Assembly: GCA_017883235.1 (NCBI GenBank)
Contig: JADGNY010000013.1
Span: forward strand, 1 to 64,000
Direction: 5' to 3'
DNA length: 64,000 nt
DNA from: Thermoanaerobaculia bacterium
Lineage (GTDB): Bacteria; Acidobacteriota; Thermoanaerobaculia; Gp7-AA8
Below the pieces are notes generated by a model. It did not search any database, was not told the origin of the DNA, and worked only from the letters and a program-made list of their open reading frames with translations. The position numbers were made by a program, and so were the translations under genes. Below, piece by piece: positions 1-64,000 of this stretch; within the stretch, counting starts at the first letter, position 1; every line of letters begins with the position of its first letter.

Positions 1-78
1 GGCGGCGGGTATCTTCGTCCTCGGTGGTCTGCCGCGGGCCGTAGAGCCGCGGCAGGTGAAGTCTCATCCGCCTATCGG

Positions 79-124
79 CACCTTCTCCCCCAGCTGAAAG
101 GCGCTGGGGGAGAAGGGCTCTCGA
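79..124. repeat. Palindromic repeat, CTTCTCCCCCAGC family, copy 1
   Basis: Near-perfect inverted repeat: CCTTCTCCCCCAGC, a short loop, then GCTGGGGGAGAAGG followed by GCTCTCGA. Related copies occur at 35113-35164, 40600-40650 and 40810-40856, all between genes. The rest of positions 1-357 shows no credible gene. It could act as a transcript-end hairpin, but it lacks a T run, so a dispersed REP-like element is the safer description. Confidence 0.8.
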
Positions 125-310
125 TTAGAGAGTATTGAATCTTGCAAGGAGGTTCACGAGCTATCTTCGTTCACAGCGGTCGGCCGCAGGCCGTCGGTCC
201 CTCGTGGTTTCTTGCGGGGGAGACTTTCGACGAAAGGGCGTGGCAAGAAGCGAAGCAATACTGTGAAAAACGCGGACTATCGCGAACCAACCGTCCATCG
301 GTTCATCTTC

Positions 311-356
311 AACGGCCTTATCTGCGATCATCTGCGCCATCTGCGGATGGCCTTTT
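311..356. repeat. Dispersed ATCTGCG-rich repeat, single arm
   Basis: Contains three spaced copies of the word TCTGCG, the first preceded by GGCCTTA and the last followed by GATGGCC. The same arm occurs at 2591-2635, where it pairs with an inverted partner. Here only one arm is visible, directly beside an aconitase-like remnant, which suggests a recombination or insertion junction. Confidence 0.7.
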
Positions 357-357
357 T

Positions 358-457
358 CTACGCGGCCGTCGCCCCGATCAACTGCCGCAATACGAACGTG
401 GTATCCCTCCACTCTTCGTAGTCGTCGATCGGCGTATCGATACGCACGATGACCGGT
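358..457 (-). pseudogene. Remnant of an aconitase (acnA) C-terminus
   Basis: The minus-strand reading runs [13 protein letters not shown], then FVLRQLIGA, then a TAG stop at 358-360. The intact acnA at 7414-10281 ends [15 protein letters not shown], then FVLRQLVGA. The DNA also matches over several blocks, for example CGGCGTATCGATACGCACGATGA. The middle is diverged and shortened (the YESGGILP segment is replaced), and no aconitase sequence continues upstream, where the next gene ends at 476. It is therefore a broken partial duplicate about 7 kb downstream of the real gene, not a functional gene. The direction of duplication cannot be told from this window. Confidence 0.7.
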
Positions 458-475
458 CTTGAAGAATGGCGAAAA

Positions 476-2467
476 TCAAGGATGGACGGAGCGGCGCCTC
501 ACCGACGGCGGCGGTGCGGTGATGATGATCGTTCCGCTGTTCTGACAGACGCCCGCCGTGGCGTTGCCGACCGTGACGGTCCAGCGGAACGTTCCGGCGC
601 TTTCGTAGAGGTGGAAGGTTGACACGCCGTTCGATACTGCCCCGTCTCCGAAGGTCCAGGTGACGCCCGCCGTATCGCAGGATGACGGTTGCTGGAGGAG
701 GAAGAGGACGGCGGTCGTCGCCGGAGCCGAGGCGGCGACGTTCGCGGCGCAGGAGAGGCTGCACGGGCCAGTGCAGATGAGCGGATCGACGTGCACCGGG
801 ACGCTGTTCGAATCGGTCGTGCCGCCGGGACCGGACGCGCGAATCACGTAGGTGTAGCTCTGCCCGGCCAGGGCCGCGTTGTCGGTAAAGACCGTGCCGG
901 AGACAGTGCCAATCGGCGTGCCGTCGCGGAAGACGTCATAGTCCGTCACATTCGTTGACGCCGTCCAGGTGAGATTGACCTTGGCGGAGGGCGACGAGGA
1001 GACGTCGCAGAAGGTGTTGGCGGTCAAGGTGAATGCATCCGGCGGCGGCTGACAGATGGTCGTCGGGAGCGCGAGGTTGACCGAATTCGAGTCGGAGCTG
1101 CCTCCCACGTTTGAAGCGCGAACGAAATACGCGTGTTGCTGGCCCGGCGCGACCGAGGCGTCGTCATAGGCCAGCGTCGTCGCCGGCAAGGCTGCCGACA
1201 AGGCCGTGAGGTCGCGAAACACCGTGTAGTTGGCGGAAGCGGCGGCCGACGTCCACGACAGACGGTTGACCGGGCTGGTGTCATTGCAGATCGTGTTCAC
1301 AGCCAGCACCGGCGACGAAGGGGGACTGACCTGGCAGGTGGGGCCGGCGATGGTGACCGACTGCCCGCTCGACAAGGTGCTGCCGCCGCTGTTCGTGGCC
1401 GTTACCGTATATGTGTACGTCTGTCCCACGGTGACGGTGAGGTCGTCAAAGGCCAGCTTCGTCGAGGCAAACGTCCCGCTGTAGGCGGCACCGTTGCGAT
1501 TGACGACGTACGTTGACGCGTTCGAGGAGGCTGTCCAGGTGACATGGACAGCCGGCGATGGCGCTGCGCCGTTCGTACAGAATGCGCTGGCGGTTACGGC
1601 AAACGCACCGGGAGGAGAGACACAGGCCGGCGCTGTGGCCGGCAGCGTGTTCGACTCGGTCGATCCGGAGCCGTTCAGGGCGGAGATGGTGTAGCTGTAC
1701 GCGTGCCCCGCGGTGACGGCGGTATCCGCGAATGTACGGGCGGTCGTCGTGCCGATCGTGACGCCGTCGCGGCCGACGCGATACTGCGCCGCTCCCGCGG
1801 AGGCCGTCCAGCTCAATAGGAAGGTCACGGAGCCGTTCCCGCACGAGATGATGCCGAAGAGTGTCAGGCTTCCCGGCACGCCGGGACACGAAGGCGTCGT
1901 GAGGAATTGTCCGTCGTTGGCGTCGGTGCCGTTGACCGAGAAGCGGTAGGATCCGCCGGGGTTGAGCCCGGTGACGTCGAAGCTGCTGTTCGTTTCATCG
2001 ACGAAGGCTACGAGGTTCCCGGAGGAGTCGGTAATGAAATAGCCGGAGGCGGATCCGGCGGTCCAGGCCAGATGAACGGCCGGTCCGCTCACGGCGCAAT
2101 AGGCGGCTTCGCCGGCTTGCAGATCGCCGCTGAGACAGAGCGACGCATTCGGCGCAGGGGGCGTGACGCTGTTGGAAGTGAAGGTGAAGCCGTGGCTGTC
2201 GGTGGCGACGACGGTGTAGGAGCTGCCGGAGGTGCTGTCGTCGAACGCCAGCGTGGATGCCGGCAAGACGCCGCCGATGGCCTGCCCGGCGCGAAAGACC
2301 CTGTACGACGAGGCACCGGAGGATGACGACCACGACAGATGCACACCGGCATTACAGACCGGGTAGGCGGCCACGCCGAATGATCCCGGCCCGGCAAGCG
2401 CCGGCAGGGCGACGAGGAGAATCAGGAAGGCCAGCAACGACATGGCCTTCCGCGGGGCAAGAGGCAT
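476..2467 (-). CDS. Secreted fibronectin type III repeat protein with C-terminal PKD-like domain
   Basis: Predicted product is 663 aa. I place the start at the methionine of MPLAPRKAMSLLAF, because a typical signal peptide follows (hydrophobic LLAFLILLVALPALAG); an upstream in-frame ATG at 2557 would add a non-signal-like leader. The mature part is a string of about five FnIII-like beta-sandwich modules. Each has a W(T/S) strand (LSWTAS, VTWTAS, LTWTAS), a Y-V-F/N-R-D/N-G strand, and an S-Y-T-Y/V strand ending N-S-V or N-T-L. The last about 100 residues contain a PKD-type segment (FGDGAVSNG, then YESAGTFRWTVTV) with paired cysteines. No catalytic motif is visible; an extracellular binding or adhesion role is inference. 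It ends 19 bp before the aconitase remnant. Confidence 0.85.
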   Translation of the reverse strand: MPLAPRKAMSLLAFLILLVALPALAGPGSFGVAAYPVCNAGVHLSWSSSSGASSYRVFRAGQAIGGVLPASTLAFDDSTSGSSYTVVATDSHGFTFTSNSVTPPAPNASLCLSGDLQAGEAAYCAVSGPAVHLAWTAGSASGYFITDSSGNLVAFVDETNSSFDVTGLNPGGSYRFSVNGTDANDGQFLTTPSCPGVPGSLTLFGIISCGNGSVTFLLSWTASAGAAQYRVGRDGVTIGTTTARTFADTAVTAGHAYSYTISALNGSGSTESNTLPATAPACVSPPGAFAVTASAFCTNGAAPSPAVHVTWTASSNASTYVVNRNGAAYSGTFASTKLAFDDLTVTVGQTYTYTVTATNSGGSTLSSGQSVTIAGPTCQVSPPSSPVLAVNTICNDTSPVNRLSWTSAAASANYTVFRDLTALSAALPATTLAYDDASVAPGQQHAYFVRASNVGGSSDSNSVNLALPTTICQPPPDAFTLTANTFCDVSSSPSAKVNLTWTASTNVTDYDVFRDGTPIGTVSGTVFTDNAALAGQSYTYVIRASGPGGTTDSNSVPVHVDPLICTGPCSLSCAANVAASAPATTAVLFLLQQPSSCDTAGVTWTFGDGAVSNGVSTFHLYESAGTFRWTVTVGNATAGVCQNSGTIIITAPPPSVRRRSVHP

Positions 2468-2548
2468 CGGGGTCAAGGTTCTGCAGGGATTGTACACACG
2501 ATCACACAACTGATGCGGTCGATCACCCGATTCTCGATACGAAGAAAC

Positions 2549-2635
2549 AAAGGCCATCCGCAGATGACGCAGATGAACGCAGATAAAGAACGGCCTTATC
2601 TGCGGTCATCTGCGCCATCTGCGGATAGCTTTTTG
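2549..2635. repeat. Inverted repeat of the ATCTGCG family
   Basis: The left arm (2549-2586) carries CCGCAGATGACGCAGATG and continues to GCAGATAA. The right arm (2591-2635) is its near reverse complement with TCTGCGGTCATCTGCGCC. The arms are about 37 bp with a minimal loop, a potential long cruciform. The right arm abuts the toxin fragment that starts at 2629 and supplies the in-frame stop (TAG at 2626-2628), so this element marks where the toxin gene was cut. Confidence 0.85.
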
Positions 2636-2769
2636 CTACGATCTACGTGGCCAGATTCGACGAGGCGGTCTATGTCCTGCACGCCTTCCAGAAGAAGACG
2701 GCAAAGACGTCCCGCCTCGACATCGAAGTGGCGAGGCGGCGGTACCGGTTGATCGGAGTCAAGTCATGA
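2629..2769 (+). pseudogene. C-terminal fragment of a HigB/RelE-type (Gp49-like) toxin
   Basis: In frame with the stop at 2767-2769 the sequence reads YVARFDEAVYVLHAFQKKT followed by an SRLDIEVARRRYR segment. This is the characteristic C-terminal half of phage-derived Gp49/HigB-type RelE-fold toxins: a beta-strand, then FQKKT, then a terminal helix. The family is normally about 100-115 aa; only about 42 codons remain. The 5' part is missing because the palindromic repeat at 2549-2635 lies exactly there and introduces a stop. The TGA overlaps the ATG of the next gene (ATGA), the normal toxin-antitoxin coupling, so the pair was once complete. The toxin is almost certainly inactive. Confidence 0.8.
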
Positions 2770-3062
2770 AGAAAACGACGCGTAAGTCCGACAGGGAAAG
2801 CAGCGGCAACATCTTCATCGATCTCGGCTTTCAGCCTCACGAAGCGGCGGTCATGCTTCTGCGATGCGAACTGGCGGAGGCTCTGCGCAAATGGATCGAT
2901 CGAGAAGGGATCACACAAGCCCAGGCTGCCGAGCGTCTGGGCGTGGCGCAACCGCGCATCTCCGAAATCTCGCGAAATAAAGTGGACAAGCTGTCGCTCG
3001 ATTACCTCGTCGGACTCTGTGCCAAGGCTGGGGTTGCGGTGAAGGTGAGGACGGCAGCGTAA
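2766..3062 (+). CDS. HigA-like XRE-family antitoxin
   Basis: 98 aa. Residues about 38-85 form a helix-turn-helix: LAEALRKWIDREGITQAQAA, then ERLGVAQPRISEISRNK, typical of the XRE/HTH_37 antitoxins that pair with Gp49-type toxins. In such systems the antitoxin binds its toxin and represses the shared promoter. The start codon overlaps the stop of the upstream toxin fragment by 4 bp. The antitoxin is intact while the toxin is decapitated, so it is a solitary antitoxin. It could persist as a regulator or protect against related toxins elsewhere (inference). Confidence 0.85.
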   Translation: MKKTTRKSDRESSGNIFIDLGFQPHEAAVMLLRCELAEALRKWIDREGITQAQAAERLGVAQPRISEISRNKVDKLSLDYLVGLCAKAGVAVKVRTAA

Positions 3063-3155
3063 GTCGTATTCGTCTGCCATCGGTGACCAAAGGCCGTTTC
3101 GGTTTCATCAACTGACACGGCAGCAACACTCACTGCGCCTCGCTGACCGAATGAC

Positions 3156-3237
3156 GGTCCAAAGTCGAAAGTGCCGTTCAGGCTGTCGACTCAGCGATCC
3201 TTTCTTCCTCGGCACTTTCGACTTTGGACCTGACCCC
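3156..3237. repeat. REP-like inverted repeat GGTCCAAAGTCGAAAGTGCC, copy A
   Basis: Left arm at 3156-3175 and its exact reverse complement at 3211-3230, followed by TGACCCC. A related element is at 6605-6665 and a decayed one at 44686-44767. The motif GGGGTCAGGTC plus inverted arms resembles the REP elements mobilised by RAYT (Y1-type) transposases; no such transposase gene is present in this window. The surrounding 240-bp interval 3063-3303 shows no gene. Confidence 0.8.
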
Positions 3238-3303
3238 CTTGCTGGCTGCAGCGTCGGCGCCGATCGTCGACCGAGTGGCCGTGAATCTCGCCATTACGGT
3301 AGG

Positions 3304-6300
3304 CTATGGTGCCGATGATGTGCGCGTGACCGTGAACGTGAACGAATAGCCTGGCGGCATGTCCGTCTCCGACATCGTGATCGTATCTCCTGTCACCGAT
3401 CCGGTAAGAATAGGTGGCGCCCCGAATGTAAGCATTGTTCCGCTCACCTGACCAACGCCAGTAAACTCCTGTGGATAGTCGTAGAGTTGGCAATCAGTTG
3501 ACCCCGTACCTCCTGGACCCTTCGGTGTGTAGGTAAAGGTCCCGGTCAGATTGTTCCCTGCCTGCACGAGCGACAAGGTCAGCGATCCGCTGTATGTGTA
3601 AGGCACCCCTTGGCAGAGGAATCCATTGAAAACCCCGGTCTCGGTAAATGTGCCCTTGTAAGTACCAGTGAGACCGCCCTGTACTGCGTTGACTGCTACC
3701 GTCGCCGTTGCCGTGGCCGTTCCTCCAGGTCCCATTGCGGTCAGCCTGTAGGTTGTCGTCACCGATGGAGACGCGGAGACTGAGCTATTTGGCTGTTGCG
3801 GTCCCACCCCATTGTCGATCGAGACCGAGGTCGCGTTCGTAGTGGTCCAGCTCAGCACGGACAGCTGACCGGCGGAAATAGTCGGCGGGCTCGCTATGAA
3901 CGAAACCACTGTCGGGGGCGATGGCGCAGCGTTGAACGATGCTGTAACACTCTGATCTTGCGTCATCACAACCAAGCATTGAATCGAGGAGCCGCTGCAG
4001 GCACCACTCCAGCCGCTGAAGGTCGAGCCTGATGCCGAGCTCTCGGTCAGGGTTACCGACGAATTGTTGGCATAGGTCGAGCAGTTGTTGCCGCAACTCG
4101 TACCGGGGGGAGAGAACTCGATAGACCCCGCGCCGCTTCCTGTCGTCGCGACGGTCAACCGGTATACGGCCGGCTGAGTCGACGGTTCGATCGTCAACGT
4201 AACCGGAATGCTCTGGCTGATTCCGGGCGTATCCGCATCAGTGACGGTCAGATCTCCTTGATACGTGTTGGGACTTGAACCATTCGCGGTCAACCCGGAT
4301 ATGTTCACGGCTATCGTCACCGCTTGGGAGTCGCCGGACGCCAGCGGACGAAGTGGGCCATCGATCGAGAGCCACGAAGCATCCGACGCAAGTCGGTAAT
4401 TCAGCACGCTGCCGACCGGCCCTATGTTCTTGATTGTCACTGTCTGACTCGATGGGTTGAATCCTCCTTCGGCTGCTGAGAACCCCAAGCGGTCGGGACT
4501 GAGAATCCTGGCATTGCAGTCGACGCTGATTACGACGACACGTTGCAAACCCGCGGCCTCGGCGACGACAGTATCCGTTCCTTTGTTGGCGCATTGGCCA
4601 CCGATCGCGGAAGGCGCGGTATAGGTGACGCTGGTCTGGCTGTTGTGGACGAATGTATTTGCGTCAGTCTGCGAATAGTGAAGGATAGTTCCCGACTGCG
4701 AAAGCGTGCCGTCGGCAGTGCACGCCCCACCGGCAGGATTGAGCGAGACAGTTGTGGAGTTGTAACAGGTATTGTTGAAGAGCTGGAGTTGTTGGGTGGC
4801 ACCACAGGGAACGTTGATGGCGCTCGTAACGACCATTTCGGCTGACTCACTGTCCAGGAGGTCGTGATCCAGCGGCGGCGGTTTGCTCGCCACGATCGCG
4901 CCGGCGGTGAGCTGCAATCCGAGTGTTGTGTAATCAATACTCTGGCAGATACGCCCGGTGTGGTTGACATAGCAACTGGGCCCTGTCAACCCCAGAGGGG
5001 TTACCTGGTTCACTATGCTCAGGATCGCGCCTTCATTGATGCAGCAGCCATTCTTCACCCACCAGTAGCATGTGCTGTGAATGAACTGCACCAAACGGAG
5101 GAAGCACGTTTGACCAGGCCCGAGATCTGCGTGGCGCTGGAGCGGGGCATCTGCGCAGAAGCCATTGTAGTCGAGACAACAGGTTCCACAGCCAGAAACG
5201 GTATTCTGACAGGCGCCGCTCGGAACGCATGTAACAGCCAGTGTACTCGGCGCGGCCTTAGCGATCGCCGATGCACCGAGCACACTCGCCATACCCGACT
5301 CTGAAGCATTCATGGCATCATCGCCCGACGAGAGCACGAGATCGATATTGATGGGCGGCGGCTGCATGCCCTCGAGAACAAGGGCATCGCTCGCGAAGCT
5401 TTGCCGAATCCTGCCGTCGACGCTGGCGATCTCGCCCACCGCACCAGGAAGAGGCTGGCTGAGTTTGAGGCGGAACGTACCGTCGAGCATCACCATCGCT
5501 TCCCGTCCCGCGAAGGTGACGCGATAGCCCACGGCTGACTTTGCAGAAAAGAGAAGACCCGTATCCGTAAGGGTTGCGTCACTATCGGCGAGTGCGCCGG
5601 GATTGAGTACGAAAAACTGCCGCTCTTCCGGGTCTAGAGGAATTGTTAGAACGAGATACGCCTGCCCGAGATACGTCACCAACGGGCCCGGCGGAGCTAC
5701 CGCGCGCCGCCGAACTACTTGCCCCGCTCCCGCATCAGCGAAGACCCACGCGGCGCCAAAGTTACTGTTGTCGGCGTAGCCTCCGACGATGGCCGTCTTG
5801 CCGTCGGCGGAGAGGCACACAGAATTGCCTTGTCGAGCGTTCCCCACGGCGCCAGAGCCGACCAGCTTAGTCCCTAGCTGGGTCCAGACTCCTCCGCTCC
5901 TCGTCCAGACCCACGCGGCACCATCAGGGCCCAAGTCGTCGCCGTTCCCCCCGACGATGGCCGTGTTGCCGTCGCCGGAGAGGGACACGGAAATGCCTTG
6001 GTTAGCGTTCCCTAGGGCGTCAGAGCCGACCAGCTTAGGGCCCAGCTGGGTCCAGACTCCTCCGTTCCTGGTCCAGACCCACGCAGCCCCAGCGCCACCG
6101 TTGTCGAAGGACCCTCCGACGATGGCCGTGTTGCCGTCGCCAGAGAGGGACACGGACTGGCCTTGTCTAGCGCCCCCCACTGCGCCTGAGCCGCGCAGCG
6201 GTGTTCCCTGCTGGGTCCAGACTCCTCCGCTCCTGGTCCAGACCCAGGCGGCACCAGCGCCATTATTGTCGAGGGACCCTCCGACGATGGCCGTGTTGCC

Positions 6301-6462
6301 GTCGGTGGAGAGGGACACGGACGTTCCAAGTAGAGCGTGAAATACGGCGCCCGTTCCCACTAACTTCTGCCCCTGCTGCGAGAACTGCGCGAGCGCTGGA
6401 TGGGAAGAAAGCAACGAGGCGCACACGACCGCGCTCAGCGCAACGTGATGCCACATTTTCAT
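3304..6462 (-). CDS. Large secreted FG-GAP-like repeat protein with Ig-like modules
   Basis: 1052 aa with a clear signal peptide (VALSAVVCASLLSSHPALAQ). Residues about 30-245 carry four tandem copies of a module: L(V/R)GSGA, then SVSLSGDGNTAIVGG, then GAAWVWTRSGGVWTQ, an integrin/FG-GAP-like beta-propeller blade pattern. A cysteine-rich middle (about 400-500; GCGTCCLDYNGFC) has no family I recognise. Further on come a BACON-like sandwich (LGFSAAEGGF, ASWLSIDG), an InlB-B-like segment (GSGAGSIEFSP, FSGWSGACSG) and an Ig-like domain (TISAGQLSVLSWTTTNA). The C-terminal ~110 residues look like a separate beta domain. Predicted extracellular. The repeats leave long open frames on the opposite strand (5.8-6.3 kb) that are not genes. 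Confidence 0.85.
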   Translation of the reverse strand: MKMWHHVALSAVVCASLLSSHPALAQFSQQGQKLVGTGAVFHALLGTSVSLSTDGNTAIVGGSLDNNGAGAAWVWTRSGGVWTQQGTPLRGSGAVGGARQGQSVSLSGDGNTAIVGGSFDNGGAGAAWVWTRNGGVWTQLGPKLVGSDALGNANQGISVSLSGDGNTAIVGGNGDDLGPDGAAWVWTRSGGVWTQLGTKLVGSGAVGNARQGNSVCLSADGKTAIVGGYADNSNFGAAWVFADAGAGQVVRRRAVAPPGPLVTYLGQAYLVLTIPLDPEERQFFVLNPGALADSDATLTDTGLLFSAKSAVGYRVTFAGREAMVMLDGTFRLKLSQPLPGAVGEIASVDGRIRQSFASDALVLEGMQPPPINIDLVLSSGDDAMNASESGMASVLGASAIAKAAPSTLAVTCVPSGACQNTVSGCGTCCLDYNGFCADAPLQRHADLGPGQTCFLRLVQFIHSTCYWWVKNGCCINEGAILSIVNQVTPLGLTGPSCYVNHTGRICQSIDYTTLGLQLTAGAIVASKPPPLDHDLLDSESAEMVVTSAINVPCGATQQLQLFNNTCYNSTTVSLNPAGGACTADGTLSQSGTILHYSQTDANTFVHNSQTSVTYTAPSAIGGQCANKGTDTVVAEAAGLQRVVVISVDCNARILSPDRLGFSAAEGGFNPSSQTVTIKNIGPVGSVLNYRLASDASWLSIDGPLRPLASGDSQAVTIAVNISGLTANGSSPNTYQGDLTVTDADTPGISQSIPVTLTIEPSTQPAVYRLTVATTGSGAGSIEFSPPGTSCGNNCSTYANNSSVTLTESSASGSTFSGWSGACSGSSIQCLVVMTQDQSVTASFNAAPSPPTVVSFIASPPTISAGQLSVLSWTTTNATSVSIDNGVGPQQPNSSVSASPSVTTTYRLTAMGPGGTATATATVAVNAVQGGLTGTYKGTFTETGVFNGFLCQGVPYTYSGSLTLSLVQAGNNLTGTFTYTPKGPGGTGSTDCQLYDYPQEFTGVGQVSGTMLTFGAPPILTGSVTGDTITMSETDMPPGYSFTFTVTRTSSAP

Positions 6463-6604
6463 GGGGAAGCCTCCGGAGGATGCTCAATCCTACACCTCGA
6501 ACGGGCTATTCCGAATTCAATAAGGTGTTCATGCCGATTCGCTCCGCGCACATCGGCAACGTGGCCACACAGCAAGTGGTGAACGCATCGGGCACTGCCC
6601 TACC

Positions 6605-6665
6605 GGGGTCAGGTCTAAAGTCTAAAGTGCACTCGTCTCCACTTTAGACTTTAGACCTGACCCCC
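6605..6665. repeat. REP-like inverted repeat GGGGTCAGGTCTAAAGTCTA, copy B
   Basis: Left arm at 6605-6630 and right arm at 6641-6665 are near-perfect reverse complements with a loop of about ten bases. This is the most complete copy of the family also seen at 3156-3237 and 44686-44767. Its right end touches the truncated ISL3 transposase, so the repeat marks the truncation point. Confidence 0.85.
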
Positions 6666-6667
6666 AT

Positions 6668-7111
6668 CAGCTCAGCTCGACCGACCGGGCTCTGCTTCGC
6701 CGGCCGGTCAACCGCACACCGAAGGACCGGCTCAAACTTGCCGAGATCACACGGTACAACCTCCGCTCCCTCCGCTGCTCTTTACTCAGGGACAGCTTCC
6801 AGAGCTTCTGGCAATACACCTCTGCCACTTGGGCAGGCAAGTTCCTCGACAGCTGGTGCACCGCCGTCATGCGATCACAAATCGAACCGATGAAGAAGGT
6901 CGCCTGGACGATCCGCACACATCGGTCTCTGCTCCTCAATTGGTTCGCCGCCAAGGCTATGTCGAGCGGTATCGTCGAGGGTTGCAACAATAAGGCGAAA
7001 CTGACCATGAGAAAAGCGTACGGTTTTCGAACCTTCCGCGCCATCGAAGTCGCGCTCTACCATGCACTTGGCCATCTCCCCGACCTACCCATAGCCCACA
7101 GATTCTGCTGA
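6668..7111 (+). mobile_element. Truncated ISL3-family transposase (C-terminal part)
   Basis: Open plus-strand reading with motifs typical of the C-terminal half of ISL3 transposases: FWQYTSATWAGKFLDSWC, then MRSQIEPMKKVAWTIRTH, then LLNWFAAKAMSSGIVEGCNN, then KAKLTMRKAYGFRTF, ending in HRFC. The family is usually about 400 aa; about 147 codons remain. The DDE aspartates and the N-terminal zinc/HTH part are absent because the reading begins directly at the REP-like repeat. No left inverted terminal repeat was found. An apparent start at 6869 is merely an internal methionine. This is a dead remnant. Confidence 0.85.
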
Positions 7112-7131
7112 CGAGGCGAAAAGAAAAGACC

Positions 7132-7374
7132 CTAGTCTGCTACGTCAACGAAAGCGATATGGTCGATCGAGAAAAACACGTGCCTCTCGCCAAATTCCGA
7201 AAACACGACGCAATCAGACTCCACTCTCTCAAGTGTGTAGTAGATGTAATCCTCGTTCACACTCTCATGAGGAGGATAAATAACACCTACTATCCCATTG
7301 CCCTTGTTCGGCAAAGATAGGCTAACTGCTTTGCCAATGAGTTCCTTCAGTTTTTGATGAATGCCAGCGTTCAT
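7132..7374 (-). CDS. Small hypothetical protein, beta-rich
   Basis: 80 aa. A good ribosome-binding site (AAGGGAA) sits about 7 bases before the ATG. The pattern is a short N-terminal helix (IHQKLKELIGKAV) followed by alternating strands (VSLSLPNKGN, GIVGVIYPP, YTLERVESDCVVFSE, VFFSIDHIAFVDV), reminiscent of a small Sm/SH3-like barrel. That fold is a guess. Base composition is clearly more AT-rich than its neighbours, suggesting a foreign origin together with the adjacent ISL3 remnant. No partner gene is obvious. Confidence 0.65.
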   Translation of the reverse strand: MNAGIHQKLKELIGKAVSLSLPNKGNGIVGVIYPPHESVNEDYIYYTLERVESDCVVFSEFGERHVFFSIDHIAFVDVAD

Positions 7375-7413
7375 GGCAATTCCCTTTTCACACTTAGTTA
7401 ATTAATTGGCTCG

Positions 7414-10281
7414 TCAAGCAGAGCGCGCCCCAACCAACTGCCGCAATACGAACGGCAGTATCCCCCCACTCTCGTAGTAATCGACCTCGATCGGCGTATC
7501 GATACGCACGATGACCGGCACCTTCTCGGTGACACCGTTGGCGCGATGGACGACCAGCGTCGCCTTCTGGCGTGGGCGGAGCTGGCCGGTGATGCCGGTG
7601 ATGTCGAAGGTTTCCGTGCCGTCGAGGGCGAGCGACTGGGCGTTCGTCCCTTCTTCGAATTGCAGCGGGAGAACGCCCATGCCGACGAGGTTGGAGCGGT
7701 GGATGCGCTCGAAGCTCTGTGTGACCACGGCGCTCACGCCGAGGAGCTTCGTTCCCTTGGCGGCCCAATCGCGCGAGGAGCCGGTGCCGTACTCCTGGCC
7801 GGCGATGACGACGAGCGGGGTCCCGTCCTTCTGGTACGCCATCGAGGCGTCGTAGATCGACATCTGGGTTCCGTCCGGCTGGTGCTTCGTCACGCCGCCT
7901 TCGACGCCGGGGACCATCAGGTTCTTGATGCGCACGTTCGCGAACGTGCCGCGCGTCATCACACGGTCGTTGCCACGGCGCGAGCCGTAGCTGTTGAAGT
8001 CTTCGACCGGGACGCCGTTCTCGATGAGGTACTTGCCGGCCGGCGAGTTGGCCTTGATCGAGCCGGCAGGACTGATGTGGTCCGTCGTCACGGAATCGCC
8101 GAAGATGGCCAAGGCTCGGGCTCCGGTCATGTCGGCGGCCTTCCCCGTCCCCTGCTCCCCCTCGAAGAACGGCGGCTCCTGGATATAGGTCGACTGCGGG
8201 TCCCACGAATAGAGCAGCCCGCCGGTCGACGGGATCTCATTCCAGAGCGGGTTCTGATCGGCGAAGTTGGCGTAGAGCGTCCGGAACGATTGCGGATCGA
8301 GCGCATCGGCCATGCACGTACGCACCTCATCCATCGACGGCCAGATCTCATGCAGGTAGACGTCTTCGCCGTGCGAGCCGCGGCCGAGCGGCTCTTTGGT
8401 CATGTCGATGTCGATACGTCCCGCCAGCGCGAAGGCGACCACGAGCGGCGGCGACATGAGGAAGTTGGCGCGGATCGACTGGTGGACGCGCGCCTCGAAG
8501 TTGCGGTTGCCGGAGAGCACGCTGACACCGACGAGATCGTGCCGGGTGATCGCTTCTTCGATGCGCGGATCGAGCGGCCCGGAGTTGCCGATGCAGGTGG
8601 TGCAACCGTAGCCGACAGTGTAGAAGCCGAGCTGATCGAGGTAGGGCTGCAGTCCGCTGCGGTGGTAGTAGTCGGTGACGACGCGCGAGCCCGGCGCCAG
8701 CGAGGTCTTGACCACGCGCGGCACGCGCAGCCCTTTCTCGACCGCCTTCTTGGCGAGCAGGCCGGCGGCGAGCATCACCGAGGGGTTCGATGTGTTCGTG
8801 CAGGAAGTGATGGCGGCGATGAGGACGTCGCCGTCATGCAGCTCGGCCACGGCCATCGGGAACTCGTCCGCCAGCGAATCGGCGGTGACGCGGTCGGGTG
8901 TGGGCCGGTTGTTGACCATCTCCTCTTCGGTGAGGACGCTCGTGTTCTTCTTCGCCGAGGCGAGCGCGTTCGGGGCCGTCCCCTGTTCGCCGCCGCCGGT
9001 GATGGTGTGCTCGGGACCGGTCGAGGTCACGCCGAGGAGCGTCTTCGCTTTCCGGGCCATCCCTGTTTTGCCGTAGCCGGCCGGCGCCGGCTTCCGCAGC
9101 ATCTCCTGGAACGCACGCTGGATGTCGTCGAGCTCGATGCGGTCCTGCGGCCGCTTCGGTCCGGCCACGCTGGCGCGGACGGTGGAGAGGTCGAGCTCGA
9201 GGACGGTGGTGTACTCGATGTCGCCGTCCTTCGGCATCCCGAAGAGTCCCTGCGCCTTGAAGTAGGCGCGCAGCGCGTTGATGTGCTCGTCGCTCCGGCC
9301 GGTCATGCGCATGTAACGGCAGGTCTCTTCGTCGATCGGGAAGTAGCCCATCGTGGCGCCGTATTCGGGGGCCATGTTGGCGATGGTGGCGCGGTCGGCC
9401 AGCGCCAGCGAGGCCGCGCCGTCGCCGAAGTATTCGACGAACTTGCCGACGACTTTGGCCTTGCGCAGCATCTCGGTGATGGTCAGCACGAGGTCGGTGG
9501 CGGTGACGCCTTCACGCAGTGCTCCTTTCAAATGCACGCCGACGACATCAGGCGTGAGGAAGTAGACCGGTTGCCCGAGCATGCCCGCCTCGGCCTCGAT
9601 CCCGCCGACGCCCCAGGCCACGATGCCGAGGCCGTTGATCATGGTCGTGTGCGAGTCGGTGCCGACGAGCGTGTCGGGATACCAGACGCCGTCCTTCTCC
9701 AGCACTCCTCGGGCGAGGTATTCGAGGTTGACCTGATGGACGATGCCGATGCCGGGCGGCACGACGCCGAATCCGTTGAAGGCCTGCGTCCCCCATTTCA
9801 GAAACTGATAACGCTGCTGATTGCGCTTGAACTCGATGTCCATGTTGAGCTGCAGGGCGTCGGGGCGATTGGAGTAGTCGACCTGCACGGAGTGATCGAC
9901 GACGAGATCGACCGGCACCAGCGGCTCGATGATCTTCGGATCGGCGCCCATTCGTTTTGCGGCGGAACGCATCGCGGCGAGGTCGACGAGAAGCGGGACG
10001 CCGGTGAAGTCCTGCAGCAGGACGCGGGCGACCATGAACGGGATCTCATCGGTTCTCTCGGCGCTGGCTTGCCAGTTGGCGAGCGTCCGGACGTCGTTTT
10101 CGGAGATCTTCCTGCCGTCGACGTTGCGGAGGACCGACTCCAGAACGATGCGGATCGAGACGGGCAGTTTCGACACGTTGCCGACACCGGCCGCTTCGAG
10201 CCTGGGAAGAGAGTAGAACTGTCCGCGGCGCCCATCGCCGAGGTCGAAGGAATCGAGAGTATTGAAGGTATTGTGAGGCAT
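7414..10281 (-). CDS. acnA: Aconitate hydratase A
   Basis: Citrate/isocitrate isomerase of the TCA cycle, cytoplasmic, AcnA/IRP1 class, full length (about 955 aa). Counting from the upstream ATG at 10287, the 4Fe-4S ligands are C496 ([12 protein letters not shown]) and C562/C565 ([12 protein letters not shown]). Substrate-site motifs seen include [64 protein letters not shown] and [11 protein letters not shown]. Two ATGs are possible. I prefer 10281 because AGAGGA lies 5 bases before it, whereas it touches the ATG at 10287. The gene stands alone. A large open frame on the opposite strand is a codon-usage artefact. A decayed copy of its 3' end lies at 358-457. Confidence 0.97.
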
Positions 10282-10392
10282 TTCCATCCTCTGATGCGGA
10301 ATGGCGCGTGAGGGAGGCTGCGCGCGAGGGCGACTATATCAAAGCGATTCCGGGCGCGTTTCTTGATGGGCTTTTGCGACAGGAGGCAGACG

Positions 10393-10899
10393 ATGTCCGA
10401 AGGGAAGCAGGAGTTTCTCGCTACCTATGACGAAGAGCACGCCAAAACGATGCGTGTGCTGAGGGCGTATCCACGAGAGAAACTCGATCTCCGCCCTCAC
10501 CCGAAGGCGAAGACGGCCCATGAGCTTGCGTTCGTTTTCATCCTCGAGTGCGCCCTCGGCACGAAGGTCTGGCACGACGAGTACGCCAACGGCGTTCCCG
10601 CCGGCGGATCGGGAACGCCCACACCACCGGAGGATTGGGATGAGCTTCTGGCCACCCTGCAAAAGGCATCCAAGGATTTCCGCGATCTCGTCAGTTCCGC
10701 GCCCGATGAGGAGCTCCACGAGAGCGTTCACTTCATGACCGGGCCAAAGACCATGGCACCGATCTCGCGCAAAGACTGGCTCTGGTTCCTGCTGCACGAC
10801 CAGATCCATCATCGCGGCCAGTTCTCGGTCTATCTGCGGATGGCGGACGGGAAGGTGCCGTCGATTTACGGACCGAGCGGGGATGAGCCGTGGATTTGA
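10393..10899 (+). CDS. DinB-family metal-binding four-helix protein
   Basis: 168 aa from the ATG preceded by GACAGGAGGCAGACG, a strong ribosome-binding site; an upstream in-frame ATG at 10363 lacks one. The DinB/YfiT signature is visible: an N-terminal helix with EEH (about residue 17), TAHELAFVFILECAL in the second helix, and LHDQIHHRGQFSVYLRM near the C-terminus, providing the histidines that bind a divalent metal. Members act as thiol-dependent transferases or are stress-induced; the substrate is unknown. It is divergent from acnA. Confidence 0.9.
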   Translation: MSEGKQEFLATYDEEHAKTMRVLRAYPREKLDLRPHPKAKTAHELAFVFILECALGTKVWHDEYANGVPAGGSGTPTPPEDWDELLATLQKASKDFRDLVSSAPDEELHESVHFMTGPKTMAPISRKDWLWFLLHDQIHHRGQFSVYLRMADGKVPSIYGPSGDEPWI

Positions 10900-10910
10900 G
10901 TTAGCACGGT

Positions 10911-11038
10911 CGGAGCGCTGGCGTCTCGCCGGCTGGCCCGGCGCGCGTCTCGCCGCCGGGTTACCAGCAACTGTTTGGAGTCTTGCCGGGTCGGGGGCGA
11001 GACGCCCCCGGGCCAGCCGGCGAGACGCCAGCGCTCCG
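10911..11038. repeat. Inverted repeat GGAGCGCTGGCGTCTCGCCG, copy 1
   Basis: Outer arms CGGAGCGCTGGCGTCTCGCC and its reverse complement enclose about 70 bp with a second nested pair (GTCTCGCC/GGCGAGAC). Related elements occur at 17406-17531, 39525-39602 (one arm) and 30881-30961 (variant). All are intergenic. The arms read as SAGVSPAG-like peptides, which is only translation of the repeat. Confidence 0.85.
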
Positions 11039-11043
11039 TCCGA

Positions 11044-12498
11044 CTACATCGCCAGCGACTCTGCTTCCGCCAGTCTGGCTTCGCTCTCGCCGTGGGCGCG
11101 GAGGAAGGAGGCGGGGTCGCTGAGGACGCTGCCCATGCGCATTCCTTTGCGGATGGCGGTCAGCGTGACCTTGCGGGTGGCGATCGCGGCGAGCAGGCCG
11201 AGGTGGGTTCTCAGCTTCCCTTCCCGCTCGTAACGGACGTCCATGGCGTGCTTCCAGAGACCGGCGTACTCGCGGTAGAACTCCTCGAGAGGAAGCTTGG
11301 TCGGCAGCACGGTGTGGGCGATGTCGAAAAGCTCCCAGTCGCGCGTGACCACCGAGTCGACCGTCTCGTCCCAGAGATCGGTGCCGGGGAGCGGTGTGAG
11401 GACGGAGAAGCCGGAGTTGTACGCCCCGGTCTCGTCGACCCAATGCTTCAGCTTCTCGAAATCGGAGCGGTCCCAGGTTGGGTCGATGATGAAGTTCGGC
11501 GTGTATCCGATTCCGAGGTCCTGGAGGATGCGGATGGCCTGGTTGTTGTGGTCGGCGGTGTTCCGCTTGTTGACCGACTTCAGACCGGCATCGTCGATCT
11601 TCTCCAGTCCGAGGAACACGGTCATGCGACCGCACTCCTTCCACTGCTCGACCACGTCGGGAAATTTGCAGATGATGTCGCTGCGGGTCTGGATCGTGAA
11701 GTGCTTGCGGATGCCCGATTTCGCGATCGCTTTGCCCAGCTCGCGGCCGCGTTTCACGTTCATCCAGAAGATGTCGTCGGTGATGAAGACGTTCGGCGCA
11801 TCGATCTGCTGGAGCTCTTTGACCACGCGGTCGGGCGATTTCTCCCGGAACGTGCTCTCGTGGAACTTCCAGACCGAGCAGAAGTTGCACTTGAAGGGAC
11901 AACCGCGCGCCGTTTCCAGAAGGGCCAGCGGACGCCGGAAGTTGATGTAGTACTCCGAGGCGTACTCCTTGATGAGATGGCGGGCGGGCATCGGGAGGTT
12001 GTCGATGTTTCCGCGCGCGGGGGCGTGGCCGGTGTCGATCGGACCGTTACGGTCATTGATCAGCAGTCCCGGCACACTCTTCAGATCGTGCTTCTTCCCC
12101 CAGGCTTCGACCAGCGGAGGCATGACTTCTTCCCCATCGCCGACGACGATGACGTCGACGGCCGGCTTGAGGAACCATTGCGGATCGCGCGAGGCGTCAT
12201 GTCCGCCGACGACGATGAGCACGCCCGGCATCTCTTCGCGGACGCGGCGCGCAAGGCGCAGCGCGCGAAAACGTTCGGTGGTGAAGTTGCACTGAAGGCC
12301 GACGATGTCCGGCCCGAAGGCGCGCATTTTGGCCAGTCCGGGTTCAACGCCGTCGAGGCGCATGTCGACGATCTGGCAGGTGTGCCCTTCCAGCTCGAGA
12401 CCGCCGGCGACGCACTCCATCCCCAGCGGCTCGACGAAGGTGATCATCTCCAGGCCGATAATGCCGCCGATCGGGGCTTTGAGGAATGAGATTTTCAT
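11044..12498 (-). CDS. B12-binding domain radical SAM protein
   Basis: 484 aa. The start at MKISFLKAPIGG is chosen because the open frame further upstream runs through hicB. Residues about 1-145 form a cobalamin-binding Rossmann domain (PLGMECVAGGLELEGH, DIVGLQC, VLIVVGGHDAS, DVIVVGDGEEVMPPL). The radical SAM core follows, with the 4Fe-4S motif CPFKCNFC (C200, C204, C207), then ITDDIFWMN and FTIQTRSDI. The last about 100 residues resemble the C-terminal extension of this class. Such enzymes methylate or rearrange unreactive carbons or build lipids and cofactors; the substrate cannot be deduced. It is not obviously co-transcribed with hicAB, which lies 67 bp upstream on the same strand. Confidence 0.92.
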   Translation of the reverse strand: MKISFLKAPIGGIIGLEMITFVEPLGMECVAGGLELEGHTCQIVDMRLDGVEPGLAKMRAFGPDIVGLQCNFTTERFRALRLARRVREEMPGVLIVVGGHDASRDPQWFLKPAVDVIVVGDGEEVMPPLVEAWGKKHDLKSVPGLLINDRNGPIDTGHAPARGNIDNLPMPARHLIKEYASEYYINFRRPLALLETARGCPFKCNFCSVWKFHESTFREKSPDRVVKELQQIDAPNVFITDDIFWMNVKRGRELGKAIAKSGIRKHFTIQTRSDIICKFPDVVEQWKECGRMTVFLGLEKIDDAGLKSVNKRNTADHNNQAIRILQDLGIGYTPNFIIDPTWDRSDFEKLKHWVDETGAYNSGFSVLTPLPGTDLWDETVDSVVTRDWELFDIAHTVLPTKLPLEEFYREYAGLWKHAMDVRYEREGKLRTHLGLLAAIATRKVTLTAIRKGMRMGSVLSDPASFLRAHGESEARLAEAESLAM

Positions 12499-12565
12499 GT
12501 GTGGGCATGATAACCCGGTTACGCGGTCTCGCGGTTGCGGGGTCCCGCGGTGAGTGGTCCGCGCG

Positions 12566-12787
12566 TCAGGCGCCGACCACGACGTATTCGGCGATCGAGG
12601 TTGAGGTCGGAATGGGAAGGCCGTCTTCCTGAAGGCCTTCGATGTGAAGTTGAATCGCCTCGTGCATGTTCTTCTCGGTTTCCTCAATCGTGTCGCCCGT
12701 GGCAACACAGCCAGGCAGATCCGGCGAGTAAGACGAGTAGTTGTCACCAGCTTCTTCAACGACGATCAAAAAACGATGCATGTTCAT
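12566..12787 (-). CDS. hicB: HicB-family antitoxin
   Basis: 73 aa, the short HicB form consisting of the partial RNase-H-like domain (FLIVVEEAGDNYSSYSPDLP, GCVATGDTIEETEKNMHEAI, HIEGLQEDGLPIP) without a C-terminal DNA-binding extension. It neutralises the HicA mRNA interferase. The ATG overlaps the hicA stop by 4 bp (ATGA), indicating translational coupling with toxin first, antitoxin second, the usual hicAB order. Confidence 0.93.
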   Translation of the reverse strand: MNMHRFLIVVEEAGDNYSSYSPDLPGCVATGDTIEETEKNMHEAIQLHIEGLQEDGLPIPTSTSIAEYVVVGA

Positions 12788-12978
12788 TTCAGGCCCGCCT
12801 GCCGAAGGATACTTTCGAATGTTTTGGGCGACAAATCATCGCTCGGTTTTCCAGCGATCGTAACGCGACCTGACTTGGAGGGATGCTTGAATTGACGATG
12901 ACTACTCCCTCCTGATTTCACCTGACACCAACCATCCTGCTCGATGATCCGAATCGCCTCCCGAACCTTCGTTGGCAT
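12784..12978 (-). CDS. hicA: HicA-family toxin (mRNA interferase)
   Basis: 64 aa, full family length. It has the dsRBD-like fold signature: VREAIRIIEQDGWCQV, then KSGGSSHRQFKHP with the catalytic H27, then GRVTIAGKPSDDLSPKT and SILRQAGL. The family cleaves mRNA and arrests growth when unopposed. All expected residues are present, so with hicB this is an intact type II system, unlike the broken higB at 2629-2769. Confidence 0.93.
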   Translation of the reverse strand: MPTKVREAIRIIEQDGWCQVKSGGSSHRQFKHPSKSGRVTIAGKPSDDLSPKTFESILRQAGLK

Positions 12979-13012
12979 CGCTTCATTCTAGACACAGAAG
13001 ACGCAAAATGCC

Positions 13013-13137
13013 CTACCCCCTCCCCTGCGCGATCCTTCTGGCCTCGGGTAACGCGCGCAGGCGCAGCATGGCGATGGTGCCGAGGATGGGCCCGGGGGCG
13101 AGGACGGCGAAGGCCCAGCGCCAGCCGACGGCGTGCT
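13013..13137 (-). pseudogene. Duplicated 3' end of the MFS transporter gene
   Basis: Positions 13015-13137 match 16184-16306, the last codons of the MFS gene, with only two mismatches that I can see in 123 bp. Read on the minus strand it encodes the final about 40 residues of the transporter (GWRWAFAVLAPGPILGTIA, then ALPEARRIAQGRG) followed by a TAG stop, while the real gene uses TGA. There is no gene body upstream, because an IS630 remnant begins immediately at 13138. The two copies are in direct orientation and bracket about 3.05 kb. Confidence 0.92.
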
Positions 13138-13143
13138 ATCTCA

Positions 13144-13320
13144 CCCTTCACTTCACCCACCTACCTATTCGTCGTGGCTCAACCAAGTCGAGATCTGGTT
13201 CTCAAAGACGAGCGTGATGTCATCGCCCGCGGCGTCTTCACATCAGTCCCCGACCTTCGACGAAAACTCATGAACTACATCAAGCGCCATAACGACGCCC
13301 TCGTCCCATCGAATGGAGCT
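13144..13320 (+). mobile_element. Frameshifted C-terminal remnant of an IS630-family transposase
   Basis: Across three frames one reads LHFT, then YSSWLNQVEIWFSK, then ERDVIARGVFTSVPDLRRK and LMNYIKRHNDA, the well-conserved C-terminal end of IS630/Tc1-type DDE transposases. At least two frame changes separate the pieces: one between LHFT and YSSW and one between WFSK and ERDV, the latter consistent with a 2-base loss. Only about 60 codons remain and the DDE residues are absent. It is inactive and starts at the edge of the 123-bp duplication. Confidence 0.82.
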
Positions 13321-13408
13321 ACGTCGATGTATCGCGCCGAGTCACTGGCCCCGTTCGTCGAAGACGCTCCGCTAGGTGGGAGACGGTGGTCGGTGGGACC
13401 GACGCCAC

Positions 13409-13618
13409 TCAGGAACAGATCATCCTGCAAACGAGTTCGTGACGAGGCTGTCCGTCAGGCCCGATCACGATCTGGTCTTCGCAGATACGCTGGCAATCCT
13501 CCGCCATGAGACCGTGTTTGTTTAACAAACTCGCAAAGTCAGCAGTCAGGGCGCTCAGCCGTTGCTGTCGTTCGGTGAAGTCGAGTCCACGAGCCTCGTT
13601 AATCGGATCATTCGCCAT
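13409..13618 (-). CDS. Small hypothetical protein overlapping the 803-aa gene
   Basis: 69 aa, with no family I recognise. A helical N-terminal part (FTERQQRLSALTADFASLLNK) is followed by a C-terminal piece with IVIGPDGQP and two cysteines. Its ATG lies 11 bp inside the end of the upstream secreted-protein gene, so the two are probably translated from one mRNA. No signal peptide, so cytoplasmic. It may be a partner or regulator of the larger product (inference). It lies inside the segment bracketed by the MFS duplication. Confidence 0.6.
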   Translation of the reverse strand: MANDPINEARGLDFTERQQRLSALTADFASLLNKHGLMAEDCQRICEDQIVIGPDGQPRHELVCRMICS

Positions 13619-16019
13619 TGTGTCTATTCCTTATCTCAAGCTCCTGAACCTGAAGTGGAGAGATATCAGGCTCTGCGATAAGCGTCTTTCCGTTCCCGCT
13701 CCAGGCATGAATGGCCACCGGAGTCCCCGCGATCAGGTTTGCCAGAGTCACCGTCCAGACGCCATCCTTCGACGATCCCCAGTCCGATCCGATCGGCGTG
13801 AGATTCGCGGCTGAAACGATATCTGCACCAGTTACCGAGAATAGCATCGGAACCGTTGCATTCGCCTCATCTCCCTTTTTGATCTCTCCCCGTTTCATCG
13901 AAATCACGATTGATCCCGATCCGTTTGTTGCCAGAATAGCTCGGGCGCCAGTGCTGATGGTGAACCGTGAAGGCTTCGACTCTTTTTCAGGCTCGCCGGG
14001 AGAGACGTAAGTAATCTCAGCCATGTCTCCATTGTTGTTACTCACAGGCCATCGGCTCGTGTAGATCTCCCGCTCCCAGTCTCGTGCGCCCTTCGCGTAC
14101 GAGACGGTCGCATAGACTTTCTTTACCTCACATCCCTTCCTCAGACCCTTGCTGACAGAATCGAACGTCAATTTCGCGAAACGCCCGTCGGTGCCCACCG
14201 TGACAGTGTTCGCTGAAAGATAGAACGTTGGCCCGTCTTTCGGTATCACCTTCGCCATCACGGCGGCCACAACCTTCGGAACTACCTTTTTTGACTTCTT
14301 CTTCTCTACCTGGGGCTCTTCCGGTGGCTTCGGCGGTACTTCAACCGTCGTCACTTTGAGCAGTCCGACTACACGGTCAGCGAGAATATTCCTGGAGCCT
14401 GCGAGGGTCAACGTGGACTGTTTGCCATCATCGAACACGGTTCCATTCGTCTGGTCGGTGAAGAAATCGACCTCTCGGACGGGTGCCTGAAACATACCAC
14501 GACTGAAGCTGTCGCGCGCGACCACGCCTACGACACGCGGCCACAACAAGGACGGTGTTGCAGTTGCTCGCAGTCTTTCCGGGAGCGCTTCAACAAACTT
14601 CTTGTAGTTTCCTTCCTGAGCGTCGCTGATCAAGCTGCCAGCGACGTCCTCCTGGATGCCTGCATTCGCAACAATTTCTTTTACCTTACCTAGAAGCGAG
14701 TCGTATCTCGCTGGTCTAGCCACTTTGCCGTTCTGTGAGTTTCGAAACGTCGTCTGCGCAGTATAAAACGCCATGGAGCAAGGCACGACCTCATTGGAAA
14801 TCAGATCGTGAACTGAGCCCTTCTCTTGAGGGTCGGCTAGCGGGAATAGGACCAAAGCAGTCACGTCGTAGGTTCTAGGAACGAGGGCGTCCTCACGGTT
14901 TCCGAACATCGCGCCGAGACGAACCTCGATACTGTTCTCAGCGGCTCTGGAGACGGTCATTACGCCGTTGAAGTCTCGAGTCAGCGTGTTGCTAAGCCGA
15001 TCGTTCTGGGACCGCAGCCCCCCGCCAATACGCGCATTAGACGTCATACCCTGAAGAGCAAGCGCTAACTCGCGCATCCGCTCGTAGGAATCAGAATGGA
15101 GTGACGCCGACACAGTGTCGGTCACGAGAAGCGGAATTGTCTCTAGTGGCGTTTCATCGCAACGGTTAACTCCGGCCGCGTCGAGTACGGCCACGTTTTG
15201 CAGCTCTTCAGCCAACCTTAGCTCGGCATCAGCGCACGATCCCTTTTCACAGACATGAATCGCCGCTTTGGCTCTTTCGGCTCGATCCCGAGACTCTCTG
15301 GCGAACCGTGTAGCGCTCACGTGCTGCGAACCGGGAAGATTCTGTCCATCAGGCCCCTTGGCCGTACTGAAAAATGACACCGTTGTATAGGCATCGTAGC
15401 CTCGCGTGGCGGCGGTCGGGGATACGGTCACAAGGAGTCGGACCAGGTATGGCTTGGTGTGCATTTGTACGGCGGCATCGCGAACGTAGTTGCTCATCAG
15501 CGAGACTCGTTGCATCAGCGCTGTCGCGGCTGCATACTTCATAGAGGGGTCGACTTCGGTGTCACCGGCGGGCAGCGGAGCCGCTAGCGTTCTTTCCACG
15601 TGAGCAGGAGCCGCGGCAACGTCTGCTAGACTGCCTGGCTGCCTCGAATCGGTGCGCTTCTCGGTTGTCTTCGTGCCGGTGTTGTCAGTGTCAGTTTCTC
15701 GCGACATGCTGGACGTGACGTCCTGACCCCGCGCCGTCAGTGATGCTAGAAGAGCACTGAACTCTGCCGTTCCCTGGGTGCGTGTCAAGGGAACGGCCTC
15801 GCTCAGTGCCGTCTTCTCGTCCATCGTGTAGTGCGGCTGCAGCGATTCGACGTAGTCATCGAAAGGCGCAACCGACTGCACAGCAACCTGCACGGAGGCA
15901 ACATCGTCCTGACGCCGCTCGCGCCAGGGATTCACATTCACACGCCACGACGCAAAACCCGATGGGACCAGAAGATAGGTCATTAGGAAGGTTGCGGTCC
16001 ATTTCTTTCGACGGGTCAT
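13608..16019 (-). CDS. Secreted protein of unknown function, 803 aa
   Basis: I do not recognise a family. The start is set at MTRRKKWTATFLMTYLLVPSG, preceded by AAAGGAG with good spacing. A signal peptide ends near GFASW. Residues about 70-160 look disordered and Ser/Thr/Asp-rich. Then comes a folded alpha/beta region with YLVRLLVTVSPTA and GYDAYTTVSFFS, and a middle part with VRLGAMFGNREDALVPRTYD. A lysine-rich linker (QVEKKKSKKVVPK, about residue 585) leads to a C-terminal beta-rich region. No catalytic motif was seen. The gene lies in the 3.05-kb interval between two copies of the MFS 3' end, next to an IS630 remnant, and appears less GC-rich than neighbouring housekeeping genes, consistent with acquisition. 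Confidence 0.75.
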   Translation of the reverse strand: MTRRKKWTATFLMTYLLVPSGFASWRVNVNPWRERRQDDVASVQVAVQSVAPFDDYVESLQPHYTMDEKTALSEAVPLTRTQGTAEFSALLASLTARGQDVTSSMSRETDTDNTGTKTTEKRTDSRQPGSLADVAAAPAHVERTLAAPLPAGDTEVDPSMKYAAATALMQRVSLMSNYVRDAAVQMHTKPYLVRLLVTVSPTAATRGYDAYTTVSFFSTAKGPDGQNLPGSQHVSATRFARESRDRAERAKAAIHVCEKGSCADAELRLAEELQNVAVLDAAGVNRCDETPLETIPLLVTDTVSASLHSDSYERMRELALALQGMTSNARIGGGLRSQNDRLSNTLTRDFNGVMTVSRAAENSIEVRLGAMFGNREDALVPRTYDVTALVLFPLADPQEKGSVHDLISNEVVPCSMAFYTAQTTFRNSQNGKVARPARYDSLLGKVKEIVANAGIQEDVAGSLISDAQEGNYKKFVEALPERLRATATPSLLWPRVVGVVARDSFSRGMFQAPVREVDFFTDQTNGTVFDDGKQSTLTLAGSRNILADRVVGLLKVTTVEVPPKPPEEPQVEKKKSKKVVPKVVAAVMAKVIPKDGPTFYLSANTVTVGTDGRFAKLTFDSVSKGLRKGCEVKKVYATVSYAKGARDWEREIYTSRWPVSNNNGDMAEITYVSPGEPEKESKPSRFTISTGARAILATNGSGSIVISMKRGEIKKGDEANATVPMLFSVTGADIVSAANLTPIGSDWGSSKDGVWTVTLANLIAGTPVAIHAWSGNGKTLIAEPDISPLQVQELEIRNRHNGE

Positions 16020-16181
16020 CGACGCTCCTTTGGCCGGGTCACGAGGAAACGGCATCGCTGGACGACACATCTATTCGGCCGAATCCTCATCTCATTTATC
16101 AAGACGGACAAAGCTATTGGTTTCCGTCAACCGACTACACCGGCTCCTATCGCTGCCGACACTCGAGTCCTTCTCCGTACC

Positions 16182-17363
16182 TCACCCCCTCCCCTGCGCG
16201 ATCCTTCTGGCCTCAGGTAACGCGCGCAGGCGCAGCATGGCGATGGTGCCGAGGATGGGGCCGGGGGCGAGGACGGCGAAGGCCCAGCGCCAGCCGACGG
16301 CGTGCTCGATCATCGGCATGAGGCTGATTGAGGCGGTGGTGATCAGAAATCCGATACACGTCTGCAGCGTCAGCGCGGTGCCGATGTAGCGCGGGTCGGA
16401 GAGCTCAGTGACGCAGGCGGAGAACTGCGCGGAGTCGGCGACCACCGTGGCACCCCAGATCGCTGCCACCGCGAGCAGCGCGGCGGGCGGGCCGCCGAAG
16501 AGCAAACCGATGGCGATCGAACAGGTGGCGCTGGCGATCATGGCCGCGGAGGCGACGACCGTGCGGCCGAGGCGGTCGGCGTAACGTCCGGCCACGACAC
16601 AGCCGACGGCGCCGCTGCCGATGACCACGAACGATCCGGCCTCGGCCAGCCGCGGGGCCATGCTGGCGCGCAGCATCACCGGAATCCACGTCCACATCGC
16701 GTAGAGCTCCCACATGTGTCCGAAGTAGCCGAAGTTGGCGAGACGGACGGAGCGATTGCGGACGATATCGGCGGCCTGCTTCAGATCGAACGGCTGGTTC
16801 GGCAGCGCGTAGGGTCCGTCGTCGACGAAGGCGACCACGATCAGGCCGCCAAGGGCCGCGAGGATCGAGGCGAAGGCGACGTTGACGCGCCAGTTCTGCG
16901 AGCCGACGGCGTTGATGAGATACGGCGAGGCCTTGCCGAGTGTGAGCGCGCCGACGAGAACGCCGAGGGCCAGGCCGCGGCCTTCACGGAACCAGGTGGC
17001 GATGATCTTCATCCCCGGCGGATAGACGCCGGCCAGGAAGACGCCCGTGGCGAAGCGGAGGGCGATGCCCGTCGTGGCGTCGTGCGCCAGCCAGGCGAAG
17101 AGCGCATTCGTGATCGCTCCCGCCAGCGCCGATGCGGCGAAAAGACGCCGCACGCTGACGACATCCGGCAGGTTAGTCATGGCGCTGATGAGAGTGCCGG
17201 CCACGAAGCCCAGTTGCACGGCCAGGGTGAGCCACGACGTCGTGCCCGCGCTGAGGTGCCACTCGGTGGCGATGCGCGGCGCGACGGCGGATGCGGTGAA
17301 CCAGAGCGACATGCCGAGGAGCTCGGCCAGGCCGGTGAGAGTGAGGGCGCGAGATCGCGTCAT
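16182..17363 (-). CDS. MFS transporter (NarK/cyanate-permease-like)
   Basis: 393 aa with twelve hydrophobic segments expected for the major facilitator superfamily. Start chosen at MTRSRALTLTGLAELLGMSL; the open frame upstream runs through the intergenic inverted repeat and is not coding. Visible features: GMSLWFTASAVAPRI in helix 1, a loop with DVVSVRRLFA, GVYPPGMKIIATWFREGRGL in the helix 4-5 region (the motif resembling W(F)xxxxRG in nitrate/cyanate permeases), and GRYADRLGRTVVAS, the motif-A-like loop of the second half. The substrate is unknown. The last about 41 codons are duplicated at 13015-13137. Upstream lies the repeat at 17406-17531, so it is probably transcribed alone. Confidence 0.88.
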   Translation of the reverse strand: MTRSRALTLTGLAELLGMSLWFTASAVAPRIATEWHLSAGTTSWLTLAVQLGFVAGTLISAMTNLPDVVSVRRLFAASALAGAITNALFAWLAHDATTGIALRFATGVFLAGVYPPGMKIIATWFREGRGLALGVLVGALTLGKASPYLINAVGSQNWRVNVAFASILAALGGLIVVAFVDDGPYALPNQPFDLKQAADIVRNRSVRLANFGYFGHMWELYAMWTWIPVMLRASMAPRLAEAGSFVVIGSGAVGCVVAGRYADRLGRTVVASAAMIASATCSIAIGLLFGGPPAALLAVAAIWGATVVADSAQFSACVTELSDPRYIGTALTLQTCIGFLITTASISLMPMIEHAVGWRWAFAVLAPGPILGTIAMLRLRALPEARRIAQGRG

Positions 17364-17405
17364 TTGGCGAAGCTTACTTCGAAGGCGCGCGCCGAAGGCG
17401 CGAAC

Positions 17406-17531
17406 CGGAGCGCTGGCGTCTCGCCGGCTGGCCCGGAGGCGTCTCGCCTCCGCTCCGCCAGACTCCCAACACTTCCACTGAACACAGCGGCGAGACGCCG
17501 CTGCGCCAGCCGGCGAGACGCCAGCGCTCCG
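17406..17531. repeat. Inverted repeat GGAGCGCTGGCGTCTCGCCG, copy 2
   Basis: Arms at about 17406-17435 and 17500-17531 are reverse complements, with an inner inverted pair around GGAGGCGTCTCGCC and GGCGAGACGCC. Same family as 10911-11038. It fills most of the 179-bp gap between the MFS gene and the receiver-sigma gene. Confidence 0.85.
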
Positions 17532-17542
17532 GGCTCGCTTCG

Positions 17543-18403
17543 CTACGCGGCCATGCGCAGGCGCATTTTCGATTTCGCGCGGATGTACATCGGACCGATC
17601 GAGCCGAGGGGTAGCCCCGTGATCGCGCTCACCTCGTCGTACGCGTAGCCTTTGATGCCGATGAGAATGCAGAGATCGCGCGACTGCTGGCTCAGTGCGG
17701 CCAGCGCCTGGCTGAGGGCGATGTTGTCCTCGGACGATTCGATGCGCGTGTCGGGCATATCCGCGATGGAGTCGCCAGCGACGAAGGTCTCGCGCTGCCG
17801 CTTGGCCGCGCCGATATGGCGCTTGCAGAGGTTGGCGACAGTTCCGATCAGCCACGGCCGGGCCATTCGAATCAGATCGCGCTTTTCGAGAAAGAGGAGC
17901 CACGCCTGCTGCACGACGTCCTCGGCTTCATCGGCGGTGAGACCGTAACGCCGGCGTGGAATCGAGTGGAGGAGATTGCGCAGGCCGAGGTGCAGGCGCT
18001 CGAGATCGAGCGTCTCCTGGTCCGCGGCCATCCTCTCCACTTCGGCCAGCAGGTCGGCGATCGCGGCGACAATCTCCTCCCCATGGGCCGGTTTCCGCAT
18101 CACCATCGTCGAGCCGCGCCGCAGAACTTCGTCTTCCAGCTCCGGCGTGGCGTGGCCCGTGAGCGTGAGAACTCGTGAGCGCGGACTGATACGGCGGATG
18201 CCGTCGAGCAACTCCAGCCCCTCCGCTTCCGTGTGAAGCCGGAGGTCGGCCACGATGACGGAGTAAAAGGTCGCCGTCATCATCGCCTCGGCGCTGAGGC
18301 GGTCGAATGCTCCGGAGCTTTCGATCGCTTCGCACCCGAGCAGGCACCTGAGACCATCTACAATCGTTTCCTCGTCGTCGACTACCAGCACTCGTCCAGC
18401 CAT
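17543..18403 (-). CDS. Receiver domain fused to an ECF-type sigma factor
   Basis: 286 aa. Residues 1-120 are a complete response-regulator receiver: D9-D10, phospho-acceptor D53 (VIVADLRL), T82 and K104-P105. Residues about 130-286 are an ECF sigma factor. Sigma-2 shows LTADEAEDVVQQAWLLFLEK, then ARPWLIGTVANLCKRHIG. Sigma-4 shows LAALSQQSRDLCILIG, then YAYDEVSAITGLPLGSI. A phosphorylation-gated sigma factor is the obvious reading. PhyR-type regulators have the opposite order (sigma-like part N-terminal, receiver C-terminal) and a non-functional sigma part; here the sigma regions look canonical. It lies 79 bp downstream of a CheY-like gene and a hybrid kinase on the same strand, its likely phosphodonors. 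Confidence 0.9.
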   Translation of the reverse strand: MAGRVLVVDDEETIVDGLRCLLGCEAIESSGAFDRLSAEAMMTATFYSVIVADLRLHTEAEGLELLDGIRRISPRSRVLTLTGHATPELEDEVLRRGSTMVMRKPAHGEEIVAAIADLLAEVERMAADQETLDLERLHLGLRNLLHSIPRRRYGLTADEAEDVVQQAWLLFLEKRDLIRMARPWLIGTVANLCKRHIGAAKRQRETFVAGDSIADMPDTRIESSEDNIALSQALAALSQQSRDLCILIGIKGYAYDEVSAITGLPLGSIGPMYIRAKSKMRLRMAA

Positions 18404-18482
18404 CCTCGTTCTCCCGGAGGGGACTAAGAGCAGTGAACGTGCCGACCACTATGATTTCAGTAAAGCATTGACCAGTAGTCGT

Positions 18483-18902
18483 TTACGCCAGATCGCACCC
18501 TTCGGGGCATCGTCCCGAATCTGGAAGTTGTCTGGGATCCGGACAGTTCGACTGCGCCGCGAAGCACGCCTCCACCGTTGTCAGCAATTCGCGGTAGTCG
18601 AACGGTTTGGCCACGACGGCAAACGTACCGAAGTCACGATCGGACGACAGGCGCGAATAGCCGCTGAGAAGAATGACGCGGCTCAGAACCTTCGGTCTGG
18701 TCAGCTTCCAGTAGTCGATGAGACGCGCTCCGTCGAAAATCGGCATCTTCATGTCCAACAGGATGACCTGATAGTCCTTCTTCAGCTCGACGGCGTCGAT
18801 CCCGTCGCGCATCAGATCGACTTCGAATCCCGAGGTCTCGAGAAGCGCCTCGAGCAGCTCGCGGATGTGATCGTCGTCGTCGATGACCAGCGCGCGTTTC
18901 AT
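18483..18902 (-). CDS. Single-domain CheY-like response regulator
   Basis: 139 aa, one receiver domain: D8-D9-D10, phospho-acceptor D50 (VILLDMKMP), S80 and K99-P100, followed by a short cysteine-containing tail (CPDPRQLPDSGRCPEGC). No output domain. Its ATG overlaps the stop of the upstream hybrid kinase gene by 4 bp (ATGA), so it is translationally coupled to it and probably receives or shuttles phosphate, perhaps onward to the receiver-sigma protein encoded downstream (inference). Confidence 0.9.
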   Translation of the reverse strand: MKRALVIDDDDHIRELLEALLETSGFEVDLMRDGIDAVELKKDYQVILLDMKMPIFDGARLIDYWKLTRPKVLSRVILLSGYSRLSSDRDFGTFAVVAKPFDYRELLTTVEACFAAQSNCPDPRQLPDSGRCPEGCDLA

Positions 18903-20887
18903 ACCTTACGTCCCGCCTCGAGCTCCACCATCTTTTCGAGCAGATGGGTGATCTCGAATGGCTTCTGCAGAAATCGCGTCCGGGGATCGTTGAGACGATC
19001 GTGGAGGATCCGCCGGTCGCCGTGGCCGGTGGCGAAAATGACGGCAAGGTTCGGGTCCAGCTCGCGAATGCGCGCGTAGACCTCGCCGCCGTCCATGTCC
19101 GGAAGGCCGAAGTCGAGAAGCACGAAGTCAGGACGAAAGCGGGAGATGGCCTCCGCGGCCAGGAGCCCGGAGGTGATCGCTTCGACCTCGATTCCGTCCT
19201 GCGTGAGCAGCGCGGCGATGCCATCGGCGATCGCCGTCTCGTCGTCGATGATCAGCAGTCTTCCCGCGGCCGGTTTCCGGGCGGGAGCGGAGGCCGGCGC
19301 GTTGTCTGTTTCCGGCGGCGCGGCTTTCGGAAGGAAGAGATGGAACGTACTGCCACGGCCGGCCTCGCTCTCGGCGAAAAGATAGCCGCCATGCTGGGTC
19401 AGCATCTGACGGGCAACGGCCAGACCGAGGCCGGTACCTCCGCTCTGTCTGGTGGTGTACAGCGGCTCGAAGATGCGATCCATGACCTCGGGCGACATTC
19501 CGTGGCCGGTGTCGCTGATCGAGATCTGGACGAAGCGATCGGGATGCGAAAAGACGCCGAAGGAGAATTTCGCATCCGCCTGGAGCTCGTTTGCCGCGAT
19601 GGTCAAGGTTCCGCCGTCAGGCATGGCATCGCGGGCGTTGGCCACCAGGTTGGAGAGCACTTGCGAGAGCTGACTCCGGTCGGCGATGACATACAGACCA
19701 CGCTCGGGAATCGTCGAAACCACGTCAACCATGTTTCCGACCACGGCCTCCACCTCGGGAAAAAAGCTCTCCCACCATTCGCCGAGATTGACCGTGGCCG
19801 TGACCGGAACGTGAGGTTGTGAGAAGCGAAGGATGTCCAGCACGATGCGCCGGCCGCGTTGAATGGAGTTGTTGATGTGCCAGGCGCCCTTGGAAATGAT
19901 TTCCGGCGTGGCGTCGGGACGTTGCATCAGCTCCGCGAACGGTTGCATGCCCATGAGAACGTTGTTGAACTCGTGAGCCACCGTAGCCGCCAGGCGGCCG
20001 AGGCCACCGAGCCGGTTGGCTTGTACCAGTTGCGCCTCGAGTAGTTTTCGCTCCGTGATATCGCGGGCATTGATCACCACGGCCGTGGTCCGGCCTCGCT
20101 CGACCAGATTCGTGGCCACCACCTCAAAAGACCGCCAAGTGCCATCCTGATGGCGGGCCCGCAGCTCGATGGTCTGGACCGCGGCGGGATCGGCGAGCTG
20201 GCAGGCAAGAAACGCTACCGTGACGGCGGCATCATCGGGATGAATGAGATCCAGGCTGTCAATGCCGGCTAAGGCTTTTCGCGTATACCCGAGCACGCGC
20301 TCGACGGAAGGGCTTCCGTAGCGAATGTGACCATCCCGCCCGACGATGGCGATGATGTCGGACGCATTTTCGATGATGGAACGGAAGTAGTCCTCGCTGC
20401 GGCGCACCTCCTGGAAGGTCTCCTCGCGATCCGTCACATCACGCGCCACGCCGAGGACGAAGGGGGTCGATTCATGATTCGTTTCCAACGTATTGTGGTA
20501 CTCCCAGATGAGGCATCGGCCGCCGGGCGTAACGATTTTCATCAGGCCGACAGCCGCGCCATCGCGGATCAGCGTCTGCATGTAGTCGTCGAAGCCGGCA
20601 CCGTCATCGACGGGCATCAGATCGCGGATGGTCATCTTGCAGAGCTCATCCGCCGAGAACCCCAGGGCCTGGCAGGCGGCGACGTTGACGGAGAGGATGC
20701 GTCCCTCGACATCGTGCGTGCAGACCATGTCGCCGGACTCGGCGGCAATCCGGGAGGATTCCCTCAACTCGGGACGATACCCCGCGCCCTCGAAGGGAAC
20801 GGGCATCTCATTCAACTGATTTTCCACCTTCGTCGTTGCGGCAAATCGCACGGGTGTGCTCCCTCGATCGGATTGCGCGGGCTGCAT
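18899..20887 (-). CDS. PAS-PAS hybrid histidine kinase
   Basis: 662 aa, no membrane segment, so cytoplasmic. Order: PAS 1 about residues 45-160 (MVCTHDVEGRILSVNVAAC), PAS 2 about 165-280 (IIAIVGRDGHIRYGSPSVER), HisKA with H305 (VAHEFNNVLMGM, the HEFNN class), HATPase_c about 370-510 (N box LSNLVANARDAM, G1 DTGHGMS, G2 GTGLGLAVARQM), and a C-terminal receiver with D592 (VLLDFGLPDMDG). Phosphorelay from H305 to D592 is expected. PAS ligands are unknown. First gene of a minus-strand cluster with the CheY-like and receiver-sigma genes; divergent from the TonB operon. Confidence 0.93.
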   Translation of the reverse strand: MQPAQSDRGSTPVRFAATTKVENQLNEMPVPFEGAGYRPELRESSRIAAESGDMVCTHDVEGRILSVNVAACQALGFSADELCKMTIRDLMPVDDGAGFDDYMQTLIRDGAAVGLMKIVTPGGRCLIWEYHNTLETNHESTPFVLGVARDVTDREETFQEVRRSEDYFRSIIENASDIIAIVGRDGHIRYGSPSVERVLGYTRKALAGIDSLDLIHPDDAAVTVAFLACQLADPAAVQTIELRARHQDGTWRSFEVVATNLVERGRTTAVVINARDITERKLLEAQLVQANRLGGLGRLAATVAHEFNNVLMGMQPFAELMQRPDATPEIISKGAWHINNSIQRGRRIVLDILRFSQPHVPVTATVNLGEWWESFFPEVEAVVGNMVDVVSTIPERGLYVIADRSQLSQVLSNLVANARDAMPDGGTLTIAANELQADAKFSFGVFSHPDRFVQISISDTGHGMSPEVMDRIFEPLYTTRQSGGTGLGLAVARQMLTQHGGYLFAESEAGRGSTFHLFLPKAAPPETDNAPASAPARKPAAGRLLIIDDETAIADGIAALLTQDGIEVEAITSGLLAAEAISRFRPDFVLLDFGLPDMDGGEVYARIRELDPNLAVIFATGHGDRRILHDRLNDPRTRFLQKPFEITHLLEKMVELEAGRKV

Positions 20888-20956
20888 TCACCGGCGCTGT
20901 GTAGGAGTGCGTCCGCGCGGCTCAAAAAATACAGACCTTGACCGGCATCGCCCGGA

Positions 20957-20985
20957 ACGCCTCAATTCCGTGAGGCGTATTTTTT
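20957..20985 (+). terminator. Rho-independent-type hairpin upstream of the TonB operon
   Basis: A perfect 8-bp stem, ACGCCTCA/TGAGGCGT, with a six-base loop, followed by ATTTTTT on the plus strand. It sits between two divergently transcribed operons, about 65 bp before the TonB receptor start. With no upstream plus-strand gene to terminate, it may be an attenuator in the leader or may block stray transcription. Not diagnostic without knowing the promoter. Confidence 0.6.
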
Positions 20986-21049
20986 CGGACCGCTCAGCGC
21001 ACCTACGTTATGGACCCACGCCCAGCGCGGGGAAATAGAGGATGTGCCT

Positions 21050-23032
21050 ATGATCCACCCCAGAAGATTCTTCGATCGACTCTCATTGTGTCGTCCGACC
21101 GATACGGGGAGAACGATCAGGACCTTCATTGCTCTGTCGCTGGCGCTTGCCGGCGGGGTACTTCAAGGACAGGAGAAGCGCGATCTCAGTTCGCTCAGCG
21201 TCGACGACCTGATGAACGTCGAGGTAACGTCGGTGTCGCGAAAAGCGCAGAAACTGTCCGACAGCGCCGCGGCCGTGTTCGTCATCACCCAGGAGGACAT
21301 CCGCCGGTCTGGGGCAACCTCCATCCCGGAGATCCTGCGCATGGTGCCCGGGCTGGACGTGGCTCGAATCAACGGAAATACCTGGGCGATCTCCGCACGC
21401 GGCTTCAATGGCCAGTTCGCGAACAAGCTCCTGGTCATGATCGACGGCCGGAGCATCTACACGCCGCTCTTCTCCGGCGTTTACTGGGATGTCGCGGACA
21501 CGTTGCTCGAGGACATTGATCGCATTGAAGTGATCCGAGGTCCGGGCGGCACCCTCTGGGGTGCGAACGCCGTCAACGGCATCATCAACATCATCACCAA
21601 GCACTCCATCGAAACGCAAGGCACGCTCGTATCCGCGGGGGCCGACACGGCGGATGGATCTTCAGGCGAAGCACGCTACGGTGGAACGATCGGCCGCAAC
21701 GGGTCGTACCGCCTCTTCGGGAAATCGTCCGACCGCGCCGCTTCGGTGGAAGGAGCGAATCCGACCCACGACGCCTCGACGCTTGGACGGGCCGGCTTTC
21801 GCGCCGATTGGACCTCCAGAAAAGGGGACAGCCTGACGGCCCAGGGCGACATCTATCGAGGCACGTCGGCCAAGATTGGCCCGATCGATCCGGCCGCTCC
21901 CTTGGCCGTTCTTGGTGCCCTCGACCATGTCGCGGCAGAAGACCTTCAGTTTCGTTGGACGGCCGTTCAATCCAGCAGATCAGACACCAAATTGCAGGCG
22001 TCCTATGAGTACTCGGCCCGATCGCAGCCCATGCAGGCCCGTGGCACGCTCGACGTCGACTTTCAGCAGCATCTGAAGATCGGCGATCGGAACGACAGCG
22101 TGTGGGGCGCCGCATACCGGAACGTCAATGATCGCGTCGGCGGCATCGGACTGGCGCTCGTTCGCGATTCGGCCGTATCGAGCCTCGTAAGCGCCTTCAT
22201 TCAGGATGAGATTCAGGTGACCCATCGCTTCCACATTACCGCCGGAACCAAGGTCGAGTATGCCTCAGCCTCGCACTTGCAGTTGCAGCCGACTCTGCGC
22301 CTTCTGTTCAAGGCCAGCGAGCGGCAGACGATCTGGGCGGCGGCCACAAGTGCGGTCAGAACACCGTCCGAGTTGGAGATCGATGGGCGGATCATTGTGG
22401 CCGCCTTTCCCGATGGCAGAGGAGGTACCGGGCTCGAGGTCGTCACCGGCAACCCCGCAATCAAGCCGGAGCGCGTCGAGTCGTTCGAAGCCGGCTACCG
22501 ATGGCAGGGCTCATCCGCGATCTCGCTCGACGCGACCGCGTTTCACAACCGGATGCGCCATCTCATCGGAACCGAAAACGATCAGCCGTTTCTCGACGCC
22601 TCGGGACAAACGATCGTTCCAATCACGTTCCTGAACAGCGTCAACGGGAATGCGAATGGCGCGGAGCTGCTCCTTACAGATTCCGTCGCTGCTAACTGGA
22701 ACGTCGCGCTCGGCTACTCCTTCTTTCACTCCGGCGCGACACTCGGCGACGTCTCGAGCCCCCGCCATCAACTACAACTGCGCTCCTCCCTACAGCTTCC
22801 GCAACAGCTCGAGCTGGACTGGTCGGCGTATTCCGTCGACAGACTTGGCAGCGACGTTCCCGCCTATGTCCGGTTCGATGGGCGATTCTCGTGGCATCCG
22901 TCAAGGCGATGGGAATTCGCCATTTCCGGCCAGAACCTCCTGCATGCCAGTCACACGGAATTCGCCGCCTTCACCGGGGCGTCGACTCCGGTTCAACGAA
23001 CCGTGAACGGAAAGGTGACATGGCGGTTCTAA
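21050..23032 (+). CDS. TonB-dependent outer-membrane receptor
   Basis: 660 aa from the ATG of MIHPRRFFDRL, with AGAGGA about 8 bases upstream; a GTG two codons earlier is possible. A signal sequence (IRTFIALSLALAGGVLQGQ) is followed by a plug domain: VFVITQEDIRRSGATSIPEI, then MVPGLDVARI, SARGFNG, VMIDGRSIY, and IEVIRGPGGTLWGANAVNGI with IINIITK. The rest is alternating beta strands of the barrel ending VNGKVTWRF, with the terminal aromatic residue typical of outer-membrane insertion. It is somewhat short but complete. Substrate unknown. First gene of an operon with YfiR and sensor kinases, so a signal-transducing role is likely. The next gene starts inside its end (13-bp overlap). Confidence 0.92.
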   Translation: MIHPRRFFDRLSLCRPTDTGRTIRTFIALSLALAGGVLQGQEKRDLSSLSVDDLMNVEVTSVSRKAQKLSDSAAAVFVITQEDIRRSGATSIPEILRMVPGLDVARINGNTWAISARGFNGQFANKLLVMIDGRSIYTPLFSGVYWDVADTLLEDIDRIEVIRGPGGTLWGANAVNGIINIITKHSIETQGTLVSAGADTADGSSGEARYGGTIGRNGSYRLFGKSSDRAASVEGANPTHDASTLGRAGFRADWTSRKGDSLTAQGDIYRGTSAKIGPIDPAAPLAVLGALDHVAAEDLQFRWTAVQSSRSDTKLQASYEYSARSQPMQARGTLDVDFQQHLKIGDRNDSVWGAAYRNVNDRVGGIGLALVRDSAVSSLVSAFIQDEIQVTHRFHITAGTKVEYASASHLQLQPTLRLLFKASERQTIWAAATSAVRTPSELEIDGRIIVAAFPDGRGGTGLEVVTGNPAIKPERVESFEAGYRWQGSSAISLDATAFHNRMRHLIGTENDQPFLDASGQTIVPITFLNSVNGNANGAELLLTDSVAANWNVALGYSFFHSGATLGDVSSPRHQLQLRSSLQLPQQLELDWSAYSVDRLGSDVPAYVRFDGRFSWHPSRRWEFAISGQNLLHASHTEFAAFTGASTPVQRTVNGKVTWRF

Positions 23033-23592
23033 CCACAAAGCGGCTGGTCCGCTGTCCGCTCGTCTTCTTCGTCGTGGTGACGGCATGCTTGTCAGCGAAG
23101 AACGCACAGGCGCAGAGCGAGCCTGACGAATACCAGGTGAAAGCCGCGTACCTCCTGAATTTTGCCCGATTTGTCGAATGGCCTTCGGACGTCCTCCCCG
23201 CGTCTTCGCCGTTGACCATTGTGATCGTGGGCGATGATCCATTCGGAGGCACGCTGGATCAACTGCTTCACGGAAAATCAGCAAACGGTCACCCCATTCA
23301 TCTCCGGTATCTGCGCTGGAACGACTCCCTGGCGCAATACCAGATCGTTTTCATCAGCACCTCTGAGGAGTGGCATCTCCCGGAGATCCTCCGGAATCTC
23401 GGGTCTCACAGCGTACTGACAGTCAGCGACATCGACCGCTTTTCTCTCCGAGGCGGCGTCATCGAGTTTCGCATGGTTGGAAACCGGGTGCGCTTCGACA
23501 TCAACAGAACGCCCGCCCTCGCGGGCCAGCTCAATATCAGCTCGAAGCTGCTCAGCGTGGCGCGGGCGGTCCATGAGGACACCACACGATGA
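23020..23592 (+). CDS. YfiR-family (DUF4154) periplasmic protein
   Basis: 190 aa. Start at MAVLTTKRLVRC with GGAAAGG just upstream, overlapping the receptor gene by 13 bp. A signal peptide ends about NAQAQ. The DUF4154 core follows: YQVKAAYLLNFARFVEWP, then LTIVIVGDDPFGGTLDQLL, then IHLRYLRW, IVFISTSEEWHLPEIL, VLTVSDID, and VIEFRMVGNRVRFDIN. In the YfiBNR system, YfiR is a periplasmic repressor of YfiN through its CHASE8 domain. The gene that follows encodes a CHASE8 protein, but with a histidine-kinase output, so YfiR probably controls that kinase here (inference). Confidence 0.92.
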   Translation: MAVLTTKRLVRCPLVFFVVVTACLSAKNAQAQSEPDEYQVKAAYLLNFARFVEWPSDVLPASSPLTIVIVGDDPFGGTLDQLLHGKSANGHPIHLRYLRWNDSLAQYQIVFISTSEEWHLPEILRNLGSHSVLTVSDIDRFSLRGGVIEFRMVGNRVRFDINRTPALAGQLNISSKLLSVARAVHEDTTR

Positions 23593-25958
23593 CCGCCGGA
23601 CGGAAGCACTCCATTCGGCGAAAGCTGACGGGAATGATCATGCTGACCAGCACGGCCGCCGTGCTGCTGACCTGCCTCGGGTTTACGGCCTCGGGTCTTC
23701 TCAACTGGCACCGCCGGCTCGTCGCCGACCTCACGACGATCGCGCATGTCGTCAGTGCCAACAGTACGGCCGCACTGACTTTCGGAGACCGTCAGGCTGC
23801 CGTTGAGGTCCTGAACACACTTCGGGAAAAGCCGTCGATCATTGCCGCCGGCATTTATACAGTGCCGGGTGAGCCGTTCGCGCGGTACGAGCCAACTGCC
23901 TCGATTCGCGTTCCTCGTGCCCTGCTGGAGGATGGGTTCCACGAACGCAGCGATCGCATCGAGTTGTTTTACCCGATCCAGCTCGATCATCAACGCCTCG
24001 GCACCCTTTACATCGCCTCGGATACTCGCGACCGGACTGTCCGTCTCAAGCAATACGGCCAGATCGCGGCAGTCATCATTTTCTTTTCGTTGTGCGTCGC
24101 ATTAATCCTTGCGGCACGGTTACAACGCGGTATCTCCGAGCCGATCGTCGCGCTTGCCGGTGTAGCAGCCGTCATCTCCCGGGAAAAAACCTTCAGCGTG
24201 CGGATCAACCATCGGAGCGTGGAAAACGACGATGAGATCGGTGAGCTAATGACCGGATTCAACAGCATGCTCGCGGAGCTCGAGCAGCGCGACCAGAAGT
24301 TGCTGCTTCATCAAACACGTCTCGAGAAGATGGTGGACTGCCGCACGGCCGAGCTGACGGTGGCGAATGAAGAACTGCTGCTGGCCAAGAACGCCGCCGA
24401 GAAAGCCGCTGCGATCAGTACTCAACTGGCCCGCGAAAGCGCGCTCATTCTCAACAACGCCATGGACGGGATCCTCGGCGTGGGACTCGACAACCGGCCT
24501 ACGTTCCTCAATCCGGCAGGCGTTCGAATCATGGGGATGACCCTGACCGACCTTCAGGGAAAAACGATCCACGAGGCTGTCCATCACTCACACGCCGACG
24601 GCACACCGTGGCCGGAGAAAGAGTGTGCGAACACGATAGCCATGCGCCGCGGCAATCCGGTCGCGATTCAGGGCGATACCTTCTGGCGGCCCGACGGCAC
24701 GAGTTTTCCAGTCGAGTACTCCTCGACACCGATGTTCGACGAGGACGGCAATCAGCTCGGCGCCGTCATCGTGTTCCGCGACGTCACCGAGCGGCGGGCC
24801 ATCGAGCGGCTGAAGGGCGAGTTCGTCTCCACGGTCAGCCACGAGCTGCGCACCCCGCTGACCTCCATTCGCGGAGCGCTCGGCCTATTGAGCAGCGGGC
24901 TGCTCGGTCCGATCGCCGAAAAAGGGCAGCGGATGCTGGAGATCGCCGTCACCAATACCGATCGTCTCGTGCGTCTGATCAATGACATCCTCGATCTGGA
25001 GCGAATCGAGTCCGGCAAGATCGAACTGACGCGCGGCACCGTCGACGCACAAGTGGTCATGGACCAGGCCAGAGAAGGCCTCCAGTCGATCGCCGATCAG
25101 GCAGATATCCAGATCGTGACGGAACCGGCCGCGGGATCGCTCTGGGGCGACAGCGACCGGATCATCCAGACGCTGACGAACCTCATCGGCAACGCCATCA
25201 AATTCTCGCCGGCCGGGACGGCGGTCACGCTCGGCGGAACCGCGGGCGCGAACGACTTCACCTTCCGCGTTACCGATCAGGGGCGCGGCGTGCCCGACGA
25301 CAAGCTCGAAGCGATCTTCGAGCGCTTCAGCCAGGTCGACGCATCCGATTCGCGCCACAACGGCGGCTCCGGGCTCGGTCTGGCCATCTGCCAAAGCATC
25401 GTAAACGCTCATGGCGGCCGGATCTGGGCGGAGAAGAACGATCCCGTGGGTACCCGACTTCAGTTCACGATTCCTCTGGCGGTGAGATCCCCCGTTGCCC
25501 TGGCGGCGGTCGAATCACCAGAGCAAACCGTCAGCGCGTCTTCGCAAGAGGATGGAGACCCGTCCGTGCTCATCGTCGAAGACGATATTGACCTGGCGCG
25601 TGTGATGACCACAGCACTGCAGCGCCACGGCCTGCGGACGATCCATACCGCCAGCGGCCGCGAAGCGATTCAGTTGTGCCAGCAGCGGGAACCGCGTCTC
25701 ATCGTCCTCGACCTCGGTCTGACCGACATCGACGGCTTCGAAGTCGTGCGCTCCCTCCGGGAAAGCGAGACTCTCCGGCACGTCGCTCTTCTCGTCTATT
25801 CGGCCATCGACGTCGGAAGTGCCGACCAGTCCCGCCTGCGCCTCGGAGCGACGGAGTTCCTCACGAAGAGCCGTTGCAGTCTCGTTGATTTCGAAGCCCA
25901 GGTCGTCCGGCAGCTCAGCGCCGCAGCAAACGCAAAGGACTCACAGAATGCCGCATAA
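23589..25958 (+). CDS. CHASE8-HAMP-PAS hybrid histidine kinase
   Basis: 789 aa. Order: transmembrane helix about 15-37; periplasmic CHASE8-type domain (LTTIAHVVSANSTAALTFGD, AAGIYTVPGEPFARY); second helix about 158-176 (AAVIIFFSLCVALILAA); HAMP (REKTFSVRIN, DEIGELMTGFNSML); coiled coil; PAS about 285-400; HisKA with H418 (STVSHELRTPL); HATPase_c (LTNLIGNAIKFSP, GSGLGLAICQSI); receiver with D708 (LIVLDLGLTDIDG). It overlaps the YfiR stop by 4 bp. CHASE8 is the known target domain of YfiR in YfiN; here the output is phosphotransfer instead of diguanylate cyclase. The HisKA-HATPase block is nearly identical to that of the next gene. Confidence 0.93.
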   Translation: MTAGRKHSIRRKLTGMIMLTSTAAVLLTCLGFTASGLLNWHRRLVADLTTIAHVVSANSTAALTFGDRQAAVEVLNTLREKPSIIAAGIYTVPGEPFARYEPTASIRVPRALLEDGFHERSDRIELFYPIQLDHQRLGTLYIASDTRDRTVRLKQYGQIAAVIIFFSLCVALILAARLQRGISEPIVALAGVAAVISREKTFSVRINHRSVENDDEIGELMTGFNSMLAELEQRDQKLLLHQTRLEKMVDCRTAELTVANEELLLAKNAAEKAAAISTQLARESALILNNAMDGILGVGLDNRPTFLNPAGVRIMGMTLTDLQGKTIHEAVHHSHADGTPWPEKECANTIAMRRGNPVAIQGDTFWRPDGTSFPVEYSSTPMFDEDGNQLGAVIVFRDVTERRAIERLKGEFVSTVSHELRTPLTSIRGALGLLSSGLLGPIAEKGQRMLEIAVTNTDRLVRLINDILDLERIESGKIELTRGTVDAQVVMDQAREGLQSIADQADIQIVTEPAAGSLWGDSDRIIQTLTNLIGNAIKFSPAGTAVTLGGTAGANDFTFRVTDQGRGVPDDKLEAIFERFSQVDASDSRHNGGSGLGLAICQSIVNAHGGRIWAEKNDPVGTRLQFTIPLAVRSPVALAAVESPEQTVSASSQEDGDPSVLIVEDDIDLARVMTTALQRHGLRTIHTASGREAIQLCQQREPRLIVLDLGLTDIDGFEVVRSLRESETLRHVALLVYSAIDVGSADQSRLRLGATEFLTKSRCSLVDFEAQVVRQLSAAANAKDSQNAA

Positions 25959-28900
25959 GTTCCATTCGGCGATAGCGGCCAGCCGGCTCGGTTTTCTCGC
26001 GGCGATCTTCGTCACCTCGCCGCTGCTGGCACTCGATCCCGCCAGGGCCATCACGCAATTCGGACTGAGCGTCTGGACGACGGACCAGGGTTTGCCGCAG
26101 AGCTCCGTAAATGCCATCGCGCAGACGAAGGACGGCTATCTCTGGTTCGGGACGCAGGAGGGTCTGGCCCGCTTCGACGGCGCACGCTTCACGGTCTTCG
26201 ACAAACAGAACACGCCCGCCATGGACACGCAGCACATCGCTGCTCTGCTGGTGACACGCGACGGCTCCCTCTGGATCGGTCGAAACGGCGGCCTCACCCG
26301 ATATAAGGACGGGCAGTTCAAGAGCTATTCGCAACGCGACGGCCTGAACGACGGCTTCATCTGGTCATTGGCCGAGGGGCCCGACGGCAGCATCTGGATC
26401 GCCACATATTCGAGCGGTGTGTACCGCTTTCACAACGGCAAATTCACGTCCTACCGCGTCAGCGATGGTCTCGCCTCGGATTCGATCTGGAGCACCTACA
26501 CGGCAGCCGACGGCACGCTCTGGATCGGAACGAACGGCGGAGGACTGAGCCATTTCTCAAACGGAGCATTCACGAACTACACGACCCGGAACGGGCTGGC
26601 GAGCAACATCGTCTGGGCCATTCATCAGGACCGCGCCGGCGACCTCTGGATCGGTACAAACGATGGCCTGAACCGGTTGCACGACGGAAGGCTCACAACA
26701 TTCACCACCGCCGACGGCCTGTCGAACAATTCCGTGAAAGCGATCAGGGAAGACCGCGACGGGAACCTCTGGATCGGAACGGACGGCGGAGGGCTCAATC
26801 GATACTCCGGCGGCAAATTCACGTCGTTTGGCACACAACAGGGTTTGTCGGACAACTCGGTGATGTCGCTGTATGAGGATCTCGAGGGGAGCCTCTGGGC
26901 CGGCACTTCGGCCGGCGGCGTCGATCAACTGCGGCCAGGGAAATTCGTCACCATCAGCAGGTCCGAAGGGCTCTCCGGGGACGGGGCATGGTGCGTCCGG
27001 GAAGCAGCGGACGGGTCGCTGCTGATCGGGACGAACAACGGTTTCTCGCGCTGGAAAGACGGCGTAACGCACAACCTCTCCGCTCCCGGCGGCCTCTCCT
27101 CGAACGTGGTTCGCTCGGTGCTCGAAGACCGGGACGGCAGCCTCTGGCTCGGGACTGCCGATGGTCTGGATCGCTACGACCACGGGAAGCTGACCGTGTA
27201 TCGAGCGTCGTCCTCAGGACTGTCCAACGACTTGATCCGTTCGCTGGCGCAGGACCGCGAGGGGAACATCTGGATCGGCACCCGAGGAGGCGGTCTCAAT
27301 CGCTTTCGCGACGGCGTCTTCACTGTATTCAATACGAAGAACGGCCTGGTCAATGACGTCGTGGCGTCGATCGACGAGGATGCCGATGGCTCTCTCTGGA
27401 TTGCAACGAACGGCGGCGTCAGCGTGCTGAAAGACGGCCGGTTCCGGAACTTTACGGCGCGGGACGGCCTGTCCAGCGACATAGTCCGCGTGACCTATCA
27501 CGACCGCAAAGGGGTTCATTGGGTGGGAACGTACGGCGGCGGCCTCAATCGGATCAAGGACGGCCGCATCACGCCGATCACATCCAAAGACGGTCTGTTC
27601 GACGACGTCGTCTTCTCGATCCTCGACGACGGACTGGGGTATCTCTGGATGACGTGCAATCGCGGGGTCTTCCGTGTCAGCCGCAAGGAGCTCAACGACT
27701 TCGCGGAACACAGGATCCAGCATGTTCATTCGATCTCATACGGTGTTGCCGACGGGATGAAAAAGGCCGAATGTAACGGCGGCTATCCGTCGGGATGGAA
27801 GGGGAAGGATGGGCGGCTGTATTTCCCGACAGTGATGGGCGTAGCGGCGATCAATCCCGCCAGGGTGTGGCTCAACTCGGTGTCTCCGCAGGTCCGCACC
27901 GAGGAGGTCCTGCTCGATGGAAAGCTGGCGCCGGTGACCGCGGACGCGCTCACGGTCGGTCCTGGACGCCACGGCCTGGAGATCCACTACACGGCCCTCA
28001 GTTTTCTCGCTCCGAACAAAGTGGCTTTCCGCTATCGCCTGAAAGGATTCAGCGACGAATGGACCGATGCCGGCGACCGGCGGGTGGCGTTCTATACGAA
28101 TCTGCCTCCCGGGAACTATCTCTTCGAGGTGATGGGCAGCAATAACGACGGCGTCTGGAGCGTGGTCAGGAATCCGCTTCGCCTCCGGTTTCAGGCAGCG
28201 TTCTATCAGACATACTGGTTCTGGATCGGTTGCGCCGTCCTCCTGTTCATCGCTGTTCGGGCCGGGTTCAAGATGCGGCTGCGCCTCCTCAACGAGAGCG
28301 AGCGTCTGCTCGTGAAACGCGTCGGCGAGCAGACCGCGGAGCTCAAGGCAGCCAAGGAGTCCGCCGAACGAGCAGCCAAGGCCAACGAACGGCTCAGCCG
28401 GAGCAAGCAACTGATTCTCAACTCGGCCGGAGAAGGAATCTTCGGTCTGGACGCGGACGGCATCGCCACGTTCGTGAACCCTTCCGCGGCCCGGATGCTG
28501 GAGTGGCCGGTGGAAGAACTGGTGGGAAAGAATCTTCATCTCCTCATTCATGCAGAATCCCCTGACGCTGCTGATTCACTCGCCTCCTGCGAGGTCTGCA
28601 GCGGCGGAGGCGCTCAGGGAGCGACATTGATCAGCCGGACCGCCAACTTCCGGCGCCGGAGCGGACGTCCGTTCCCCGTCGAGTACGCGGCCGGCGCGAT
28701 CGTCGACCATGGCGATAAGGGTGGCGTCGTGGTCACGTTTCGTGATGTGACCGAGCGTCGCGCCGTCGAGCAGATGAAAAGCGAGTTCGTCTCCACGGTC
28801 AGCCACGAACTGCGGACGCCGTTGACCTCCATCCGCGGAGCGCTCGGTCTCCTCAGCAGCGGAATGCTCGGACCGATTGCCCAAAAGGGGCAGCGGATGC

Positions 28901-29469
28901 TGGAGATCGCCGTGACCAATACCGATCGCCTCGTCCGCCTCATCAACGACATCCTCGATCTGGAGCGAATCGAGTCCGGCAGGGTCGAGCTGACCCGAGG
29001 CCCCGTCGATGCACAGACGGTCCTGCTGCAGGCCACGGAAGGACTGCAGTCGATCGCCGAAAAGGCAGACGTGCGGATCGTGGTCAAGCCGGCAACCGGA
29101 ACACTCTGGGGCGATAGCGACCGGATCATTCAGACGCTGACGAACCTCCTCGGCAATGCCATCAAGTTCTCACCGCGTCAGACGACGGTGACCGTGAGCG
29201 GACGCGCCGAGGAAGGCGATTTCGTCTTCTGCGTCACCGACGAGGGACGCGGTGTGCCGGCCGAAAAACTGGAGACGATCTTCGAGCGCTTCAGTCAGGT
29301 GGATACCTCCGATTCACGCGACAAAGGCGGCTCAGGGCTCGGCCTGGCCATCTGCCAGAGCATCGTCGCCGCGCACGGCGGCCGCATCTGGGTGGAAAAG
29401 AACGATCCCGCCGGCAGCCGCTTTCAATTCACGATCCCCGTCGCAAAAGAGGGCCAGCATGCCGCATAG
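25948..29469 (+). CDS. Reg_prop beta-propeller / Y_Y_Y sensor histidine kinase
   Basis: 1173 aa. Start at ATGCCGCATAAG, inside the end of the previous gene (11-bp overlap). Signal anchor near residues 10-28, then about thirteen Reg_prop blades over residues about 40-620 with the recurring core DGxLWIGTxGGG(L). The Y_Y_Y domain about 680-750 carries LSFLAPNKVAFRYRLKGF and NLPPGNYLFEVMGSN. A transmembrane helix about 753-772 (YWFWIGCAVLLFIAV), a coiled coil and PAS about 810-930 follow. HisKA has H953 and HATPase_c ends IPVAKEGQHAA. There is no C-terminal receiver, unlike most hybrid members of this class; a stand-alone receiver gene follows instead. The periplasmic propeller probably senses a carbohydrate or a partner protein. 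Confidence 0.93.
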   Translation: MPHKFHSAIAASRLGFLAAIFVTSPLLALDPARAITQFGLSVWTTDQGLPQSSVNAIAQTKDGYLWFGTQEGLARFDGARFTVFDKQNTPAMDTQHIAALLVTRDGSLWIGRNGGLTRYKDGQFKSYSQRDGLNDGFIWSLAEGPDGSIWIATYSSGVYRFHNGKFTSYRVSDGLASDSIWSTYTAADGTLWIGTNGGGLSHFSNGAFTNYTTRNGLASNIVWAIHQDRAGDLWIGTNDGLNRLHDGRLTTFTTADGLSNNSVKAIREDRDGNLWIGTDGGGLNRYSGGKFTSFGTQQGLSDNSVMSLYEDLEGSLWAGTSAGGVDQLRPGKFVTISRSEGLSGDGAWCVREAADGSLLIGTNNGFSRWKDGVTHNLSAPGGLSSNVVRSVLEDRDGSLWLGTADGLDRYDHGKLTVYRASSSGLSNDLIRSLAQDREGNIWIGTRGGGLNRFRDGVFTVFNTKNGLVNDVVASIDEDADGSLWIATNGGVSVLKDGRFRNFTARDGLSSDIVRVTYHDRKGVHWVGTYGGGLNRIKDGRITPITSKDGLFDDVVFSILDDGLGYLWMTCNRGVFRVSRKELNDFAEHRIQHVHSISYGVADGMKKAECNGGYPSGWKGKDGRLYFPTVMGVAAINPARVWLNSVSPQVRTEEVLLDGKLAPVTADALTVGPGRHGLEIHYTALSFLAPNKVAFRYRLKGFSDEWTDAGDRRVAFYTNLPPGNYLFEVMGSNNDGVWSVVRNPLRLRFQAAFYQTYWFWIGCAVLLFIAVRAGFKMRLRLLNESERLLVKRVGEQTAELKAAKESAERAAKANERLSRSKQLILNSAGEGIFGLDADGIATFVNPSAARMLEWPVEELVGKNLHLLIHAESPDAADSLASCEVCSGGGAQGATLISRTANFRRRSGRPFPVEYAAGAIVDHGDKGGVVVTFRDVTERRAVEQMKSEFVSTVSHELRTPLTSIRGALGLLSSGMLGPIAQKGQRMLEIAVTNTDRLVRLINDILDLERIESGRVELTRGPVDAQTVLLQATEGLQSIAEKADVRIVVKPATGTLWGDSDRIIQTLTNLLGNAIKFSPRQTTVTVSGRAEEGDFVFCVTDEGRGVPAEKLETIFERFSQVDTSDSRDKGGSGLGLAICQSIVAAHGGRIWVEKNDPAGSRFQFTIPVAKEGQHAA

Positions 29470-29836
29470 ACAGATTCTGGTGATCGACGACGAGAACGAC
29501 ATCCGCGAGGTGGCCAAGCTCACTCTCCAGTTGACGGAGAGCTGGACGGTATGGACTGCCAACGGCGGCGCGGCCGGAACGGCGCTCGCGCTCTCCGCGG
29601 AGCCCGATGCCATCCTCCTCGACGTGATGATGCCGGACATGGACGGCCCCACCACGCTTCGCCTCCTTCAGCAGCAGGGAGGCACGAAGAGGATCCCGGT
29701 CATTTTTCTGACGGCGAAAGTTCAGGCCGCCGATCGCCACAAATTCATGCAGCTCGGCGTGCGCGGGATCATCTGCAAGCCCTTCGACCCGCTCACGCTG
29801 GGGCAACAGATCAGGGAGATGTTGTCGTGGGGGTGA
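29459..29836 (+). CDS. Single-domain response regulator
   Basis: 125 aa, one receiver: D10-D11, phospho-acceptor D55 (AILLDVMMPDMDG), T85 and K107-P108. It starts at ATGCCGCATAG, overlapping the kinase stop by 11 bp. The same arrangement (ATGCCGCATA over the preceding stop) is found at the junction at 25948. It probably serves as the detached receiver of the propeller kinase. Last gene of the TonB-YfiR operon. Confidence 0.92.
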   Translation: MPHRQILVIDDENDIREVAKLTLQLTESWTVWTANGGAAGTALALSAEPDAILLDVMMPDMDGPTTLRLLQQQGGTKRIPVIFLTAKVQAADRHKFMQLGVRGIICKPFDPLTLGQQIREMLSWG

Positions 29837-29861
29837 TTCAGGAGTGAACGCGTTTGCGCCA

Positions 29862-30416
29862 TCAAACTCTCTCGAGTGCTGAACGCCACTGGTCGTCCAA
29901 GTCCAGCCTTCGCACCCATGTCTCGACATATGCGATGTCAAGTTTGGATGCCTGTACGCGAATAACGGTTGCGGCATCCTCGATCTGGCGTTCCGATTCA
30001 CCAGCCTTCGCCCAGAGGAGCTTCGCGATCACGATGTCCTCTGGCGACACCACTGATAGGCGCAGGCCGTCTGCATCGATCAACACGCGACGTTCGAATT
30101 CCTCGACATTGAATTCATCAAACGGCGGGATGATGAAGTCAATTTTCCAGCCTGTCGCATAATCAATAATGTTGAACTGGCTGCGGCGACGCAAAGAGTC
30201 CAGGGCATCTTGAAGATCGGAGTGGTAGCTGGAAGGCGGTAGAGACTCTATGAATCTTGTAAGTTGATCTCGGTTCGGAAAGATGATGATGTCAATGTCG
30301 CGGGTTGCTCGTGGAATGCTGTGTATGGAGCTCGCGTACGAGCCTGTCAGCATGTATGGAATCGCCGCCGCTTCCAGCGCTGCAACTAACCGGCCGAGAA
30401 GATCCTGAACTGTCAC
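29862..30416 (-). CDS. Nucleotidyltransferase-fold protein, possible toxin-like partner
   Basis: 184 aa, GTG start. Polymerase-beta-type nucleotidyltransferase signature: GSYASSIHSIPRATRDIDII (the G-S and later D-x-D), then the third acidic residue in GWKIDFIIPP, followed by VVSPEDIVIAKLLWA, typical of MNT/AbiEii-like orphan nucleotidyltransferases. The upstream gene's TGA overlaps this GTG (GTGA), implying a coupled two-gene unit. Known toxin-antitoxin pairs use this fold (for example AbiE, MenT, HEPN/MNT), but the 73-aa partner is not a recognisable HEPN or AbiEi protein. Family assignment is firm; the toxin role is inference. Confidence 0.85.
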   Translation of the reverse strand: MTVQDLLGRLVAALEAAAIPYMLTGSYASSIHSIPRATRDIDIIIFPNRDQLTRFIESLPPSSYHSDLQDALDSLRRRSQFNIIDYATGWKIDFIIPPFDEFNVEEFERRVLIDADGLRLSVVSPEDIVIAKLLWAKAGESERQIEDAATVIRVQASKLDIAYVETWVRRLDLDDQWRSALERV

Positions 30417-30634
30417 TTGTCCGCAAGAGTAACGCCGTAGAGCTGCTTCAGCATCTCGCGATCGAGCTCGGTCTCGGTAAGCTCCGGCCTGCGGCTACGC
30501 AGTCCTGCCCTGCTCAGCGACCGGGCGAACTCGCTCATTTCAATCGTCATGTCAAGGCGCTCAGCAGGAGAAAATCGCCGGTGAATGTCATCCTGAAGTT
30601 CCGCCGCGGAACGCGCCGTGTCTCGAGCCACCAT
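30413..30634 (-). CDS. Small helical protein coupled to the nucleotidyltransferase
   Basis: 73 aa, predicted almost entirely helical: FSPAERLDMTIEMSEFARSL, then SRAGLRSRRPELTETELDRE, then a hydrophobic end (MLKQLYGV). It overlaps the downstream nucleotidyltransferase gene by 4 bp. Similar short helical proteins with an R(R/H)PxxxxxE element are, to my recollection, often found before orphan nucleotidyltransferases; I cannot verify this here. It could be an antitoxin-like or specificity partner. Confidence 0.75.
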   Translation of the reverse strand: MVARDTARSAAELQDDIHRRFSPAERLDMTIEMSEFARSLSRAGLRSRRPELTETELDREMLKQLYGVTLADK

Positions 30635-31046
30635 GCGCCTCGAACGGTACCACGTTCAACCAATCAACTGGCGAGCGCCGGCCCCGGACCAGCCAAGACC
30701 ACCTCTGATCGCCCCAAACTTGCCGCCCGCCCGCCTTCGATCTCCCCCCATGGAAGAGGCGCAGGCGGCGGCGTGGTGGCAAACCCATCGCCCTGCTCTG
30801 CAGGAACGTGAGATGCCTGTCGAGCCAGTGAGGAACGATGCGACAACGATGATTGGCGGGTTCGCGTAGCCTGTAACACCTGGGAGCGCGGGCGTCTCGC
30901 CCGCGTTTGATGCTCGCCATCCTGCTGCTTGCAAGCGCGGGCGAGACGCCCGCACTCCCAAGTCTCCGCACAAAATCGCGGACTGGTTGCTCTTCACGCG
31001 GAGGACGCGGAGAGCCAAAGTCTCTTTCTCCGCGTCTCCGCGTGAC
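30635..31046. repeat. Gene-free interval with two inverted repeats
   Basis: 30635-30880 shows nothing I can support. 30881-30961 is an inverted repeat with arms GGGAGCGCGGGCGTCTCGCC and its complement, a variant of the family at 10911 and 17406. 30994-31046 holds CACGCGGAGGACGCGGAG and its inverted partner CTCCGCGTCTCCGCGTGA, a member of the CGCGGAG/CGCGAAG family that surrounds the GxxExxY gene at 51863. Confidence 0.8.
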
Positions 31047-31661
31047 TCACTTCGCGCTGAACTTCGCCGGGAACTGCGCAATGATCCCGTCGCTGAGGAT
31101 GTCCGCCATCCCGAGGATGTGATGGACCACTTGGTCGTAATCCTTGACGCTCGCCGCGTAGTCACCTTTCAACTGATGCGTCGCTTCATCGAGCGTCTGA
31201 TCGAGGTGCATGAACATCGCTGACTGAAGCGTCTCTTCCGGCCAATGCTTCGGGTTGGCACCGTGAAGGAACTTCGCGATATCGGTGGCGTTCTCGCGCC
31301 AGCGCTTGTTCTCGCTGGCCACTTTCGCGTTATCTCCCGCTTTCGCCGCCGCGACGATGCTCGCCGCGATCAGGATGTGGTCCTTCAACAGCGCCGTGAG
31401 TTTGGCGCCCGCGTCATGACCGTAGAATTCGGCGACGGCGTTCCCGATGTCGGTCTGATTCTCCAGGAGCCTCTGCGTTGTCGCGTCTTTATCGGGAAGA
31501 CCGGCTACAGCACTGACGATGTAGAGCCGTGTCCAGGTGACATGGTCTTCCCACAGCTTCCGCATACCGTCATGAAAGGCTTCTTTCGACGCCGCATACG
31601 TGTTGGGAACGAGTAATAGAACAACTGCCAGCAAACCGAAGATGCGTACATTTCTAACCAT
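31047..31661 (-). CDS. Secreted helical protein of unknown function
   Basis: 204 aa. Start at MVRNVRIFGLLAVV with AGGAGAAAGC upstream; an ATG ten codons earlier would put residues before the signal peptide. Cleavage is likely after NTYAA. The mature part is helical with conserved-looking blocks LWEDHVTWTRLYIVSAVAGL, LLENQTDIGNAV, GAKLTALLKDHILIAASIV, AENKRWRENATDIAKFL and a histidine-rich end (DYDQVVHHILGMADILSDGI). The pattern suggests a periplasmic four-helix bundle, possibly metal- or haem-binding (inference). It lies 78 bp downstream of the ECF sigma gene on the same strand and may be in its regulon. Confidence 0.8.
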   Translation of the reverse strand: MVRNVRIFGLLAVVLLLVPNTYAASKEAFHDGMRKLWEDHVTWTRLYIVSAVAGLPDKDATTQRLLENQTDIGNAVAEFYGHDAGAKLTALLKDHILIAASIVAAAKAGDNAKVASENKRWRENATDIAKFLHGANPKHWPEETLQSAMFMHLDQTLDEATHQLKGDYAASVKDYDQVVHHILGMADILSDGIIAQFPAKFSAK

Positions 31662-31739
31662 GCTTTCTCCTAATCTCTGTTCGGCGTGCACAGAGCGTGC
31701 ACGTTTCGCAAGCGATTGCCTGCGTATTTCACCGCGACT

Positions 31740-32417
31740 TCATCCGCTCATGAGCTCGGCCATCACATTGGCGACAACGCGGTCGCAACGGCTGCTCCCG
31801 AATGGATAGATCGTTTCCAACGTCAGGCCGGCACGCCGGGTAATCCCCTCGCGAAGCATGGCCCTTGCGCGCGAAAGACGCGTCTTGATGGCGTCCTCCG
31901 ATACGTCCAGGCAGCTCGCCGCTTCGGCGGTGCTCATCCCCTCGACGTCGCGCAGAACCAGGACGGTTCTGTAGGTCGCCGGCAATGCCGAGACTTCCGC
32001 CTCGACCACGTCGCGCATCTCCTTCGCCGAAGCCTGCTGCTCGGGATCAGGAGACGCCGTTTCGATTCGTTGAAGAGCCATGTCATCCCCTCCGCTCCAC
32101 GACCAGGACGAGCTTTGAGATTTTCGCAGGCGCGCCAGAGCTTCATTGACGGCGATGCGAATCAGCCACGTCGAAAAACGAGATCGGTCGGCGAACTGCG
32201 CGAGGTGTGCATAGGCGTTGAGGTACGCCTGCTGCATCACATCCTCCACCTCGTCGTCCGTCTTCAACACCGCGCGCACGGCCCGATAAACGCTCTGGTT
32301 GTATCGGCGCAGGAGAATCTCGAACAACGCGGTGTCGCCGTCGAGGACGCGCCGCACGACTTCGGCATCGCTCAACTGCTCACCCGCGGGCGCAACGCTT
32401 GTGCTGGTGGGGGTCAT
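31740..32417 (-). CDS. ECF-family RNA polymerase sigma factor
   Basis: 225 aa. Sigma-2: LFEILLRRYNQSVYRAVRAV, then DEVEDVMQQAYLNAYAHLAQ, then FSTWLIRIAVNEALARL. A Ser/Trp-rich linker (SSSWSWSGGDD) leads to sigma-4: VSALPATYRTVLVLRDVEGM, then STAEAASCLDVSEDAIKTRL. A C-terminal extension of about 35 residues (SSRCDRVVANVM) contains a cysteine. No anti-sigma gene is adjacent. It is divergent from a DoxX gene with a dyad between them at 32461-32486. Confidence 0.92.
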   Translation of the reverse strand: MTPTSTSVAPAGEQLSDAEVVRRVLDGDTALFEILLRRYNQSVYRAVRAVLKTDDEVEDVMQQAYLNAYAHLAQFADRSRFSTWLIRIAVNEALARLRKSQSSSWSWSGGDDMALQRIETASPDPEQQASAKEMRDVVEAEVSALPATYRTVLVLRDVEGMSTAEAASCLDVSEDAIKTRLSRARAMLREGITRRAGLTLETIYPFGSSRCDRVVANVMAELMSG

Positions 32418-32460
32418 CGGTCTGTGCTCTCCACATCATTTGAGTGAGAAAGCGGGAAAA

Positions 32461-32486
32461 GGTGACATTCCCTAGTTCGTGTCACC
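32461..32486. promoter_or_regulatory. Operator-like dyad between the sigma-factor and DoxX genes
   Basis: GGTGACA (32461-32467) and TGTCACC (32480-32486) are exact reverse complements separated by 12 bases, in the 108-bp space between divergent genes. The geometry (7-12-7) suits a dimeric regulator or a pair of opposed promoter elements. No T run follows, so it is not a terminator. Confidence 0.5.
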
Positions 32487-32525
32487 AAATCGTCCGCCCT
32501 CACTCTAATCGTGCAGGAGGAAGTT

Positions 32526-32921
32526 ATGGACTCACGACTCAACGCTCCGTTCTGGGCTCTGCGCATCGCCATCGGTGCCATGGCATTTCTGGCAGGGCTG
32601 GACAAATTCTTCAATCTGCTGGTCGACTGGGAAAAGTACGTCAGCCCGCTGCTGACGAAGACCACCCACCTCTCTCCCGAGGCACTGATGCACGCGGCCG
32701 GCGTGATCGAGATGATCGCCGGCATCGCGGTGCTGAGCGGTTTGACGCGCATCGCCGCATACATCGTCACCGCATGGCTGGTTCTGATCGCCCTCGGTCT
32801 GCTGACCACGGGGCAATACTTCGACGTGGCCGTTCGCGACCTGGTGATCGCCGTCGGTGCCTTCACGCTGGCCCGACTCGCGGAGGTGCGCGCGTCCGGC
32901 GCGCGGCCCGCGGCACGCTGA
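32526..32921 (+). CDS. DoxX-family membrane protein
   Basis: 131 aa, starting after GCAGGAGGAAGTT, a strong ribosome-binding site. Four hydrophobic helices: ALRIAIGAMAFLAGLDKFF, HAAGVIEMIAGIAVLSG, YIVTAWLVLIALGLL, and VIAVGAFTLARLAEV. LAGLDKFF and the following WEKYVSP match the DoxX/YphA pattern. Function is poorly defined; members are linked to redox or stress. Divergent from the ECF sigma gene and possibly controlled by it. Confidence 0.88.
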   Translation: MDSRLNAPFWALRIAIGAMAFLAGLDKFFNLLVDWEKYVSPLLTKTTHLSPEALMHAAGVIEMIAGIAVLSGLTRIAAYIVTAWLVLIALGLLTTGQYFDVAVRDLVIAVGAFTLARLAEVRASGARPAAR

Positions 32922-32967
32922 CTACTCTTCCCGGCTCGGTTCGGCTCGCCGGCGCTACACTCGCGCC

Positions 32968-34986
32968 ATGCGACTTGCGATCACGCTGCTGGGTCTCACT
33001 CTCACCGTCCGCCTGTTCGGGGGCGACCTTCCCCTTCTCCCCGATCCCCAGGTCTCGGCCCTCGCGGGCGAGATCTCGGGCGAGTCGGCGAAACGGAACC
33101 TGGAAGGCTTCTCGCGGCTTCATCGCATGCGTGGCTCACGCGACTTTCATCGCGCCGCGGAGCAGGTCATCGCCGAGTTAGTGAAGTACGGTTACGCCGA
33201 CGCGCATATCGACGCGTTTCCGGCCGACGGCAGGATCTTCTACGGCACGCAGCGCTCGCGTCCGGCGTGGGAAGCCGACTTCGCAGAGCTGTGGGAGCTG
33301 GACGGCAGCGGCAATCCGATCACGCGCATGGCCAGTTGGGACGCCGCACCGATCACGCTCGCCGAAGACAGCGCCAGCGCCGACCTGACCGCGGATCTCG
33401 TCGACGTGGGCGATGGATCGCACGAGAGTGACTACGCGGACAAGGATGTGAAGGGGAGGATCGTCCTGGCCGCCTCTCAGGCCGATGCGGTTCAACGCAT
33501 GGCCGTGGCGAAATTCGGCGCCGCCGGCATCGTCAGCTACGCCGCCAACCAGCGCACCGCATGGTGGAAGCAGGACGAGACGCTCGTCCGCTGGGGTCAC
33601 CTGGAAACGTTCTCCTCCTCCCCCACCTTCGCCTTCATGATCTCCCTCGGCGACGCACGCGGCTTGCAGGCGCGGCTGGCCAAGGGGGAGCACATCCGGC
33701 TGCATGCGATCGTCAAAGCGGGACAGCACCCCGGCTCCTACGACATCGCCACCGCCACCATTCAGGGATCCGATCCACGGCTGCGCGATGAGGAGATCGT
33801 CTATAGCTGCCATCTCGATCACCCGCGCCCCGGCGCGAATGACAACGCCAGCGGCTGTGCCACGATCCTGGAAGTGGCGCGGACTCTTCATAAACTGATT
33901 GCTGAGAAACGCATCCCGCCTCCGCGCCGGACGATCCGCTTCGTCTGGCCTCCCGAGATCGAAGGGACGATGGCGCTGCTCAACGCGAAGCCGGAGCTTG
34001 CCGCGCACATCAAAGCAGCCATCCATCTCGATATGGTGGGCGGCGGCCCGGAGACGAAGACGATCTTTCACGTCACCCGCGGCCCGGCCAGCCTGCCGTC
34101 GTTCGGGTACGACGTCGCCGCGGCGATTGGCAGCTTCGTCGATGCCCAGTCGTCGCGATATGCGATGAGCGGCACCGCGAAATGGCCCCTGGTCGCCCCG
34201 GAAGGAGGACGCGACGCGCTCCGCGCGGCGATGGTCCCGCTGACCCTGGGCAGCGATCACGAGGTCTATAGCTCCAGTTCGTGGGGCATCCCGGCCGTCT
34301 ATCTCAACGACTGGCCCGATCGCTTCATCCACACAAACGCCGACACACCGTCGAAGATCGATCCGACAAAACTGAAACGCGCCGGCTTCATCGCCGCCGC
34401 CACCGGCCTGGTCCTGGCCAACGCAACCGCCGCCGACGCGCCGGAGATCGTGAGCGTGATGGAGGAAGCCGCGCTGCATCGCGCCGCCGAGGCCCGGGCG
34501 CAGAGCCGTGAGCTCCCGCCGATCGAGGCAGCCAACCGGCTGCGCTTCCAGCTCGTGTACGAAGCGCAGATGTTCGATTCGATGGACCGCTTCTTCACGC
34601 CGCCACCCGCCGCCCGATCCGAATCCGACCGCTTCCTGACCAAACTCGCTTCGCTCCTCCCCATCCCACCCACGCCACCCGCATCCGGCCCCGTCTACCA
34701 CCGCAATCCCGCGATCCGCGGCTCCCTCGACGCCTTCGGTTACGACTACCTCGAAGCCCACCTCGGCCACGACCGTGCCGCCAAACTCGCCCTCCTCAAT
34801 TTCGAAGGCCCCCGCGGCGAAGGAGGCGAATACGCCTACGAAGCCCTGAACCTCGCCAACGGCAAGCGAACCACCAGCGAGATCCGCGACGCTCTGTCTG
34901 CGATTTACGGCCCCGTGCCGCAGGAAGCCGTCGACCAGTTCCTGGCGGGGGCGGCGGAGGGTGGGTTGGTGGGGATACGTCGCTGA
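32968..34986 (+). CDS. M28-type zinc peptidase, secreted
   Basis: 672 aa with a short signal peptide (LAITLLGLTLTVRLFGG). A PA-like insert about residues 150-250 (VKGRIVLAASQADAVQRMA). Metal ligands fitted to the M28 pattern: H282 and D284 in SCHLDHPRPG, D292 in ANDNASG, E330/E332 in PPEIEG (canonical M28 has adjacent glutamates, EE), D355 in HLDMVGGG, and H431 in GSDHEVY. The PPEIEG variant resembles the aminopeptidase-like DUF4910 branch. The last about 60 residues (YEALNLANGKRTTSEIRDAL, YGPVPQEAVDQFL) look like a PqqD-like winged helix. Probably a periplasmic aminopeptidase. It follows DoxX by 46 bp. Confidence 0.9.
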   Translation: MRLAITLLGLTLTVRLFGGDLPLLPDPQVSALAGEISGESAKRNLEGFSRLHRMRGSRDFHRAAEQVIAELVKYGYADAHIDAFPADGRIFYGTQRSRPAWEADFAELWELDGSGNPITRMASWDAAPITLAEDSASADLTADLVDVGDGSHESDYADKDVKGRIVLAASQADAVQRMAVAKFGAAGIVSYAANQRTAWWKQDETLVRWGHLETFSSSPTFAFMISLGDARGLQARLAKGEHIRLHAIVKAGQHPGSYDIATATIQGSDPRLRDEEIVYSCHLDHPRPGANDNASGCATILEVARTLHKLIAEKRIPPPRRTIRFVWPPEIEGTMALLNAKPELAAHIKAAIHLDMVGGGPETKTIFHVTRGPASLPSFGYDVAAAIGSFVDAQSSRYAMSGTAKWPLVAPEGGRDALRAAMVPLTLGSDHEVYSSSSWGIPAVYLNDWPDRFIHTNADTPSKIDPTKLKRAGFIAAATGLVLANATAADAPEIVSVMEEAALHRAAEARAQSRELPPIEAANRLRFQLVYEAQMFDSMDRFFTPPPAARSESDRFLTKLASLLPIPPTPPASGPVYHRNPAIRGSLDAFGYDYLEAHLGHDRAAKLALLNFEGPRGEGGEYAYEALNLANGKRTTSEIRDALSAIYGPVPQEAVDQFLAGAAEGGLVGIRR

Positions 34987-35295
34987 CCTCTCGCTAACGC
35001 TAACTGCATTTTGCCAGTCTGCCTGAACCACTTGCTTCTAGCGAGCCACTAAGAAATTGCGCTTCGATGCCCTCGAAGGTCCTCCCTCTCTCATTCTCGG
35101 AGTGCCCTCCCATCGAGAGCCCTTCTCCCCCAGCTGAAAAGCGCTGGGGGAGAAGGGCTCTCGATTTTAGGGAGCTGCCGAGAACGAACTCGCCAAGCCA
35201 CCACACACCTCTACTAATTGTGGATGCGAAGTCCCGCGCCTCAAAAAACCCACACAGGGCGCCCGCGCCAAGATCCCCCTCACGCGGAGAAGGCT
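34987..35295. repeat. Gene-free interval with CTTCTCCCCCAGC hairpin, copy 2
   Basis: At 35113-35164 a near-perfect palindrome: TCGAGAGCCCTTCTCCCCC, AGCTGAAAAGCGCT, then the complementary arm ending GGGCTCTCGA. This is the longest and cleanest member of the family. The rest of the interval shows no gene. Confidence 0.85.
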
Positions 35296-35427
35296 TCACC
35301 GACGCCGCGCCACACGCTTCTTCTTGGGGGGCGCCGGGCGGGGACCTCGCATCTGATCGAGAATCTCATCAACGGACTTGCCGAGATTCAGAACACCGAA
35401 CAGGCGATCCACCGGGTGCTTGCTCAT
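35296..35427 (-). CDS. Possible 43-aa basic protein or antitoxin-tail fragment
   Basis: ATG at 35427, stop at 35296. It reads SKHPVDRLFGVLNLGKSVDE, then ILDQMRGPRP and a basic tail (PPKKKRVARRR). The pattern (D)PV-x-R-L-F-G-x-L plus S-V-D-E-I-L-x-x-M-R-G resembles the C-terminal, toxin-binding tail of VapB/AbrB-type antitoxins. An in-frame stop lies nine codons upstream, so either a short gene or a truncated antitoxin remains. No ribosome-binding site is convincing and no toxin gene is adjacent. Confidence 0.45.
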   Translation of the reverse strand: MSKHPVDRLFGVLNLGKSVDEILDQMRGPRPAPPKKKRVARRR

Positions 35428-35498
35428 CACGAGTAAAGGGTACTACGTCTTACCAGTATCGTAAGAAATCCGTCCGCGTCTCCGCGTGCAAACCCACC

Positions 35499-35963
35499 TC
35501 ACGCCGAGGCAAGGAGGTTGCGAAGGTGGGTCATCTCCGCGAGATGTTCGAAGTCGTGCCGCGTCCAATGTTCGAGCAGCAGCTCCAGCGTGAAATGGCG
35601 GACGCCTTCCAGCTCACCGATGCGTTTGAAATCCGCGGGGGAGGCCGCACGGAGGCGTTCGATCGATCGGGCCCGCGAGGCGGCGAAGTCCTCCAGCGCG
35701 GGAGCAACCGGCTGAACGTTGTAATTCCTCTCGCGCGCCAGACGGGCACCATCGAGATCGGGGAACGAGGCACCGCTCTCGCTCAGCATCCGGACGATGC
35801 GAACCTCATAACCTTCGATATCGATATCGCGCAGATACAGGACGTTCTCCCGTAACGAGAACTCGTTCGGCGACGGCTTGAAGGAGAGATCCTCTTCACT
35901 TCGCCCTTCGATGAGAGCGCGCACGCGGTTCGGTGTCTGCTCCAGGAGATCGATCACATTCAT
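35499..35963 (-). CDS. DinB-family protein (second in window)
   Basis: 154 aa. The DinB superfamily is indicated by an N-terminal helix with VIDLLEQTPNRVRALIEG, a central FSLRENVLYLRDIDIEGYEV, and a terminal HWTRHDFEHLAEMTHLRNLL, whose histidines would bind metal. It is only distantly similar to the DinB protein at 10393. It ends near a CGCGTCTCCGCG-type repeat and follows a secreted-protein gene after 3 bp, so the two are probably co-transcribed. Confidence 0.88.
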   Translation of the reverse strand: MNVIDLLEQTPNRVRALIEGRSEEDLSFKPSPNEFSLRENVLYLRDIDIEGYEVRIVRMLSESGASFPDLDGARLARERNYNVQPVAPALEDFAASRARSIERLRAASPADFKRIGELEGVRHFTLELLLEHWTRHDFEHLAEMTHLRNLLASA

Positions 35964-35966
35964 CGC

Positions 35967-36701
35967 TTACTCCAGCCGCACCAGTTCCAGGGTATGCGTC
36001 GTCGAATGCTGGCCGAGTCCGTCGGACTTCTCGCTCGCCTCGTAGCGGACGACCACCAGCCGGTCGCCGCTACGCGCATACGTCCAACTCTGCTTCTGCT
36101 CGGACTCGAAGCTGATCAGGAGAAAACTGGCCTTGACTGAGATCGACGCCTCCGCCGCGAGCGGCGTTCCGTCGTCTCCGACCCAGACCGACAGTGCTCC
36201 CTCGAGCTTCTTCACGTGCTTGCTTTCTGCTTTCGACATCTTTGGAGCGAGCTTGAACGACAGAAGGTGCGCCGGCCGTCCGCCGAAGCTTGCCGGCTTC
36301 GTCTGCACGAACTGCGCGGGCTCGAGGATGACGCTGAGCGCCGCGGCACCATCGAGAAGCTCGGCCACGTGGATCGGCCGGACGTGACTGGCCCCGCTGC
36401 GGATCGGCGTCGGCCGCTCCGGGTCACGAGCCTCCGCGCGCGCCTCCTGCGTCGCCTGCGTCAGCATCGCCCGGGGATAGACGATGTGAAGACCCGATTC
36501 GCCGATCTCGAATCCGACGGACGCTTTCCCGTCGTCGGCCTTCTCCTCTTCGCCCGACCGCGACGTCGAGGTGACATCGAGCGTGCCGTGAACCGGAGTC
36601 GTCGCCGGGAGCCGGCTGAGCGTCAGGCGCAGATCGGTCAGCCCATCGGCGGCAGCGGCCGCCGGAACGAGCAACACGAGTAGCAAGACATGGAAACGCA
36701 T
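35967..36701 (-). CDS. Secreted hypothetical protein
   Basis: 244 aa with a signal peptide (FHVLLLVLLVPAAAAADG). No recognised domain. The mature part alternates strands and charged loops (GTLDVTSTSRSGEEEKADD, ASVGFEIGESGLHIVYPRAM) and ends TTHTLELVRLE. The overall pattern suggests an LolA/MucB-like beta sheet, but that is a guess. It lies 3 bp upstream of the DinB gene on the same strand. The ATG is preceded by a purine-rich stretch (CTGAAGGGGG). Confidence 0.75.
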   Translation of the reverse strand: MRFHVLLLVLLVPAAAAADGLTDLRLTLSRLPATTPVHGTLDVTSTSRSGEEEKADDGKASVGFEIGESGLHIVYPRAMLTQATQEARAEARDPERPTPIRSGASHVRPIHVAELLDGAAALSVILEPAQFVQTKPASFGGRPAHLLSFKLAPKMSKAESKHVKKLEGALSVWVGDDGTPLAAEASISVKASFLLISFESEQKQSWTYARSGDRLVVVRYEASEKSDGLGQHSTTHTLELVRLE

Positions 36702-37130
36702 CGATCAATCCCCCTTCAGGTGCTTGGCACGTTTTCGGTTTTCGGTTTTTCCCTGGATGTGCTCGCTCGCTTTCGACATGAAGCCGTCATTTGACCACTA
36801 CTTCACCAACTCCGCACCTCCGCGTCTCCCTCGGCTCCGCGTGATCAGGCTACCCTTTCGCAACTTGGAACTATGGAAATCATGCTTGACTCACGTGTTA
36901 CTTTATTTGGCGGTAGGGATTTCGGCCCCTACACCACTCCTTCTAGCGACAGGTCATTTCCACCGCCCTCGATCAGTTCCGGTTTCGGAGGGCAATAAGC
37001 GGTCGGATGCATCCTGTGAACGATGCGGTTTCTCTGCGTATGAAGTGTCGTCTGTCTCTGGCCCCAGGCGGGGCTGCGGTCGCGTCGGCCGCTGCTCCTT
37101 ATTCTCTCTCTCTCAACAAACGGAGGTCTC
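36702..37130. other. Intergenic region upstream of the beta-propeller gene
   Basis: No gene supported. It contains a CTCCGCGTCTCC...CTCCGCGTGATC repeat arm (about 36818-36845) and a less GC-rich stretch around 36860-36950 where the promoter of the following gene probably lies. An ACGGAGG ribosome-binding site sits 5 bases before the ATG at 37131. Confidence 0.6.
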
Positions 37131-38861
37131 ATGAAACTACGGATTGTTCTTCTCTCCACCCTTGTCGTTCTCTGCTCGTTGTCTCTGTTCGCTCAGGAAT
37201 GGCCGCAATGGGCACTCAATCCCCAACACACCGGTCAGACCTCGATCGTCGGTCAGAACCTGAACGAGAACCTGGTCAACATCATCTACGACCCTCTCGT
37301 CCCGCAGGAGGAGGGACCCAATGCCGGCGCCGGCACTCTGCTCGCGCACTACCAGGCGCCGCTCGTGGACGGCAACAACGTCTACATGATGTTCAAGTCG
37401 GGCACGTTCGACCCGAACGACTACTCGACCCAGACCTGGGGCGAGACGAAGTACTCGTGGAGCGGTTCCACGCTCGTCACGGCGTGGCAGTTCACCACCG
37501 ACTGGAAAGCTCCGGGCAGCCTGAATGACTTCTGGGAACCGGTCTTCCATCCGGCCCTGGCAAACGGCTTCCTGTACGTTCCCGGCGCCGGCGGGTCGAT
37601 CTGGCAAGTGAACAAGTCCACCGGAGCGGGCACGCGCATCAACCCGTTCAACAACATCAATACCAGCCGTTACACGGCCAGCCCGCTGACGGTCGATGCG
37701 AACAACAACATCCTCTACAACGTGGTTCAGCTCAAGAGCGGGACGAAGGACTTTTACGCCGATGACATCGTCGACTCCTTCATCATCCGGGTTTCGCCGA
37801 GCGGAAACATCGAGAAGGTCAGCTACTCGACGCTGACGACCGGCACGCCGGCCGGCAACGCGCAGTGCACGAACGCCTTCTCGACCCAGCCTCTGCCGTG
37901 GCCGCCGTCGCCGACCGCCGTCGCGCCGACGGTGCAGTGCGGCACGCAGCGCCCCGGTCTCAATATGGCCCCCGCCATCGCTCCGGACGGCACCATCTAC
38001 GTGGCCACGCGCGCACAGTTGCTCAGCCGCGAGACCTGGCTCCTGGCCATCAACCCCAACCTCACGCAGAAGTGGATCCGCACGATGCGCAACCGCTTCA
38101 ACGACGGCTGCGGCGTACCTCACTCCCTCGGCGGCCAGCTTCCGCCCAACGGCGCTCCGGGCGGCTGCCGCGCCGGCGCGAACTACGGCGTCGATCCGGC
38201 CACGAATGCCCCAGGCGGCGGACGCATCCTCGATGACTCCTCGGCCACCCCGGTGGTCGCCCCCGATGGCTCGATCGTCTTCGGCGCCTACACCCGCTAC
38301 AACTACGCGCAGGGACATTTCCTGCACTTTGCTTCCAACGGCGACTTCCTCGCATCGTACAAATTCGGATGGGACTGCACGCCGGGGATCTATGCTCACG
38401 GAGGCACATACTCCATCGTGACGAAGGACAACCACTACGGCGGCGTCGGCTCGTACTGCAACGACGATACGATCTGCCCGCCCGACCGGAACGCCACGGA
38501 TCCCGGCTATCCCGAGCAGTACTTCATCTCCCAGCTCAATCACAACTTCAACATCGAGTGGAGCTTCCAGAACACCAACACCCTGAGCTGCACGCGCGAT
38601 TCGTCCGGCAACATCACCTGCGTCAGCGATCACCCGCACGGCTTCGAGTGGTGCGTCAACGCCTTCATCATCGACGGCAACGGCGTCGTCTTTGCGAACA
38701 GCGAAGACGGAAACCTCTACGCCCTCAACCAGGGCGGAACGCTGAAGCAGGAGATCTTCCAGCAGCTCGCCCTCGGCGCGGCCTACACGCCGACCTCGAT
38801 CGGCAGCGACGGCAAGATCTACTCGCAGAACGCCGGCCACCTCTTCGTCGTCGGTAACTGA
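37131..38861 (+). CDS. Secreted PQQ-like beta-propeller protein
   Basis: 576 aa. Signal peptide LRIVLLSTLVVLCSLSLFAQ. The mature protein begins EWPQWALNPQHTGQT, the W-P-x-x-x-x-x-x-x-x-G opening common in PQQ-repeat propellers. It continues with blades such as APLVDGNNVYMM, GFLYVPGAGGSIWQVNKSTG, APAIAPDGTIYVATRA, TPVVAPDGSIVFGAYT and GNGVVFANSEDGNLYALN. About ten cysteines suggest disulfides. No PQQ catalytic motif is seen, so a binding or scaffold role is likely. Followed by a clear terminator, so monocistronic. Confidence 0.88.
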   Translation: MKLRIVLLSTLVVLCSLSLFAQEWPQWALNPQHTGQTSIVGQNLNENLVNIIYDPLVPQEEGPNAGAGTLLAHYQAPLVDGNNVYMMFKSGTFDPNDYSTQTWGETKYSWSGSTLVTAWQFTTDWKAPGSLNDFWEPVFHPALANGFLYVPGAGGSIWQVNKSTGAGTRINPFNNINTSRYTASPLTVDANNNILYNVVQLKSGTKDFYADDIVDSFIIRVSPSGNIEKVSYSTLTTGTPAGNAQCTNAFSTQPLPWPPSPTAVAPTVQCGTQRPGLNMAPAIAPDGTIYVATRAQLLSRETWLLAINPNLTQKWIRTMRNRFNDGCGVPHSLGGQLPPNGAPGGCRAGANYGVDPATNAPGGGRILDDSSATPVVAPDGSIVFGAYTRYNYAQGHFLHFASNGDFLASYKFGWDCTPGIYAHGGTYSIVTKDNHYGGVGSYCNDDTICPPDRNATDPGYPEQYFISQLNHNFNIEWSFQNTNTLSCTRDSSGNITCVSDHPHGFEWCVNAFIIDGNGVVFANSEDGNLYALNQGGTLKQEIFQQLALGAAYTPTSIGSDGKIYSQNAGHLFVVGN

Positions 38862-38888
38862 TCCCATCGACCGCATTTGATTCAACCG

Positions 38889-38923
38889 AAGGGCAGACCA
38901 TTCCGGTCTGCCCTTTACTTTTT
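38889..38923 (+). terminator. Rho-independent terminator of the beta-propeller gene
   Basis: Perfect 11-bp stem AAGGGCAGACC/GGTCTGCCCTT with a five-base loop ATTCC, followed by TACTTTTT. It begins 28 bp after the stop codon. Confidence 0.9.
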
Positions 38924-38925
38924 AG

Positions 38926-39100
38926 GGCTCACGCGAAGACGCGAAGGCGCGCTGTCATCCTGAGGCTGCCGGAGCCGCTGAGCGAGCGTAGCGAGCGAAA
39001 TGCGGCGGAGGACGGCGAAGGATCTCCAGTGGCAGCGCCTGTGGCAGGAGCAGCGCCCTGTGACGCCCGTCATACCCACGCGTGATCGCCTTCCGTGCTC
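38926..39100. repeat. Dispersed repeat fragments after the terminator
   Basis: 38926-38951 is a CACGCGAAGACGCGAAGG element. 38955-39032 contains CTGTCATCCTGAGG and GGCGAAGGATCT separated by GAGCGAGCGTAGCGAGCG, a simple palindromic dispersed motif. No gene up to the ferredoxin start at 39154. Confidence 0.7.
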
Positions 39101-39153
39101 TCTCCCCGATCACCCGTTAGCATCCGGCGGAATTCACCGATCAGGAGACAACC

Positions 39154-39405
39154 ATGGCCTACGTCATCACCGACAACTGCATCAAGGACGGACTGTGCGC
39201 CGACGCCTGTCCCGTCGATTGCATCCACCCCAGAACCGACGAGACCGGTTTCGAAGCCGCCACCCAGGTCTACGTCAACCCCGCCGAGTGCATCGACTGC
39301 GGCGTCTGCGTTCCGGCCTGCACGTCGGATGCGATCTTCCCGCTCGACGAAGTCCCCGCGGACAAGCAACAGTTCATCGCCGTCAACGAAGCGTACTTCG
39401 GCTAG
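39154..39405 (+). CDS. Two-cluster ferredoxin (bacterial 7Fe/8Fe type)
   Basis: 83 aa, preceded by CAGGAGACAACC. Two cysteine sets: C9, C15, C19-P, C23 (NCIKDGLCADACPVDC) and C46, C49, C52, C56 (CIDCGVCVPAC). The second is a canonical 4Fe-4S motif. The first has C-x5-C-x3-C-x3-C spacing, as in ferredoxins with a longer first loop, where a 3Fe-4S or 4Fe-4S cluster can form. A cytoplasmic one-electron carrier. No redox partner is adjacent; it stands alone between repeat-rich gaps. Confidence 0.93.
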   Translation: MAYVITDNCIKDGLCADACPVDCIHPRTDETGFEAATQVYVNPAECIDCGVCVPACTSDAIFPLDEVPADKQQFIAVNEAYFG

Positions 39406-39681
39406 GCCGGCACGGCCGGCGGCGCTGGTTGCCCAAGGCTCGGCCACCGTCTTCGCTCGATCGTTCTGCCGCGCAGACTCCTGGGAGACGCTCACGCGAA
39501 GGCGCGGCAGGTTCCGATCCCCAAACGGAGCGCTGGCGTCTCGCCGGCTGGCCCGGCGGGAGCCTGCCCTGAGCGGAGCCGAAGGGTCTCGCCGCCGCGG
39601 TTAACGCGGATGGATCGCATCTTGCGGGTAGGCCGGCCCGGCGTCGCCCATGATTGATGTTGATATATCGTACCGGGAGCC
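39406..39681. repeat. Gene-free interval with GGAGCGCTGGCGTCTCGCC arm
   Basis: 39525-39602 carries one arm of the family seen at 10911 and 17406, merging into CCTGCCCTGAGCGGAGCCG and AAGGGTCTCGCCGCCGCGG. The inverted second arm is missing. Nothing else supported. Confidence 0.7.
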
Positions 39682-40551
39682 ATGTCTGAATACATCCCAT
39701 GGAGCAGCCAGCCTCTTGATTCATGGGCCGGCAAGTATGCTCAAGGAAGGTTCGTCGATCTCGACGGACGGAGGACTCACTATCTCGAGCGAGGAGAAGG
39801 CGAACCGGTCATCCTTCTGCACGGTTTCCTTTACGATTCCTATCTATGGGCAGACAACATCGATGCGCTCGCCCGGCACTTCAAGGTCTATGCGCTCGAT
39901 CTCTGGGGCTGTGGCTACAGCACTCGTGAGCCCCTCGATTATGGCTACCAACTCTACGCTCACCAGCTATCGCTGTTCATGGACAGCCTCGGAATTCCGC
40001 GGGCCTCTCTTGTCGGCCAGTCAATGGGTGCCGGTACTGCCATCAAGTTCTGCGTCGAGCAGCGGCAACGAGTGAACAATCTCTTATTGGTCGATCCGGC
40101 CGGATTGCCCAATCCGCTTCCTTGGATGGGGAAAATCTTCAACCTGCCTCGAATCGGCGAATTCCTCATGGGCTTGAATACCGATATCGTCAGGAAGCAG
40201 GGACTTCGCGATTCATTTATCCACGACAGCAAGCGCATTACGGACGATTACTTCGAAAACGCGACTCGGGCTCATAAGATCGCAGGAACCTCGGAAGTAT
40301 TGCTGACGATCCTGCGCAAGCAGTTCTTCGACAAGCTGAGCGCCGAGATCGGCCGGCTGGCTGAAATCGCACCGCCGGTTCTGATCGTCTGGGGGAGAGA
40401 AGACAAGGCCATTCCCCTTCGGTGCGGGCAGGAGATGCACCGTATTCTGAAAGGATCGCGCCTGGAGATCCTGGACCGCGCCGGTCACGTCCCGAACTTC
40501 GAGCGGGCGGCTGAGTTCAATCAACTGGCGGTCGATTTCCTGCGATCCTAG
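39682..40551 (+). CDS. Alpha/beta hydrolase
   Basis: 289 aa. Oxyanion motif EPVILLHGFL, nucleophile S114 in the elbow GQSMGAG, and acid/base residues D241 (GREDKAIPLR) and H269 (DRAGHVPNFE) complete a catalytic triad. The cap region (about 145-215) is helical. Most like the esterase/haloalkane-dehalogenase/C-C hydrolase branch; the substrate is not predictable. No signal peptide, cytoplasmic. GGGAGCC just before the ATG serves as ribosome-binding site. Stands alone. Confidence 0.92.
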   Translation: MSEYIPWSSQPLDSWAGKYAQGRFVDLDGRRTHYLERGEGEPVILLHGFLYDSYLWADNIDALARHFKVYALDLWGCGYSTREPLDYGYQLYAHQLSLFMDSLGIPRASLVGQSMGAGTAIKFCVEQRQRVNNLLLVDPAGLPNPLPWMGKIFNLPRIGEFLMGLNTDIVRKQGLRDSFIHDSKRITDDYFENATRAHKIAGTSEVLLTILRKQFFDKLSAEIGRLAEIAPPVLIVWGREDKAIPLRCGQEMHRILKGSRLEILDRAGHVPNFERAAEFNQLAVDFLRS

Positions 40552-40950
40552 CCCGCATTTCTCACACTCTCACTGGAATCGTCGGCACCCTGTACCTCGT
40601 CGAGAGCCCTTCTCCCCCAGCGGTTTTCTTGCTGGGGGAGAAGAGCCTGCCCTGAGCGAGCGAAGCGAGTCGAAGGGTGCCGAAGGCGGATGAGGGGGCG
40701 GTTCTCGCGCGTGTGTCATTTGCGCGCGACTCGTGCTTTTCGGCCGTCTCGAAGGCCCGTGCCGCAAGATCGTTCATGTCGCGCATACGCCCCCCTCATC
40801 CGCCTTCGGCACCTTCTCCCCCCGCAAAAAAACCGCGGGGGGAGAAGGACTCTCGACGAAGGGAGTGGCAAGGCTCTCGAGAGAACAATTCAAGTGAGCG
40901 TGTGTGAGCGAGTGAGAAATGCAGGCTAGGCGTTGAGTAGGCCGACCGGC
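40552..40950. repeat. Gene-free interval with two CTTCTCCCCC(A/C)GC hairpins
   Basis: 40600-40650: GAGAGCCCTTCTCCCCCAGC, a short loop, GCTGGGGGAGAAGAG. 40810-40856: GGCACCTTCTCCCCCCGC, an A-rich loop, GCGGGGGGAGAAGGACTCTC. Between them lies CCTGCCCTGAGCGAGCGAAG with CGAAGGGTGCCGAAGGCGG, found in part also at 39560. No gene supported. Confidence 0.8.
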
Positions 40951-42003
40951 TTACACCTCCACCTCGCCGTCGAACAATGGCCAGAACGATTTCGGTAACA
41001 CCTCGCGGGGACGCAGACCGCTGACGTCGGGCCGCGCCGAGGAGAGCGTCTCCCACAGCAGCACGTTCTGCCCGCGCTGAGCCACAGCCCGCAATCCGAC
41101 CAGCGCCTTGGCGCTGTACGTCACCTCGCCGCGCGCGCCGATGGCTTGCTGCACCAGGGGGAGCGCCTCGATGGCCTCCCTGGTTGGGTATCCATAGCCT
41201 TCCCCGAGAGCGCCACCGTACAAGACATAGTTGAGGTGCGGCATCGGCTGGCCAGCAAGCTCGGGCACGGCACGCGTCAGGAAACGCCAGGTTCGCCTGG
41301 CCACGACGTGGATGGTGAAGCGATTGGTCACCAGCGCCCGGCTGATGCGTACGCCGACCACGCGCGTCTTCCAACCCAGCAACGCACAGCCGATGGCGAG
41401 CGCGGCAAGGGTGCCGGAACTTCCAGCGGGAAGCACCATGACATCCGGGCGCGGAAGCTCCCCGTTCCGCACCTGCGCGTCGAGCTCGAACATCGCGTCG
41501 ATGTAACCGATGTTGGAAAGCGGGTCGGAGGCGCCCGGGGGGATGTAATACGGCCGTTTCGTCCTGAGCTGGACCGCGAGCGCGCGTACTGCCGTTCCGG
41601 CGTAGCCGTAGCCGCGGATCAGCGTCGCGCCGGCGCCGGCGTCGACGAGCAACGCCTCACGCATGAACGAGGTGTACGGCTGGTCGAACATCACGGCGGT
41701 CACCGGCAGGCCCGCTTCTCTGCCGAACAGCGCCGTAGCCATGACTTGCGTGCTGGCCAGGCCGCCCACCGTCACGATGTGCTCTGCCTTGCGCCGCAAC
41801 GCCTCGGCCAGCACGAATTCATAGCGCCGCACTTTGTTGCCGCCGTAGAGCGCGTTGGCGCGGTCGTCACGCTTGTGCCACACGCTGTCACACCCAAGCC
41901 AGTCGCCCAGATCGAGCCGCTCCACAGCCGTAGGCCGGTCTACCAGCGGACGAAAGGCCAGCGTCTCCTGGAGGATGGGATAGCGCTCGAAAAGAGGTAA
42001 CAC
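40951..42003 (-). CDS. PLP-dependent enzyme of the D-cysteine desulfhydrase / ACC deaminase family
   Basis: 350 aa. Fold-type II features: the PLP lysine K57 in ALYGGNKVRRYEF, preceded by VWHKRDDRAN; an active-site loop TVGGLASTQVMATALFGREA; a phosphate-binding glycine/serine loop LPAGSSGTLAALAIG; and a C-terminal TYSAKALVGL. Family enzymes cleave D-cysteine to pyruvate, ammonia and H2S, or open ACC. The specificity residues cannot be assigned by eye; D-cysteine desulfhydrase is the commoner annotation. Full length. The neighbours do not inform on its role. Confidence 0.87.
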   Translation of the reverse strand: MLPLFERYPILQETLAFRPLVDRPTAVERLDLGDWLGCDSVWHKRDDRANALYGGNKVRRYEFVLAEALRRKAEHIVTVGGLASTQVMATALFGREAGLPVTAVMFDQPYTSFMREALLVDAGAGATLIRGYGYAGTAVRALAVQLRTKRPYYIPPGASDPLSNIGYIDAMFELDAQVRNGELPRPDVMVLPAGSSGTLAALAIGCALLGWKTRVVGVRISRALVTNRFTIHVVARRTWRFLTRAVPELAGQPMPHLNYVLYGGALGEGYGYPTREAIEALPLVQQAIGARGEVTYSAKALVGLRAVAQRGQNVLLWETLSSARPDVSGLRPREVLPKSFWPLFDGEVEV

Positions 42004-42040
42004 GGAAGGTTGGCCTGACAGTGTGCCTCACTTTGAGGCC

Positions 42041-42113
42041 AAAGGATGAAGGCGGAAGGATGAAGGATGGATCAAAACGCGCTTCATCCTTCATCCTTCA
42101 GATTTCATCCTTT
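42041..42113. repeat. Inverted GGATGAAGG repeat
   Basis: AAAGGATGAAGGCGGAAGGA (continuing TGAAGGAT) at 42041-42068 and its near reverse complement at 42087-42113, with a short central loop. It sits exactly upstream of a decapitated methyltransferase and may be the lesion that removed its 5' part. Confidence 0.75.
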
Positions 42114-42133
42114 GATCGTTCGTTCAGACGGTC

Positions 42134-42439
42134 ATGGCCTCCTGGCGCGCCGACGGTGGCGAGCCCAATATCGGCCTGGACCTCCCTCGCTGGATGAACG
42201 AGCTCGGGCTGCGCGTGACGAGGCTCCGTCCGATCGTCGAAGTCATCACGCCGTCAAGCTTCATCTGGGAATGGCCGAAGGCGTTCGTGGAGGTCAATCT
42301 GGCCCGCCTGGTCGACCTCGGACGGCTGACTTCGGATCAGGCGAAGCAGGTGCGTGACGACTTCGCCAATCGATCCGCTGCTACACATACGATCCTGATC
42401 ACCCCGGCGGTGATGGAGATCGTGGCCGTCGCGGAATGA
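42134..42439 (+). pseudogene. C-terminal fragment of a SAM-dependent methyltransferase
   Basis: 101 codons that read like the last third of a class I methyltransferase: ASWRADGGEPNIGLDLPRWM, then NELGLRVTRLRPIVEVITPS, FIWEWPKAFVEVNLARLVDL, and ILITPAVMEIVAV. The SAM-binding Rossmann motifs that should precede are missing; upstream is the GGATGAAGG inverted repeat. It may still be translated from the ATG, but it cannot be a complete enzyme. Confidence 0.7.
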
Positions 42440-42502
42440 CAACCGCCAGCCCGAACCTCTCGTCGAGCCCTGCGCTCGGCGGGACGCACGTACGCACCGG
42501 GG

Positions 42503-42896
42503 TGTCACGTTGCGACACGGGAGTGTCACGTTGGGACACGGGGGTACCCCGCTGGGACACGGTGGGTACCCCACTGGGACACGGTGGGTACCCCACTGGG
42601 ACACGGTGCGTACCCCACTGGGGGACGGTGCGTACCCCACTGGGGGACGGTGCGTACCCCACTGGGGGAAGGTGCGTACCCCACTGGGGGACGGTGCGTA
42701 CCCCACTGGGGGACGGGGCGTACCCCACTGGGAGACGGTGGGTACCCCACTGGGGGACGGTGTGTACCCCACTGGGAGACGGTGTGTACCCCACTCGGGG
42801 ACGGTGTGTACCCCACTGGGGGACGGGGCGTACCCCACTGGGGGACGGTGCGTACCCCACTGGGACACGCTGGGTGTCCCACTGGGACACGGGGGG
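42503..42896. repeat. 22-bp tandem repeat array (minisatellite)
   Basis: The core GCGTACCCCACTGGG recurs at an exact 22-bp period: the T of each TACCCC (or variant) falls at 42545, 42567, 42589 and so on to 42875, sixteen units in perfect phase, with two or three degenerate units before and one after. Variation is confined to a few positions (GGTGGGTACC versus GGTGCGTACC or GGTGTGTACC; GGGACACGG versus GGGGGACGG). Each unit contains the near-palindrome CCCCACTGGGG. All six frames are open through the array because the unit has no stop word on either strand, so the apparent proteins here are artefacts. Confidence 0.95.
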
Positions 42897-42939
42897 GTCG
42901 CGTTGCGGCGCGGGGGGATCGCGGTCGAACAGTTTGAGC

Positions 42940-43005
42940 TCACGCGGAGACGCGGAGGAGACCACGGGGATTTCTTCCTCCGCGCACTCCGCGCCTCCGC
43001 GTGAT
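42940..43005. repeat. CACGCGGAGACGCGGAGG inverted repeat
   Basis: Left arm 42940-42958 and right arm 42977-43005 (CTCCGCGCACTCCGCGCC, then TCCGCGTGATC) are inverted copies of the family clustered around the GxxExxY gene. Confidence 0.8.
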
Positions 43006-43053
43006 CCACTCTGTTACTCTTGATTTGGACGTTGGGCTGGGAAGCGTCCCGTG

Positions 43054-43380
43054 ATGACGTTCAGAAGACTCACCTGCAACTGTCACGACGGCCGGTTGGT
43101 GGCTTGCAAGGTCGGCCCTCAACGGGAAGCCACCCTCGAGATCGACCTCGATCCCGTATGGAATCCAGACGGGCCTCCAGCCGTGAGCGTACGGTTCGGT
43201 GCGATCTCTAACTTCGAAGAGGTGCGGGAGTTCTTCGAACGGGTTCAGCAGTCCAGGCAACACGAGGCCTTGGATGAGGTAGTCGGCATCGTCTGCCGCG
43301 AGAAGGGCGAATGGATCGTCGACCTGGCTCGCGCAGGCGCGGTGACCATCGCCACTCCAAAGATGCCGCAAGAACAGTAA
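43054..43380 (+). CDS. Small hypothetical protein
   Basis: 108 aa from the ATG (a GTG one codon earlier is possible). No family recognised. Composition suggests a small alpha/beta fold: LTCNCHDGRLVACKVG, TLEIDLDPVWNP, VSVRFGAISNFEEVREFFER, VVGIVCREKGEWIVDLA, and VTIATPK. It is convergent with a Tdi1-like immunity gene. An effector- or immunity-associated role is possible but unsupported by motif. Confidence 0.6.
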   Translation: MTFRRLTCNCHDGRLVACKVGPQREATLEIDLDPVWNPDGPPAVSVRFGAISNFEEVREFFERVQQSRQHEALDEVVGIVCREKGEWIVDLARAGAVTIATPKMPQEQ

Positions 43381-43419
43381 TCTGGGCGGCGCACAGTCAG
43401 GGGCCGGCTGATACCCGTT

Positions 43420-43899
43420 TCAAATCTCCGAGTAGTTGAACTTGGTGATCTTTGTGCCTTCCGGCAGATCTCTTACCTGCTGGTGAATGTGACCGAGTGC
43501 GTGAAAATGAACTCTCCAATGAGTCGGACGCCAGTTCTCGACGGAGAATGGACCGCTCAGGATGGTCGGGATTACGGCGGAGTAGCACTCGCCCTGAGAC
43601 AGATACAGGCCTGACTCATGAAGTTGAGCGAGAAACGCGGGCATGAACCAGCGATCCAGCAACTCAGGCTCCTTCACCTTCATCTCCCACTCGGCCACCG
43701 AGACGGCGACCTCGGAGCACTTTCCATCGATGGTGTCGAGAAACAGGACCGCGCCATTGCTGGTCGTCAGGAACAGATCACCGAACGCAGTCAGCACGAG
43801 TGCTCGAACATCGTCGGAAACCAGCCAGCGCCACGACTCCAACGCGTCGATCACTGAAAACTCTCCGGCTACGGGTGCGAGCAGATCTTGGAATTCCAT
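43420..43899 (-). CDS. Tdi1/DUF1851-type immunity protein
   Basis: 159 aa. The C-terminal two thirds match the pattern of the Tdi1-type type VI secretion immunity domain: VLTAFGDLFLTTSNGAVLFL, then DTIDGKCSEVAVSVAEWE, a central acidic-aromatic block with WFMPAFLAQLHESGLYLSQG, and the end VHFHALGHIHQQVRDLPEGT. Such proteins neutralise secreted ADP-ribosyl- or NAD-targeting effectors. No matching effector or secretion gene is visible, so it is an orphan immunity gene. Cytoplasmic. Confidence 0.8.
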   Translation of the reverse strand: MEFQDLLAPVAGEFSVIDALESWRWLVSDDVRALVLTAFGDLFLTTSNGAVLFLDTIDGKCSEVAVSVAEWEMKVKEPELLDRWFMPAFLAQLHESGLYLSQGECYSAVIPTILSGPFSVENWRPTHWRVHFHALGHIHQQVRDLPEGTKITKFNYSEI

Positions 43900-44793
43900 C
43901 GTTCTCGGCCCCTAACTTGTATTGAGCCACGGCGTGCCTCAGGCGAAAACCAAGACCAGAGGCGCGAACATGTCGCCTTGACAGATAGGGGCCCGTTGGG
44001 CTCACGACAGAGCTCATCGTAACATGCACAGACTAAACGTCTTGGCTCATTCCGGTTCGGTCATGGCGCGCTTATCCGTCAGGGTCTGACGGCGAGACGT
44101 CTACGTCTGCCCTCGATCTCGGCGACGGAGCCCCCGGGGGACAACCCAGGCTTTACCCTCGGCGAAGCTGATAACCGCGGGAACGATGATCATGAGGATC
44201 GGCGTGCTGTCGCCGGCAGCGGCGCCCCCGCCGCCTGTGCCGCGGCAGCAGCGGCGTTAAGTTGATTTTCCAGACCCCAACTCCCTCCGCTGCGGCGTGT
44301 TAGCCAGCTCAGCGCGGTTTTGGTCCAGGTGGAGGCGTTGGCGGTGGAACATTCGGCCTCGCCGGCGGCGCCGGCGGTCTCGTCCCGGTCCTGGAGGCGT
44401 CAGACCAGGTTGTTGTTGATTTGGGTTCGTTTGGCATCGGCAACTCCGCTAAAAGGCGTCTCACTCGCGGGGACGACCCGCTTGTCTTGCGTTGGATCAT
44501 GAACCACGGCCATCGAGACCACCTCGCTACCCTGCAGGAATAGGTATTGATTGTAGGTTAAATCGTACGTCTTTGCGCCCTCGTTCCAAATGTACGGCTC
44601 CCTCAGAATGAGGTCACGGAAGTTCGGCTCCACAGAAACGTCTGGGGGGGGGCAGAGACTCGCGGGGGCCAGAGACTCGCGGGGGCAGGTCTAATAGTCG
44701 AAAGTGCCGTCACGAGCTTGTTGCAATGGCCACATCTGTCTTTCAGCACCTTTGACTTTAGACTTGGCCTTCCAGACCTCTTGAAACCGAAGG
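43900..44793. other. Gene-poor, decayed interval
   Basis: No gene I can support. 44400-44633 (minus, GTG start) is an open reading of 77 codons containing YDLTYNQYLFLQGSEVVSMA without ribosome-binding site or recognisable family, perhaps a fragment. 44647-44684 has two direct copies of CAGAGACTCGCGGGGG. 44686-44767 is a decayed REP-like inverted repeat. Confidence 0.55.
44686..44767. repeat. REP-like inverted repeat, decayed copy C
   Basis: CAGGTCTAATAGTCGAAAGT at the left and ACCTTTGACTTTAGACTTGG at the right are imperfect inverted arms of the family at 3156 and 6605. Several mismatches and a longer loop indicate an old copy. Confidence 0.65.
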
Positions 44794-45654
44794 TTATCTC
44801 AACCCGCCATGAGTGAAGCTCGGGTAACGGTCGCGCTGAATGTTATCTAGCATTTCGAGTGCCTTTCGTTCCCTGGCCGAGCTGGCAGCGGCGACCGTTG
44901 ACGAATCCGCGCGCAGCCCTTCTGTGGCATTTGCAATTCTCTGGCTCTGTTCCTGAATTTGGCGCACGGAGTCGTTCAGAGTTGCGCTCATTGAACGGAC
45001 CGAGGCTGAAAGATCATCGATTGACTGCGTTATTCGCCACGTCATTTCTTCCAAAGCTTGTGCAAGGTTCCGGAAACCAGCCACCAATATCTGATTAGTC
45101 TTGCGTTGCTCATAGATCACCGAGAATTGGAAGTTACGTTGTGCGCTGCGTACGATCCCGCTCATGCGTTTGGACGTCTCTGAAGCTATCTTCAGTTTCG
45201 GCCCGGAGCCCAGCGACACGGAGAACGCCGGCGTCTTGATCTCGTACTTTTTCGCGTTCTTCACGACATCAATGTACTGCAACGAATTACGCTCGATCTT
45301 CCGAACTCTTTCCTCGAAACCGCCGAGTGCGAAAGCTGCCTTCTCGACCGAATCCCAAAACGGTGCGAAGGCACCCTCAGCGAAATCCCTCTCGGCCTGA
45401 TCGAGGTGTTCCTCGGCCGATCGCAGTTGAGCAGGCATTTGTTCGAAAGCACTCAGCGATTCCTCATTGATGCTAAAGATCTGTCCGCGAAGTTGCTTCT
45501 GCTGGGCCGAGTACTGCTGCCGCTCCCTTGCTTCCATTAACTCCTTCGCGGCTTGTTCCACGGCTCTCTTCTTTTCCTTCTCAGAAAATTGAAACGCAAG
45601 GTAAATAACGACAGCGATACCCACCGCGAGTACGAGAGGGATTAGACATCCCAT
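44794..45654 (-). CDS. Membrane-anchored coiled-coil protein
   Basis: 286 aa. One N-terminal transmembrane helix (LIPLVLAVGIAVVIYLAF) is followed by a long charged helix (KKRAVEQAAKELMEARERQQ) and several further heptad-like stretches; the last third (ITQSIDDLSASVRSMSATLN) resembles a methyl-accepting or phage-tape-like coiled coil. No enzyme motif. Orientation is probably helix in the inner membrane, coiled coil in the cytoplasm. No family recognised. It stands alone. Confidence 0.75.
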   Translation of the reverse strand: MGCLIPLVLAVGIAVVIYLAFQFSEKEKKRAVEQAAKELMEARERQQYSAQQKQLRGQIFSINEESLSAFEQMPAQLRSAEEHLDQAERDFAEGAFAPFWDSVEKAAFALGGFEERVRKIERNSLQYIDVVKNAKKYEIKTPAFSVSLGSGPKLKIASETSKRMSGIVRSAQRNFQFSVIYEQRKTNQILVAGFRNLAQALEEMTWRITQSIDDLSASVRSMSATLNDSVRQIQEQSQRIANATEGLRADSSTVAAASSARERKALEMLDNIQRDRYPSFTHGGLR

Positions 45655-45901
45655 GCGCTAACCTGCCTTCCGCCGAAAAGACTGACCCAATTTTGAATCA
45701 GTATACTCCTGAAGTCTCGACATTAGGAGTGGTTGGCCGTCTCCTGCTGGTCTTGGCAGTAGAGGCCAAGCACAAACCGGTGGATCTGTCTGGACACGGC
45801 CGCAACAATGCTCTGACCGGGTTTTCCTTCCCCAACTTCGCGTCTTCGCGTCTTCGCGTGAAATCGGTCTCACGCGAAGCCGCGAAGAACGCGAAGGAGA
45901 A
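45655..45901. repeat. Gene-free interval with CGCGTCTTCGCG repeat pair
   Basis: 45836-45860 (CTTCGCGTCTTCGCGTC, then TTCGCGTGA) and 45870-45897 (CTCACGCGAAGCCGCGAAG, then AACGCGAAGG) are inverted copies of the family around 51.8-52.6 kb. Nothing else supported. Confidence 0.8.
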
Positions 45902-48900
45902 TCACTTCACATCGATCCTCACCTCATCACTATTCGCCCGAATCTCCGGTACGTACATCGCCTGACCCATCAGCGGGAGCGCGTGGAAGGAGCCGGGGAC
46001 TTCGGCGCGGAGGGTGTAGCGGATCTCCCAGACTCCTTGCGGCAGCCGAGAAGCGAACATGGCTACCTTGCGGTCGCGCAGTTCCTGGTAGAGCCATTCG
46101 GTGCGGCCGGTTGCGTCGACGCCTGAGTTCCGCTGGACCGAGGGGGGAGTAGTCTTCGATTCGACGAACTTCCGGATCACGGCGCCTGACTTGAGCTCGC
46201 GCGCGAACAAGCCCTCCCCGCTTCGGATCTCGACGGCTTCGAGGCCGGCGGGTTTCAGGTCCTCGAACATGAGGTACTCGTAGTCATTCTTTGTCTCGAC
46301 GGTAACCACCACTTCCACCCGCTCCCCGCTGGCGAGGGTCTCGCCGTCGTGTAAGGGAACACGGTCGTAGAGCTGGCCTTTGAGCAACGTCGGATGCCCG
46401 ACCAGGTGGTAGTAATCCCGGCGGACGAAGATCTCGTTTCCAGCGGCTTTGATCGGCTCTTCGAGGGAGAAGAAGCGGGCTTCGGCGGCAAAGTAGAGGG
46501 AGCCGGTGCCGGCTGTGCGGTGGATGCGGATCTCGTTGATGCCGTCGCGGACGGCGGAGGGCGGGATCGTCCAGCGGCTCGGGGCGCGGAGGATGGCCGA
46601 CGGAGTCACAGTCTGGGTAGCGATGGGAGCGCCGTTGGCGGAGATCTCGTAGCTCCCCTCGCCGGATAGCTCGCCGCTGGCGTGGAGGTACTCGTCCAGC
46701 GCCAGGATGGTGATGGCGGTGTCGCGGGTGTTGTTCCATTGGGCGCCGCGGCGGTTCTTGATCAGCCAGTTCGTCACCGGCTCGATGAGGGCGTTCTTCG
46801 GGTCGATCTCCGTCAGCGCCATCAGGGCGAACGACGTCGACTCCACCGGACCGTCGGACCAGCGCCACCAGGAGGCGTCCTGGCCCCAGTGGGCGGTGGC
46901 CATCGTCTCGGCGCTGCCGGCGGTGCGGCCGTTCGCGCCGTGGATGATGACGGAGGTATCGGGAGCGCGGTCGATGCGGACGCCGTTCTCGAGATTGCGT
47001 ACCAGCACCTCTGCCCGCTCGGCGTTTCCGAAGTCGTGGACGGCCAGTGCCAGGAGGGCGCGGCCGTAGGCGGTCAGCTTGTCGCGGTGCGTCCAGACGT
47101 TGTCGAGGGCCTTGGTCTCGAGTGCGTTCGGCGTTGCCGCGGCCTTAGGCGTGCGCCGCCACGCGGCCAGCGCGTGGAGCATCCAGGCCTGTTCTTCGTG
47201 ATTCCCCTCGTAGTTGACCAGCTTGACGTCGAGCCAGCCGGCGGCGCGGTCGACGGCCTGCGTATGAACGCTTAGGCCGCCGTCGCGGGCGACGGCGAAG
47301 CCCCAGATGACGTAGGCGGTCATGTAGGGGTCGCTATCGCCTTCCTTCCACCAGCCCCAGCCACCGTCCGCGTGTTGGAAGTCGTAGAGGCGCTTCATGC
47401 CGGCGGCGGTGATGCGATCGAGCTCGCCGAGGTCGTGCTTGCCGTGCGGGTGGGTAGCGTTGGCGGTGGAGGACTCGATGCCGCCGAACATGCGGCCGGC
47501 GACGTCGGCCGGATCGGCGCCGATGCCGCGCAGCGTGCGGGCCACGATCGCCGCCGGGAGGAAGCGGCTCATGGTCTGCTCGGTGCAGCCGTAGGGATAG
47601 TCGATCAGGTACGGCAGGGCATCGAGCATGGTCACGGCCAGGCTCGGCGTGACCTGGATGGTGACGTCCGTCGAGCCGGCGCGGCGCGCGGCGGGGAGGT
47701 CGAGCCTGATTGTTGCCTCGTCACCGCGCATGCGTCCTGACTTCGCGATGAGCTTGTCGATGCCGTGCTCGTAGATCGGGAAGCTCTTCTCCATGGCGTC
47801 GGCGTACTGCTCGCCGCGGCCGGTGACGTTCAGCTTCGCGGTGCCGGCGTGTGCAACCACGACGCGCCAGTCGACGCGGGTCTCCCCGTTCGCCGGCACG
47901 TCGACTGGTGTTTCTTTCGACGGTTCCTCGAGCTCCAGTCCGCCGGCGGTCAGCGACGGGCGGACGTGCATTACGGCATCGGTGTTGTTGTCGATGACGG
48001 CGGAGATGGTGACGCGGTCGCCGACGACGAAGAAGCGCGGCCCTTCCAGGCGGACGATGAGCGGCTTCTTCGTCCGGGTGGTCGACGTGGCCATGCCGAA
48101 CTGGTTCGTCGCCGTGGCCGCGCGGGCCGTGGCCCGCCAGGTGGTCAGCGAATCGGGATAGGTGATCTTGATCGTGGCCAGCCCGTTCGCATCCGTCTTC
48201 ACATCGGGCTGCCAGAAGATCGTGGAGCGGAAGTCGCTGCGCACCTGGACGGGCGCTTCGACAGCCGTTCCGCCGACGAGCGGTTTGGGAGATTGTGGCG
48301 GTGCCGGGGGTACCAACATCTCCTGAACAGGCATCGCGGCCGACTTCATGGCCATGGCCGTTACCGTGATTTGCTCCGCGACCGCGCCCCCGGCCACACC
48401 GCCTACAACACCCTGGGCCACTCCGTCTCGGAGGTCATCGAGCTCGTCCTTCTTTCGCTCCTCCGTTGTCTGCCCCAGCCTCCGCTCGTCAACGACCTTC
48501 CCATCCTCGATGACGAACTTCGCATACGGCCGTTGCTGCACGCTGGCCGAGGTCTCGATATTCGCGTAGCGTTTCGTCCCGAAGAAGAACTGCCGCGGAT
48601 CGCCGGCGAAGTCGCTCTGAATGGCGTAGACGGAGTCATCGACCAGTCCCAGCCCGACCTCGGCGGACACCGGCTTGCCCTCCGCGTCGCGCGTGGTGAC
48701 GGTGAGCGTCCCCTCCTCGCGCGGCTGGTATTGCTCGCGGTCGGACTTGACCGAGACGTCGACAGCGTTCTTCAGCGGCGGAACGATGATCTCCTTCTGA
48801 TCGACCGAGAGCTGCAGGTCGGCGACGCTGGCGGCGTTCAGGAAGACGTTCGGCACATGCTTCTCTTCGATCGGGATCTCGATCAGCTTCACCGTTCCCT

Positions 48901-51760
48901 CGACGTGCACGAGGCGGTAATCGAGGATCGAGTCGGCATCGACGCTGAACAGCACCCAGCGATTGCTCGACGGGGTCACGATCATGACCGGCGCGGTCTG
49001 GCCGACGCGGAATGCCGACTTGTCGACGATGATCTCGACGCCGTCGTGTCTGTAGCCGATGTCCTGAACATCATGGGACACGGCCCAGATCGTGGTTTCG
49101 GCCGTCACGACATCGCGCTGCGCCAGCGGTGCGTTCGGCTTCGACGGATCGCGGTCGGGGCTGGTCCACATGACCCGGTAATAGCCGTCCCGGTTCGGCG
49201 TGAAGGTGACCTCGGCATCCCCATTGGCATCGGTCTCGACCTTCGTGGTGGTCACGTCTTCGTGCTTGTATCCGCGCGACTTCAACTGCCAGCCGCACGG
49301 GTCCCGCGGCTTGGGCGGAAAGATGCGCATTCCGGCGCGCACGCGATCGAGCTCGGCCCCTCGCACCTCGCGGCCCCGCGGATCGATCCACGACTCGTCC
49401 CACCAGTCGCGGGTGATGGTCACCGTGCCGTTCGCTCGGACGGGATTGTCATTGGCATCAATCGCTGAGAAAGAGATCGTCGCCTTCTGATTCGGATGGT
49501 AGACGTAGTGCTGCGGCTCGGCGTAGACGGAGTAGCGCTGCTTTGTCACGCGAATGGTTCCGCTGCCGGTGATCTCGCGCCGCGAGGTGTCGGTGACGCG
49601 CGCCTCGATCCGGTACTGCACTTCGTTGCCGTCGCGCTGCGTCGGCAGGTGAATGACTGCGTGGCCGCCGGCGTCGGTGGTCAGCGTTTCCCGCTTCATG
49701 ATCTGGCCGTCGCCGTAGTAATTCGGCTCGATGGCGTCGGGGTAGTACCAACTGTAGTCGCGCGGTCTCCACCACCAATGCGTGTACGGCCGCGAGTAGA
49801 TGACCGCTTCGACCTTGGCATTCGCAACCGGGCCGCCGTAGTAGTAGCTGGCGTCGACGGTTGCTTCGATGGTGTCGCCGAGGCGGAAGAGTTTCTTCTT
49901 TCCGTTCTCCTCGGGGGTATGAACCTCGACCTTGAATTCGGGAAGCTTGTACTCCTCGAGGCGGAAGAGCTCCGCGTTACCGATGGGGTAGTTGCCATCG
50001 CGAAAATTGATTCGGTAGACGCCGAGGGGCATGGCCGTGGTGAGGTCGAGCGAGCCCCAGGCGCTTCCGAAGGCGTTCAACTTCGCTGAGCCATCGGCGA
50101 CCTTCGTTCCCCGAGGATCGGTGATCAGGTACTGAAGCGTCGCATCGGACGGGTTGGACGGGGTCTCTCCTTCGAAACGTCGCGCGGTGAACTTCCACTG
50201 CACGGTTTCCTCGGGGCGGTAGGCAGGGCGATCGGTGTAGGCGTAAATCTTCCACTGACCGCGGGAGCCGTACGTCTGCCCCTTCCACATCTCCACGAAT
50301 GCCTGCCGTCCGCTCCCCTGCGCGATCGCGACGAACAGGTTCATGTACTTGGTCCGGTCCAGCCCCACCTCGGCCAGACCATCGGCGTTCGTGGTGGCGT
50401 CGAACGAATGGGCGATGTTGTGATTGTTTTCGTCGTGCCGCTCCCACAGCTTCACGCGCGCATTCGCGAGCGGCGCACCGGTCAGGGCGTTGCACGCGTA
50501 GACGACGGTCTTCGATGCTTCGTTGCGGACGACGACCGTGACGTCGGTGACCAGGACCAGCGCACGTTCTCCGTTGCCGCCACCATCGGCTTGCAGGAGG
50601 TAGGCGCCCGGCGGCAGTTTGGGATCGATGCGCATGCGCGCGGAGCCGGGCTCGTGATCGCCCTTGTCCTCGGTCTCTTTCTTCCACGTGCGCAGGACGC
50701 CGGACTTCGGCTCGATAATCGTGTCAAGCCAGTCCTCTGTTGTGTTGAGGCGCGCGTCACTGGTGAGGTCGATCGCCGAGAGGGTGAGGTCGATCGACTT
50801 CACGTTCCGCCACTGCAGCTCGAACTCGGCCTCGGAGTCAGGAAGAAAGACATTCGAGACCTGGACGAACACCGACGGTTTGATGATGCGGTCGACGGCC
50901 TCTCTCGCCTCCTCCCAGAATCGCGTCTCGCCTTCCGTGAACTCGGAGAGGATGCGGCGATACGCGGTCAGCGCGGCGATGTAGTCCGGCTTCCTCTGCG
51001 CCTGCCCATCCTCGCGGATGACCACGCGGCCCTGTTGCTCGAGCCAGCGGGCATAGGCGATCAGGGCGTTGTCATAGCGCTCGCTGACCTTCCCCTCGCG
51101 AATGGCTGCCAGCAGTTCCTCGCCGACGCGATCCGGTTCGCCTACCGCGCCGAGACGCACGGCGAGGAGGTAACGAAAGGTCTGCCGGTCGGCGGGTGTC
51201 GTGGCGATCTTCGCGGCGTTCTCGATGGCGTCCATCGAGATCTGCTGGGAGAGGCCGTTGAGGTAGTCGTCATCGCCGGATGTGATTCTGCGGACGATGC
51301 TGAGGTAATGCATCCGCGCGCGCTCGACGTCGCCAGTGCCGGCCCACCAGTCGAGCGCCGCTTCGTAATACTGCGATGCGGCCTGCAGGCCGCCCGCGCC
51401 GAGCGGCGAAGCCGCCATATCGCCCAGCGACTCGTCGATCTCCGCCCAGAGCCTGTCGTGATCGTCACCGGTCTCGCGAAGGAGGGCCAGCAGCTCATCG
51501 CGTGCTTTGGTGACCTCGGTGTCATCACGCTTCGGATCGGCCGCTTCCGCGCGCCACATCGTGTCCGCCACGCGGAATCGCACCCACCGCTGCTCGGCCA
51601 GCGGCAATGCCTCCCGCTTCACGCCGGCGTAGATCTCATGCGCCCGCGCGTAAGACCCCTCCGCGAACGCCACCTCCGCCTGCCGCTTCAGCGTGTCGTA
51701 GTCCGAGGTGACCGGAAACAGCGAGAGAACTGACAGAAGCAGCGCGAGAAGGTTCAGCAT
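45902..51760 (-). CDS. Bacterial alpha-2-macroglobulin with thioester
   Basis: 1952 aa. An N-terminal signal sequence (LNLLALLLSVLSLFPVTS) has no lipobox cysteine, unlike the usual lipoprotein form. Residues about 25-290 look TPR-like helical; macroglobulin-type beta domains follow (FQVSNVFLPDSEAEFELQW, YTDRPAYRPEETVQWKFTAR, and LTVTTRDAEGKPVSAEVGLG further on). The thioester motif PYGCTEQTMSRF has C1392 and Q1395. The thioester-bearing helical domain continues with HADGGWGWWKEGDSDPYMTA and a receptor-binding-like C-terminus. Such proteins trap proteases in the periplasm. No penicillin-binding protein 1C gene is next to it, which is the common partner of the YfhM class. Confidence 0.95.
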   Translation of the reverse strand: MLNLLALLLSVLSLFPVTSDYDTLKRQAEVAFAEGSYARAHEIYAGVKREALPLAEQRWVRFRVADTMWRAEAADPKRDDTEVTKARDELLALLRETGDDHDRLWAEIDESLGDMAASPLGAGGLQAASQYYEAALDWWAGTGDVERARMHYLSIVRRITSGDDDYLNGLSQQISMDAIENAAKIATTPADRQTFRYLLAVRLGAVGEPDRVGEELLAAIREGKVSERYDNALIAYARWLEQQGRVVIREDGQAQRKPDYIAALTAYRRILSEFTEGETRFWEEAREAVDRIIKPSVFVQVSNVFLPDSEAEFELQWRNVKSIDLTLSAIDLTSDARLNTTEDWLDTIIEPKSGVLRTWKKETEDKGDHEPGSARMRIDPKLPPGAYLLQADGGGNGERALVLVTDVTVVVRNEASKTVVYACNALTGAPLANARVKLWERHDENNHNIAHSFDATTNADGLAEVGLDRTKYMNLFVAIAQGSGRQAFVEMWKGQTYGSRGQWKIYAYTDRPAYRPEETVQWKFTARRFEGETPSNPSDATLQYLITDPRGTKVADGSAKLNAFGSAWGSLDLTTAMPLGVYRINFRDGNYPIGNAELFRLEEYKLPEFKVEVHTPEENGKKKLFRLGDTIEATVDASYYYGGPVANAKVEAVIYSRPYTHWWWRPRDYSWYYPDAIEPNYYGDGQIMKRETLTTDAGGHAVIHLPTQRDGNEVQYRIEARVTDTSRREITGSGTIRVTKQRYSVYAEPQHYVYHPNQKATISFSAIDANDNPVRANGTVTITRDWWDESWIDPRGREVRGAELDRVRAGMRIFPPKPRDPCGWQLKSRGYKHEDVTTTKVETDANGDAEVTFTPNRDGYYRVMWTSPDRDPSKPNAPLAQRDVVTAETTIWAVSHDVQDIGYRHDGVEIIVDKSAFRVGQTAPVMIVTPSSNRWVLFSVDADSILDYRLVHVEGTVKLIEIPIEEKHVPNVFLNAASVADLQLSVDQKEIIVPPLKNAVDVSVKSDREQYQPREEGTLTVTTRDAEGKPVSAEVGLGLVDDSVYAIQSDFAGDPRQFFFGTKRYANIETSASVQQRPYAKFVIEDGKVVDERRLGQTTEERKKDELDDLRDGVAQGVVGGVAGGAVAEQITVTAMAMKSAAMPVQEMLVPPAPPQSPKPLVGGTAVEAPVQVRSDFRSTIFWQPDVKTDANGLATIKITYPDSLTTWRATARAATATNQFGMATSTTRTKKPLIVRLEGPRFFVVGDRVTISAVIDNNTDAVMHVRPSLTAGGLELEEPSKETPVDVPANGETRVDWRVVVAHAGTAKLNVTGRGEQYADAMEKSFPIYEHGIDKLIAKSGRMRGDEATIRLDLPAARRAGSTDVTIQVTPSLAVTMLDALPYLIDYPYGCTEQTMSRFLPAAIVARTLRGIGADPADVAGRMFGGIESSTANATHPHGKHDLGELDRITAAGMKRLYDFQHADGGWGWWKEGDSDPYMTAYVIWGFAVARDGGLSVHTQAVDRAAGWLDVKLVNYEGNHEEQAWMLHALAAWRRTPKAAATPNALETKALDNVWTHRDKLTAYGRALLALAVHDFGNAERAEVLVRNLENGVRIDRAPDTSVIIHGANGRTAGSAETMATAHWGQDASWWRWSDGPVESTSFALMALTEIDPKNALIEPVTNWLIKNRRGAQWNNTRDTAITILALDEYLHASGELSGEGSYEISANGAPIATQTVTPSAILRAPSRWTIPPSAVRDGINEIRIHRTAGTGSLYFAAEARFFSLEEPIKAAGNEIFVRRDYYHLVGHPTLLKGQLYDRVPLHDGETLASGERVEVVVTVETKNDYEYLMFEDLKPAGLEAVEIRSGEGLFARELKSGAVIRKFVESKTTPPSVQRNSGVDATGRTEWLYQELRDRKVAMFASRLPQGVWEIRYTLRAEVPGSFHALPLMGQAMYVPEIRANSDEVRIDVK

Positions 51761-51823
51761 GCCAGGATTAGACGCGGATTCGGGGGAAAAGAGAACTAAG
51801 CCGAGGTAGAGTTCTGTCAGACG

Positions 51824-51850
51824 GGCTCACGCGAAGACGCGAAGGCGCGA
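51824..51850. repeat. CACGCGAAGACGCGAAGG element, 5' side of GxxExxY gene
   Basis: GCTCACGCGAAGACGCGAAG followed by GCGCGAAG, ending 13 bp before the ATG of the GxxExxY gene. Inverted partners begin inside the end of that gene. Confidence 0.85.
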
Positions 51851-51862
51851 AGGGAAGCCGCG

Positions 51863-52297
51863 ATGAATGTTGAGGAAGTGTCTGCTGCAGTCGTAGACGA
51901 TGCCTTTCATCTGCATCGCGACCTCGGGCCAGGATTGTTGGAATCCGTTTATGAGGTAGTCCTGGCGAGAATGCTGTACAGACGCGGTCTGAAGGTAGAA
52001 CGACAGAAGCCCGTCGCGTTCGACTTCGACGGCATGCACTTCGATGACGGCCTCCGCGTGGATTTGATGGTGGAAGATTGCCTCGTCGTGGAATTGAAGT
52101 CCGTGGAGATCCTGGCACCGGTCCACCCAAAACAGCTACTCACGTACCTCCGGCTCTTGAATCTCCCGTTGGGACTGCTGATCAACTTTGGTGCCGCGAC
52201 CTTCAAGCAAGGCGTAAGACGGATCGTGAACAACCATCGAGACTTCGCGTCTTCGCGGCTTCGTGTGAACATTGATCTCACGCGAGAGGAAAACTGA
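51863..52297 (+). CDS. GxxExxY-family protein (PD-(D/E)XK-like)
   Basis: 144 aa. The name-giving motif is GPGLLESVYE (residues about 22-31), with the nuclease-fold core LRVDLMVEDCLVVELKSVE carrying the D...E-x-K triad, and LLTYLRLLNLPLGLLINFGA as the family's conserved C-terminal half. Real catalytic activity has not, to my knowledge, been shown. The C-terminus (ASSRLRVNIDLTREEN) is encoded by a CTTCGCGTCTTCGCGGCTTC repeat copy, and another copy in opposite orientation ends just before the start codon, so the gene is packaged between inverted copies of a genome-dispersed repeat. Confidence 0.92.
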   Translation: MNVEEVSAAVVDDAFHLHRDLGPGLLESVYEVVLARMLYRRGLKVERQKPVAFDFDGMHFDDGLRVDLMVEDCLVVELKSVEILAPVHPKQLLTYLRLLNLPLGLLINFGAATFKQGVRRIVNNHRDFASSRLRVNIDLTREEN

Positions 52298-52583
52298 TCA
52301 CGCGAAGACGCGAAGAAAAACCTCGCAAGCCTCGCCTGCTTCTTCTTCGCGACGGGAAACCTGATCACGCGAAGACGCGAAGGCGCGAAGAAAAGCGCAA
52401 ACCTCCATGCTTCTTTTTTCGCGTCCCTCTTCGCGGCTTCGCGGCTTCGCGTGAGATCACTTCGTAACCGCCGATCTCAACCGAGGCGAGGAAACCTGAT
52501 CACGCGAAGACGCGAAGGCGCGAAGAAAAGCGCAAACCTCCATGCTTCTTTTTTCGCGTCCCTCTTCGCGGCTTCGCGTGAGA
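52298..52583. repeat. Cluster of CACGCGAAGACGCGAAGG / CTTCGCGGCTTCGCG repeats
   Basis: No gene. At least five copies in alternating orientation: 52300-52320, 52364-52395, 52425-52455, 52499-52530 and 52556-52583. The blocks 52364-52442 and 52499-52577 are themselves nearly identical (ATCACGCGAAGACGCGAAGG, later GCAAACCTCCATGCTTC), a direct duplication of about 78 bp with a 135-bp offset. Confidence 0.9.
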
Positions 52584-53471
52584 TTACTTCGTGACGACCG
52601 CCTCATACACCCGCAGTTCCACCTTCGTCATCGTGCCGAGCACGTCGCGGGTGGCGCCGATCTGGCTGGCTTTCGAGGCGGTTGCTTCGACCAGCACCGC
52701 GTCGGTGATGTCGCTGTATTTCTTGCCGCCGTTGATGACCAGCGCTACGACCGCGGCTTCGAGGGGGGACATGCTGGGGTTGAAGGCGGCGTTCTCGGCG
52801 ACCGAGCCGGTGTAGACGGCGCCGTCGCTGGTTTTCAGGGCCACGCCGGCGTAGCTGAGGCTGTAGGGGGCGTACGACGTGTTGGCGGCTTGCAGCGCGG
52901 CCTTGATCACGTAGTCATCGGTCGGAAAGGAGAGAGTCATGCCGTGTGACTGCGGCGACATCAGCGCGGCGGTCACGCCGAGGTCGGAGGGGCCGAAGGC
53001 GTCGGGGAGGAGAGCGGTCAGGAGGGTGGTGGGGGTATTCGGCAGGATGATCAGGAGCTTCGACGCCGTCGTCAGCTCGTTGAGAAACTGCCGGCAGTAG
53101 CCGCACGGGGCGGCGGAGATGGCCAGCATGTCGATGCCGGTTTCTCCGAACGAAATCGCGTGCGCGGTGGCGGCCTGCTCGCCGTGGACGGTGAAGCTCA
53201 GCGCCTGACCGGGGAACTCGAAGTTCGCGCCGAAGTAGAGGTTGCCGCTCAGGCCGTGCGCGACCGTGCCAACGAAGAAGTTGGAGATGGGCGGGATGGC
53301 GAACTTCTGCGCCCGAGGAATCAGATTGAGCATGAGCTGCTGGAGTGGCATCCCCGCGGCGACGATGCGGTCGACGACGGCCGCCGGGAGATACCCCCCG
53401 GCGGCCTGACATGCGGATTCAATCTCGGCGATCTGCTCGTTCGAGAGGGCTGCTGCGTCCGCGCTGGTCAT
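52584..53471 (-). CDS. cdd: Cytidine deaminase, two-domain E. coli type
   Basis: 295 aa, the length of the homodimeric enzyme with a degenerate second half. Catalytic zinc site: H96-G-E98 (TVHGEQAATAHA; usually H-A-E), C123 and C126 (APCGYCRQFLNE). Substrate motif FFVGTVAHGLSGNLYFGANF. The second half (AALQAANTSYAPYSLSYAGV, then ENAAFNPSMSPLEAAVVAL) matches the broken repeat in E. coli Cdd. Deaminates cytidine/deoxycytidine in pyrimidine salvage. Its ATG overlaps the stop of the upstream ABM-like gene (ATGA), making it the last gene of a seven-gene redox operon, an unusual place for a salvage enzyme. Confidence 0.93.
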   Translation of the reverse strand: MTSADAAALSNEQIAEIESACQAAGGYLPAAVVDRIVAAGMPLQQLMLNLIPRAQKFAIPPISNFFVGTVAHGLSGNLYFGANFEFPGQALSFTVHGEQAATAHAISFGETGIDMLAISAAPCGYCRQFLNELTTASKLLIILPNTPTTLLTALLPDAFGPSDLGVTAALMSPQSHGMTLSFPTDDYVIKAALQAANTSYAPYSLSYAGVALKTSDGAVYTGSVAENAAFNPSMSPLEAAVVALVINGGKKYSDITDAVLVEATASKASQIGATRDVLGTMTKVELRVYEAVVTK

Positions 53472-54220
53472 ACGCTGAACGCCTCTTTGCGGAAGAAGCC
53501 GGCGAAGCGCTTCAGTACCGACGTGGTCATGTAGGGATGCGTCGTCAAGCCGGCGGGTCCGGCCTGCACGAAGAGATCACCGTGCTCTTTCAGGAATCCC
53601 TGATAGACCGGACCGTTGCCGTGGTCGAAGAAGGTCTCCTTGTTGGTCCATGACGAGTTGTAGACCAGCGCATCGAGCTGCGACGGCGGGAGCGAGAACG
53701 ACTGCTCAGAGGCGACGGCCACGCTGACCGTGTACATCAGCGTCGTCGGCTCGTCGTCGTGTACGGCCTGAACGTATGGCCTCAAGACCGCCTTCACCTT
53801 CTCGCTGCAGCCGGGTTTCATCACCCAGCGCGCCTCGACCTGCCACGCGTCCATGACGTCAGCGCCGGGGCGGATGAAGCCGTCGATCATCTCCAGCCCC
53901 TGCAGGAGGAAGAAGGGAACAGTCGGTCCGTACATGTTCAGGAAGTACTTGCCGCTGTTTTCGACGAAGTCGTGCATCACCTGCGAGGTGTGGTGCGCCT
54001 TGTAGGCGTCGAAGTCTTTGTAGCCTTCGACGAAAGCCACCTGCGTGGCGGTGACCGGCGGATAGATGTTCGTCCCGGGATCGAGGTTGGGGGTGTGGAT
54101 CAGATACATCCAGGTGTCGGGCTGCGTTGCCTCCACGGCCGCGGCAAGTGCACCGAGGGCCGCGTAGGCTTTTGCCTCGTTGCCGGGGATGATGGACAGG
54201 AAGGCATTGTTGATATACAT
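53468..54220 (-). CDS. Duplicated ABM-like (dimeric alpha/beta barrel) protein
   Basis: 250 aa. Two similar halves of about 110 residues: the first has NAFLSIIPGNEAKAYAALGA, WMYLIHTPN, VAFVEGYKDFDAYKAHHTSQ; the second has VEARWVMKPGCSEKVKAVLR, TLMYTVSVAV, LVYNSSWTNKETFFDHGNGP. Each fits the ferredoxin-like fold of antibiotic-biosynthesis monooxygenases (helix, W/L-M-Y-strand, aromatic Y-D/K-x-x-A/F-x-x-H). Members include cofactor-free oxygenases and haem-degrading or binding proteins. A fused dimer is expected. 15 bp downstream of the GMC gene and coupled to cdd. Confidence 0.8.
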   Translation of the reverse strand: MYINNAFLSIIPGNEAKAYAALGALAAAVEATQPDTWMYLIHTPNLDPGTNIYPPVTATQVAFVEGYKDFDAYKAHHTSQVMHDFVENSGKYFLNMYGPTVPFFLLQGLEMIDGFIRPGADVMDAWQVEARWVMKPGCSEKVKAVLRPYVQAVHDDEPTTLMYTVSVAVASEQSFSLPPSQLDALVYNSSWTNKETFFDHGNGPVYQGFLKEHGDLFVQAGPAGLTTHPYMTTSVLKRFAGFFRKEAFSV

Positions 54221-54235
54221 GAAATTCCTTTCTTG

Positions 54236-56185
54236 CTACGCGCCGAGAGCCGCTTTGATGGCTTCGGCCGACTTGAATGCCAGAGCCATGATGGTGAGTG
54301 TGGGATTTGCCGTGGCGACGGTGGGGAAGCTTCCGCTGCCGACGATCCAGAGGTTCTGGACGTCATGCGACTTCTGCGTGGCATCGACGACCGACGTACA
54401 CGGATCGGTCCCCATACGATGCGTGCCCATGATGTGGCCCGCGCCGTACATGTGGTACATCTTTTTCTCGTAGTTGAAGTCTCCGGGTCCCATCGTCTTC
54501 CCATCCGGATACTTGTCCTTCGGGTAGGGATTGACGGTCGGCTGTGTGAACTCCTGTGCTCCCATCTGCTGGAAGATGGCGCTGCAGGTCTCGGCGGCCA
54601 CGCGGAACCCTTCCAGCGTGTACTTGTCGAAACCGTAGTCCACGTGGGGCCGGGGGATCTTCAGGCCGTCGGTGTTGTTCTGATCGATGGTGACGCGGTT
54701 ATCCGCCTGCGGCGCCTGCTCGAGCAGAAGGCCGAAGCGGAACTGGCGCGTCAACCGGTCGTTGAGGGTGTTGACCAGAGCCGTCCCGCCGAGGCGCGTC
54801 GGTCCGGAGTTGAGCTGCGAACCATTGGACCCGGTCACGAAATCGAGAGTGGTGGTGTAGGGATCGCCGCAGGCGAAGTTCCATCCCTCGTTGCCGATCT
54901 CCATGCGGAAGGCGGCGCGGTTCGTGCGGAACTCGCCGTCGCGCAGCGACTCGATGCCACCCGTGGCCAGCGGACCGCGATAGCCCCATACCTGCGAAGG
55001 GGCCAGCGCCCACGCCAGATAGAGGACGTGGTCCATCAGATTGCGGCCGACCTGATCGCTCTTGTTGGCGATCCCCTTCTGATCGTTCGAAAGAAGGAGC
55101 AGCTTGGCGTTCTCGATGGCGTGACAGGCGGAGACGTAGATCTTCCCGGTCACGCTGGCCGGCGTCGACTGCAGATTGCCCTTGTCGTCGTACGACCACT
55201 TGAGGTAGTCGACTTGCGTAACGTTGTTGCCGTCGACGGCGATGTTGACCGCAACCGACTGGTAGCTGACGGTGACGTTGCCGGTGTTGAGGGCATCGCC
55301 AAGGGTCACGGTCGGATCCCACTTGGCCTGAATCGGACAGATGGGGATGCAGTTCGTATTGCCGGCGCAGACGCGGCGATCCTGATACGGCTCGGAGTTG
55401 CGGCCTGCGGGGGTGTTGGTGACGAAGACGGAGTACTCCTTCCCTCCCTCGCTCCCTTCGCCCGGGACGCTCATTCCGCTCACGCCGTTGCTGACGGTCT
55501 GATCGACCACGCTCGACGGGATCGGGCCCATCGGGTATTCGTAACCCGGCGGGTAGACCATGCCGATGGCGGCCTGCAGCGGCACCTGCTGGGTCACGCT
55601 GGCGGCGACGCCGATCTCGCTCTCGGCCAGACCCCACAGCGTCTGCATCTCCGAGTACTCGATCGGCCAGTCGTAGAAGACGCCGTACGTGGTCTTCATC
55701 GTCAGATCGTGCGGCACGAGACGCGGCACGCTGCCGAGCCAATGCCAGGCCGTGCCGCCGCCGATGCGGTCGTACGTGCTCGAGAACTGCAGTTGCCGCA
55801 CCTCGGGCTGGTTATCCGGCGTGGTGCCGGAAACGCCGGCGGTTTCCGACTGGATGAGATGGCTGACGTCGGGCGGCGCGCCGATCGACAACACCGTGGC
55901 GCGCGGCGTGGGGATCTCCGAAGGATTCGGGAGCGTACCAACGCCCGGGCCGATCCGCCCGGCCAGCGACGGGTACGGCGACTCCGGCGTCTTCGCCAGC
56001 GCCAGATAGAAGTTCTCCATGTACTGCTCGCGGCTGTCCGGAACGGCCGGACCGGCCTCGAGGATCAGCACCTTCTTGCCGGCCAGACCGAGCTGCTTGG
56101 CGATGAGATTGCCGGAGACACCGGCGCCGACGATGACGACGTCGTATTGCGGGGTATCGCTGCCGTTGCCGTTCCCGTTGCTCAC
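54236..56185 (-). CDS. GMC-family FAD oxidoreductase
   Basis: 649 aa. GTG start (GTGAGCAACGGG) with GGAGG six bases upstream, overlapping the preceding stop by 4 bp; an earlier in-frame reading runs through that gene. The FAD-binding motif is at residues 15-25 (DVVIVGAGVSGNLIAKQL), then LEAGPAVP. The C-terminal catalytic region has GAGHIMGTHRMGTDPCTSVV, then LWIVGSGSFPTVATANPTLT, in which a histidine acts as base. A Cys-containing segment (GNTNCIPICPIQAKWDP) is typical of the membrane-linked alcohol/sugar dehydrogenase branch. Oxidises a hydroxyl group; substrate unknown. Partners: small subunit upstream and mono-haem lipoprotein. Confidence 0.92.
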   Translation of the reverse strand: MSNGNGNGSDTPQYDVVIVGAGVSGNLIAKQLGLAGKKVLILEAGPAVPDSREQYMENFYLALAKTPESPYPSLAGRIGPGVGTLPNPSEIPTPRATVLSIGAPPDVSHLIQSETAGVSGTTPDNQPEVRQLQFSSTYDRIGGGTAWHWLGSVPRLVPHDLTMKTTYGVFYDWPIEYSEMQTLWGLAESEIGVAASVTQQVPLQAAIGMVYPPGYEYPMGPIPSSVVDQTVSNGVSGMSVPGEGSEGGKEYSVFVTNTPAGRNSEPYQDRRVCAGNTNCIPICPIQAKWDPTVTLGDALNTGNVTVSYQSVAVNIAVDGNNVTQVDYLKWSYDDKGNLQSTPASVTGKIYVSACHAIENAKLLLLSNDQKGIANKSDQVGRNLMDHVLYLAWALAPSQVWGYRGPLATGGIESLRDGEFRTNRAAFRMEIGNEGWNFACGDPYTTTLDFVTGSNGSQLNSGPTRLGGTALVNTLNDRLTRQFRFGLLLEQAPQADNRVTIDQNNTDGLKIPRPHVDYGFDKYTLEGFRVAAETCSAIFQQMGAQEFTQPTVNPYPKDKYPDGKTMGPGDFNYEKKMYHMYGAGHIMGTHRMGTDPCTSVVDATQKSHDVQNLWIVGSGSFPTVATANPTLTIMALAFKSAEAIKAALGA

Positions 56186-56724
56186 TGGCCACCTCCGGTG
56201 TTGACGCCGAACGTAGCGAGTCCCGCCGGCGGCTGACTCCAATAGCCGAATGTGAATGCACTGAAGCCCATGGGATGAGCCTGGGCCACGTTCCAGACCA
56301 GGCTCTTGGTGTAGGCCTGCGAGGAGATGACCTGGAGCACCTGGCCCGGCTGTTTGTTGGCGGTCTGATAGGCAGGGGTGTACCAGGAGCCGAGGTACCA
56401 CATCAGGATGACGGCCTGGGCCAACTGCGCCTGGTTCGATTCCTTACCGGTGGGAGTGGTGACCTCGAGCAGCGAGTCGGCGATCTGCTGGGCGGTCAGA
56501 GGAGGCGTCTGGCTCTTGCGTGACCGGAAGGCGGCCAGCAGGTTGTCCATCGCCGTCTGCCCGACCTGGGCGACGGCGAAGTTGTAAAAGACCTCAGAGA
56601 GGTTGGTGGGGTCGAGGAATGGCCGGAGGAAACTCGACTGAAATCCGGTCAGTGCCGCGGACATATCGGCGAAGTCCTGCAGGACGGAATCAGAAGGACC
56701 GCCGGTGGATGGTGTGGTGGTCAT
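56182..56724 (-). CDS. Small-subunit-like protein of a GMC dehydrogenase
   Basis: 180 aa. The arrangement (short alpha-helical protein directly upstream of, and overlapping, a GMC large subunit) and segments such as MSAALTGFQSSFLRPFLDPT, AQAVILMWYLGSWYTPAYQT and MGFSAFTFGYWSQPPAGLAT fit the sorbitol/fructose/gluconate dehydrogenase small-subunit families. No Tat or Sec signal is seen, which is unusual if the complex is exported. GTGA overlap with the GMC gene indicates coupled translation. Confidence 0.72.
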   Translation of the reverse strand: MTTTPSTGGPSDSVLQDFADMSAALTGFQSSFLRPFLDPTNLSEVFYNFAVAQVGQTAMDNLLAAFRSRKSQTPPLTAQQIADSLLEVTTPTGKESNQAQLAQAVILMWYLGSWYTPAYQTANKQPGQVLQVISSQAYTKSLVWNVAQAHPMGFSAFTFGYWSQPPAGLATFGVNTGGGQ

Positions 56725-56740
56725 AGTCGTCTACCTTTCT

Positions 56741-58198
56741 CTATTTCGCGCGTTGCAGCACGTAAGTGAAGTCGGAGTGCACCGGCGTGGTCATCGTTGC
56801 GTTGTTGTGGCACTCAATACAGTTCGATGAGACGTTGGGCGCCAGCGGCGGCCCCTGGATGTACGTCTCGAGCGTGGTGTTGGCGAGGTAGCTCGGAGCG
56901 GGCTCGCCGAGGGGGAATTGCGGGTCCGCCGTACAAAGCCCGTTGCCGGGGCTGGTCGGCCACATCGTGCTGACGAGCTCATAGTTCTTCCAGACCGAAT
57001 TCGCGTTGACTCCCACGAGCAGCTTGAGCGCCTCGGCGTTGTGTTTCGCCGCGCTGGTGAAGGCGAACTCGCTCCCACCTTTGAACATATTCATCCGCAC
57101 GATCTGGCTATGGAAGGAAGCCACCTGCGTCGGATTCCAAGGCCGCGGCGGCACCTTGTTCGGCGGGCAGTCGGCGGCGCTGCATTTCGGGTTGTAGTAG
57201 TTGTATTTCGCTTTGAATTTCCCGGTGGAGACCTCTTCCTCGGTGGGGACGTTGTCGATGTGCTCGAAGGTCGACCAGAGCCACTGCGGGGCGAGGTTGG
57301 TCTTGTGGCCGACATGCAGGCCGACCATGCCGACCATCTTCTTGCTGCACGTCGCCGGGTACTTCGGGTTTGACGATGCCGGCGAGTAGACCAGGACGTT
57401 CGCGGTGTGGAAACGCGATTTCTCCGAAGGGTCGATGATCATCCACGATGACTTCACCATGATGGCTCCCTCGGCGCCGTTGAGGACACCGCAGGGGAAC
57501 TTCACAGCGCCGCTGAACACCTTCTGCCCAGCCTTCGAGTAGAGCGTGTTCGACAGGATGTAGTCGAACATCGGCTTGTTCACCAGAATCTCGTAGCGGG
57601 TGTAGACGCCGTTCTGATCGATGAGCGGACCGGTGTTGAACGGCTGGCTGAACTCCGACACCGTCAGCACATTGGGGGTCTTACCGACCTGGGTGATGAT
57701 GCGCTCACCCGGCGTGTAGTCGGCTTTGCACTCGGCCGGCACGTTGGGCTCGGGACCGTTCCACGCCGGCACGGCGCCGCCGGGAAGGAAGACGTCGGCG
57801 ACGTCGCGGTAGTGCTCCCAGACCGTGTCGTTGTCGCCGTTCTGGCCGATGGTCTTCTTCGGATCGCCTTTGCCATCCGGCCCGGGAGGCCAGTTGAGAG
57901 CGATGAAGGTGTTCCATGAGTAGATGTCGAAGTCGCCCTGGGCGATCTGAAACTTCTTGGCCCTGTCCGAGCCCGGGGGGATGGAGCCTTCCTGCACATC
58001 GCCCGGGATGTTGGCGCTCAGGACGATGGCGGGGGGCGGCGGGACGGTCGACGTCGTGGTGGCCGTGGTCGTCGTCGTTGCAGTCGTAGCCGTCGTTGAC
58101 GTCGTCTCTGTCGACGCCGTCGTGTCGGTATTGGCCGGCATCTCCTTCCTGCACGCGACGGCGAGCGCGAGCAGGGTGATCGTTGCGAATTTCCTCAT
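56741..58198 (-). CDS. Mono-haem c-type lipoprotein
   Basis: 485 aa. Signal peptide with a lipobox cysteine at C16 (LLALAVACRKE), a Thr-rich linker (about residues 24-52), then a folded domain with WNTFIALNWPPGPDGKGDP, VFSGAVKFPCG, GLHVGHKTNLAPQW and FEHIDNVP. One CxxCH haem motif at C460-C463-H464 (NCIECHNN) near the C-terminus, where Met ligands (TMTTPVH) follow. Probably a periplasmic membrane-tethered electron acceptor. It sits between the BBE oxidase and the GMC pair, so it may take their electrons if they are exported. Confidence 0.88.
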   Translation of the reverse strand: MRKFATITLLALAVACRKEMPANTDTTASTETTSTTATTATTTTTATTTSTVPPPPAIVLSANIPGDVQEGSIPPGSDRAKKFQIAQGDFDIYSWNTFIALNWPPGPDGKGDPKKTIGQNGDNDTVWEHYRDVADVFLPGGAVPAWNGPEPNVPAECKADYTPGERIITQVGKTPNVLTVSEFSQPFNTGPLIDQNGVYTRYEILVNKPMFDYILSNTLYSKAGQKVFSGAVKFPCGVLNGAEGAIMVKSSWMIIDPSEKSRFHTANVLVYSPASSNPKYPATCSKKMVGMVGLHVGHKTNLAPQWLWSTFEHIDNVPTEEEVSTGKFKAKYNYYNPKCSAADCPPNKVPPRPWNPTQVASFHSQIVRMNMFKGGSEFAFTSAAKHNAEALKLLVGVNANSVWKNYELVSTMWPTSPGNGLCTADPQFPLGEPAPSYLANTTLETYIQGPPLAPNVSSNCIECHNNATMTTPVHSDFTYVLQRAK

Positions 58199-58216
58199 GT
58201 TGTCTCCTCTCTCGAA

Positions 58217-59680
58217 TCAAACGAGGAACGTGCGATAGAGCGGCGCCTGGTTGGGCGGATACGCGCCGTCCGGGTTGAATGGGGAACCGATGGCCTGTTG
58301 GAAGCGGAAGTGATGGTCGGGATCGACCGACTCTTTGATGCGGCAAAGCTCGGCGTAGTTGTCGCCGTAGAACTCCTGCGGCCAGTCGTGCAGCAACGGG
58401 TCGATGTAGTTGCAGTACGCGCCGATGGAGTGCGGCGCCATCCCTTCGCCGAGCTTGTAGGCCCAATTGACGTTCTCCACGCTCTGGTCGGGGTTGGCGT
58501 GCGGCCAGATCGCTTTCACTTCCCACAGGAAGCGGGCATCGCGATGCCAGAAGGCGGTGTCGGTCTTGGAGACCTCGGTGACTTTCCCCCCCATGTGCGT
58601 CCAGACCAGCAGGCTGCTCGACGACGGGGCGGTGGTCATCGAGCCGGTCAGCACGTCGATGCACGACGGCGTGAACGACTTCGGCGCCATGAAGCCGGAG
58701 CGGATGTAGGCGCTGTTGCCGGCCACCACGGTCAGCAGACCGTTGAAGATCTCGAAGTCCGGCAGGGTCATGTCATAGAGGTTGATGAAGATGTTCGGGA
58801 ACTTGAGGATCGGTGCGATGAGGTCCATCCCCTCGCGGCTGTTGCCGTTGAAGATCGGGGTGAGACCGACGGTGTTGACCAGGGTGTCGGGATGGGCGGG
58901 CAGAGCCACTTTGCCCATGTAGCCGTAGACGGCGAGCGAGTCGGGCGCCTTCTCGATCCACTCGTTGTAGAAGCCGAGCACTTCCTGCGCGTACTCGATC
59001 GGATAGCGGATCTGGCCACAGAGCATTGTCGGCGTGTTGGGCTGGTGAACGCGCAACTCGAAGGCGACGGCGATCCCGAAGTTGCCGCCACCGCCGCCGC
59101 GGCAGGCCCACCAGAGGTCCTTGTCCTCTTTCGACTTCGACTCCGCGGAGATCGTCCGCAGCTTGCCGTCCGGCGTGACGAGGTCGATCGAGAGAAGGTT
59201 GTCGACGCTGAGCCCGTACGAACGGGAGACGAAGCTGATACCGCCGCCGAGCATGAAGCCGGGGATGCCGACGGTCGGACATCCGCCGCCGATCGGAATC
59301 AGGCCGGTGTTCGTCGCCTGCAGGAAGAGATAGAGGTCGCGCCAGCGGTTTCCGGTCTCGCACCAGACTACCTGCCGGCCGAGGTCGAGACGCTTGGCGG
59401 TCATGCTGGTGAGGTCGATGACCATCCCTCCCTGGTTGAGACAGTAACCGGCGGCGCTGTGCCCGCCGCCCCGCACCGTGAACGGCATCTCGTGCTCGAT
59501 GGCGAACTTGTAGGCGGTGGCAACGTCCTGCGGGTTGACGCACATCGCCACTACGCCCGGCCGCAGATCGATGCGGCCGTTGTCGATGACCAGCGATTGG
59601 TCATACCCCGGATCTCCCGCCTCGAGCAGCCGCCCGGCCATCTCCTGACGCAGCTTCTCCAGATACTTCCTCGGAATCAT
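58217..59680 (-). CDS. Berberine-bridge-type FAD-dependent oxidoreductase
   Basis: 487 aa. Start at MIPRKYLEKL, preceded by GGAGGAGAAACTA. FAD_binding_4 domain with bicovalent flavin attachment expected at H74 (RGGGHSAAGY) and C134 (IGGGCPTVGIPGFMLGGG). Also GLSVDNLLSIDLVTPDGKLR and WACRGGGGGNFGI. The C-terminal BBE motif is ENVNWAYKLG with NYIDPLLHDWPQEFYGDNYA, then RIKESVDPDHHFRFQQAI. The family oxidises sugars, alcohols or alkaloid-like C-N/C-C bonds with oxygen or another acceptor. No signal peptide seen. Part of the seven-gene operon, 18 bp upstream of the cytochrome gene. Confidence 0.94.
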   Translation of the reverse strand: MIPRKYLEKLRQEMAGRLLEAGDPGYDQSLVIDNGRIDLRPGVVAMCVNPQDVATAYKFAIEHEMPFTVRGGGHSAAGYCLNQGGMVIDLTSMTAKRLDLGRQVVWCETGNRWRDLYLFLQATNTGLIPIGGGCPTVGIPGFMLGGGISFVSRSYGLSVDNLLSIDLVTPDGKLRTISAESKSKEDKDLWWACRGGGGGNFGIAVAFELRVHQPNTPTMLCGQIRYPIEYAQEVLGFYNEWIEKAPDSLAVYGYMGKVALPAHPDTLVNTVGLTPIFNGNSREGMDLIAPILKFPNIFINLYDMTLPDFEIFNGLLTVVAGNSAYIRSGFMAPKSFTPSCIDVLTGSMTTAPSSSSLLVWTHMGGKVTEVSKTDTAFWHRDARFLWEVKAIWPHANPDQSVENVNWAYKLGEGMAPHSIGAYCNYIDPLLHDWPQEFYGDNYAELCRIKESVDPDHHFRFQQAIGSPFNPDGAYPPNQAPLYRTFLV

Positions 59681-59771
59681 TAGTTTCTCCTCCTGAACCC
59701 GACGCGGGTCCGCCAAAAAACAACTCGAATGAGGGTCGCCCACCTAGGAGAGACGCGAGAAGGGTGTTTCC

Positions 59772-62700
59772 CTACCCGGTGGTTTTTTCCAGCCCTCGGC
59801 GCATTTCGATCACCCGCCCGGCTGCTCGGATAGTTCGGAAACCGGCCTCGCTGTACATCTGGACCTGTTCGCTCACTTCGGTCCGCCGCGAGGGGTCGTC
59901 ATCGATCCGGACCACACCAGGTCCGGTCCTGTCGAGCAGCTCCCCGATCCTGCCGAGGAAGGCCTTACTGATCCCCGCCTGCCAGAGACTCGGCGGAACG
60001 AAGAAATCGGGGTCGATCCACCTCTCCGTCCAGACCTTGACGCCCTCTTCCTCCTTGTAGAACAGAAGGGCGACGTCGACCTCCCAATCCGCCCGCACCG
60101 TCACGCGGAACCGCAGCGTCTTGTAGTCGTCGCGGTTCATACCGGGATGGGCGGCTTTCCAGAGCTCGATCGCGAGTCCGGGCGTCTCTCTCGGCGGGTC
60201 GATGACAATCCGCCCATCGGACCACGATGGAGAGCCCGCGGACCGCAGCTCGAACCGGTCCTCGAAGAAATCGCGCATGTTCGGGTTGAACATCGGCGAG
60301 AGAAACGGCCAGAGGTCGCGGAACGCCGGCGTCGTCGACCAGCGGCCGAACCAGTTCACCCATCCGATATTCAGAGGATGGCTCCACGAGCGCTCCAGAT
60401 GGCAACTGACGTAGACATCCGCCATCAGTTGCAGAACCTGGGTAAAGAGCGGGATGAGCCTGGCCAGCTCCTCCGTAGTCAGATCGGATGAGCCCTTGAC
60501 GGTCTTCTCCCACTTCAGCTCGGGATAGAGATCGCGCAGCAGTTTGACGCTCCCGAGAGTGACCACCTGGCGCTCGATGGCCAGGAGCTCCGCGGCCCGG
60601 GCCATGAGCTGATCGGGCAGTGTGGGTGGCGTCGGCGACCACTCCTTTCGCGCGCTGCCGAAGACGTCGCTGGCGCTCCGATCGGTGACGTCGCGGTCAT
60701 CGAGAAAACGAAAGGCGATGTGGGCGGCATGAAGGCCGAGCCGGCGATACGACTCCCACTGCTTTTCGTCGTAGAACTGGTCGCCGGTCGACTCGTGCGG
60801 AAAGCTCTGATTGCGTGTCTTGTACTGCAGCACATCGCCAGGTTCATCGCCGACGATGGTCGGCTTGAACAGGAGGAGGATGCCGCGGTCGCCGTCCGGA
60901 TAGATGATGTCTCCGACGGCCACATGCTGGTTGGAGAATCCCTTTTCGTTCGGTTTGAGCGCCGCGAGATCGATGACGACCTCCACGCCAAAGTCCTCCC
61001 GAGCCCGGCGCAAGGCGTTGCCGACGTCATCGAAGGCCGCCTCGGAATCGGCACCGCAGTCCGATGCCAGGATGTACCGGCAGCGGCGGCGAAGGAGCTC
61101 GTAGAGAGCCAGGTTCTCGAAATGGCCGCCGTCGGAAAGATGGATGGAGTTGGATTTCAGCCCGGAGTTCGTGCGGCTGAACATCTCGAAGAAAAGGTCG
61201 CAGCCGGGAAAGAAGGCACGAGTCTTTGTGAGGTGATACCAGTATCCCAGCCGGAGATTGAGCGACGCCATCAGGAACGTCGCCGCCGCGCCGAGGTCCA
61301 TCGAGAGGGACCCCATGTTCGAATTGAACGCCGCGGCTGAAGCGGTCATCGCCGTCGCCAGTGTCAATTTGGACGGTGCCTGATCCCAACCCTGGAAACG
61401 ATTGGCCAGCGTGAAACCGAACAACGAGAGGGTGGAGCTGCGCGCGCCCCGGCTGAGATTGGCGAGGTGATCGCCGGCTAGATCGTTCGCCGCGCAGCAG
61501 ATGAGATGGACCGGCCGCGTTTGTGGCAACTCCTGAAGGAGGAGATCATCGTCCGGGCGCTCGGTCGATTGCCGGTTTCGCGCAGCGCTCCCAGCGCGCG
61601 TGTTCGATGCGCCGAGGTACGCACGGCTCAGACGCGAGCGGTAAATCGGGTGAAGACCGACTTCGTTCGGGTTGTAGAAGACGAGAGCGGCCAGCGTCAC
61701 GCCCAACGGCACCAGGGTCCCGGCCAGCGCGTAGCCATGGGCGATGCAGGTGAAGACGAGACAGGCCACCCCCAATGCCGCGGCGACGACGGCGGTCATC
61801 GCCAGCAGCGGCAGCGCGTAGCGCTCGGCATACGCAAGCGCGCCTCCTTTGGCGCGGCTCGGCTGGCGGGAGAGGATCTTCTGGATGTACCCGAATACAC
61901 CGCCCGAGCTCCCTCCCACCAGCGCCGTCCACAGGCCGACCAGCATCGGGTCGCGCGTCCAGAGGATGAACGCCGCGAATACGAAGAGGATCATCACCGT
62001 CCAGAACACCGCCAGCCCAAGCAGCCGGGCGATGACCCGATCGATCGCGGAGCGATAGAACCCTTTCCTCGGATCGAGGATGAAGCGCGATAAGATGGCA
62101 CGGACGAAGATGAACACGAGCATCGATCCCAGCCAGCAGATGGCCGGCAACAGGAAACGCGCCCACTCGCCGAGCGTACCGGAGCCGGGCATGATCTCGA
62201 AGTAACTCCATCGCGGGATGTCGCGCAAGAACCAGTAGTGGCCCCCCACGACGAGACCCGTGCTAAGAAACGCACCGAGCCAATAGAGCCAGCCGTAGGA
62301 CTCGTCTTTTTCTTGCTGCCTGCGCTTCTCAAAAAACCACATCACACCGAACGTGCTCACGCCGGTGACCGCCAGCGCCAGGTAGAGGTAGGAGACGGAC
62401 GGAAGCGGGCGGCGCAGGATGGAAATCACCTGATTGCCGCCCATGGCGTTCGCGCTGATGATGAGCACGTACCAGATGAGCAGTGCCATGACGGAGAAGC
62501 TCACCACGAGGGCGGGAAGAATCGCCGAGAGCGCACCGCCGAAGAACTGCCACGTCTCGATTTCAAAGAGACCCCAGCGGGGCGCCAGGAAACGGCTGAA
62601 CTCACGCAGGTGCCGGACCGGGTCGGGCTCGGAGCGCACGTTTTCGACCCGAGGGGGCATCTCCGGCTGCTCCTTCTCGTTCGCCGCCGGCTCTGTCTTC

Positions 62701-63194
62701 TCGGACGAGCCGCGTTTCAACCACGCCATCAACGAGCGAGCGCGTGGCTCCTCGTTCGCGGCGTCTGCCGTCCCGGGCTCGCAGTCCTTCCGTGATGCGC
62801 GATCGGTTGGAAAGAGCGCGCCGGCCGGGTTGCGCGCGCGCCATGCGCTCCAGAACGAGCCGATGTATCCGCCGCCGGAGACCGTGGAGAGGTAGTCGAA
62901 AAGATCGAGAAGACTCCGCTCGCCCTTGTTGTGGCAGGCCAGTTCTCGCTCGGCCAGCCCCTGCAACAACCCCAGGTTGAACGTCGCGCTGCGGATCCCG
63001 CCGCCGGATAGCGCCAGTCCGGTCAGGTCGTCCGCAACCTTGACGATGAACGGCTCGGCTCCATCGTCCGCCGATCCCGACTCCGATGACGTTTCGCCGG
63101 TACAGCCGCCGTACGCGACCTCGGGATCACCACCACCGGCTCCTTCGCGGATCACCTGCAGTTCTTTGATGAAAGCAGCTCGAAACGTGGTCAT
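59772..63194 (-). CDS. Membrane-spanning patatin-like phospholipase
   Basis: 1140 aa. N-terminal patatin half: oxyanion motif SGGGIRSATFNLG (residues about 63-75) and nucleophile S106 (STVSGGGYIGS). The catalytic D688 lies in LSDGGHFENLALYELL. Between them, about 215-520, are roughly six to eight transmembrane helices (ILPALVVSFSVMALLIWYVL, WLYWLGAFLSTGLVVGGHYW, FLLPAICWLGSMLVFIFV, YALPLLAMTAVVAAALGVAC). The catalytic dyad is thus split by a membrane region. A C-terminal domain of about 300 residues is unrecognised. Probably a lipid acyl hydrolase on the membrane. First gene of the operon; GGAGGAGAGACGA precedes the ATG. Confidence 0.9.
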   Translation of the reverse strand: MTTFRAAFIKELQVIREGAGGGDPEVAYGGCTGETSSESGSADDGAEPFIVKVADDLTGLALSGGGIRSATFNLGLLQGLAERELACHNKGERSLLDLFDYLSTVSGGGYIGSFWSAWRARNPAGALFPTDRASRKDCEPGTADAANEEPRARSLMAWLKRGSSEKTEPAANEKEQPEMPPRVENVRSEPDPVRHLREFSRFLAPRWGLFEIETWQFFGGALSAILPALVVSFSVMALLIWYVLIISANAMGGNQVISILRRPLPSVSYLYLALAVTGVSTFGVMWFFEKRRQQEKDESYGWLYWLGAFLSTGLVVGGHYWFLRDIPRWSYFEIMPGSGTLGEWARFLLPAICWLGSMLVFIFVRAILSRFILDPRKGFYRSAIDRVIARLLGLAVFWTVMILFVFAAFILWTRDPMLVGLWTALVGGSSGGVFGYIQKILSRQPSRAKGGALAYAERYALPLLAMTAVVAAALGVACLVFTCIAHGYALAGTLVPLGVTLAALVFYNPNEVGLHPIYRSRLSRAYLGASNTRAGSAARNRQSTERPDDDLLLQELPQTRPVHLICCAANDLAGDHLANLSRGARSSTLSLFGFTLANRFQGWDQAPSKLTLATAMTASAAAFNSNMGSLSMDLGAAATFLMASLNLRLGYWYHLTKTRAFFPGCDLFFEMFSRTNSGLKSNSIHLSDGGHFENLALYELLRRRCRYILASDCGADSEAAFDDVGNALRRAREDFGVEVVIDLAALKPNEKGFSNQHVAVGDIIYPDGDRGILLLFKPTIVGDEPGDVLQYKTRNQSFPHESTGDQFYDEKQWESYRRLGLHAAHIAFRFLDDRDVTDRSASDVFGSARKEWSPTPPTLPDQLMARAAELLAIERQVVTLGSVKLLRDLYPELKWEKTVKGSSDLTTEELARLIPLFTQVLQLMADVYVSCHLERSWSHPLNIGWVNWFGRWSTTPAFRDLWPFLSPMFNPNMRDFFEDRFELRSAGSPSWSDGRIVIDPPRETPGLAIELWKAAHPGMNRDDYKTLRFRVTVRADWEVDVALLFYKEEEGVKVWTERWIDPDFFVPPSLWQAGISKAFLGRIGELLDRTGPGVVRIDDDPSRRTEVSEQVQMYSEAGFRTIRAAGRVIEMRRGLEKTTG

Positions 63195-63315
63195 TCGTCT
63201 CTCCTCCGGCGATCGGGCGATGTCGATGGCGTGCGTTAGTGAATGGGGTGAGTCGTTAGTCTACATTCGTTGTCGGGGTTCTGATCGGCCTACGACAAGG
63301 CATTAGTATTCATCG

Positions 63316-63666
63316 ATGCCGACCAGGCAACAGCCGGTCACCTTCGACCTCATCCGCGAGCTGGCGCTGAAGCTTCCCGGCGTCGAGGATGGGACGTCGT
63401 TCGGCACCGCCGCACTGCGCGTGAAGGGAAAGTTCCTGGCCCGCCTGAAAGAGGACGGCCAATCGGTCGTCTTCCGCGTCGGCTTCGACGAGCGCGACCT
63501 GCTCCTGCAAACGAAGCCGGACGTCTTCTACATCACCGACCACTACCTCGGCTATCCAGCCGTGCTGATGCGCCTTGCCACCGCATCGAAACAGGAAGCC
63601 GCCGACATCATCCAGATGGCCTGGCAACAGGTGGCGCCGAAACGGCTGAAGGAGACGCGAACGTAA
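63316..63666 (+). CDS. MmcQ/YjbR-family protein
   Basis: 116 aa. Matches the YjbR CyaY-like fold pattern: FDLIRELALKLPGVEDGTSF, then LRVKGKFLARLKEDGQSVVF, RDLLLQTKPDVFYITDHYLG, and ADIIQMAWQQVAPKRL. Proposed to bind DNA, with no firm biochemical role. Divergent from the patatin operon. Confidence 0.9.
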   Translation: MPTRQQPVTFDLIRELALKLPGVEDGTSFGTAALRVKGKFLARLKEDGQSVVFRVGFDERDLLLQTKPDVFYITDHYLGYPAVLMRLATASKQEAADIIQMAWQQVAPKRLKETRT

Positions 63667-64000
63667 GCGCCTGACGCGTTGTCTGCGGCTGCGCCGCGTT
63701 GTCGGTTGTCTGCGCGCTGCGGCGCGCGTGGACAATATTGTCCGTCGGGGCGGCTGGCGGCGAATGCGCGGCTTCGCCGCCAAGCACAGACAAGAGTGTC
63801 TGTGCCACATTTGCCCTCGGTATTGGCAGGAGAGTGGAGTCTTGCCGGACCGAATGTGGCACAGACACTCTTGTCTGTGCCGTGCGACGCAGCCGCACGT
63901 CGTGAAGCTGTGCGCGTTGTCTTCGCGCTGCGAAGTCAACCGACAACCGACAACGCGCTCCGCGCCGTCATCGAAACAGCGCTGCGAATTGTGTCGTAGA
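63667..64000. repeat. Gene-free interval of nested inverted repeats
   Basis: 63783-63812 carries AGCACAGACAAGAGTGTCTG then TGCCACATT, and 63850-63880 its inverted partner (AATGTGGCACAGACACTCTT, then GTCTGTGCC). Outside these lie inverted copies of GTTGTCGGTTGTCTGCGCGC (63677-63720) and CAACCGACAACCGACAACGC (63939-63958). No gene. Confidence 0.85.

Follow-up and report, generated by a model that had tools for sequence, protein, structure and literature searches.

A probably acquired gene block linking a BBE-like oxidase, a GMC dehydrogenase and an ABM protein, with related clusters in four other phyla

The window, the whole 64,000-nucleotide stretch of DNA analysed here, carries on its minus strand a six-gene block that was probably acquired horizontally. 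Sequence comparisons indicate that the core of this block, encoding a BBE-like FAD oxidase, a GMC dehydrogenase with its gamma subunit and an ABM protein, together with a cytochrome, probably constitutes one oxidation pathway, passed on as a set in several phyla. The core genes recur together in four other phyla, which is why we read the block as marking a real oxidation pathway, and the fact that Streptomyces, Flavobacterium and Lysobacter all keep this gene set together indicates that it serves a specific chemical task. With distinctly less assurance, we suggest that these clusters represent a new pathway, present in at least five phyla. It would combine a GMC dehydrogenase of the cytoplasm, using FAD and a 3Fe-4S cluster, with a bicovalent BBE oxidase and an ABM protein, and its electron outlet would be interchangeable: either an exported mono-haem cytochrome from a so far unnamed family or a ferritin-like protein, in some cases accompanied by the peroxidase DyP. 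No description of this domain combination was found in the open-licence literature, in agreement with the first-pass annotation, which had recognised no described pathway of this composition.

The block forms part of a run of seven ORFs, all on the minus strand, with boundaries matching those described earlier. The run begins with a patatin-like membrane protein (63194-59772; 1140 aa) and continues with the BBE-like FAD oxidase (59680-58217; ATG start, 487 aa, PF01565 and PF08031), a mono-haem c lipoprotein (58198-56741; 485 aa, with lipobox LAVAC and one CxxCH), a small subunit of the gamma or 'hitchhiker' type (56724-56182; 180 aa, with a profile match to gamma subunits), the catalytic (alpha) subunit of the GMC dehydrogenase (56185-54236; GTG start, 649 aa, with FAD and 3Fe-4S residues), a tandem ABM protein (54220-53468; 250 aa) and a cytidine deaminase (cdd, 53471-52584; NCBIfam equivalog, 300 bits). 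A divergent, plus-strand MmcQ/YjbR-like gene (63316-63666), identified by reading its sequence, marks the upstream boundary. Pfam searches confirmed the domains of patatin, BBE, GMC, ABM (in two stretches) and the deaminase, the patatin match (PF01734, 27.8 bits) lying barely over the cut-off. Recomputed from the ORF coordinates, the intergenic gaps from patatin to cdd are 91, 18, 16, -4, 15 and -4 bp, exactly the spacings first given for these same-strand genes, and most starts are preceded by purine-rich, ribosome-binding-site-like sequence. No sigma-70-like site was detected within the gene block, against 1.8 expected from shuffling, in a scan that does not exceed chance. Two terminator-like stems lie directly 3' of cdd (52298-52339), in a window where the overall stem count is no higher than chance.

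Linkage of the core genes across distant genomes carries the main argument. Among 61 GMC loci, BBE genes were present in four, and all four also contained ABM genes (p = 3e-5). To counter the bias of a search starting from GMC, we also ran the BBE profile on its own against approximately 1127 further genomes. This yielded eight new subfamily members above 730 bits, seven of which have GMC, gamma and ABM genes in the same cluster. Members of this BBE subfamily score 730-900 bits, against less than 170 for other BBEs in the one subset of searched genomes from which the latter figure was taken. Together with the window and the four loci from the GMC search, these make 13 BBE-subfamily loci, distributed among Eremiobacterota, Xanthomonadales, Streptomyces, Flavobacteriales and the phylum of the window; BBE, GMC, gamma and ABM genes occur together in 12 of them. 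The remaining locus (L162) lacks GMC and ABM genes; a ferritin-like gene is present there, along with the remnant of a DyP gene. Conserved co-linearity had been set beforehand as the test of a shared pathway for the two flavoenzymes, and it was found for BBE, GMC, small subunit and ABM, accompanied here by the cytochrome; as far as linkage can speak to it, the proposal of a single pathway for both flavoenzymes was thus borne out.

Two forms of the cluster can be distinguished. The cytochrome form is found in the window (BBE-cyt-gamma-GMC-ABM), in Eremiobacterota and in two Xanthomonadales, the order being BBE-ABM-cyt-gamma-GMC in L042 (Eremiobacterota), L052 (Lysobacter) and L163. The ferritin-like form is arranged as DyP-BBE-gamma-GMC-ferritin-like-ABM in six Streptomycetaceae and as gamma-GMC-ferritin-like-ABM-x-Dabb-BBE in two Flavobacteriales, where Dabb and cupin genes are present. 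BBE distances follow those of GMC, gamma and ABM closely (Mantel r 0.95-0.98, 0 of 5000 permutations), a correlation computed on 12 rows and inflated because six of them come from closely related Streptomycetaceae. In the trees, the window BBE groups with Flavobacteriales and the window GMC with the cytochrome forms, which counts against joint inheritance, although the window branches are long. In two unrelated clusters of the cytochrome form, a multicopper oxidase gene lies upstream of BBE and on the other strand (L042:4099-6228 and L052:1498-3552).

Both sampled congeners possess cdd orthologs (78% and 74% identity), which in each case adjoin a divergent mmcQ/yjbR gene, 56 bp away in L131, and the mmcQ-like gene of the window has 78-80% DNA identity to these neighbors. 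In the window, mmcQ and cdd are separated by about 9.8 kb, with the six-gene, 9.7-kb block (53472-63194) between them, and cdd is the single cytidine deaminase gene found in the genome. Since cdd and mmcQ are adjacent in the congeners and flank the block here, cdd is, on this comparison, a resident bystander caught as the last cistron and lies outside the pathway; its 4-bp overlap with the ABM gene would then have been created at the junction. The seven-gene operon initially proposed is therefore split in two, with cdd standing apart from the six-gene block, and within the block the linkage supports the core genes but not patatin. BBE relatives above threshold were absent from both congeners, a single 35% relative being detected in one of 20 relatives; GMC relatives were present in one of 246 other genomes of the phylum, and no small-subunit relative was found in the search of other genomes of the phylum. 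Acquisition of the block in the lineage of the window is a simpler reading of this distribution than many losses. GC and GC3 of the block fall inside the range of the surrounding genes, and composition gives no sign of its origin.

Further features were noted around the insertion point. The heptamer ATGACCA begins both the patatin gene (63184-63194) and cdd (53461-53471), one copy per block end, and may reflect junction microhomology or chance. Just past mmcQ (63768-63896), a 44-nt inverted repeat (89%) has the near-palindrome GCACAGACAAGAGTGTCTGTGCC as its basis; it sits inside a longer nested inverted repeat, has just two copies within the window, and is possibly a mobile or REP-like element close to the insertion. 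Downstream of the run lies a large bacterial alpha-2-macroglobulin gene (45902-51760), 80% identical in congener G248, where it is located on a different contig from cdd.

The GMC protein is related to the alpha subunits of Burkholderia FAD-GDH (E 7e-70) and, at greater distance, of fructose dehydrogenase (E 7e-49). Using published assignments of the FAD-linking His, the 3Fe-4S ligands and the His/Asn pair (PMC6719666), we aligned the FAD-linking His148 and the catalytic pair His584/Asn627 with Burkholderia cepacia FAD-GDH (BcGDH), and the 3Fe-4S ligands Cys273, Cys279 and Cys283 (C-x5-C-x3-C) were invariant in six members. The small subunit aligns with classical gamma subunits over 135 columns (hhalign probability 95.7, E 8.6e-9), and its relatives match PF12318 FAD-SLDH (E 4e-6); by sequence profile only, it is a gamma homolog, its structure model (pLDDT 75) finding no match in a PDB fold search that included 6a2u. 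The window thus shares with BcGDH-type complexes (B. cepacia FAD-GDH, fructose and sorbitol dehydrogenases) the alpha family, its cofactor residues and an adjacent gamma subunit, but it differs from them in several respects. The classical complex contains a membrane subunit with three haem c groups (PMC6719666); this tri-haem subunit is absent in the window, where a mono-haem lipoprotein of another family stands in its place. BcGDH gamma bears a Tat signal and a cysteine bridging to alpha, both lacking in the window gamma, and, unlike in BcGDH-type complexes, the window GMC and gamma genes are linked to BBE and ABM genes. Also related are the clusters of GMC, gamma and ferritin-like (PF12902) genes of Rhizobiaceae, Ruegeria, Pseudoalteromonas and Streptomyces, which share the same GMC and Tat-less gamma families, but in which the ferritin-like protein replaces the cytochrome and which in some cases adjoin IolE and sugar isomerase genes. 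In L037 and L039, iolE and a gene for a sugar phosphate isomerase/epimerase come after a GMC-ferritin-like-gamma cluster, which suggests sugar oxidation by that branch.

A 'hitchhiker' subunit is known for taking its partner out of the cell. The window gamma subunit, however, has neither a Tat signal nor an RR motif, and in a set of 15 gamma subunits, 13, among them that of the window, lack a Tat motif, with none in frame upstream of their starts; the two that bear Tat signals are both from Bradyrhizobium. The window BBE likewise has no export signal. Most gamma members are thus devoid of an export signal, yet their cytochrome retains one: on visual inspection, the cytochromes of related clusters carry a hydrophobic signal at the N-terminus. 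The remark in the first-pass annotation that the cytochrome is exported and the dehydrogenase is not, leaving the electron route unclear, accordingly describes a conserved topology, to which the 3Fe-4S ligands of the GMC protein can now be added.

The mono-haem lipoprotein carries its single CxxCH (460-464) at the C-terminal end, and this motif, together with FDxxSWxxF, is invariant in the family alignment. No Pfam model or PDB relative was found for the family, and the AlphaFold model (pLDDT 49) was not used as fold evidence. A cytochrome-gamma-GMC triad occurs in at least 14 other genomes, from Azospirillum, Bradyrhizobium, Lysobacter, Pseudomonas, Dyella, Halomonas and one Eremiobacterota MAG. 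The triads of Pseudomonas, Dyella, Halomonas and Azospirillum are devoid of BBE and ABM genes, so the dehydrogenase can work without them. Members of the cytochrome family also adjoin a molybdopterin-binding dehydrogenase gene in Methylobacterium and lie two genes from a tyrosinase gene in Paracoccus, neighborhoods that suit an electron-transfer role without proving it. A second family member, with 33% identity, is encoded in the same genome as the window (L013; G000:C197:3166-4572), with no GMC homolog in the 19 kb around it.

Bicovalent BBE-like oxidases bind FAD through His and Cys links and contain a Y/FxN motif (PMC11375781). In the five-member subfamily alignment, His95, Cys155 (P0006 numbering) and the YxN motif are invariant, and the presence of Cys155 beside His95 leads us to predict a bicovalent BBE. 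The nearest solved structure, that of the enterocin oxygenase EncM, shares with the window BBE the FAD_binding_4 and BBE domains, the 8-alpha histidine and the YxN motif. EncM chains are nevertheless shown without Cys at the second FAD-linking position, whereas the window BBE keeps its invariant Cys155 and so departs from the EncM-type FAD lacking a cysteine link; it also falls in a subfamily of its own, linked to GMC and ABM. The tandem ABM protein matches PF03992 (5e-8) in two stretches. Its halves resemble each other (E 4e-7) and show 28-37% identity to the single-domain ABMs of other clusters.

These features are compatible with the following scheme. The BBE, with its bicovalent FAD, would oxidise a hydroxylated organic compound in the cytoplasm and pass the electrons to O2, while the GMC-gamma pair would oxidise a hydroxyl group of the same cytoplasmic compound, using FAD and then the 3Fe-4S cluster. 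The ABM protein, presumably cofactor-free, is predicted to handle a reactive intermediate, which it would probably oxygenate or rearrange. Electrons from GMC would exit via the 3Fe-4S cluster to a partner, for which the exported mono-haem cytochrome is a candidate in the form found in the window and the ferritin-like protein, with DyP in Streptomyces, in other phyla. The topology of a cytoplasmic dehydrogenase and an exported cytochrome, as predicted from sequence, argues against a direct step from GMC to the cytochrome. The sequences establish the gene set and its insertion point, the domain families, the cofactor residues and the co-conservation. We infer a shared substrate for all the enzymes from their linkage; the order of the steps and the electron acceptor are proposals. 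A sugar or polyol is a candidate substrate in view of the GMC relatives and of the IolE and sugar isomerase genes near ferritin-form clusters; phenolics would suit the DyP and multicopper oxidase neighbors.

The same genes might instead form a tailoring cassette for secondary metabolism, with ABM and BBE as oxygenase- or cyclase-type enzymes acting on a scaffold made elsewhere in the cell, which would be a special case of the oxidation pathway, directed to biosynthesis and not to breakdown. ABM-type enzymes are known from natural-product gene clusters, and EncM is the nearest solved relative of the BBE. BBE-like oxidases, moreover, are frequent in natural-product pathways (PMC11375781). However, genes for a scaffold synthase, a carrier protein or dedicated resistance are not conserved alongside the core, and the six Streptomycetaceae clusters have nothing in common beyond the DyP-to-ABM genes, leaving the cassette a possible but rather unlikely reading. 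We consider less probable still a periplasmic respiratory dehydrogenase of the glucose, fructose or sorbitol dehydrogenase kind, in which GMC-gamma would be exported without a recognisable signal and deliver electrons to the mono-haem lipoprotein, with BBE and ABM as separate functions. Classical complexes operate in this manner (PMC6719666), the triad is the most widespread unit and the Bradyrhizobium gamma members bear Tat signals, but the rarity of Tat motifs in the gamma family, with none in the window, and the linkage of BBE and ABM in 12 of 13 BBE-subfamily loci both stand against it.

A single pathway of all seven genes, in which the patatin lipase would set the substrate free and the deaminase would catalyse one of the steps, appears very improbable. 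The close spacing and the 4-bp overlap with cdd would favor such a unit, but cdd is an ordinary gene of the genus, placed beside mmcQ in the congeners, an arrangement on which we rejected it as a member, and neither patatin nor cdd is present in any related cluster. The idea that the patatin lipase releases or anchors the substrate consequently found no support.

The patatin protein itself has GGGxR and SGGG motifs and a DGG within 'LSDGGHFENL', with a hydrophobic insertion between them. On a Bradyrhizobium quebecense conjugative plasmid (L035:1-19031), the triad lies in a one-strand run with patatin, phospholipase D-like, CHAT, M4 peptidase and MBL genes; the patatin of this island is not detectably similar to that of the window. 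Short ORFs beside BBE in Lysobacter (L052:7191-7520) and Streptomycetaceae (L162:8880-9203) consist of the N- and C-terminal portions of a DyP peroxidase joined together, the middle being gone. In L052 this remnant sits between BBE and ABM, and DyP may therefore be an older component of the gene set.
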